28,884 nt of DNA from Selenomonas sp. Lineage in GTDB: Bacteria; Bacillota_C; Negativicutes; Selenomonadales; Selenomonadaceae. Every line of letters begins with the position of its first letter. Within the stretch, counting starts at the first letter, position 1. The notes beneath the pieces are model-generated. The model saw only the letters and a list, made by a program, of their open reading frames with translations, did not search any database and was not told where the DNA came from. The position numbers were made by a program, and so were the translations under genes. Of this stretch, positions 1 to 28,884 are shown in pieces. The stretch spans positions 1-28,884 of the forward strand of contig NZ_JAILKR010000096.1 in assembly GCF_024693525.1 (NCBI RefSeq). The letters are read 5' to 3'.

Positions 1-180
1 GAAGAACGAAATTTTTATCCTCACCGTTCGTCGAAAAATTGCTACCGTTCAAGCGAAGCGCGTTTTGCAACTTTTTCGATGCTTAATTAAAGATAAAAAT
101 TTCGTTTAGAAAAACATCTCCCGCGTAGTGTTGGCACTGCCCCTAACGGCGGCGAAGAGCTGCTTCGAATGAGATTCGTG
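1..180. repeat. Hairpin-rich non-coding element
   Basis: No gene is visible here. A long imperfect inverted repeat is present: 5-19 is exactly complementary to 92-106 (15 bp), and inside it 31-42 pairs with 67-79 apart from one bulged base. Two smaller hairpins follow, AGTG-TTGG-CACT at 127-138 and CGAAT-GAG-ATTCG at 166-178. The density of dyads suggests a structured RNA or a miniature mobile or intergenic repeat. Neither the family nor the ends can be set from this window, and it may continue past base 1. Confidence 0.45.
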
Positions 181-223
181 CAACCTGCAAACTGTAATTT
201 GTAAAAAATGCGTGGATAAATTC

Positions 224-275
224 ATAGAAGCCTCCATAAGTTAGAGGAATCCCTCTAACTTATGGAGGCTTCTAT
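224..275 (-). terminator. Stem-loop after the sucD operon
   Basis: Bases 224-247 and 252-275 form a perfect 24-bp stem with a 4-nt loop (AATC). It lies 18 nt beyond the sucD stop, the place expected for the operon's terminator. The minus-strand flank has only a weak T-run, so this may be a processing or stabilising hairpin rather than a classical intrinsic terminator. Confidence 0.6.
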
Positions 276-293
276 TCCCCACTAACTATTCTT

Positions 294-1199
294 TCAGCAC
301 GTATGGCATTCCTCATAAATGCCCGCTTTTTTCAGCGCCGCTACCACGGTTTCCCCAATATGGGCCACCGTATCAGCCACCTCGATGCCAACGGCATTGA
401 GGGCCTTGATTTTATCAGCCGCCGTTCCCTTGCCGCCGCTGATAATAGCCCCCGCATGCCCCATGCGTTTGCCCGGAGGCGCCTGCCGGCCCGAGATAAA
501 GGCCGCCACCGGTTTGTCCGGCATATTTTCCGCAATCCACTTAGCCGCATCTTCTTCAGCTGTGCCGCCGATTTCGCCAATCATGAGCACGGCCTTAGTA
601 TCCGGGTCATCCTTAAAGAGCTTGAGCGCATCGATGAAATCCGTTCCCTTTACCGGGTCACCGCCGATACCGATGGCCGTAGTCTGGCCAATACCTGCCG
701 CCGTGAGCTGGAACGATGCCTCATAGGTCAGCGTCCCCGAACGGGAAATAACCCCTACATGGCCTTTTTTGTAGATATACCCGGGGATAATTCCCAGTTT
801 CGTCTCATCCGCCGTGAGGATTCCCGGGCAGTTTGGTCCGATAAGGCGCGTCTTTTTGCCCTCCATATAGCGGCGAACCTTCACCATATCCTGCACGGGA
901 ATATGCTCCGTTATGCAGACCGCCAGATCCAGCCCGGCATCAACCGCCTCCATGATGGAATCGGCCGCAAACCGTGCCGGCACATAGATAACCGATGCCG
1001 TTGCCCCAGTTGCCGCCACTGCCTCTTTGACCGTATTGAACACCGGAACGCCCTCAACCTGCTGGCCAGCTTTCCCCGGCGTAACTCCGGCGACAATCTT
1101 CGTACCGTAGTCCAGCATCTGTTTCGTGTGGAAGGCTGCGGCCTTACCCGTAATTCCCTGAACGATTACCTTCGTATCTTTCCCCACTAAAACGCCCAT
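294..1199 (-). CDS. sucD: Succinate-CoA ligase (ADP-forming) subunit alpha
   Basis: This is the alpha subunit of succinyl-CoA synthetase, which interconverts succinyl-CoA and succinate with ATP formation in the cytoplasm. At 301 residues it has normal family length. The N-terminal CoA-binding Rossmann part is followed by the ligase domain with GHAGAI around residues 247-252, where His248 is the expected phosphohistidine. The motif GPNCPGIL (121-128) is also typical. The ATG lies 3 nt after the sucC stop and has GGAGG 8 nt upstream inside the end of sucC, so the two subunits are probably translationally coupled. The C-terminus ends in a short Cys-containing tail (ECHTC). In Negativicutes this enzyme may serve the succinate/propionate branch; that role is inferred. 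Confidence 0.96.
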
Positions 1200-1202
1200 G
1201 AT

Positions 1203-2393
1203 TCACGCCTCCGCTTCTTTAACCAGTCTGACAATCTCCTCAGCGCCGCCCTCCATAGTGGGCGCCATGATGACATTTTTAATCGGCGTGTTCTTCAGGA
1301 TTTCGCGGCCACGCTCCACATTCGTTCCTTCCAAGCGAACGACTACCGGCACCGGCAGACTCTTGCCATCCGGCGAGATAATCTTTGCCGCTTCCACAAT
1401 GCCCTCAGCTACGAGGTCGCACTTGTTGATGCCGCCAAAGATATTGACAAAAATCCCCTTGGCCTGTCCGCCGTCGAGCATGATGTTAAAGGCCTCGGCA
1501 ATCTTTTCCGGTGTGCTGTCGCCGCCGACATCGAGGAAATTCGCTGGCTCCCCGCCATAGTATTTGATGATATCCACCGTAGCCATGGCCAGGCCTGCGC
1601 CGTTTACCATGCAGGCCACATCGCCGCCCAGGTTGACGTAGTTGAGGCCCGCTTCTGCCGCCCGGCGCTCCTTGGCATCTTCCTCGCTCTCATCCCGCAG
1701 GGCCTCCACATCGGGATGTCGGAAAAGCGCACTGTCATCAAAATTGAGCTTGGCATCGAGGGCCACCACATCGTCATCAGCAGTCACCACCAGCGGATTG
1801 ATTTCCGCCAGGCTGCAATCCTTACCGACAAAAGCCTGATAGAGACAGCCCATAAGTTTTGTCACCTTGCGGATTGCCGGCTGGGGGAAGTGCATCGCAT
1901 AAGCCATGCGGCTGGCCTGGAAGGGCATCAGCCCCACCGCCGGGTCAATGTACTCCTTGAAAATCTTATCGGGCATCTCCGCCGCCACCTTCTCGATTTC
2001 CATGCCGCCTTCTTCCGACCCCATCATGACAACGCGCGCCGTCTGGCGATCAATGACAAAGGAGAGGTAGTATTCCTTCTTGATGTTCGAACCTTCCTCG
2101 ATAAGCAGGCGGTTTACCTTCTTGCCCTCAGGGCCCGTCTGTTTCGTTACCAGCGTTTTCCCGAGGATTTCCCCGGCGTACTGTTTGACCTCTTCGAGGT
2201 TTTTGGCAATCTTCACGCCACCAGCCTTTCCCCGGCCGCCAGCATGAATCTGTGCCTTGACTACCACCACCGGAGTGCTCAGCTGTTTGGCATTTTCCAC
2301 TGCCTCCTCCACGCTGAATGCCGGCATTCCATTGGGTACGTTAACCCCATAGGATTTGAGGATTGCTTTGCTTTGATACTCATGGATATTCAT
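1203..2393 (-). CDS. sucC: Succinate-CoA ligase (ADP-forming) subunit beta
   Basis: This is the beta subunit of succinyl-CoA synthetase, with an N-terminal ATP-grasp nucleotide-binding domain and a C-terminal CoA-ligase domain. It begins with the family's characteristic [17 protein letters not shown]. It also carries [14 protein letters not shown] (the ATP-grasp loop), AEINPLVV and GGINKCD (C-terminal ligase region). The length of 396 residues is typical. The ATG has a run of G (GGGGGG) 7 nt upstream. The gene follows the dehydrogenase by 33 nt and precedes sucD by 3 nt, so it is the third gene of a four-gene operon starting at galM. Grouping with galM is unusual, since sucCD more often stands alone or with other C4-acid genes. 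Confidence 0.96.
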
Positions 2394-2426
2394 AGTCCTG
2401 CCCCCCTAATAGCTGGTTCTCCTGAT

Positions 2427-3506
2427 TCAGTTCGCCATCTGTTCCAGTTTATCTGCCGCTTCGTGCAGCATATCCTGGGTGATTTTATAAGGCATAATGC
2501 CCACATCCTGCTTGGCCTCGGTTGCCTTGAACACCCGGCGGATATCCTCCTCGCTGGCACAGATATCCCGGCGGCTGGTCGGCAGCCCGATTTTCCTGCA
2601 GAATTCATAAAAACGCGAAAACTCCTCCTGCTGGCCATCACACAAAAGCAGCAGCAAAATACCATAAGCAGCCAGCCCGCTGTGCTTTTCACAGCCATTT
2701 TCCCCCGCCGAAATATTCGTCAGCTCGGTAAACAACGTGTGGGCTATATGACCGTTGTATTCCGGTGCCGCAAAATTCGATACCATGCCACTGGTCATGA
2801 CAATAGACAGCACCACTTCCTCAAAAGCCGCCGTAGCCTTCTGGGCCTTATTGTCGGCCACAGCCTGTTCCCCATAGGCATAGAGCGGGTCCAGGCACAT
2901 CCGGGACAGGGCGATTCCCATGCCGTCCCGGTGCCCCAAAGTCTTGCCCCGGGAAGCTATCTGAGCCTCATAGTATTTGGCCATCGTATCACTGATACCC
3001 CGCAGCAAAAATTCCACCGGTGCCTGAGCCAACATCCGGGTGCAGAGGAAAACATGCACCGGCGGCTCATTGGAATAGGCATACTCCCGGAAGGTTCCAT
3101 CCTCGTTGTAGATGGTGGCGATGCTATCCGCCGCCGCACAACTCCCAGCCACCGTGGGGAACGTAAAGAAAGGCTTGTGCTGGGTATGGGCTGCCTGTTT
3201 GGCGGTATCAATAGCCTTGCCGCCCCCCACCGCAAAAATCATGTCAGCATCGATAACGGCCTGGTCGTTGCAGATTTTCTCCACATTCTCATAGGAGGAT
3301 TCCCTGCCTGCCAGCAAAAAACCCGTAAATTCCAGGCCGACGCCCTCCACCGCCTTGGTCATTTTCTCCTGAGCCGCTTCGATGCCCTTGCGGCCGCCGA
3401 TAACCACTACGGTCTTACCATAGCGCGGGCACACCTCGCGGATTTTTTCATAGGCTTCCACCCCAATGGTATAATCGGGAAACGTCATCGTGTATCTTCC
3501 TTGCAT
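2427..3506 (-). CDS. Iron-containing alcohol dehydrogenase family protein (glycerol dehydrogenase-like)
   Basis: This is an NAD(P)-dependent group III (metal-containing) alcohol dehydrogenase related to GldA. The dinucleotide-binding motif AVGGGKAIDTAK is near residues 92-103. Likely metal ligands are Asp in SDTMAKYY (about 173), a His in NGHIAH (253 or 256) and a His in CEKHSG (about 275), matching the family's D-H-H pattern. I start at the ATG at 3506 (359 residues) because TAAGGGG sits 8 nt upstream. An in-frame GTG at 3515, three codons earlier, lacks a spaced Shine-Dalgarno. The gene follows galM almost without gap. The substrate is not determinable: glycerol, another polyol or an aldehyde are all possible. 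Confidence 0.85.
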   Translation of the reverse strand: MQGRYTMTFPDYTIGVEAYEKIREVCPRYGKTVVVIGGRKGIEAAQEKMTKAVEGVGLEFTGFLLAGRESSYENVEKICNDQAVIDADMIFAVGGGKAIDTAKQAAHTQHKPFFTFPTVAGSCAAADSIATIYNEDGTFREYAYSNEPPVHVFLCTRMLAQAPVEFLLRGISDTMAKYYEAQIASRGKTLGHRDGMGIALSRMCLDPLYAYGEQAVADNKAQKATAAFEEVVLSIVMTSGMVSNFAAPEYNGHIAHTLFTELTNISAGENGCEKHSGLAAYGILLLLLCDGQQEEFSRFYEFCRKIGLPTSRRDICASEEDIRRVFKATEAKQDVGIMPYKITQDMLHEAADKLEQMAN

Positions 3507-3518
3507 CTTCGCCACCCC

Positions 3519-4646
3519 TTAATCTTTCGGCCAAAGGACATATACGGTCTGCGCCTTAAAAGTCTCCCCCTTCTTGAGGATTGGCTGGGGGAATGAAGGG
3601 TTGGCCGGCGAATTTGGATAGAACTGCGTCTCGAGGCAGAACCCCGAGCGACGGGGGAACTCCACGCCATTTTTCCCCTTGATGCCGCCGCAAAGGAAAT
3701 TGCCCGTATAGAACTGAACCCCTGGCTGGGTCGTATAGCAGGTCAGCGTAAGCCCCGTCTTATCCGATTCGGCATAAGCCGCTTTCTTGAGGCCCCCCTT
3801 CAGATAATCCAGTGGGCAATGGGGATCGTAGCCAAACATCCCCGGCTTCATCTCGACCACCGGCTTCTCGTCGCGGATAATCCAATTGTGGTCATAGCCC
3901 TTGCCCATCTGAAGTTCGTCAAAATCATCATCGATATGCGCACCGATTCGCGTAGGCTGGCGCAGGTCCATCGGCGTTCCCGCTACCTCCAGGATGCGCC
4001 CATCGGGCAGGGATTCTTCATCTGCCCAAGTATACGTATCCGCAAACAGCTGTATCTTCTGATCCAAAACCGACGACGATTCAAAACCATCGAGGTTGAA
4101 ATAGGTATGATTGGTCAGATTGCAAATCGTGTCCTGATCACAGGTTGCTTCATAGCTAATAGAAAGCTCGTTGTCGTTCGACAGGGAATAAAGCACCGAC
4201 ACCGTCATATTGCCAGGGTAGCCGCCCTCGCCATCCTTGGCATGATAGGTCAGCTTGACGCCCTCATAGACTTCTTCCGCCGTCCACAGCTGGTCATGAA
4301 ACCCTTTAAAACCGCCATGGATATGATTCTGCATCTTCGAACCCGTATTGAGGTCGAGCTGATACTCCTTGCCGTTCAAAACGACCTTGCCGCCGGCAAT
4401 GCGGTTGGCATGGCGCCCAACAATGCCGCCCATGCTGGTATCGTCCTTCTCATAGGCCGCCGCATCGGCATAGCCTAGCACCACATCGACGAATTTTGCC
4501 TGCGGCCCCATAACGCGCCAGCTCACCAGCCGTGCCCCATACGTCGTTATCTTGGCTTCGGTGCCCTTCGTATTGCGCAGCGTATAAAGCTCCACTGCCC
4601 GTCCATCACTGAGTTTGCCGAATGCTTCTTTTTTAATCATAGCCAT
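3519..4646 (-). CDS. galM: Aldose 1-epimerase (mutarotase)
   Basis: This enzyme interconverts the alpha and beta anomers of aldoses such as galactose in the cytoplasm. GalM hallmarks are GRHANRI, HIHGG followed by FHDQLW, NHTYFNL (catalytic His region) and LETQFYPNSP near the C-terminus (catalytic Glu region). An upstream ATG at 4697 would add 17 residues. The ATG at 4646 is preferred because GGAGG lies 8 nt before it, giving 375 residues, close to the family norm. It is the first gene of the galM-dehydrogenase-sucC-sucD operon and sits behind a sigma70-like promoter. No other Leloir-pathway gene is in the window. Confidence 0.93.
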   Translation of the reverse strand: MAMIKKEAFGKLSDGRAVELYTLRNTKGTEAKITTYGARLVSWRVMGPQAKFVDVVLGYADAAAYEKDDTSMGGIVGRHANRIAGGKVVLNGKEYQLDLNTGSKMQNHIHGGFKGFHDQLWTAEEVYEGVKLTYHAKDGEGGYPGNMTVSVLYSLSNDNELSISYEATCDQDTICNLTNHTYFNLDGFESSSVLDQKIQLFADTYTWADEESLPDGRILEVAGTPMDLRQPTRIGAHIDDDFDELQMGKGYDHNWIIRDEKPVVEMKPGMFGYDPHCPLDYLKGGLKKAAYAESDKTGLTLTCYTTQPGVQFYTGNFLCGGIKGKNGVEFPRRSGFCLETQFYPNSPANPSFPQPILKKGETFKAQTVYVLWPKD

Positions 4647-4702
4647 GACATATCCCTCCAGGACTTCAGTTTTCGAATTGCTGTTTATTTCAAACAATTA
4701 TA

Positions 4703-4722
4703 AACAATTCTGTACAATTGTT
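4703..4722. promoter_or_regulatory. Candidate operator at the galM operon transcription start
   Basis: A perfect dyad AACAATT-N6-AATTGTT lies directly downstream of the galM -10 box, so it covers the expected transcription start. That is a typical repressor position. A similar sequence lies at the alr promoter (14376-14394), matching at about 15 of 19 positions. The cognate regulator is unknown. Confidence 0.5.
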
Positions 4723-4751
4723 ACTTTACTCTATTCATTTTTATTTGTCAA
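4723..4751 (-). promoter_or_regulatory. Promoter of galM-sucD operon
   Basis: On the minus strand a perfect -35 TTGACA (4746-4751) is followed by a 17-bp spacer and a -10 TAAAGT (4723-4728, four of six consensus matches). The start would fall near 4716, inside the palindrome, giving a leader of about 70 nt before galM. Confidence 0.6.
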
Positions 4752-4812
4752 ACCCTTTGTATGGTCTTGTTTCATCTTATTATACAATTTTACACTCCCT
4801 TAACCTTCCGAG

Positions 4813-4841
4813 TTATCATTCGGCAAAAATTGTGATATAAT
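4813..4841 (+). promoter_or_regulatory. Promoter of the small gene at 4896
   Basis: An extended -10 TGATATAAT ends at 4841 (TATAAT at 4836-4841). A -35-like TTATCA lies at 4813-4818 with 17-bp spacing. The resulting 5' leader would be about 48 nt. Confidence 0.6.
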
Positions 4842-4895
4842 GTCAGCATATCCAAAAACTTTACGAAAGTATTTGGCTGAAAAGGGGGATTCTAT

Positions 4896-5168
4896 ATGAA
4901 AGAGAAGAAAGCCTTTATCTTCTTCAACTGCGACGAAGATAAAAGCCAGAAATCCATGAATGTGTTCTACAATCAGGAAATCTACCGTGATCTCAAAGTC
5001 GCCCGTAAAGCACTGCTGACCAAGGTAGAGGAAGAACAAGCCGAAGGCCGCATCCACATCGCCGAGGACAACGTGGAAGTTGTTCGTCAGGCAATCCTAG
5101 AAGGCGACCCCACCGATGCCACGCCATTCATCCAGTATGGCGCCATCGAAAGCTTTGCTATCGTGTAA
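4896..5168 (+). CDS. Small conserved-looking hypothetical protein, 90 aa
   Basis: I do not recognise this protein. It is a soluble 90-residue chain beginning MKEKKAFIFFNCDEDKS, with no signal peptide or membrane segment. A charged, probably helical middle (RKALLTKVEEEQAEGR) is followed by a short ordered C-terminal part. A good Shine-Dalgarno (AAAAGGGGG) precedes the ATG, a strong extended -10 promoter lies upstream and a strong terminator follows, so it is very likely a real monocistronic gene. It is divergent from galM and its base composition resembles the core genes. Confidence 0.8.
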   Translation: MKEKKAFIFFNCDEDKSQKSMNVFYNQEIYRDLKVARKALLTKVEEEQAEGRIHIAEDNVEVVRQAILEGDPTDATPFIQYGAIESFAIV

Positions 5169-5214
5169 TCCATCATCGCAGCAATATACGAACTTTATTT
5201 CTACCAATACAACC

Positions 5215-5270
5215 AAAAGAGGCCTCTTATGAGTGACAATCTTTACGCTCACTCATAAGAGGCCTCTTTT
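5215..5270. terminator. Bidirectional terminator between convergent genes
   Basis: Bases 5215-5236 and 5249-5270 form a perfect 22-bp stem with a 12-nt loop, bordered by A-rich and T-rich ends on either strand. It sits between the plus-strand gene ending at 5168 and the minus-strand gene ending at 5301 and can serve both. Confidence 0.9.
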
Positions 5271-5300
5271 TCGCTCAACATCGAAACGGTTTGTAGCGAA

Positions 5301-6776
5301 TTATATATTTACATTAATATGCTTCCCTTTATGCATCGGGGTGAAAAATAATCTCTGGTTTTGATAACCAATCGTAATCTTCAGACCATTGTTTGGTGAT
5401 AGGTTCGTTGCCCTTTCTGAGACTAACTGTCTTTCCAACAGAGAAATAAACTCCTTTTGTTCTTTATTTCCTAAAGAATAAATCATCTGACCCGCCAACT
5501 TTTCTCCCACTTTGCTATGATTTAGCAACTTTGTCATTTGTATGAGTAGTGCCTTGGGAACCTTGTTATTTTCAACACGAAATACGCCACTACTCCATAG
5601 ATTGATTTGGAAAGGTTCATTTCTCGTATCTCCTAGATTCAACGGCTGCCAAAGATCCTTTAAGGATTCCCTTGTTGATGCCTCTTCCTTTCGTATTTTC
5701 GCCCCATGTTCTTTCGCCTTTTTTATAATGTCTTGTGCTGTGGCATTTCCATACTTCCAATGGTCTTTTACCTTATATACATTCTTTTTGCATTCATTTT
5801 CTAGTTCATCAAGCCATGATGTTTTCCCCGTTCCAAATTGCTCTTCTCCCATGACATCATACAGCGAACCATTTTCATACCGTATTTTAAATTCGAATGG
5901 TTTACTATAATTCTCCGCATCATTTTCCAGCATAGCAAAACGCATCTTTACTTGATACTCAAACGCATCGGTATCTAGTTCTGGATAAGATTTATCCACT
6001 AATTGCGCCAACTTAGCAAAATAACTTGAAGCATTTTTACCATCAGGCAATATGTAAACACCATTCTCGTTTTTGTGTAAATCATTTAGCTTATACGATG
6101 ATAACTGCCTTATATCCCTGTCTAAATAATAACGCTGTACCTGTTTGTCTAACGATTCATCTTCTTTCTTGACCGAATGATAACAACACATATATATATG
6201 GTCAGTCAACTCGATTTGATTATTATCTTTATTCAACGCATTTTCGATTTTCTTCGCTATTTCTTTATCTGGACCATCTACATGTAAATACCAATCTTCC
6301 GATATGGAGAACATATAGGACTGATTTTTAGGAATGACAATATTTTCCTTGGTAAAAATATTGTTCAGCTGCGTATTAACCATTTCGCGCTGATACTGTC
6401 TATTACGCATTTCTATAACTTTATAATTAGAATACGGCATGCCGTCAAATACAAAATCTTGATAATCTAACCCCGTCAACCCTTTGTTACCGGATTTAAT
6501 CAAGGCGATTAAATTCTGTACATGTGCACCTATCGCAGCATCTTGCGAGTCAAACCCATAACGATTGTGAACCTCTGCTATAGGGTCTTTATAATTCATA
6601 ATATCATGTAACTCATCTTGATCAGCGTCAAAAACCATCTGCTGTAATAGTTGTTCATAATCATCCGTATATGGATTTACTGCTGTAATCTTTGCCGATT
6701 TCTCTTGTATAATACGTTCCTTATTTGTTATAACGGATGTCCAATTTCCATTTTCATAAACATTTATCTTTGACAT
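5301..6776 (-). CDS. Uncharacterised 491-aa protein in an AT-rich island
   Basis: I do not recognise this protein with confidence. It is 491 residues, hydrophilic, rich in Asn and Lys, with no signal peptide and no membrane segment. The segment SISEDWYLHVDGPDKEIAKK (about residues 148-167) faintly recalls DUF4885-type proteins, but I cannot confirm that. GTGKTSW near residue 330 lacks the rest of a P-loop ATPase and is probably coincidental. The start is set at the ATG at 6776, which has GGAGG 6 nt upstream; an in-frame ATG at 6815 adds 13 residues without a comparable site. It follows the secreted-protein gene by 67 nt on the same strand. Codons are markedly more A/T-rich than in flanking genes, suggesting acquisition by transfer. 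Confidence 0.75.
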   Translation of the reverse strand: MSKINVYENGNWTSVITNKERIIQEKSAKITAVNPYTDDYEQLLQQMVFDADQDELHDIMNYKDPIAEVHNRYGFDSQDAAIGAHVQNLIALIKSGNKGLTGLDYQDFVFDGMPYSNYKVIEMRNRQYQREMVNTQLNNIFTKENIVIPKNQSYMFSISEDWYLHVDGPDKEIAKKIENALNKDNNQIELTDHIYMCCYHSVKKEDESLDKQVQRYYLDRDIRQLSSYKLNDLHKNENGVYILPDGKNASSYFAKLAQLVDKSYPELDTDAFEYQVKMRFAMLENDAENYSKPFEFKIRYENGSLYDVMGEEQFGTGKTSWLDELENECKKNVYKVKDHWKYGNATAQDIIKKAKEHGAKIRKEEASTRESLKDLWQPLNLGDTRNEPFQINLWSSGVFRVENNKVPKALLIQMTKLLNHSKVGEKLAGQMIYSLGNKEQKEFISLLERQLVSERATNLSPNNGLKITIGYQNQRLFFTPMHKGKHINVNI

Positions 6777-6843
6777 ATTATACCTCCATACAGCAGTAGC
6801 CCAATAAAAAGACAATCTATCTTTCTATCAGGCTATTGCATAT

Positions 6844-7668
6844 TTAATCAATTATTGGATAAACATAGTGAACAGATAAAACAGGAGTAAAAGAGCCATT
6901 TCCTCTTGGTGTAAAATCGGCTACCCATTTTGATTTGACTGGCATATTATATGAAGCTAAATTGGATTGACTTCCAACTAAACTTGATATTGATAAGATA
7001 TTACCCGATTTTTGATTACACAAATTTATTGAATCAATAATCCCCTTATCTAGTCCCTGAAATAATACAGATGTGGCTATAGCATCCACTGGTATTTGCG
7101 AATTACTAGTAAAATCAAAGACAGCACTTTGGACACTTCCACGTCTCGTTAAAGATACTTTTTGTTTTGCAGTTAATCGAGTATCACCAAAGGAAAAAGT
7201 AGGACTTCCAACAGTCATGCTGTAATCAGTATCTGCCGAAGTACGACCAATAATACCCACATAATAATATCCTGTTTTATTAACTATAAATGAAAATGCT
7301 TGCATGCCATTCTTAGATTTGGTATATGTTTCATTCTTCAAAGTGTTCAAAGATGCATCCTTTATATAAAATTCCATTGCACCACCATTTAATGATAAGT
7401 AATTGGTACCGGCTTTCAAATATACTTTATACCAATCTGTTTCTTTATTATTTGCTTTCCCTTTTATGACAGTCTGCCCCTCATATTTTCCCGTAGCAGC
7501 ACTTTGTGCGGTTTCGTTATTAGCGGTCACTTCTTGTGCTGTCGCTTCACTAGCATGTGAAGGCGACTCTTTTACGGTACTGGCATAGCTTGTTGAGCCC
7601 ACACCTACATTAAACAAAGTTGCTAATGCACAGGCAGTAATTAACGATTTTTTGATGTTTTGTTTCAT
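6844..7668 (-). CDS. Secreted protein with PPC-like domain
   Basis: The 274-residue product has a clear Sec signal peptide: basic MKQNIKK, a hydrophobic stretch, and SYA as likely cleavage site after residue 29. A Ser/Thr/Ala-rich linker runs to about residue 60. Residues about 62-153 (ADWYKVYL-like NKETDWYKVYLKAGTNYLSL, then TGYYYVGIIG) resemble a bacterial pre-peptidase C-terminal (PPC) beta-sandwich, a binding module of exported proteins. The C-terminal about 120 residues are unassigned and end in VHYVYPIID. GAGAGGA lies upstream of the ATG. With the downstream 491-residue gene it forms an AT-rich pair likely to be co-transcribed. The PPC assignment is by pattern only; no catalytic domain is visible. 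Confidence 0.75.
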   Translation of the reverse strand: MKQNIKKSLITACALATLFNVGVGSTSYASTVKESPSHASEATAQEVTANNETAQSAATGKYEGQTVIKGKANNKETDWYKVYLKAGTNYLSLNGGAMEFYIKDASLNTLKNETYTKSKNGMQAFSFIVNKTGYYYVGIIGRTSADTDYSMTVGSPTFSFGDTRLTAKQKVSLTRRGSVQSAVFDFTSNSQIPVDAIATSVLFQGLDKGIIDSINLCNQKSGNILSISSLVGSQSNLASYNMPVKSKWVADFTPRGNGSFTPVLSVHYVYPIID

Positions 7669-7711
7669 AACGTTTCATCCTCTCTTCGAAAATCATTTTT
7701 ACTACCCTTTT

Positions 7712-7741
7712 ATAGTATCGTATGTTTATTAAGATTCTTAA
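7712..7741 (-). promoter_or_regulatory. Possible promoter of the AT-rich pair
   Basis: Minus-strand TTAAGA (7736-7741) and TACTAT (7712-7717) are separated by 18 bp, about 45 nt upstream of the secreted-protein start. The surrounding 270 bp are AT-rich, so chance matches are likely. I see nothing else in the gap up to 7941. Confidence 0.35.
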
Positions 7742-7941
7742 CAGTTTTAGTAAATTCTTGGTTAAATATTTTGCATAGTCAACTTAATCTCCGTTTATGC
7801 TTATCTTAAACTTCCTTCCGCCCCAAATAACACTCTATATAACAGGATAAATCCCTAAAAACTTTTAGATACTTACTATAAAAATAAAAACTCCCTCGAT
7901 GATTGACTACATTCATAACATCTCACCGAAAGAGCTTTTAT

Positions 7942-8595
7942 TTATAACGTCTCAATTTTTATCTCACGGATATCTTCCACAATGCGGTCGGCCAGGCTTA
8001 AATCCTGCTTTCCCGAATTCGGGTTGCGATAGGCGATGCAGTACATGCCGGCTCCTTTGGCCGCCAGGATGCCATTCCGCGTATCCTCCAGCACGACACA
8101 ATCCGCCGGATTTACGCCTAGACGCTTGGCCGTTATCTGGTAGATTGCCGGGTCCGGTTTGCTGGCGGGCAGCTCACTGCCGGACAGCACGGACCTAAAA
8201 TACGGCCGAATGCCAAATCCATCCAGCACGGCATCCACCACCACTGGCCACGAGGAAGTTGCCAGGGCTATCGGAATCCCTGCCGCATAAAGCTCCTTTA
8301 TGAGTTCCACCGTGCCCTTGACCGGCTCGATTTCGCCACTTTTGAGCACTTCCAGATAGTGCTTATGCTTGTAGTCCGTCAGTTCCTCTGGCGTAAGGTC
8401 CCTGCGCCCAGCGCTGTCGATGACCTCTTGGAACATCTCCCCGCTGGTGCGGCCCATATAATGAATGAGATCCGCCTCGTCAAAGGGAAGGCCGAAATGA
8501 CGGAAGGTATCCATCTTGACCCGGGAATGGATGGGCTCGCTGTCGATGATGACCCCATCCATATCAAAAATAAAAGCTCCGATATTGTGATTCAA
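7942..8595 (-). CDS. HAD-superfamily hydrolase (beta-phosphoglucomutase/phosphatase-like)
   Basis: This 217-residue HAD subfamily I enzyme has all four motifs: FDMDGVIIDSEP with Asp11 and Asp13, ATSS (Ser114), SKPDP (Lys146) and VLEDTRNGI (Glu170, Asp171). The helical cap between motifs I and II fits the beta-phosphoglucomutase/sugar-phosphate phosphatase group, but the substrate cannot be read from sequence. The start codon is TTG at 8595, with AGGAG about 8 nt upstream next to the stop of the preceding gene. The 12-nt gap indicates an operon with the EAL protein. Confidence 0.9.
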   Translation of the reverse strand: MNHNIGAFIFDMDGVIIDSEPIHSRVKMDTFRHFGLPFDEADLIHYMGRTSGEMFQEVIDSAGRRDLTPEELTDYKHKHYLEVLKSGEIEPVKGTVELIKELYAAGIPIALATSSWPVVVDAVLDGFGIRPYFRSVLSGSELPASKPDPAIYQITAKRLGVNPADCVVLEDTRNGILAAKGAGMYCIAYRNPNSGKQDLSLADRIVEDIREIKIETL

Positions 8596-8607
8596 AAAAA
8601 TTCTCCT

Positions 8608-10389
8608 TTAGTCTGCTGCCTGCTCGCGAAGCATTCGTACCGAAAAGTCGGCCTCAGGAAGCGGCCGCGAGAAATAATAGCCCTGTATCGTCTCGCAGCC
8701 GATGCCAGCGAGATATTCCACCTGGTCTTTCGTCTCGACACCTTCCACAATGATATCCATATCCAGCTTCTTGGCCATGGCCACTACCGTTTCCATGATG
8801 ACCCCTGCCCGCTCAGAACGCTCGACTTCCTGAAGCAAAGACATATCGATTTTCAGCGCATCGACGGCGAGATCTTTTAGCAGATTCAGCGAGGAATACC
8901 CCTGACCGAAATCGTCCATGATAACCACGAACCCACTTTCCCGGAGCTTTTCCACCATTTCAATCATCTGCCGCGGGTTGTCCGTATAGGCACTTTCCGT
9001 CATCTCAAGCCGGAGCATCCAAGGCTCCAGCTCGTATTTTTTCAGCAAATCCTGCAAGAAGTCCAGCAATCCCAGATTGTAGAAATCCAACCGGGACACA
9101 TTGACCGATACCGGCACCACCTTGCCGCCGCGCTCCCGCTGGAGGCTCAAGAACCGGCAGGCCTCCTCCCAGATGAACCGGTCCAGCCGGCCGATAAAGC
9201 CGCTGCGCTCAAACACCGGAATAAACCGCGCTGGCGAAATGAGGCCGTTATGGGGATGATTCCAGCGCGCCAAGGCCTCCACCGAAACGATTTCGTTGGT
9301 TTTGATGTTGTAGACCGGCTGCAGATAGATGCAGAACTGACGCCCCACCAGCGCAAACTCCATATCGCGGACAATCATCTGCTCCTCAATCATCAGATCC
9401 CGCATACCTTGGTCGTAATAAGCATACCGTGCCTTATAATCGTCTTTGATGCGGCTAAGTGCCATATAAGCCCGGCCACACATCTGATCAATAGGCAGGA
9501 AGGCATTATCCACCGGATATACCCCCGCATGAAAAACGATATTATGGCTGATTCCCAGTGAGGCAATCGTGCTGTCGAGGCCATCCATGATACCGTCCAT
9601 GTCCACCTGGGAAGCCGGCAGGCAAAGAGCGAAATGATCGGCCTCGATGCGGCCGCAGATTCCCGTTTCTCCAGCTACTACCTGGAAATACACCGCCGCC
9701 GTTTTGAGGACCAGATTGCCCGTATCGATGCGGAACATATCATTGATCGCCTTGAAACAGCTGATATCAAGATACACGATATTATAGGAAACGCCGCGAT
9801 TCGCCTGCATCAGTGCCGCAGCCTTGCGGTAGAATGTCTCCCGGTTGTAGATTCCGGTCAACGAATCCTTTTCAATATAGCCATGCATAAGGGCCAGCTG
9901 CTGGTCCTTGGCTACCTGCTCCACTTTGCGCCATTCATTTTCTTGCCGCGCCATGACGTTCTTAACCCGGCAGCGCACAATCGTAGGGTTATACGGTTTG
10001 ACGATATAATCGGCAGCCCCCATTTCCATAGCCCGCGCCTCACTGGAGCCATCGCTGCGAGCCGTCATGACAATAACAGGAATCTGGGCATGCTGATCAT
10101 TATGTTTGATATAAGACAACACTTCAAACCCATCCATGACAGGCATGACCAGGTCAACCAGTACAATGCTCACGGATTGGCTCTCGATAACCTTCAGGGC
10201 TTCCTGCCCATTTACTGCCTCGATGATGGTGTATTCATCCTGAAAAAACTGGGCCAGCACAACCCGGTTGATTTCTACATCATCAACAATCAGCATCACT
10301 GGTTTTTCATCCACAATATCGCCTTCTTTACACGAAACTTTTAGCGTATAGCTACTATCATTATAACGCCATTGTTCCAGATTTACCAT
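8608..10389 (-). CDS. Response regulator with degenerate GGDEF and intact EAL domain (c-di-GMP phosphodiesterase)
   Basis: The 593-residue protein has a receiver domain (about 31-148; acidic pocket Asp36/37, phosphoacceptor Asp79, Lys131), then a GGDEF-like domain (about 170-325), then an EAL domain (about 345-590). The GGDEF signature is replaced by EADHF at 249-253, so cyclase activity is unlikely; the domain may bind GTP or be structural. The EAL set looks complete: Glu371 in EAL, Asn430, Glu462, Asp492-Asp493 in DDFGQGYSS, Lys513, Glu549 and Gln569. Net activity is therefore probably c-di-GMP hydrolysis controlled by phosphorylation. No histidine kinase is adjacent. The ATG at 10389 has AGGAAG upstream; a GTG at codon 26 directly before the receiver domain is an alternative. 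Confidence 0.93.
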   Translation of the reverse strand: MVNLEQWRYNDSSYTLKVSCKEGDIVDEKPVMLIVDDVEINRVVLAQFFQDEYTIIEAVNGQEALKVIESQSVSIVLVDLVMPVMDGFEVLSYIKHNDQHAQIPVIVMTARSDGSSEARAMEMGAADYIVKPYNPTIVRCRVKNVMARQENEWRKVEQVAKDQQLALMHGYIEKDSLTGIYNRETFYRKAAALMQANRGVSYNIVYLDISCFKAINDMFRIDTGNLVLKTAAVYFQVVAGETGICGRIEADHFALCLPASQVDMDGIMDGLDSTIASLGISHNIVFHAGVYPVDNAFLPIDQMCGRAYMALSRIKDDYKARYAYYDQGMRDLMIEEQMIVRDMEFALVGRQFCIYLQPVYNIKTNEIVSVEALARWNHPHNGLISPARFIPVFERSGFIGRLDRFIWEEACRFLSLQRERGGKVVPVSVNVSRLDFYNLGLLDFLQDLLKKYELEPWMLRLEMTESAYTDNPRQMIEMVEKLRESGFVVIMDDFGQGYSSLNLLKDLAVDALKIDMSLLQEVERSERAGVIMETVVAMAKKLDMDIIVEGVETKDQVEYLAGIGCETIQGYYFSRPLPEADFSVRMLREQAAD

Positions 10390-10398
10390 AGGTAAATC
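10380..10398 (-). promoter_or_regulatory. Palindrome at the start codon of the EAL regulator
   Basis: GATTTACC-ATA-GGTAAATC is a perfect 8-bp dyad with a 3-nt centre, overlapping the ATG (10387-10389). In mRNA it would form a tight hairpin holding the start codon; on DNA it could be an operator. Its significance is unproven. Confidence 0.4.
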
Positions 10399-10460
10399 TT
10401 CCTCTTAACGGTGCTGGAGCGGGGAAAGTCTGGACGCTTTCCAGTTAGGAATTTAGGCAT

Positions 10461-10510
10461 GATAAAAGGCCTCGGATGACTTTGTAGGGAATCATCCGAA
10501 GCCTTTTATC
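10461..10510 (-). terminator. Terminator after the purine permease
   Basis: Bases 10461-10479 pair with 10492-10510 over 19 positions with one C/A mismatch, enclosing a 12-nt loop. The A/T-rich outer ends fit an intrinsic terminator. It lies 23 nt past the permease stop. Confidence 0.8.
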
Positions 10511-10533
10511 AAAAGCTTTATGTAAATTCTTTA

Positions 10534-11814
10534 TTAGAACCCTGCCTGGAAAACAAGGTTCAAGAGGAAAAGAAAGCCAAGCCCATACCCCAGCACGTGA
10601 ACTTCCTGCCGTCGCCCATTCATGAGTTTCAGCAGGGGATATGCCGTAAACCCAAAGGCGAGACCAGTAGAAATACTACCGGACCAAGGAATCAGCACGA
10701 CAACCAGAAAGGCGGGGAACCATTCCGAGAAATCATTGAATTCCACATACTGGAGTTGCTGCATCATCATCGCTCCGGTAATGATAATAACCGGGGCAAT
10801 CGCAGCCTGGGGCACAAATGAAAGAAGAGGGATAAAGAAAAGGGAAAGGGCAAACAGTACAGCTGCCGTAAGGGCCATAAGCCCCGTCCGGCCGCCACTG
10901 GCGATGCCGGCTGCACTTTCTGCCGCCGCCACCGTCGGACTGGTACCCAACAAACCCGAGAACATCGTCGTAAATGCCGAGCCCTCGAAGGTTTTCTTGA
11001 ATTTACGCTGATCGGGAAGGATTCCCTCCAGCAGGCCCATGGTCTCAAAAATCATGATCATGGACATGGAGAATACCGAAAGCAAAAACGGTATACTCAT
11101 CATATTACTAAAATCTGCCTTCAGCAAAAGCTGCGGGTAGAATGCGAGATTTGCAAAATTCAAATCCATCGGTGCCGCATCGCGGATACCTGCAAAGTAC
11201 CCCACCACACTGGTCACGAGGATGGCGATAAAGAAACCGCCCATTACCTTGCGGAAGTAAAACAGCAGACTCAGTATGAGCCCGAAGATGGCCAGCAACG
11301 CCACCGGATTCGTCAAGCTGCCAAGTTCCACCATGGAATTCGCTCCCCGCTGGATGAGCTGGGCCTTCTCCAAGCCAATCTCCACCAGATACAGGCCAAT
11401 GCCAGCCGTAATCGCCGATTTCAGCGACCCCGGTACCGCCTGACTGAGACGCGTGCACCACTTGGTACAAGCCACAAACACAAAGATAAGTCCCGATACG
11501 AGGGAGATGGCAATTGCTTCATGCCAATGAAGCCCCATATTGACACAAATCGTATAAGTAAAGAACGCATTGATTCCCATGCCCGGCGTCAGCACGATTG
11601 GTGCATCTGACCAAAATGCCATGAGCAGGCAGCCAATGACCGACGAGAAAATCGTCGCAAAAACGGACAGCTCTGCAGGAATCCCCGCATCCGCGAGTAT
11701 CATCGGATTGACAATTATAATGTAGGAAATCGCAAAAAAAGCCGTTATGCCAGCAATTATTTCGCGCTGCAAACTCTTCCGCTGCTGTAATGCGCCGTCA
11801 AACAATTTTTTCAT
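10534..11814 (-). CDS. NCS2/AzgA-type purine permease (adenine/guanine/hypoxanthine)
   Basis: This 426-residue polytopic membrane protein has the layout of AzgA/PbuG proton-coupled nucleobase transporters. Diagnostic stretches are EIIAGITAFFAISYIIIVNP in the first membrane helix, LTPGMGINAFFTYT, and GTSPTVAAAESAAGIASGGR, corresponding to the AzgA GTSTTTxxxESAAG..GGRTGL region. The substrate is probably hypoxanthine, guanine or adenine; which one is not resolvable. AAGGAG lies upstream of the ATG. It is monocistronic, with a terminator following. Its leader carries a hairpin plus T-run at 11889-11911 that could attenuate transcription. I did not find a purine riboswitch. Confidence 0.93.
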   Translation of the reverse strand: MKKLFDGALQQRKSLQREIIAGITAFFAISYIIIVNPMILADAGIPAELSVFATIFSSVIGCLLMAFWSDAPIVLTPGMGINAFFTYTICVNMGLHWHEAIAISLVSGLIFVFVACTKWCTRLSQAVPGSLKSAITAGIGLYLVEIGLEKAQLIQRGANSMVELGSLTNPVALLAIFGLILSLLFYFRKVMGGFFIAILVTSVVGYFAGIRDAAPMDLNFANLAFYPQLLLKADFSNMMSIPFLLSVFSMSMIMIFETMGLLEGILPDQRKFKKTFEGSAFTTMFSGLLGTSPTVAAAESAAGIASGGRTGLMALTAAVLFALSLFFIPLLSFVPQAAIAPVIIITGAMMMQQLQYVEFNDFSEWFPAFLVVVLIPWSGSISTGLAFGFTAYPLLKLMNGRRQEVHVLGYGLGFLFLLNLVFQAGF

Positions 11815-11882
11815 AGGGCGCGTTCTCCTTCCTATTTTGTATCACTTGATTCCATTAATTAGTTTACACATTCGGAAAACAA

Positions 11883-11911
11883 TAAAAAAGGACATTTGTC
11901 TTTAATGTCCT
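11883..11911 (-). promoter_or_regulatory. Terminator-like hairpin in the permease leader
   Basis: AGGACATT (11889-11896) and AATGTCCT (11904-11911) form an 8-bp stem with a 7-nt loop. On the minus strand the stem is followed directly by a run of T (11883-11888), so any transcript toward the permease started further upstream would meet an intrinsic-terminator-like structure about 70 nt before its ATG. Confidence 0.45.
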
Positions 11912-11966
11912 AAAATTTTTCATTTATTATTATTCTGAATATTCTTGGCACCGAATTGGTCAGTAT

Positions 11967-11994
11967 TTGCCTAATGCCAAAAATATTATATAAT
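11967..11994 (+). promoter_or_regulatory. Promoter of the Crp/Fnr-family gene with overlapping dyad
   Basis: TATAAT at 11989-11994 has TTGCCT 16 bp upstream (11967-11972). The -35 hexamer lies within TTGCCTAATGCCAA (11967-11980), a 14-bp near-palindrome with the half-site spacing of Crp/Fnr sites (TTGAT-N4-ATCAA). This would suit autoregulation by the downstream gene, which is an inference. Confidence 0.5.
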
Positions 11995-12028
11995 AGAACA
12001 GGTAACAACGTAGAGAAAGGAAATCGTC

Positions 12029-12685
12029 ATGAAGCTTGATTATATGCTTGACCATATGCCAGAAGGCATCAAACGCCAGACGACTCATAAGGTTTTTCTG
12101 CCGGGTGAATCGGTTGTCCGCAAAGGCGAACGCGCCGACCACGTCTATCTTTTGACCCGTGGCAGCACCCGCGTCAGCAACGAATTTGCCAGCGGCCAGC
12201 GCTATACCTTCGCTTCCCTCGAAGTCCCCGACCTGGTTGGCGACCTCGAAGTCCTGGCCGGTCAGGAAGTCTATGCGGCTTCCAACGAAGCCGTCACCAC
12301 CTGCGAAGTGCTAGCCATGAGCGCTGAGACCTTCCTGCTATGGATGCGCACTGATAACGACTTCGCCCTGGCCGTTGCCCAGTTGTTAGCCGCCAAGATG
12401 TATCCGACTTCCAACGAAGCCGGCCGCGTCAAATTCCTGCCGAGTCTTGAGCGCCTCCACAGCTATCTGATAAAACGTCTGGGAACCATCGAAACGGATA
12501 TGTTCATCCTGCACACGAGCCGTCAGCAGATTGCCGACGACATCGGCACCAGCGTCAAAACCGTCAACCGCGGCGTAACAAAGCTCAAGGAAGCCGGCCT
12601 CATCAGCCTGCTCCACGGCAAAATCACCATCAACAAGGAACAGCAGGCCGCCCTGCATAAAGCCTTTGATGAAATCATCGAGTAA
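12029..12685 (+). CDS. Crp/Fnr-family transcriptional regulator
   Basis: The 218-residue protein has an N-terminal cyclic-nucleotide-binding-type beta-roll (about 20-115) and a C-terminal winged helix (about 140-210) with recognition region TSRQQIADDIGTSVKTVNRG. There is no N-terminal Cys cluster, so it is not an oxygen-sensing FNR. The effector may be a nucleotide, haem or another ligand. AGAAAGGAAA lies upstream of the ATG. It is divergent from the permease and overlaps a palindrome-bearing promoter. The next gene starts 28 nt downstream and may be co-transcribed. Confidence 0.92.
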   Translation: MKLDYMLDHMPEGIKRQTTHKVFLPGESVVRKGERADHVYLLTRGSTRVSNEFASGQRYTFASLEVPDLVGDLEVLAGQEVYAASNEAVTTCEVLAMSAETFLLWMRTDNDFALAVAQLLAAKMYPTSNEAGRVKFLPSLERLHSYLIKRLGTIETDMFILHTSRQQIADDIGTSVKTVNRGVTKLKEAGLISLLHGKITINKEQQAALHKAFDEIIE

Positions 12686-12713
12686 TCTTTTCGGAAAGGA
12701 TTATCCATTTATT

Positions 12714-13193
12714 ATGTTTTTTTCGCTGAAAAAGCTTCTATTCTTCGGCGGCATCGCCCTGATGCTGCTCGGCGTCTTTGGTCTATCCTTCATATGGAGC
12801 CTTGACCACCGCAGTGCCGACAGCCTCTCCTCCTACTGCCGCATTGATTTCCAAAGTTCCCGCACCGAAACAGGGGCTTTGGAAGGCGCCGTATTGACCA
12901 TCTGGGATTGGCGCTACGACAGCTCGAAGCTCAAACCAGAGGCCATCCTCTATACCGATGGGGACGCCTGGGAAATGAAGGCCGCCGTCAAACAGGAACC
13001 GGCCGGCACCAGCAAAGACCATCCCTATCAGAACGAAAACAAATTGTTCGTAGAACTGCCCCGGGCCAGCCTGCCGGCCATCCGCAAAGCCGACAGCGTC
13101 CGCTTCCGCTTCTACTACGACAACGGCCAAACCATCGACCTGCCCCTCAACGCTCCCGATTTGGAGTATTGGAAACGGCAGGTTGCAGAATAA
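12714..13193 (+). CDS. Small membrane-anchored hypothetical protein
   Basis: I do not recognise this protein. From the ATG at 12714 it is 159 residues, starting with a basic/hydrophobic segment MFFSLKKLLFFGGIALMLLG that acts as a signal anchor. An extracytoplasmic domain of about 120 residues follows, rich in aromatic and charged residues (ILYTDGDAW, VRFRFYYDNGQTIDLPL). Earlier in-frame starts exist at 12666 (TTG) and 12669 (ATG), overlapping the regulator's end. They would put about 15 polar residues before the membrane segment, so 12714 is preferred, although its GGAAAGGA is a long 13 nt away. It shares a terminator with the convergent alr. Confidence 0.7.
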   Translation: MFFSLKKLLFFGGIALMLLGVFGLSFIWSLDHRSADSLSSYCRIDFQSSRTETGALEGAVLTIWDWRYDSSKLKPEAILYTDGDAWEMKAAVKQEPAGTSKDHPYQNENKLFVELPRASLPAIRKADSVRFRFYYDNGQTIDLPLNAPDLEYWKRQVAE

Positions 13194-13210
13194 ACCACAT
13201 AACAAACACA

Positions 13211-13243
13211 AAGGCCGCCAGCTCATCAAAAGCTGGCGGCCTT
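13211..13243. terminator. Bidirectional terminator between 13193 and alr
   Basis: AAGGCCGCCAGCT (13211-13223) pairs perfectly with 13231-13243 across a 7-nt loop and is followed by CTTTTAT-type T-rich sequence on the plus strand. It lies between two convergent genes. Confidence 0.9.
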
Positions 13244-13246
13244 CTT

Positions 13247-14356
13247 TTATTTCACATATACCCGCGGCACTCGCGGGGAGATAAGGCAGGGCACCTCATA
13301 ATTTATCGTTCCCAGCCAGCCTGCCGCATCGTCAATGGTCAGGGTCTCACTGCCAAACAGCGTCGCCACATCGCCGATTTTCACCTCGGGGATATCCGTC
13401 ACATCCACCATGACCTGGTCCATGCAGACGCGGCCGGCGATTTTAGCCTGCTTCCCGTGGATTTCCACATAGCCTTCCGGGCTATAAGCGCGGATATAGC
13501 CATCGGCATAACCTACGGGCAGCGTCGCAATGCGGCACTCCCGATCTGCCACAAAGGCGCGGCCATAGCCGATGCTCTCTCCCTTATGCAAATCCTTAAT
13601 CCAGACGACTTTCGCCTGGAATTTCATCAAGGGCTGCAAGTCAATGGGATGGGTGACTTCCGCCGACGGCCAAAGGCCATACTGAATGACCCCGGCGCGA
13701 ACCATATCAAAATGCGCCTCGGGAATCTCAAGGATGGCCGCCGACTCGGCAATATGACGAATGGCCAGCTTCACGCCCTGTTTTTCCACTTCGGCAATTG
13801 CCTGACGGAATTTATCGAGCTGCATCTTCGTATAGGCCTTGTCCTTGCAATCGGCCATGGCAAAGTGGGAGAACATGCCCTCGATTTCCAGCCCCGGCAG
13901 CTTTGCAATCTCTGCCGCCAATGCCCCGATTTCCTCCGGACGCACGCCGATGCGGCCCATGCCCGTATCCACCTTCAAGTGAACCTTGGCCGTCTTATGC
14001 TGGCGGTCGGCTTCAGCCGACAGCGCCTTGGCCAATTCCAGCTCACAGACCACCTGAGTGATGTCGTAATCCACGACTTCCTTAGCATCCTCCGGCATCA
14101 CGAGGCCCAACAGCAGAATCGGCGTCGTAAATCCTGCCTGGCGCAGCTCAATACCCTCGGAAAGCGTTGCCACCGCCAGATAAGACGCGCCAGCCTGAAC
14201 CGCCACCTGAGCCACCGGCACCGCACCATGACCATAGGCATCTGCCTTGACCACGGCACAGAGCTTCACACCAGGTTTCAACTGTTTCTTGATTTCTTCA
14301 TAATTATGGGAAAGCTTCCCTAAATCCACCTCAGCCCAGGCTGGACGATTCGGCAT
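13247..14356 (-). CDS. alr: Alanine racemase
   Basis: This PLP-dependent enzyme interconverts L- and D-alanine for peptidoglycan synthesis in the cytoplasm. The family signature AVVKADAYGHG places the PLP lysine at Lys37. The second catalytic tyrosine region is present as GESIGYGRAF in the C-terminal beta domain, and MDQVMVDVTDIP also fits. At 369 residues it has normal length. AGGAGCGCGAGC precedes the ATG. The 5' region contains a dyad resembling the galM-operon operator at the predicted transcription start, so expression may respond to the same regulator. Confidence 0.96.
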   Translation of the reverse strand: MPNRPAWAEVDLGKLSHNYEEIKKQLKPGVKLCAVVKADAYGHGAVPVAQVAVQAGASYLAVATLSEGIELRQAGFTTPILLLGLVMPEDAKEVVDYDITQVVCELELAKALSAEADRQHKTAKVHLKVDTGMGRIGVRPEEIGALAAEIAKLPGLEIEGMFSHFAMADCKDKAYTKMQLDKFRQAIAEVEKQGVKLAIRHIAESAAILEIPEAHFDMVRAGVIQYGLWPSAEVTHPIDLQPLMKFQAKVVWIKDLHKGESIGYGRAFVADRECRIATLPVGYADGYIRAYSPEGYVEIHGKQAKIAGRVCMDQVMVDVTDIPEVKIGDVATLFGSETLTIDDAAGWLGTINYEVPCLISPRVPRVYVK

Positions 14357-14374
14357 ACTGCTCGCGCTCCTTTG

Positions 14375-14398
14375 TTTACAATCTTATACAATTGTAAA
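14375..14398. promoter_or_regulatory. Palindromic operator-like site at the alr promoter
   Basis: TTTACAAT-N8-ATTGTAAA is a perfect 8-bp dyad covering the predicted alr start. Its core ACAATCTTATACAATTGTA agrees with the galM site at 15 of 19 positions. Confidence 0.5.
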
Positions 14399-14426
14399 GT
14401 ATAGCAAACTAACTCTGGAAAGTCTA
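14398..14426 (-). promoter_or_regulatory. Promoter of alr
   Basis: Minus-strand TAGACT (14421-14426) and TATACT (14398-14403) are spaced by 17 bp. The start would fall near 14391, giving a 35-nt leader. Its -35 box overlaps the -10 box of the divergent gene (14425-14430), so the two promoters may exclude each other. Confidence 0.55.
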
Positions 14427-14430
14427 TAAT
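14402..14430 (+). promoter_or_regulatory. Promoter of the NusG-II/Gx transporter operon
   Basis: A perfect TATAAT (14425-14430) lies only 7 nt before the ATG at 14438. The -35 region at 14402-14407 (TAGCAA) is weak. Initiation about 7 nt after the -10 would place the transcript start at the start codon itself. Confidence 0.5.
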
Positions 14431-14437
14431 AGATAAT

Positions 14438-14821
14438 ATGAAGAAAATGCTAAATAGAGCGGATATCCTGCTCATAATCCTGCTATTATTCATATCGCTT
14501 ACACCACTGCTGTTTTTGACCAGTCAAAAGCCCGACCGGGTCTACGCGGATATCACCGTCGAGGGAAAGCTTACGCGCCGCATCCCCCTCTCCGGGCACA
14601 CCGGCCGCGATACCTTTGTCATCAGCCACGACGGGCATAGCAACACCATCGTAGTCGAAGATGACACCATCGCCGTGACCGAGGCCAACTGCCCCGATAA
14701 GCTCTGCATCCTGCAAGGCCCCGCCAAAAAACCCGGTGACATCATCGCCTGCCTGCCCCATAAACTGCTTATCGAAGTAAAGGGCGAACAGCCCAAGGCA
14801 GACCTCATTCCCATGCGCTAA
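14438..14821 (+). CDS. NusG domain II-containing membrane-anchored protein
   Basis: The 127-residue protein has an N-terminal membrane anchor (about residues 9-28) and an extracytoplasmic NusG-domain-II fold. The family's conserved cysteines are visible in NCPDKLC (Cys85, Cys90) and IACLPHKL (Cys105). Proteins of this type are commonly encoded next to a Gx transporter and flavin-transfer genes in anaerobes, as here; their exact function is unsettled. The 12-nt gap to the next gene indicates an operon. No Shine-Dalgarno stands at normal distance from the ATG, and the -10 box ends 7 nt before it, suggesting a leaderless mRNA. Confidence 0.88.
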   Translation: MKKMLNRADILLIILLLFISLTPLLFLTSQKPDRVYADITVEGKLTRRIPLSGHTGRDTFVISHDGHSNTIVVEDDTIAVTEANCPDKLCILQGPAKKPGDIIACLPHKLLIEVKGEQPKADLIPMR

Positions 14822-14833
14822 TCAGGAGGTCTT

Positions 14834-15352
14834 ATGAATCCAACCAAAAAACTTGTCTACCTGGCGCTGCTTACTGGTCAATCCCTGGCGTTGTTCCTGC
14901 TTGAAGGACTTATCCCCCTGCCATTTCTGGCACCGGGGGCCAAGCTGGGACTGGCCAACCTCATAACGCTTATCGCCCTCTACACCCTGCCCCGCTGGCA
15001 GGATGCCGCGCTGGTGCTGTTTTTGCGCATCCTGTTAGCCTCGCTATTTGGCGGCGGCCCCACCATCCTGCTCTACAGCCTGTCTGGCGGAATCCTGAGT
15101 TTTGCCGCCATGGCCCTGCTCAAAAAAAGCGGCCGCTTTACGCCTTTAGGTATCAGCAGTGCCGGCGGTTTCTGCCACCACATCGGCCAACTGCTAGCCG
15201 CCAGCTTCATCATCGGCGGTCCCCAGCTCTTTGCCTACCTGCCCATCCTCGGCCCCTGCGGCCTTTTAACCGGCTTTTTGCTCGGCGGAACGGCTGCGAA
15301 AATACTTGTTTACCTAAACCTCATCCACCCCTTCGGGGCACCTTCCCCATAA
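14834..15352 (+). CDS. Gx transporter family protein (heptaprenyl diphosphate synthase component I-like)
   Basis: This 172-residue integral membrane protein belongs to the family annotated as Gx transporter or heptaprenyl diphosphate synthase component I, related to ECF-type S components. It has about five hydrophobic helices. Typical stretches are APGAKLGLANLITL, FGGGPTILLYSLSGG and AGGFCHHIGQLLAA. AGGAGG precedes the ATG at proper spacing. It follows the NusG-II gene by 12 nt. The last residues (LIHPFGAPSP) are encoded by an intergenic-type repeat (15320-15359), so the original stop was probably lost or moved. Confidence 0.88.
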   Translation: MNPTKKLVYLALLTGQSLALFLLEGLIPLPFLAPGAKLGLANLITLIALYTLPRWQDAALVLFLRILLASLFGGGPTILLYSLSGGILSFAAMALLKKSGRFTPLGISSAGGFCHHIGQLLAASFIIGGPQLFAYLPILGPCGLLTGFLLGGTAAKILVYLNLIHPFGAPSP

Positions 15353-15359
15353 GGGGAAG
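15320..15359 (+). repeat. Palindromic intergenic-type repeat covering the 3' end of the Gx transporter gene
   Basis: The sequence starts CTCATCCACC and has two hairpins: CCCC-TTC-GGGG (15328-15338) and CTTCCCC-ATAA-GGGGAAG (15342-15359). From memory it resembles a dispersed repeat of the CTCATCC...CACCTTCCCC type frequent between Firmicute genes. It encodes the protein's last residues and its TAA stop (15350-15352). Confidence 0.55.
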
Positions 15360-15381
15360 TCTTTGGGCTTTTGGGCACACA

Positions 15382-15409
15382 AAAAGCCTCCGCAAATGCG
15401 GAGGCTTTT
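15382..15409. terminator. Bidirectional terminator between the Gx transporter and ompM copy 1
   Basis: AAAAGCCTCCGCA (15382-15394) pairs perfectly with 15397-15409, with A- and T-tracts at the ends so that it works on both strands. The loop is effectively a tetraloop, as the inner A-T pair opens. Confidence 0.9.
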
Positions 15410-15439
15410 CTTTCAGTATTCTTCTGCTAATCGCAAAGA

Positions 15440-16702
15440 TTAGAACAGGAAGTTAACCTGGCCGAATACACGGTTGGATTTGTTGTCGGTAGCAAGGTCT
15501 TTGTTCTTGCCATAACGAGCTACTGCAACAACGTTCTTGAACGGAACGTAGCTAGCACCGAGCTCCCAGCCCTTCTGGCCTTCATCGATTGCATCATAGG
15601 TGTTGAACAGGTCAACGTTCTGGCCGAGGTGACGGTAAGCTACCCAAGCACCCCAAGTGCCTTTGTTCTCATCCTGAGCGCCTTTGTAGTCGATCTCAGC
15701 AGCGCCAGCTTTTTTCTGAACATCAGCATCATGGTTCTCAGCATAGAAGCCGTTTACAGCCCAGTTCTTGTCGAACGTGTAAGCGCCTTTTGCCATCCAG
15801 ATGTTAGCTTCATCCGTCGTGCCGTTTGCATAAGCAGCACCTTTAGCCGTGATGTCGTCGCTGTTCAGGTGATGGTAGTCAGCACCCAGGGACAGTTTGC
15901 CGAAGTCATAGCCAAGACCAGCATACTGATAGTTAGCCGTATCTACAGCCGTGCCATCAGCATTGTTGATGCGACCAGCACCAGCCGTTACTTTCAGAGC
16001 TTTGCCGAAGGAAACCTCAGCACCGGAGAACTGCGTATCGAAGATGCTGTCATCATCAATCGGAGCGAATTTACCGAGCTTCGTGGAGAAGTTCGTGTAG
16101 TCGCCCTGTGCATAGATGCGTTTCAGTTTAACGTTGCCGTTGTTGTCGACATCCTTATCTTTGTCGAGATTATCAACCGTAGCATCGAGACGTGCATTTA
16201 CATGCCAGTTGCTGTTGACTTCAGCGCTCGGCTCGAGACGGAACAGAACCTTGTTCATGTCTTCATGACGGTCTGCAGCTTCGCTCTGGCCTTTCGTGTT
16301 CGTGCGAGCGAAGTCGTACTCAGCTTTGCCGTTCCATTTTACTTTGTCAGCATTTTTCTCGAGGTTAGCAACGCGAACGCCGAGGTTGTTGAGCTCATCG
16401 CCGAACTCAGCTGCCAGTTTGTCCAGCAGGGCTTTGTCGTTGCCGGAAACCGTTACGTTCTGGCTCTTAGCCATAGCGCGGGCAACCATTACAGCCATCT
16501 CATAACGAGTGATCTGTTTCTGGCCTTTGTACGTGCCATCGCCATAACCCGTGATAACGCCATCCTGAGCCAGCTGTGCTACTGCATCATATGCCCAGTG
16601 GTCTGCCGGAACATCGGAAAACGGGTTTGCTGCTGCAAACGTCGTGCTAGCTGCGCCAACAACGAGAGCCGTCGTCAGTGCGGATACAAGAGTCTTTTTC
16701 AT
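15440..16702 (-). CDS. OmpM-like SLH-domain outer-membrane porin, copy 1
   Basis: The 420-residue protein is a major outer-membrane protein of the Negativicutes type. It has a signal peptide (1-23, cleavage after TFA) and an SLH domain (about 26-80: NPFSDVPADHWAYDAVAQLA, then ITRYEMAVMVARAMA). A coiled coil follows (about 90-120, ending NLEKNADKV), then a long beta-barrel rich in alternating aromatic strands ending FGQVNFLF with the terminal Phe expected for BAM-dependent insertion. The SLH domain should bind modified peptidoglycan and tether the outer membrane. GGAGGGG precedes the ATG. Residues 1-106 match copy 5 exactly, whereas the barrel differs. It is monocistronic with its own promoter, leader motif and terminator. 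Confidence 0.93.
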   Translation of the reverse strand: MKKTLVSALTTALVVGAASTTFAAANPFSDVPADHWAYDAVAQLAQDGVITGYGDGTYKGQKQITRYEMAVMVARAMAKSQNVTVSGNDKALLDKLAAEFGDELNNLGVRVANLEKNADKVKWNGKAEYDFARTNTKGQSEAADRHEDMNKVLFRLEPSAEVNSNWHVNARLDATVDNLDKDKDVDNNGNVKLKRIYAQGDYTNFSTKLGKFAPIDDDSIFDTQFSGAEVSFGKALKVTAGAGRINNADGTAVDTANYQYAGLGYDFGKLSLGADYHHLNSDDITAKGAAYANGTTDEANIWMAKGAYTFDKNWAVNGFYAENHDADVQKKAGAAEIDYKGAQDENKGTWGAWVAYRHLGQNVDLFNTYDAIDEGQKGWELGASYVPFKNVVAVARYGKNKDLATDNKSNRVFGQVNFLF

Positions 16703-16770
16703 AAAAGAACCCCTCCTCTTAAATTAATAATATACCCTTAATATTCCGAGGAAAGATTAGAACTTCTTGT

Positions 16771-16788
16771 GAGTATCCATGTTTCCTC
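16771..16788 (-). promoter_or_regulatory. Conserved ompM leader motif, copy 1
   Basis: The transcript strand reads GAGGAAACATGGATACTC, 68 nt before the start codon and about 29 nt after the predicted transcription start. It is one of five near-identical 18-mers, one per ompM paralogue. Confidence 0.7.
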
Positions 16789-16823
16789 AACAATTTTCTT
16801 AATTATCCCTCAGAACAGCTTTA

Positions 16824-16852
16824 ATATTATCATAAATATTTTGCAAAAGCAA
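16824..16852 (-). promoter_or_regulatory. Promoter of ompM copy 1
   Basis: Minus-strand TTGCTT (16847-16852), a 17-bp spacer and TAATAT (16824-16829) with an extended-10 TG. The predicted start is near 16817. Confidence 0.6.
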
Positions 16853-16911
16853 GCAATTTCTCGATAATAATTCTCAACCAATCATTAAAGTTCCTTTAAG
16901 TAATTAAAAAA

Positions 16912-16955
16912 CGGATAGAATTTCTTTTGTTTCTTCGCAAAAGAAATTCTATCCG
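16912..16955 (-). terminator. Terminator of ompM copy 2
   Basis: A perfect 18-bp stem (16912-16929 with 16938-16955) and 8-nt loop, followed on the minus strand by TTTTTTAATTA. Confidence 0.92.
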
Positions 16956-17001
16956 CCCGATTTATATCGGTTTCAACTTAGTCGTAACTTCACCGATTCG
17001 A

Positions 17002-18276
17002 TTAGAACAGGAAGTTTACGCGACCGAAGAGGTTCTGGACGTCTTTGCCACCCTGGATGGTCTCGCCTTTACCATAGCGGAGCGTCAGAATCGTGTTCTT
17101 GAACATAGCGTAGTTGCCGCCGACTTCCCAGCCTTTTTCGCCGCCGTTATCGAGGTTGATTACATCCCACGGGCTAGCGATGAAGGCGTTCTGGCCGAGG
17201 TGACGATATGCAACCCAGAGGCCATAAGTGCCCTGGTTCTCAGCCTGTGCACCTTTATAGTCGAGCTCTGCACTGCCAGCTTTGTTCAGTACATCAGCAT
17301 CGTGGTTCTGCGCATAGAAGCCCTTGAAGGCAACATTTTTGCTGAATGCATAGCCGCCTTTTACGAGCCAGATGTTAGCTTCGTCCGTAGCTTTGTTAGC
17401 GTAGCCATAAGCAGACGTCATGTTTTTCGCATTCAGATGATGCAGGCGTGCCGCACCCCAGAGTTTGTTCTTCTTGAGGCCAAGACCAACATACTGATAG
17501 TTAGCCGTGCCTTCATCCGTAAATGCGATAACGTTCTGAGCCAGACGGCCAGCACCGCCGATTACGCTGATGCCATCGCCAGCTGCATTGTAACTGACCT
17601 CAGCACCGGAGAACGGCGTATCGGTAATCGTATCATCATCCGGAGCAGCGAACTTACCGAATTTGTAAGTCATCTTGCCATAGTTGCCCTCAGCCCAGAT
17701 ACGTTTGAGCGATACTTTATCATGGTCAGCATCATTTGCTTTATCCGTATCCAGATCCGTATCCGCATCGAGACGAGCCTTTACATGCCAATTGCTATTG
17801 ACTTCAGCCGTCGGCTCGAGACGGAACAGAACGTTGTTGCGGCTGTCTTTTTCGTCATTCTGGCCATCCGTCATGTAGTGCTGGAACGTATACTCTGCCG
17901 TGCCATGCCATGCAACCTTGTCAGCATTTTTCTCGAGATTAGCTACGCGAACACCGAGGTTGTTGAGCTCATCGCCGAACTCAGCAGCCAGTTTGTCCAG
18001 CAGGGCTTTGTCGTTGCCAGAAACTGCTACGCCATTGTTGTTAGCCATAGCGCGGGCAACCATTACAGCCATCTCATAACGCGTGATCTGCTTGTCACCT
18101 TTGTAGGTGCCATCGCCATAACCCGTTACGACACCGTCTTTAGCCAGCTGAGCTACGGCATCATATGCCCAGTGGTCTGCCGGAACATCCGTGAACGGAT
18201 TCTGAGCAGCGAACGTCGTGCTTGCAGCACCAACTACCAGTGCAGTCGTCAATGCGGATACCAGAGTCTTTTTCAT
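17002..18276 (-). CDS. OmpM-like SLH-domain outer-membrane porin, copy 2
   Basis: The 424-residue paralogue has the same order of parts: signal peptide to residue 23, SLH domain (NPFTDVPADHWAYDAVAQLA; ITRYEMAVMVARAMA), coiled coil ending NLEKNADKV, and a barrel ending FGRVNFLF. Compared with copy 1 the linker after the SLH reads NNNGVAVSGND instead of KSQNVTVSGND, and the barrel strands and loops differ, pointing to distinct surface exposure or pore properties. AGGGGGAG precedes the ATG. It is separated from copies 1 and 3 by terminators and has its own promoter, so it can be expressed independently. Confidence 0.93.
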   Translation of the reverse strand: MKKTLVSALTTALVVGAASTTFAAQNPFTDVPADHWAYDAVAQLAKDGVVTGYGDGTYKGDKQITRYEMAVMVARAMANNNGVAVSGNDKALLDKLAAEFGDELNNLGVRVANLEKNADKVAWHGTAEYTFQHYMTDGQNDEKDSRNNVLFRLEPTAEVNSNWHVKARLDADTDLDTDKANDADHDKVSLKRIWAEGNYGKMTYKFGKFAAPDDDTITDTPFSGAEVSYNAAGDGISVIGGAGRLAQNVIAFTDEGTANYQYVGLGLKKNKLWGAARLHHLNAKNMTSAYGYANKATDEANIWLVKGGYAFSKNVAFKGFYAQNHDADVLNKAGSAELDYKGAQAENQGTYGLWVAYRHLGQNAFIASPWDVINLDNGGEKGWEVGGNYAMFKNTILTLRYGKGETIQGGKDVQNLFGRVNFLF

Positions 18277-18350
18277 AATAGAAACTCCCCCTAAATATAG
18301 AATAAATAACCCCTCGTCCCTAAGAAGGTATACCAGGTTCGTTTCCCCAC

Positions 18351-18368
18351 GAGTATCCTTGTTTCCTC
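18351..18368 (-). promoter_or_regulatory. Conserved ompM leader motif, copy 2
   Basis: The transcript strand reads GAGGAAACAAGGATACTC, 74 nt before the ATG and about 27 nt after the predicted start. Unlike copies 1, 3 and 4 it has no internal ATG, which argues against a leader peptide. Confidence 0.7.
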
Positions 18369-18401
18369 GTCCCCCCGGTATCTTTCCCTCGGACGATTCT
18401 T

Positions 18402-18430
18402 ATAATATCATAAATGGCGTTTCTTGACAA
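18402..18430 (-). promoter_or_regulatory. Promoter of ompM copy 2
   Basis: Minus-strand TTGTCA (18425-18430), a 17-bp spacer and TATTAT (18402-18407) preceded by an extended-10 TGA. The predicted start is near 18395. Confidence 0.7.
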
Positions 18431-18495
18431 CGGTTCCACATGATTTTTTCGTGATTTTTCGCATTTTTTCATGTTTTTCTAAACAATTACACCAA

Positions 18496-18523
18496 AAAGC
18501 CTTCCCCCGAAAGGGAAGGCTTT
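18496..18523 (-). terminator. Terminator of ompM copy 3
   Basis: AAAGCCTTCCC (18496-18506) pairs with 18513-18523 across a 6-nt loop. The minus-strand exit is T-rich (TTTTTGGTG). Confidence 0.88.
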
Positions 18524-18551
18524 CGATTCGAATCAATAATTCGATAGTTGA

Positions 18552-19826
18552 TTAGAATTTGAACTCAACGCGGCCGAAGAGTTTCTCGGCATCTTTGCCG
18601 CCATCAAGTTTCTCACCGTTGAAGTATTTGAGGGTTGCTACCGTGTTCTTAGCCAGCGTGTAGTTCGTGCCTACTTCCCAGCCTTTCGTGCCAGCCCATG
18701 CACCATCATAAGACGGGTCAAAGGCTACGTTCTGGCCGAGGTGACGATATGCGGCATAAGCACCCCAAGTACCCTTGTTGGCATCCTCAGCGCCCTTGTA
18801 GTCGAGCTCTACGGAACCAGCTTTCTTGTAGTTATCAGCCTTAGCATTCTCAGCGTAGGTACCAGCGAGGGCTACGTTCTTGTCGAAGGCATAGCGGGCA
18901 TTAGCAGACCAGATCTGAGCTTTGTCAGAAGCCTCGCCATTGCGATAGCCAGCCATGTTCTTGAAGTTGTCGCTCTCGAGGTTGTGGTAGGCAGCACCCA
19001 GGGACAATTTGTCCTTGCCATACTGCAGGCCAACGCTCTGCATGCTAGCCGTATCGTTGTCAGCAGCGCCAGCAGCTTCTACTGCCGTATTGTTCGTGCT
19101 GCCCGTCATATCATAGCGGCCTGCCTGCAGCGTGAGTTTGAGGTCTTTGCCCGTGCTAAGGGATGCACCGGAAATCTCATCATCGAAGAGCAGGTCTTTG
19201 TCGAGCTGCATCGGCAGTTTACCGAGTTTGATGTTAGTATTGCCGTACTGGCCATCTGCCCAGATGCGTTTGAGGCTGACATCGGATTTCGTGTTGTCGC
19301 TCTTGAGATCCGTGGAAGCATCGATACGAGCATTTACATGCCAGTTGTCATTAACTTCAGCACTCGGCTCGAGGCGGAAGAGCAGCTCGTTGTCGTTCGT
19401 ACGGTCTTTGGAACCAGCAGCGTTTTCTTCACGCTGGCTCGTGTAGGTATAACGAGCCTCGCCGTTCCATTTTACTTTGTCGGCATTCTTCTCGAGGTTG
19501 CTTACGCGAACGCCCAGGTTGTTGAGCTCATCCGCAAACTCAGCGGACAGTTTATCCAGCAGGGCTTTGTCGTTGCCGCTGACGTTCTGTTTTGCCATGG
19601 CTTTGGCAACCATCTGAGCCATCTCATAACGCGTAATCTGTTTGTCGCCTTTGAACGTGCCATCCGCATAACCTTCGATGACGCCATCGTTAGCCAGCTG
19701 AGCTACCGCATCGTATGCCCAGTGGTCAGACGGTACATCCTGGAACGGGTTCGTAGCAGCAAAGGTAGTGGAAGCAGCACCTACAACCAGTGCCGTAGTC
19801 AGTGCAGATACAATAGTCTTTTTCAT
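18552..19826 (-). CDS. OmpM-like SLH-domain outer-membrane porin, copy 3
   Basis: From the ATG at 19826 this paralogue has 424 residues; GGAGGAG lies 6 nt upstream. The frame is open to 19913, but the extra 29 residues would precede a perfect signal peptide (MKKTIVSALTTALVVGAAST). It is the most diverged N-terminus of the five: NPFQDVPSDHWAYDAV, IEGYADGTFKG, and a shortened linker (AKQNVSGND) lacking two or three residues present elsewhere. The coiled coil and a barrel ending FGRVEFKF follow. The family role is as for the other copies: an SLH-anchored outer-membrane barrel. Sequence differences cluster in the barrel. Confidence 0.93.
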   Translation of the reverse strand: MKKTIVSALTTALVVGAASTTFAATNPFQDVPSDHWAYDAVAQLANDGVIEGYADGTFKGDKQITRYEMAQMVAKAMAKQNVSGNDKALLDKLSAEFADELNNLGVRVSNLEKNADKVKWNGEARYTYTSQREENAAGSKDRTNDNELLFRLEPSAEVNDNWHVNARIDASTDLKSDNTKSDVSLKRIWADGQYGNTNIKLGKLPMQLDKDLLFDDEISGASLSTGKDLKLTLQAGRYDMTGSTNNTAVEAAGAADNDTASMQSVGLQYGKDKLSLGAAYHNLESDNFKNMAGYRNGEASDKAQIWSANARYAFDKNVALAGTYAENAKADNYKKAGSVELDYKGAEDANKGTWGAYAAYRHLGQNVAFDPSYDGAWAGTKGWEVGTNYTLAKNTVATLKYFNGEKLDGGKDAEKLFGRVEFKF

Positions 19827-19903
19827 GATAATCTCCTCCATTTCGTAAAAACGAAAAGTAAAAAATGTTGTCATCCTTCCAGTCCGGGTCGGCGGAGCAT
19901 CAT

Positions 19904-19921
19904 GAGTGTCCATGTTTCCTC
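19904..19921 (-). promoter_or_regulatory. Conserved ompM leader motif, copy 3
   Basis: The transcript strand reads GAGGAAACATGGACACTC, identical to copy 4. It is 77 nt before the ATG and about 31 nt after the predicted start. Confidence 0.7.
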
Positions 19922-19958
19922 AGCGCTCTTTCGCGTCCCTGTCCCTTGGGATGATTTA

Positions 19959-19987
19959 ATTATATTACTTGACAAAGTCAATTACAA
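19959..19987 (-). promoter_or_regulatory. Promoter of ompM copy 3
   Basis: Minus-strand TTGTAA (19982-19987), a 17-bp spacer and a perfect TATAAT (19959-19964). The predicted start is near 19952, giving a leader of about 125 nt. Confidence 0.72.
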
Positions 19988-20058
19988 TTAACGGACGATT
20001 ATTCTTTCCTTATGTTTTGATTAGATAGTTTTCTAAGTCAACTATAAGAATAAGAAAA

Positions 20059-20085
20059 AGACCTTCCTCAAAACGAGGAAGGTCT
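20059..20085 (-). terminator. Terminator of ompM copy 4
   Basis: AGACCTTCCTC (20059-20069) pairs with 20075-20085 across a 5-nt loop, and the minus-strand exit is TTTTTCTTATTC. Confidence 0.9.
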
Positions 20086-20106
20086 GACCAATCGAAAGAT
20101 AATCGA

Positions 20107-21390
20107 TTAGAAGAAGAACTCAACACGGCCGAAGAGTTTGGAAACGTCTTTCTTCGTGTTCAGGTCTTCACCGTTGAAGTATTTCACGTTAGCAACCGTG
20201 TTTTTGAACAGCGTGTAGTTGCCGCCGATTGCCCAGCCCTTGGAGTTGAGCTGTGCATCATCCTGGTTAGCATCGATAACCGCATATTTACCGATATGAC
20301 GATAAGCTACATAAGCACCCCAAGTGCCTTTGTTGGCTTTCTGAGCGCCTTTATAGTCGAGCTGAACCATGCCAGCCTTGTTGTAGTAGTCAGCTTTCTC
20401 GTTCTTGATGTAAGCGCCACCGAGAGCTACATCTTTGCCGAACTTATAGGAACCAGCAACTTCCCAAGCACCGAAGGTGTCTTCTTTGCCACTCTTAGCA
20501 TAGCCAGCTGTCTTAAACTCATCAGAGGTTGCATTATAGTAAGCAGCCGTACCAGCGAGGTTGCCTGCCTTGTAGGACAGGGCAACGCTCTGAAGGTTAG
20601 CAGCAGCATCATTATTAGCCAGAGCCCCCAACGCCGTATCCAGCGTAGAATCACCTGCTAAATCGATGCGGCCAGCGAATACCGTTGCTTTGAGTTTGTT
20701 GCCAACCGTTACAGCGGCTCCAGAAGCCTGGTCGTTGAGCATCAGAGAGTTATCATAGTTCGTAGCAACGCCGAACTTACCGAGTTTAACCTGGAAGTTC
20801 TTGTAGTCGCCCTGTGCCCAGATGCGTTTAAGTTTAACCTCAGTAGAAGTATCTTTGCTGAGATCTGCAGACGAATCAAGACGTGCTTTTACATGCCAGT
20901 TGCTGTTAATTTCAGCCGTCGGCTCAAGACGAAGCAGAAGCTCATCATTATTCTTTTTGGTCTTCGTGCCGTCTATAGCTTCGTTGCGGTTGCTCGTATA
21001 CGTGTAACGAGCTTCGCCGTTCCATTTTACTTTGTCAGCATTTTTCTCGAGGTTGCTTACGCGAACACCGAGGTTGTTGAGCTCGTCGCCGAACTCAGCT
21101 GCCAGTTTGTCCAGCAGAGCTTTGTCGTTGCCGGAAACATTTACGCCGTTGTTGTTAGCCATAGCACGAGCAACCATTACAGCCATCTCATAACGAGTGA
21201 TCTGTTTCTGGCCCTTGTAGGTGCCATCACCATAACCCGTGATGACGCCGTCTTTAGCCAGCTGAGCTACTGCATCGTATGCCCAGTGATCTGCCGGTAC
21301 ATCCGTGAACGGGTTTGCTGCCGCAAACGTCGTGCTAGCAGCGCCGACTACCAGTGCAGTCGTCAGTGCAGTTACAAGAGTCTTTTTCAT
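20107..21390 (-). CDS. OmpM-like SLH-domain outer-membrane porin, copy 4
   Basis: From the ATG at 21390 the product has 427 residues; GGGAGGAA precedes it. The open frame extends to 21468 but the upstream part is leader. The signal peptide is MKKTLVTALTTALVVGAAST. The SLH domain is almost that of copy 2 (NPFTDVPADHWAYDAVAQLA, linker NNNGVNVSGND), and the region after it (VSNLEKNADKVKWNGEARYTYTS) matches copy 3. The N-terminus therefore looks like a mosaic of its neighbours. The barrel ends FGRVEFFF. Own promoter, leader motif and terminator. Confidence 0.93.
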   Translation of the reverse strand: MKKTLVTALTTALVVGAASTTFAAANPFTDVPADHWAYDAVAQLAKDGVITGYGDGTYKGQKQITRYEMAVMVARAMANNNGVNVSGNDKALLDKLAAEFGDELNNLGVRVSNLEKNADKVKWNGEARYTYTSNRNEAIDGTKTKKNNDELLLRLEPTAEINSNWHVKARLDSSADLSKDTSTEVKLKRIWAQGDYKNFQVKLGKFGVATNYDNSLMLNDQASGAAVTVGNKLKATVFAGRIDLAGDSTLDTALGALANNDAAANLQSVALSYKAGNLAGTAAYYNATSDEFKTAGYAKSGKEDTFGAWEVAGSYKFGKDVALGGAYIKNEKADYYNKAGMVQLDYKGAQKANKGTWGAYVAYRHIGKYAVIDANQDDAQLNSKGWAIGGNYTLFKNTVANVKYFNGEDLNTKKDVSKLFGRVEFFF

Positions 21391-21458
21391 TAGAAATTCC
21401 TCCCTTTTCATAAAACAAAAATGTCCGTCCCGAGAAAGGTCCGGTAAGGAATTCCCAT

Positions 21459-21476
21459 GAGTGTCCATGTTTCCTC
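21459..21476 (-). promoter_or_regulatory. Conserved ompM leader motif, copy 4
   Basis: The transcript strand reads GAGGAAACATGGACACTC, 68 nt before the ATG and about 29 nt after the predicted start. Confidence 0.7.
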
Positions 21477-21511
21477 AGCGTCTTCCTTATCATTCTCTCC
21501 CGATTGACTTC

Positions 21512-21540
21512 ATATTAGCACGCAACGCTACGGATTGCAA
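21512..21540 (-). promoter_or_regulatory. Promoter of ompM copy 4
   Basis: Minus-strand TTGCAA (21535-21540), a 17-bp spacer and TAATAT (21512-21517). The predicted start is near 21505. Confidence 0.65.
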
Positions 21541-21697
21541 ACATTTTTTAACAGTCTGATAACTCGTCTCTCAGACCGTTTTAACATCTAAAAATAACCT
21601 GAAAGCCCATCCCGACTGCTCCGCAACCGTTTCCCCTTTCCGGATAATAATTATGTTTCCTTCCATAATATCCTAGGATTATATTTCGATTAAACAA

Positions 21698-21728
21698 AGA
21701 AGGCCTTCCCCATAAGGGAAGGCCTTCT
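21698..21728 (-). terminator. Terminator of ompM copy 5
   Basis: AGAAGGCCTTCCC (21698-21710) pairs perfectly with 21716-21728 across a 5-nt loop, 18 nt after the stop. The minus-strand exit is TTTGTTTAATC. Confidence 0.9.
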
Positions 21729-21745
21729 AATCCAGCAAGGGATTA

Positions 21746-23047
21746 TCAGAAGAAGAAGCTTACGCGAGCGTAAAGCGTCTCTGCCGTTTTGTCCTGGTTA
21801 GCAAACTGCTTGCCATGGAAATAGCCAAGCGTCGTCAGCGTATTCTGCATCGGAACATAGCTTGCGGAGAAATCCCAGCCTTTTTCATTAAGCGTATCAT
21901 GACCCGTGCCAACATTAGCATGTGCCGTGTCAAAGGTCGGCATCAGCGAAGCGTTGCTGCCCAGGTGACGGTAAGCAACGGAAGCGCCAAAGGTACCTTT
22001 GTTAGCTTTATTGGCACCTTTGTAGTCGATCTCAGCCGTGCCGGATTTCTTGTAGTCCTTGGCATCCGTGTTTTCCGCATAAGCACCAGCTACTGCCCAG
22101 TTCTTATCGAAGGTGTAACGGCCACCAACAGACAGGATGTCCGCATCGTCTTTGTCAGCTTTGTAGCCCGGAGCCGTCTTGAATACTTCGCTGCTAAAAT
22201 GACGATAGCCCAGGCCGCCCGTCAGCTTGCCCTGCTCAGCACTCAGCTGAACGCCCTGATAACTGGCAGCATCGTCTTTCGCGCCTTCCGTTACTTTGGC
22301 ATTGGCATCACCGTTGATATTCCAACGGCCAGCTTCAGCCGTGAGTTTTACCTTGTTGCCAACAGTAGCCTGTACGCCGGAGAAGAAATCATCCATGACG
22401 AGGCCATCATCGTTGGTGGAGTAGAACGGCATCTTACCAGCTTTGACATTCACGCTGCCATAGTTGCCCTCGGCAAAGACATAGGACAGTTTCGTCGTGC
22501 CCGTGCTGTCCTTATCCATCAGGAAGTTGCTGGTCAGACGAGCTTTGACGGACCAGTTATCGTTGATTTCAGCCGTCGGGAACAGACGGAAGGAAACATG
22601 GTCGATGTTGTCCTTGTTCTTTTTGCCAGCAGCATCTTCATCGCGATAGCTCCAATAACGGTAACGAGCCTCGCCCGTCCATTTTACCTTGTCGGCATTC
22701 TTCTCAAGATTGCTTACGCGGACACCCAGGTTGCTCAGCTCATCGCCGAACTCAGCAGCCAGCTTGTCCAAGAGGGCTTTGTCGTTGCCGGAAACCGTTA
22801 CGTTCTGGCTCTTAGCCATAGCGCGGGCAACCATTACAGCCATCTCATAACGGGTGATCTGTTTCTGGCCTTTATAGGTGCCATCACCATAGCCCGTGAT
22901 AACGCCATCCTGAGCCAGCTGTGCTACTGCATCATATGCCCAGTGGTCAGCCGGTACATCGGAAAACGGATTTGCTGCGGCAAAAGTCGTGCTGGCTGCG
23001 CCAACCACGAGGGCCGTCGTCAGTGCGGATACAAGAGTCTTTTTCAT
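21746..23047 (-). CDS. OmpM-like SLH-domain outer-membrane porin, copy 5
   Basis: The 433-residue paralogue is the promoter-distal-most copy on the right of the array. Its signal peptide, SLH domain and linker are identical to those of copy 1 to residue 106; the underlying DNA differs mainly at synonymous sites, in scattered patches. After the coiled coil (LSNLGVRVSNLEKNADKV) the barrel is the most different of the set (ARYRYWSYRDE; end ARVSFFF), still with terminal Phe. GGGGAGGAG precedes the ATG. A 9-nt part of its leader motif is complementary to the sequence adjoining this Shine-Dalgarno. Confidence 0.93.
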   Translation of the reverse strand: MKKTLVSALTTALVVGAASTTFAAANPFSDVPADHWAYDAVAQLAQDGVITGYGDGTYKGQKQITRYEMAVMVARAMAKSQNVTVSGNDKALLDKLAAEFGDELSNLGVRVSNLEKNADKVKWTGEARYRYWSYRDEDAAGKKNKDNIDHVSFRLFPTAEINDNWSVKARLTSNFLMDKDSTGTTKLSYVFAEGNYGSVNVKAGKMPFYSTNDDGLVMDDFFSGVQATVGNKVKLTAEAGRWNINGDANAKVTEGAKDDAASYQGVQLSAEQGKLTGGLGYRHFSSEVFKTAPGYKADKDDADILSVGGRYTFDKNWAVAGAYAENTDAKDYKKSGTAEIDYKGANKANKGTFGASVAYRHLGSNASLMPTFDTAHANVGTGHDTLNEKGWDFSASYVPMQNTLTTLGYFHGKQFANQDKTAETLYARVSFFF

Positions 23048-23116
23048 AATGGAAACTCCTCCCCTAAAAATAGAATATAAATGTGCTTGTTCGCTCTTAA
23101 TGGATATATTGCACCG

Positions 23117-23134
23117 GAGTTTCCCTGTTTCCTC
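23117..23134 (-). promoter_or_regulatory. Conserved ompM leader motif, copy 5
   Basis: The transcript strand reads GAGGAAACAGGGAAACTC, 69 nt before the ATG and about 27 nt after the predicted start. With the next base it contains GGAAACTCC (23116-23124), which can pair with GGAGTTTCC beside the Shine-Dalgarno (23051-23059). Confidence 0.7.
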
Positions 23135-23167
23135 CAGAAATGTCCTTTAATCGCGAACATGTATCCT

Positions 23168-23196
23168 ATGATAGCATAACCATTACAAATTTACAA
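23168..23196 (-). promoter_or_regulatory. Promoter of ompM copy 5
   Basis: Minus-strand TTGTAA (23191-23196), a 17-bp spacer and TATCAT (23168-23173). The predicted start is near 23161. Confidence 0.62.
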
Positions 23197-23229
23197 GTAA
23201 CAATCCTGTTTCATCAATAGCATTGTAAA

Positions 23230-23268
23230 AAATGCCTACTGGTTCCCCTAAGAAACCAATAGGCATTT
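23230..23268 (-). terminator. Terminator of the DUF951 gene
   Basis: Bases 23230-23244 pair with 23254-23268 with one C/A mismatch, enclosing a 9-nt loop. The minus-strand exit is a TTTTTTAC tract. It lies between the DUF951 stop and the ompM copy 5 promoter. Confidence 0.78.
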
Positions 23269-23287
23269 ATTTATCCACCGGACGGCT

Positions 23288-23316
23288 CTTTCACGACCGT
23301 CAGGATATGGTATAAT
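23288..23316 (+). promoter_or_regulatory. Possible plus-strand promoter antisense to DUF951
   Basis: An extended -10 TGGTATAAT ends at 23316 and a weak -35 CTTTCA lies 17 bp upstream. A transcript from about 23323 would run antisense through the whole DUF951 gene into the amidase gene. Confidence 0.45.
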
Positions 23317-23321
23317 TATTC

Positions 23322-23525
23322 TTAGTTTTCCGAATCGGCGTGTTTTACAATGGCACGCACCATTTTTTCGAACTTCGGCCGGGGAAGCATCACCAAGTGA
23401 CCGCACCCTTGGCATTTCAGACGGAAGTCCATGCCGACCCGCAGGATTTCCCATTCACTGCTGCCGCAGGGATGCGGCTTCTTCATGCGAACGATATCGC
23501 CCAGGCTGTACTGTTGTTTTTCCAT
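23322..23525 (-). CDS. DUF951 domain-containing protein
   Basis: The 67-residue protein matches the short DUF951 family: YSLGDIVRMKKPHPCGSSEW, then LRVGMDFRLKCQGCGHLVML and a PRPKFEK tail. Cys in PCGSSEW and the CQGCG pair suggest a small metal- or nucleic-acid-binding fold; function is unknown. The start is set at the ATG at 23525, which has GGGGAGA 7 nt upstream. The frame is open to 23570, but that would overlap the divergent amidase start. Only 31 bp separate the two start codons, so promoters for each gene must lie in or across the other. Confidence 0.88.
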   Translation of the reverse strand: MEKQQYSLGDIVRMKKPHPCGSSEWEILRVGMDFRLKCQGCGHLVMLPRPKFEKMVRAIVKHADSEN

Positions 23526-23556
23526 TCTATCTTCTCCCCTCATGAGGTGATTTACT

Positions 23557-24354
23557 ATGAAAGTTGCCATCCTGCAGATGGCAGTCGCATTAGGCGAGCC
23601 CCAAAAGAATATCGCAAACCTCTATCGCATGGCAGAAGCCGCCATGGAGAGCCGCCCGGATGTCCTGCTGCTGCCGGAACTATGGCCGGTGGGCTTCTAT
23701 CCCCAGCCAATCCTGGACTACGCGGACGCAGATGGCAGACAAATGCGCGACACTTTGTCCCAGCTGGCCAAGCGGTATCAGGTCAACATCGTCGGCGGCA
23801 CCGTCGCCAATGCCATCGGCAAACAGGTCTTCAACACCTGCTATGTCTTTGACCGCGGTGGCCAGCTGGCCGCCACTTACCATAAGACCCATCTCTTCAC
23901 CCCCAGCGGAGAAGCCGAGGATTTTGAACCAGGAAACAGCCTCGTGACAGTTACCCTTGACGGCGTCAAATGCGGCATCGCTGTCTGCTATGACATCCGC
24001 TTTCCCGAATTCACCCGCCAGCTGACCCTTTCCGGCATCAGTGTTCTCTTCCTGCCCGCCGCCTGGCCACAGACACGGCTGTTCCACTGGCAGACGCTTA
24101 TCCGCGCCCGAGCCATTGAAAACCAGATTTTCATCGCGGCCTGCAACGAAGCGGGGCTAGGCCCCCACGACACGCCAATGGCTGGCCACTCAGCTCTCAT
24201 CGACCCGTGGGGTGAAATCCTCGCCGAAGCCGGGGAAGAGGAGGACATCCTGCAGGGGAATCTGCGGCCAGCCATCCGCACCCAGATAAAAGAAACCATG
24301 GATGTTCTCGCCGACCGACGCGAAACGCTATATCTTTCCAAGCCGAAAAAATAA
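23557..24354 (+). CDS. Carbon-nitrogen hydrolase family protein (omega-amidase/nitrilase superfamily)
   Basis: This 265-residue cytoplasmic hydrolase has the superfamily triad Glu41 (LLLPELWP), Lys110 (YHKTHLF) and Cys144 (GIAVCYDIRFPE). The context TPSGEAEDFEPGN and the GHSALIDPWGEIL stretch match the YafV/NIT2 omega-amidase-like branch. This group hydrolyses alpha-ketoglutaramate-type omega-amides, but the real substrate is not evident. GAGGTG precedes the ATG. The stop codon lies within the stem of the downstream terminator (24348-24394). Confidence 0.92.
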   Translation: MKVAILQMAVALGEPQKNIANLYRMAEAAMESRPDVLLLPELWPVGFYPQPILDYADADGRQMRDTLSQLAKRYQVNIVGGTVANAIGKQVFNTCYVFDRGGQLAATYHKTHLFTPSGEAEDFEPGNSLVTVTLDGVKCGIAVCYDIRFPEFTRQLTLSGISVLFLPAAWPQTRLFHWQTLIRARAIENQIFIAACNEAGLGPHDTPMAGHSALIDPWGEILAEAGEEEDILQGNLRPAIRTQIKETMDVLADRRETLYLSKPKK

Positions 24355-24394
24355 GACGCAAGGAGCAGACAGCCTGCTCCTTGCGTCTTATTTT
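24348..24394. terminator. Bidirectional terminator between the amidase and torD-like genes
   Basis: Bases 24348-24367 and 24375-24394 form a perfect 20-bp stem with a 7-nt loop and A/T-tract ends, between two convergent genes. The amidase stop codon (24352-24354) is inside the stem. Confidence 0.93.
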
Positions 24395-24446
24395 ACGTTA
24401 TAAAAAAGGGAACGTCAATATAGGGGAAAAGCCTGTAAAGCAGGGA

Positions 24447-25043
24447 TTACGCTTCACAAGCCTCGAGGGCAATCAATTCCTGCTCCGACAGCAGGAACGT
24501 GTTCAGTGCGGCAGCCACATCTTTGCAGAAAGAAGATACACTGTAACGACGCACATCGCGAAGATGGTCATAAAACCATGCGAGAATGTGTTCCTTCAAA
24601 AACCACTGATAGGTTTGCCAGAGCCCCGTAGCCTCCTTGGTTTTAAGGGAGGGCAAGCCGGCCAAGTTTTCAAGGAGTTTGCTCATAAAAGCAAAGGAAT
24701 AAAAGACATGGCCATCAAAATCATCGTCCTCTTCCGCCGATGCCATACCGGCTTCCACGCAGGCACGGCGCACCAGCAGATTCTCCGCTTCAATCATCTG
24801 GGAATTGACCTTGTGATAAAACGCCTCAAAGGGTGGCGCCAACAGCGTGCACGGCCCGATAAAGAGCTGATTGTAATCGTAGGCACTATCCACATCGATT
24901 TTCGGCACGACAACCCGTCCCGGCAGCAGCGCACCAATATGCTGGGCGGCTGCTTTGCCCGAACGCAGGACTCCCGAGTAATACTCCGACAACTCGCGGT
25001 ATATCTCTGCTTTCTGCAGCAAGGCTTCCCTGCTTTCACACAT
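24447..25043 (-). CDS. TorD/DmsD-family molybdoenzyme chaperone
   Basis: The 198-residue all-helical protein resembles TorD-type chaperones, which bind apo-molybdoenzymes during cofactor loading. The family signature is seen at residues 57-76 (YNQLFIGPCTLLAPPFEAFY, cf. YxxLFxGPxxLxAPPxESxY), followed by a helical C-terminal half. It sits 145 bp after the PucR-type regulator and within 2 kb of a molybdopterin oxidoreductase, its obvious client. That enzyme lacks a Tat signal, so the chaperone's role here is probably cofactor insertion rather than export proof-reading. The start is the ATG at 25043, with AAAAGGAAA upstream. Confidence 0.85.
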   Translation of the reverse strand: MCESREALLQKAEIYRELSEYYSGVLRSGKAAAQHIGALLPGRVVVPKIDVDSAYDYNQLFIGPCTLLAPPFEAFYHKVNSQMIEAENLLVRRACVEAGMASAEEDDDFDGHVFYSFAFMSKLLENLAGLPSLKTKEATGLWQTYQWFLKEHILAWFYDHLRDVRRYSVSSFCKDVAAALNTFLLSEQELIALEACEA

Positions 25044-25169
25044 TTCCTTTTCACACCTTTTCTAAAAATTTTCCGCACGCTTCGATTTTCCTATTCATTT
25101 TACTAGAACTTTTGCCCGCGGATACTGTAAATTTCTCCAAACATCTATGACAAAAAATATATATTTACA

Positions 25170-25199
25170 CAAAGGATTAAACGAAAATTTAATACTTTG
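25170..25199 (-). terminator. AT-rich inverted repeat at the end of the PucR-type gene
   Basis: CAAAGGATTAAA (25170-25181) is complementary to 25188-25199 with one mismatch and overlaps the stop codon. The stem is weak and AT-rich, so it may attenuate transcription into torD rather than terminate it. Confidence 0.35.
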
Positions 25200-26373
25200 T
25201 CCGCTTGATGATGCGGATTGCCTGACAAGCCACGTAAAAACGCACCCGGTCGCTGGCCCGCCCCAGCTCTACCCCTAGGATCTCCTGAATCTTTTTCAGG
25301 CGGTTGCGCAAGGTATTGACATGGATAAAAAGCCGCTCACTGGCCTGGGGCAGGGACTCATTCTCCTGAAAATAAGCCTCCAGGGTATCCAGATACCCCG
25401 TGTTGTTTTCCTCATCGTATTCCATAAGCGGCCCCAAAGTCTCCTGAACGAAATCATCCAGTTCCTCCGTCCGGATATGGGAAAGCAGCTTCAGCACACC
25501 GAGCTCCTCATAACAGGTAAGCCCGTTTTCTGGCTGGCGGAAACGGCCCAGGCTGACTGCCTGGCGGGCCTCCTGCAAGCTGCGGCAAAAATCCGAAGCC
25601 AGCGAATACAGCCGGCCAATACCAACGGAAAAAGCCGGCAAATGAGGACTGCGCTCCCGAACCTGCGACATCATCAAGCGGATTGTCTTGGACAAAGCCC
25701 CCTGACAGCGCAGTTTCTGCCCGGAATCCGCCAACAGCACCACCAACTGATCCCGCAGCTGCATCGTAACCGGCTGGGCAAACCGCGCCGCCAAAAAGCG
25801 CCCCCATTCATGCTCAAGCTCATCGAGGATGCACTTCTCCTGCCCGGCTGGCAAGGGATTGTCGAAGTCAATCACCAGTACATGATGGGGCCGTTCCAGA
25901 TTCATATTCCAGAGTTTCCCCAGCTTAATCATCTCATCGGAGGTCTCGAAATTATGATAAAGCAAATCGTAGAGGAACTGCTCCCGATGGCTTCGCTGTT
26001 CCCGGCGAATCTCCTGCTCATGCCAGAGCAGGAAATTCAGATGATGCACCAGCTGGTCCAAAAAATCCTTTTCCGCTGGAGTCAAGTCTGCCGAATCCAC
26101 TTCCACCACCAGCCACCCAAGGGACTGGGACTTTATATATAAATTGCGAAGCGTAATCCCCGGGAAAGACTTCTCTCGCTTTTGGAGCAGAGCCTGCCGG
26201 CGGTTGCGCAGCAAAGACAGCACCGCTTCCGACAGGCCATCGGTCTTGTAACGGACGTCGCCCATGGGATCGATTACCGCCAGCTCTACATCGAGCTGCT
26301 GACTGGCTATGTTCATTTTCTCTTCTATTGTATTATGACGCCAAAGCTGCTCGGCATCATATTCACTTGCCAT
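25189..26373 (-). CDS. PucR/CdaR-family transcriptional regulator
   Basis: From the ATG at 26373 the protein has 394 residues, with GGGGAAG upstream. An N-terminal sensory part (about 1-125, GAF-like and acid-rich) is followed by a central GGDEF-like CdaR segment and a C-terminal PucR helix-turn-helix. The last reads YLDTLEAYFQENESLPQASE followed by LFIHVNTLRNRLKKIQEILG. Regulators of this family respond to metabolites such as purines, sugar diacids or amino acids and often control adjacent operons. The start overlaps the end of the ferredoxin-like gene by 11 nt (ATGGCAAGTGA), implying translational coupling. Its target is likely the divergent oxidoreductase operon. Effector unknown. Confidence 0.88.
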   Translation of the reverse strand: MASEYDAEQLWRHNTIEEKMNIASQQLDVELAVIDPMGDVRYKTDGLSEAVLSLLRNRRQALLQKREKSFPGITLRNLYIKSQSLGWLVVEVDSADLTPAEKDFLDQLVHHLNFLLWHEQEIRREQRSHREQFLYDLLYHNFETSDEMIKLGKLWNMNLERPHHVLVIDFDNPLPAGQEKCILDELEHEWGRFLAARFAQPVTMQLRDQLVVLLADSGQKLRCQGALSKTIRLMMSQVRERSPHLPAFSVGIGRLYSLASDFCRSLQEARQAVSLGRFRQPENGLTCYEELGVLKLLSHIRTEELDDFVQETLGPLMEYDEENNTGYLDTLEAYFQENESLPQASERLFIHVNTLRNRLKKIQEILGVELGRASDRVRFYVACQAIRIIKRTKY

Positions 26374-26923
26374 GAATTTTCTTCCCCTCTTTACGCCAGA
26401 AACAAACCGGCTCCCTTGCCTCAATAAAACGCATCGACGGACGCGTATAGCGCACCAGCGGATCCCCAGGAAAACCATTTTGCTCCTCGCCAAGGGTAAT
26501 CAGCCTCAATGCGCCCACTGGACATATTTCGACGCACATAGGCTTTTTCCCTTCTTTTAGCCGGTCCAGGCAGAAATCGCATTTCTCTGCCTTTCCCGTT
26601 TTGACATTGATATGGGGCGCCTCATAGGGGCACGCCCCCACACAGCGGCCACAGCCGACACAGCGCTCGCTATGATGGATGACCACGCCGTTGCGCAGTT
26701 TGTCGTAACAATTCTCCGGACAAACGCGGATACATTCCGGCGACGCACAGTGATTGCAACCTAGGGTTAAAAATCCCTGGGGGCGTTCACCATCTCCCAT
26801 CCGTTCCACATGGCGAAAACTCCGCTCGGCCTCTGGATGCTGATGCGCGCAGGCCATTTCGCAGGCCCGACAGCCGACACATTTGGACAAATCTACCTCA
26901 AATCCCAGTTGATGTGGTTTCAT
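26363..26923 (-). CDS. Four-cluster 4Fe-4S electron-transfer subunit (DmsB/PsrB-like)
   Basis: The 186-residue ferredoxin-like protein has sixteen cysteines in four cluster groups: Cys15/18/21/25, Cys56/59/64/68, Cys88/91/94/98 and Cys115/118/130/134. Characteristic stretches include CVGCRACEMACAHQHP and CVGCGRCVGACPYEAP. It is the typical beta subunit of DMSO-reductase-family enzymes and would pass electrons to or from the divergent molybdopterin subunit. There is no signal peptide and no membrane anchor, so the complex should be cytoplasmic. AAGGAGG lies 7-8 nt before the ATG. It leads an operon with the PucR-type regulator. Confidence 0.94.
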   Translation of the reverse strand: MKPHQLGFEVDLSKCVGCRACEMACAHQHPEAERSFRHVERMGDGERPQGFLTLGCNHCASPECIRVCPENCYDKLRNGVVIHHSERCVGCGRCVGACPYEAPHINVKTGKAEKCDFCLDRLKEGKKPMCVEICPVGALRLITLGEEQNGFPGDPLVRYTRPSMRFIEAREPVCFWRKEGKKIHGK

Positions 26924-26950
26924 ATCCGCGCCTCCTTCCTAATCTATCTA

Positions 26951-26959
26951 TGTTATAAT
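26951..26959 (+). promoter_or_regulatory. Extended -10 promoter of the molybdopterin oxidoreductase
   Basis: TGTTATAAT (26951-26959) is a full extended -10. No good -35 is present, so activation by a regulator is plausible. It overlaps the oppositely oriented -10 box of the ferredoxin operon. Confidence 0.55.
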
Positions 26960-26979
26960 GATAGCACAAAAATAGTCAG
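26952..26979 (-). promoter_or_regulatory. Promoter of the ferredoxin/regulator operon
   Basis: Minus-strand CTGACT (26974-26979), a 16-bp spacer and TATAAC (26952-26957). The -10 box overlaps that of the divergent oxidoreductase promoter. Confidence 0.5.
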
Positions 26980-26995
26980 AAAGGGGAGTTTCTCA

Positions 26996-28884
26996 TTGAA
27001 CCGGCAAACCTATACCATCACCCGTCACATGTGTCCACGCAACTGCTACGACTCCTGTCCCATGCTTGCCTATACCAGTCACGGGCGCATCGACCACATA
27101 ACGGGCGATTCCCTGACCCCCGGTGCCTCCCGGCAGCTCTGTTCCAAGAGCAATCAAATCCTCTCCACCGTCTATCATAAAGACCGGCTCCTCTATCCCA
27201 TGATCCAACACGAACGCGGCAGTGGCCATTGGCAGCGAATCTCCTGGGATACCGCCATCGACATCATCGCCCGCAAGATTCTCGACCTCAAAGAACGATT
27301 TGGCTCCCCCCTGCCCCTCTGCCTCAACAAATACTCGGGCAACTTCGGCCTGCTGCGCAACGCCTGCGAAGGCATGTTTAACAGCCTGGGCCCCACTACC
27401 CAGACCATCGGCACCCCATGCTTCTCCTCGGGACTTGATGCACAAAAACTGGATTTTGGCGGCAACATCACCTCCCAGACCCAAAGCCTCGTCAATTCCA
27501 AACTCATCCTGCTCTGGGGCGTCAACCCGGCTTGGACCGCCATCCATACCATGCCCGCCCTCTATGCCGCCCGGGAATGCGGCGCCAAAATCGTCGTAAT
27601 CGACCCCATTCGCACCGAAACCGCCAACAAGGCCGATTACTTCATCCAACTGCGACCCGGAAGCGATTCTGCCCTGGCCCTGCTGCTCCTCTGCCGTCTC
27701 CACGAGCAGCACCGTCTCACCACCAAATCCGATAAAATAAAGGGCCTCAAAGAATTTCTAGCGGGGCTTTCCCAAATCGACCAGTCAAAACTGCTGGCAG
27801 CCGTCGACCAGACCGAGGAAGCCATTGATTTCCTCGCGGGCCTTATCGCTGCCCATCACCCCATGCATATCTGGGCGGGTTTCGGCCTCCAGCGGCATCT
27901 GCAAGGAGGCCTTTCCATCCGGCTCATCGACGCCCTTTCCATGCTGACTGGCAACATCGGCATCGCTGGCGGCGGCGTCAATTTCGCCGACCGCGATGCC
28001 TTCCAATTGCCGCGCCCCATCCAGCAGTGCCGCGACGATACCCGCTTTGTCAATATCAATCAGTTCTCCCACACCCTGCAAACCTTAAAGGACCCGCCAG
28101 TCCGTCTGCTCTGGATTGCCTGCCGCAATTTACTGTCCCAGGACGTGGGCCTGCAGGAACTTCACGCCCTTTGGCCCAACTTGGAACTCATCGTCACAGC
28201 GGATAAATTCCTAACGCCAACGGCTCAGATGTCTGACATCGTGCTGCCCGTCACCACCGAATTTGAAGACCTTGACGTCTATACGGGTTACTTCCAGCAG
28301 TGGCTCGGCATCAACGAACGGGCCATCCCCCCTCAAGGAGAGACAAAAAGCGACCTTGAAATCGCCCGGCTGCTGACCCGCCGCCTAAACGAACTGGCTC
28401 CAGGCACCAGCACCTTCCCCGCCCATCTCACCGATGAAGAATTTCTGGACCGGGAACTCCCCGAATCACTCTGTCTCTCCATCGGCATCAAAAACTGGCG
28501 CCAGCTGCGCAAAGGCGCCATCAAAGTGCGCCCCACGCCCATTGCCTGGGAGGGCCAGCACTTTGCCACCGACGACGGCAAATTCCACTGCTGTCCCATT
28601 CCCCAAAACCTTGTCCAACTACTCCCCTCGGAGGAAATGCCCTTCTACTTCATCACGCCACATGCACAACAGAACATCAACAGCCAGATTCACACGCGGC
28701 TAAAAGAACTTTCCGAATACCCCATCGTCTACCTGCACCCCCAACCAGCCAAACAGCGTGGGCTTTCGGAATCCCAGCAGGTTATCCTCTGGAACCAATA
28801 CGGAAAACTGACCGGAATCGTCTGCTTCGACAGCAGCCTGCCTCCTGACGTCATCCTCTGTTATCAAGGCAGCAGCAAACACGG
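26996..28884 (+). CDS. Molybdopterin-dependent oxidoreductase, DMSO-reductase superfamily (partial, 3' end outside window)
   Basis: The frame is open from a TTG at 26996 to the window end (629 codons), so the gene is truncated only by the window. AAGGGGAG lies 7-8 nt before the TTG; the first ATG (27029) directly abuts the cluster motif, so TTG is the better start. An N-terminal 4Fe-4S site is formed by Cys13, Cys17, Cys21 and Cys49 (MCPRNCYDSC, then LCSKSN). The bis-MGD domains follow (LILLWGVNPAWT, VVIDPIRTETA, RPGSDSALAL). Cys142 in GTPCFSSG occupies the place of the Cys in the GSLCxAAG region of relatives and is a candidate Mo ligand. There is no twin-arginine signal, so a cytoplasmic enzyme is expected. 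Substrate unknown. Confidence 0.92.
   Translation, partial: MNRQTYTITRHMCPRNCYDSCPMLAYTSHGRIDHITGDSLTPGASRQLCSKSNQILSTVYHKDRLLYPMIQHERGSGHWQRISWDTAIDIIARKILDLKERFGSPLPLCLNKYSGNFGLLRNACEGMFNSLGPTTQTIGTPCFSSGLDAQKLDFGGNITSQTQSLVNSKLILLWGVNPAWTAIHTMPALYAARECGAKIVVIDPIRTETANKADYFIQLRPGSDSALALLLLCRLHEQHRLTTKSDKIKGLKEFLAGLSQIDQSKLLAAVDQTEEAIDFLAGLIAAHHPMHIWAGFGLQRHLQGGLSIRLIDALSMLTGNIGIAGGGVNFADRDAFQLPRPIQQCRDDTRFVNINQFSHTLQTLKDPPVRLLWIACRNLLSQDVGLQELHALWPNLELIVTADKFLTPTAQMSDIVLPVTTEFEDLDVYTGYFQQWLGINERAIPPQGETKSDLEIARLLTRRLNELAPGTSTFPAHLTDEEFLDRELPESLCLSIGIKNWRQLRKGAIKVRPTPIAWEGQHFATDDGKFHCCPIPQNLVQLLPSEEMPFYFITPHAQQNINSQIHTRLKELSEYPIVYLHPQPAKQRGLSESQQVILWNQYGKLTGIVCFDSSLPPDVILCYQGSSKH

Follow-up and report, generated by a model that had tools for sequence, protein, structure and literature searches.

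We asked why five tandem porin genes of a Selenomonas genome should carry the same short motif in their leaders. The window, that is, the whole 28,884-nt stretch of DNA analysed, contains five copies of the 18-nt sequence GAGGAAACANGGANACTC, all on the minus strand and arranged as GAG, a 12-nt loop and CTC, and no further copy at up to 3 mismatches was found elsewhere in it. Across 100 dinucleotide shuffles the mean was 0.22 copies, and five were never reached (0/100). The five genes 3' of the motif encode SLH porins (Pfam SLH plus Porin_4 or Porin_5), and their start codons follow at 68, 74, 77, 68 and 69 nt. These figures confirm the original prediction of a common motif in all five leaders, 68-77 nt before the start codon. 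An ATG lies within three of the five copies only, which excludes a leader-peptide reading, as had been argued before.

Table 1. Features of the window discussed in the text (window coordinates).
Feature	Position	Strand	Basis
SLH porin (ompM paralogue) 1	15440..16702	-	Pfam SLH + Porin_4/Porin_5
SLH porin (ompM paralogue) 2	17002..18276	-	Pfam SLH + Porin_4/Porin_5
SLH porin (ompM paralogue) 3	18552..19826	-	Pfam SLH + Porin_4/Porin_5
SLH porin (ompM paralogue) 4	20107..21390	-	Pfam SLH + Porin_4/Porin_5
SLH porin (ompM paralogue) 5	21746..23047	-	Pfam SLH + Porin_4/Porin_5
Motif, ompM leader 1 (GAG, 12-nt loop, CTC)	16771..16788	-	sequence match
Motif, ompM leader 2	18351..18368	-	sequence match
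Motif, ompM leader 3	19904..19921	-	sequence match
Motif, ompM leader 4	21459..21476	-	sequence match
Motif, ompM leader 5	23117..23134	-	sequence match
Leader hairpin 1	16743..16816	-	predicted; whole leader -28.5 kcal/mol, z -2.65
Leader hairpin 2	18317..18393	-	predicted; whole leader z -0.31, by itself not significant
Leader hairpin 3	19875..19949	-	predicted; whole leader z -1.44
Leader hairpin 4	21430..21503	-	predicted; whole leader z -1.97
Leader hairpin 5	23088..23159	-	predicted; whole leader z -2.71
Promoter-like site, gene 2	18402..18430	-	consensus match only
Promoter-like site, gene 3	19959..19987	-	consensus match only
Promoter-like site, gene 5	23168..23196	-	consensus match only
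Terminator-like hairpin 3' of gene 2	16910..16957	-	predicted
Terminator-like hairpin 3' of gene 4	20059..20085	-	predicted
Terminator-like hairpin 3' of gene 5	21698..21728	-	predicted

In the predicted folds, the motif sits at the tip of a long irregular hairpin of 72-77 nt in the window. This hairpin starts close to the predicted transcription start and stops about 40-50 nt short of the start codon, with the ribosome-binding site outside it. The remainder of the leaders had been described as dissimilar; this is right for their sequence but not for their structure, as all share the long hairpin. A flank-swap test of 245 non-redundant leaders, a set that like the 167 leaders of an earlier run contains a few chance sites, gave a mean energy of -30.4 with the native flanks and -21.8 with swapped ones. 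Ninety-two percent of the 245 leaders were lower in energy than their own flank swaps, and the median number of loop-enclosing pairs was 28 as against 12 with swapped flanks (Wilcoxon p of about 4e-27 in the earlier run). Pairing along the stem dips to 63% at position -4 and to 48-57% at -8 to -10. At -4, the 245 leaders comprise 128 direct pairs, 66 mismatches or internal loops, 22 single 5' bulges, 23 single 3' bulges and 6 other arrangements. The -4/+4 pair varies in identity among 45 hand-chosen rows (U-A 13, A-U 10, G-C 4, C-G 3, U-G 2, unpaired 13). For these rows, the structure scored 0.280 in register and still 0.207 when shifted by +2 columns, a point against.

The closing triplet varies as well. 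GAG/CTC is usual among the fetched loci, its share being inflated by the GAG/CTC pattern used to retrieve most of them; searches with the Cyano-1 model and later models were not pattern-based. Among 17 outer-membrane-protein leaders from 20 hand-picked model matches, 11 close with AAG/CTT, a count that includes two near-identical orthologues (L435 and L436), and one leader (L379) has the GTG/CAC closing of Cyano-1. Within the loop, positions 9, 10, 13 and 14 are variable over 191 leaders, position 13 being A in 168 and C or T in 23, and the five window paralogues differ at positions 10 and 14. According to these comparisons, the stem is kept by base pairing and not by sequence, while the 12-nt loop GAAACNNGGNNA is kept nearly letter for letter. 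Since the two flanks pair with each other and covariation is seen in these pairs, RNA is favoured over DNA, and judged from sequence we regard it as settled that the element acts as RNA.

The position of the hairpin in the transcript was approached through promoter-like sites. Sigma-70-like promoters were recognized in three of the five leaders, with -10 elements ending at 18402, 19959 and 23168, although such sites are no commoner in the window region than expected by chance (7 versus a shuffle mean of 7.8). With the start assumed to lie 7 nt after the -10 element, the hairpin would begin 2-3 nt after the inferred start in these three leaders, and the predicted spacing of about 27-31 nt from start to motif was reproduced. 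For 302 leaders from many genomes, promoter-like sites (at least 9/12 matches) were found in 134, as against 79 in shuffles. In 48 of the 134 the site is 30-50 nt ahead of the loop, compared with 10 in shuffles. A second excess lies 90-100 nt before the loop (31 of the 134; 11 in shuffles); it counts against starts at the hairpin foot, the starts being predicted only.

We then turn to how widely the motif occurs. Genome scans at up to 1 mismatch, each paired with a reversed-pattern control, found it in 225/253 genomes of the window's class, Negativicutes (control 19/253), 87/94 of Deinococcota (10/94), 53/60 of Limnochordia (9/60), 42/59 of the Halanaerobiales class (1/59) and 22/50 of Atribacterota (2/50), where 28/50 had no match. 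The control matched 5/81 genomes in a further phylum set, inferred to be Bacillota. Group names were inferred from named records, which are the group centres L077, L081, L098 and L134 and, for the window's class, Selenomonas, Veillonella and others. The motif was neither absent from related leaders nor found at random positions, both of which were tested, and selection for a common porin-leader element, as originally predicted, is strongly supported well beyond the Selenomonas genome. One family of the window's class (f4) is largely without the element: 4/11 genomes match, and a model search gave weak matches only in 3/3, of which the one fetched (L447) was false. Two Deinococcota genomes (G286 and G291) have motif matches that are not the element.

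Next, we examined the genes that follow. Across 354 loop-plus-stem sites, the downstream ORF is SLH in 246 and signal-peptide-like in 85 (331/354 together). By group, with an SLH profile derived from the SLH-typed proteins at the loci studied and with fetched loci being a sample of all matches (at most 30 per retrieval), SLH genes follow 28/30 sites in Deinococcota, 25/27 in the Halanaerobiales class and 17/26 in Atribacterota. The 25 Limnochordia sites fetched have 4 SLH and 19 signal-peptide-like genes downstream. A scan of ten non-SLH downstream proteins returned four porin-family matches, one of them just under the cut-off, and one TonB receptor; 39 complete signal-only proteins have a C-terminal Phe. 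At the sites examined, the hairpin mostly precedes genes for SLH porins or S-layer tethers, or for other outer-membrane proteins. Twelve of the 52 plasmid records in which SLH matched were fetched, and the loop was absent from the leaders of all nine cyanobacterial porin loci among them (9/9) and likewise from before two Deinococcota and one Sporomusa SLH gene. The sole partial loop match in these 12 loci lies on the opposite strand of L388.

The original prediction knew of no described element of this kind. That part did not hold, as loop and stem match the cyanobacterial Cyano-1 (RF01701)/Yfr2 RNA. The same 12-nt apical loop stands in the model consensus and in 191 leaders, and both have a long stem broken by internal loops, with copies at unrelated loci; PMC2662882 portrays Yfr2 itself as a long, interrupted stem bearing a 12-nt loop. 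Some of the leaders are also weak just under the third pair, but the likeness is partial: PMC2662882 reports a bulge at -4 from the loop in all eight Yfr2 sequences, whereas -4 is unpaired in only about 37% of the 245 leaders. The Cyano-1 model falls on porin leaders always below the Rfam cut-off (best 36.6 versus 41 bits), and 19 of 20 fetched Cyano-1 matches contain the 12-nt loop. It exceeded the cut-off in none of 120 genomes and, among 14 controls, in S. elongatus only. Cyano-1 was reported for 2/15 loci (E up to 2) and for 2/19 loci (E up to 10), with no match in window region 15300-23600 at E up to 5; no Rfam family exceeded its cut-off in that region or in the 15-locus and 19-locus sets. 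The two kinds of RNA also differ. The leaders precede outer-membrane-protein genes in phyla other than cyanobacteria, the fetched ones are usually closed by GAG/CTC, and the unpaired, conserved 5' motif of Yfr2 that pairs with Yfr1 (UGUGUGAGGAG) is absent, TGTGAGGAG at up to 1 mismatch occurring in 2/304 leaders where 4.2 were expected. Yfr2 is known as a free, abundant sRNA of 65-80 nt. The family is widespread in cyanobacteria, its function being called unknown in the part of PMC5386190 consulted. In the literature searched, a single library, no link of Yfr2/Cyano-1 or the motif to non-cyanobacterial outer-membrane-protein leaders was found. The analysis shows the hairpin, through comparative evidence, as well as how widely it occurs, its association with outer-membrane-protein genes and the Cyano-1 match below threshold. 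The original interpretation as a whole is partly supported.

According to the section of PMC10628300 consulted, OmpM serves both as an outer-membrane tether and as an entry route for nutrients, probably throughout the diderm Terrabacteria; the portions of the OmpM literature consulted contain nothing on control of its synthesis. The reading we prefer, at a probability of roughly 55%, is that ompM mRNAs open with a hairpin whose loop docks a conserved trans-acting factor controlling outer-membrane-protein mRNAs. Each ompM mRNA would begin with the long irregular hairpin presenting GAAACNNGGNNA at its apex. The same hairpin precedes outer-membrane-protein genes in Negativicutes, Limnochordia, the Halanaerobiales class, Deinococcota and some of the Atribacterota. 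The candidate factor, probably a protein and most likely an RNA-binding one, would jointly set translation or turnover of these mRNAs, while cyanobacterial Yfr2 would present the same loop in trans. The element may mark an ancient mode of outer-membrane-protein control that has not been described before. More tentatively, and with doubts on our part, diderm Terrabacteria might share an old outer-membrane control in which an RNA-binding factor reads the loop on the 5' ends of porin and tether mRNAs and Yfr2 RNAs are free mimics titrating the same factor. A single RNA element preceding ompM-type genes in lineages far apart opens a way into their control, with the loop usable as bait, and also suggests a testable explanation for why this cyanobacterial sRNA family has its loop. 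It would be unusual for a short regulatory RNA loop to be common to such distant phyla while remaining linked to a single kind of gene.

Other readings were weighed against this one. The hairpin could be only a 5'-terminal stabiliser that blocks 5'-end-dependent decay, just as 5' stem-loops protect long-lived porin messages such as ompA of E. coli. Its place next to the inferred start in the three window leaders and the excess of promoter-like sites just upstream in other leaders agree with this, but stability needs a stem and not a 12-nt loop conserved across phyla. We find it unlikely that stabilisation is all, although it may be part of the hairpin's function. It is a little less likely again that a small RNA base-pairs with the loop, whether as its target or as its partner. 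When Prochlorococcus RNAs were assayed with a reporter, a porin leader was repressed by Yfr1 and the repression was lifted by Yfr2 (PMC6778093), which is also post-transcriptional control of porin mRNA leaders with Yfr2 taking part. However, that antisense pairing is ascribed to another part of Yfr2, the 5' motif missing from our leaders, and antisense pairing would sit oddly with the variable loop positions, two of which vary even among the window paralogues. Another reading, in which cleavage would release the hairpin from the leader as a trans-acting, Yfr2-like sRNA and leave the mRNA as a by-product, is improbable. Yfr2b and Yfr2c of Synechocystis do lie at mRNA 5' ends like the leader hairpins, sharing their start with the downstream gene (PMC2662882), and are termed actuatons in the consulted part of PMC5386190. 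Yet a mere sRNA gene needs no link to the downstream gene such as that found here, and no terminator follows the window hairpins except in leader 2, where 18311-18328 is a weak match. A leader sensing a ligand or temperature (riboswitch or thermometer) is more improbable still: a conserved loop within a 5' leader makes a small aptamer conceivable, but the ribosome-binding site lies outside the hairpin, neither a strong attenuator nor a riboswitch expression platform is evident in the window leaders, and a table in PMC2864571 enters Cyano-1 as 'n' under both switch and cis-regulatory.

Of the original alternatives of an RNA or a DNA element, the RNA side gained from flank pairing and covariation, and the DNA side did not stand. 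A downstream operator for a transcription factor would account for the roughly fixed distance to the promoter-like sites but not for complementary flanks and compensatory closing pairs, and the motif itself is not palindromic; we give it very little credence. Least probable of all is a CsrA/RsmA site. The CsrA consensus is RUACARGGAUGU, and ANGGA stands in the loop of most copies, as it does in the hairpin loops of CsrA/RsmA sites and of the RsmY/CsrB sponges. For Yfr2, this resemblance is also remarked on in PMC2662882. GGA is not strict, however, given C or T at loop position 13 in some leaders. A csrA match was found in 148/253 genomes of the window's class but in none of families f15, f30, f31, f32 and f7, where 71/83 genomes have the motif. 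As these five families carry the motif without a csrA match, CsrA is excluded as a general partner.

A regulated leader of an S-layer gene has a parallel in Thermus thermophilus, where the Berenguer group reportedly described regulation through the slpA mRNA leader with SlrA and SlpA as regulators. The literature searched gave no link between these regulators and the loop; the hairpin itself does occur in an SLH-protein leader of a congener, Thermus altitudinis (L134).

As the original prediction had held, each of the five tandem ompM genes carries a copy of the motif in its leader; all five were recovered at the predicted positions, on the minus strand only (0.22 expected). The distance of 68-77 nt between motif and start codon was reproduced in the five leaders. 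The placement about 27-31 nt after the predicted transcription start also held, from the three leaders with a listed promoter-like site, such sites showing no enrichment over shuffles in this region of the window. The five genes encode SLH porins, and terminator-like hairpins lie 3' of at least three of them, so the genes look like separate transcription units. Two further window genes are listed in the table.

Next, we examined the structure of the leaders. Folding predicted a hairpin of 72-77 nt in each ompM leader, with the motif core as apical loop closed by GAG/CTC. Fold significance in the window leaders ranged from z = -0.31 to -2.71, single folds being convincing only in part. The hairpin was settled by a comparative flank swap, in which a leader kept its own upstream flank and received the downstream flank of other leaders: much of the hairpin was lost on swapping. 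Across 167 leaders, mean energies were -28.2 (native) and -20.3 kcal/mol (swapped), with 23 and 11 enclosing pairs; across 245 leaders, the values were -30.4 and -21.8, with medians of 28 and 12 enclosing pairs, and 92% of the 245 were lower in energy than their own swaps. Moreover, the two sides of the closing triplet change in step. The 3-pair-stem closings tallied from 398 sequences (loci plus window) were GAG/CTC (331), AAG/CTT (8), ATG/TAT (2), GTG/CAC (1), CAG/CTG (1) and two others, and AAG/CTT also closed the loop in 11 of 17 outer-membrane-protein leaders among 20 hand-picked model-search matches. The pair below the triplet, counted on 45 hand-chosen rows, covaries as well (U-A 13, A-U 10, G-C 4, C-G 3, U-G 2, unpaired 13). 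The covariation score of four pairs was 0.280 versus 0.098 in shuffles, and the slid-structure control nearest to it (+2) reached 0.207. Over 191 leaders, collected by a pattern with GAG/CTC fixed and one change permitted between, loop positions G4, A6, A7, C8, G11 and G12 were invariant, A5 and A15 nearly constant, and 9, 10, 13 and 14 variable.

The genes behind the element are mostly of one kind. At 354 sites where the loop sits on a 3-pair stem, an SLH protein came next in 246 cases and another ORF passing the signal-peptide rule in 85, which include some misparsed SLH genes or chance matches in unrelated taxa; 12 had another ORF, and at 11 none was found. A C-terminal Phe was found in 152 SLH and 39 signal-only proteins, counting complete proteins. 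Ten non-SLH proteins comprised four with Porin_4 or Porin_5 (one just under the curated cut-off), one TonB-dependent receptor and five without a family. In family f15 of the class, where sites were chosen largely for scattered copies, 17 of 20 preceded SLH porins (TonB receptor 1, contig end 1, neither 1), indicating that the element is tied to the gene and not to one locus. One genome (G063:C19 and C27) has seven scattered copies with a single loop, GAAACAAGGCAA; six stand before SLH porins and the remaining one is at the end of a contig. Loci L037 and L205, one place in genome G044, carry the element before a TonB-dependent receptor (Pfam Plug plus barrel in L037), and at L371 a copy with a weaker stem precedes a protein that is receptor-like by eye. 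In 302 leaders, promoter-like sites were in excess 30-50 nt upstream of the loop (48 versus 10 in shuffles), placing the hairpin about at the mRNA 5' end; a second excess lies at 90-100 nt (31 versus 11).

Taxonomic range was searched with the motif pattern at up to one mismatch, with the reversed pattern as control. The motif was present in 32 of 41 close relatives and in 225 of 253 genomes (76 of 86 genera) of Negativicutes (control 19/253). It was found in 87/94 Deinococcota genomes, mostly with one match each (control 10/94), and in the classes of a Halanaerobiales genome (42/59; control 1/59) and a Limnochordia genome (53/60; control 9/60); in the phylum of an Atribacteria genome it was found in 22/50, 28 lacking a match (control 2/50). 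A named-genome scan gave at least 120 matching stretches. Among the matches listed were Selenomonas, Mitsuokella, Veillonella, Dialister, Acidaminococcus, Sporomusa, Pectinatus and others and, outside the class, Halanaerobiales, Limnochordia, Atribacteria, Trueperaceae, Thermus and a UBP9 genome; those listed in other phyla upstream of unrelated genes look like chance. Among genomes drawn evenly from the whole phylum (probably Bacillota), where many one-membrane species are to be expected, 16/81 matched (control 5/81), and 19 of 22 sites retrieved precede SLH or signal-peptide-like ORFs; the ORF at at least one such site, L273, does not look outer-membrane-protein-like. In genome G291, GAGGAAACAAGGATTCTC recurs, in many cases at the ends of contigs; this is probably mobile or repetitive DNA rather than the element.

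We then asked how the element relates to known RNAs. The sole relevant Rfam model was Cyano-1 (RF01701; cut-off 41 bits), identified in PMC8400943 as the Yfr2 sRNA family's motif. Its consensus has the same loop, with GUG/CAC as closing. It aligned along its whole length with the element in Dialister (33.9 bits, E 0.05) and in Thermus (28.7 bits, E 0.9), was reported at no other locus in sets of 15 and 19, and was not reported in the window. In 120 Negativicutes genomes it gave 36 matches at E<=1 (23 genomes), none over the cut-off; of 14 controls only S. elongatus matched. The loop was present in 19 of 20 retrieved matches, 17 of these 19 preceding a signal-peptide-like ORF. PMC2662882 describes a Yfr2 hairpin in which a 12-nt loop caps a long stem bulged at -4, and reports that two members share a transcription start with the downstream gene; primers there imply loops GAAACAAGGAAA and GAAACATGGCAA beside GUC or GAC, suggesting a further closing. 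Thus, the element resembles the Yfr2 hairpin, yet it is not classed under Cyano-1. In a reporter assay of Prochlorococcus RNAs (PMC6778093), Yfr1 repressed a porin leader and Yfr2 lifted the repression. The Yfr2 5' motif, an unpaired stretch credited with Yfr1 pairing, was absent from the leaders examined here, and the loop occurred in none of nine cyanobacterial plasmid porin loci or three further plasmid SLH genes. A similar loop may have arisen by convergence, although for the groups outside cyanobacteria the common gene context favours shared descent.

The best explanation for a near-invariant loop capping a stem that evolves freely, in front of a single type of gene across several phyla, is a conserved binding partner. 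A recruited factor would alter translation or decay of the mRNA. Direct masking of the ribosome-binding site appears less likely, as this site lies outside the hairpin in the window leaders. Family f4 of the class (e.g. genomes G028, G226 and G228) has largely lost the element, with the motif in 4 of 11 genomes and only weak model-search matches in 3 of 3, a natural experiment for tracing the partner. CsrA was rejected as general partner, there being no csrA match in families that retain the element. In one genus (g1), 13 of 16 genomes have two csrA matches.

Coordinates of additional features in the window and of a paired element elsewhere
Feature	Sequence	Position	Strand	Remark
GGDEF- and EAL-domain response regulator	window	8608-10389	-	
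DUF4885 protein	window	5301-6815		near the GGDEF/EAL response regulator
Two element copies 156 nt apart before a single porin-like gene	L107 (locus); G607:C70 (genome and contig)	439-612; 24439-24612		run of N between copies in L107; real tandem or assembly artefact
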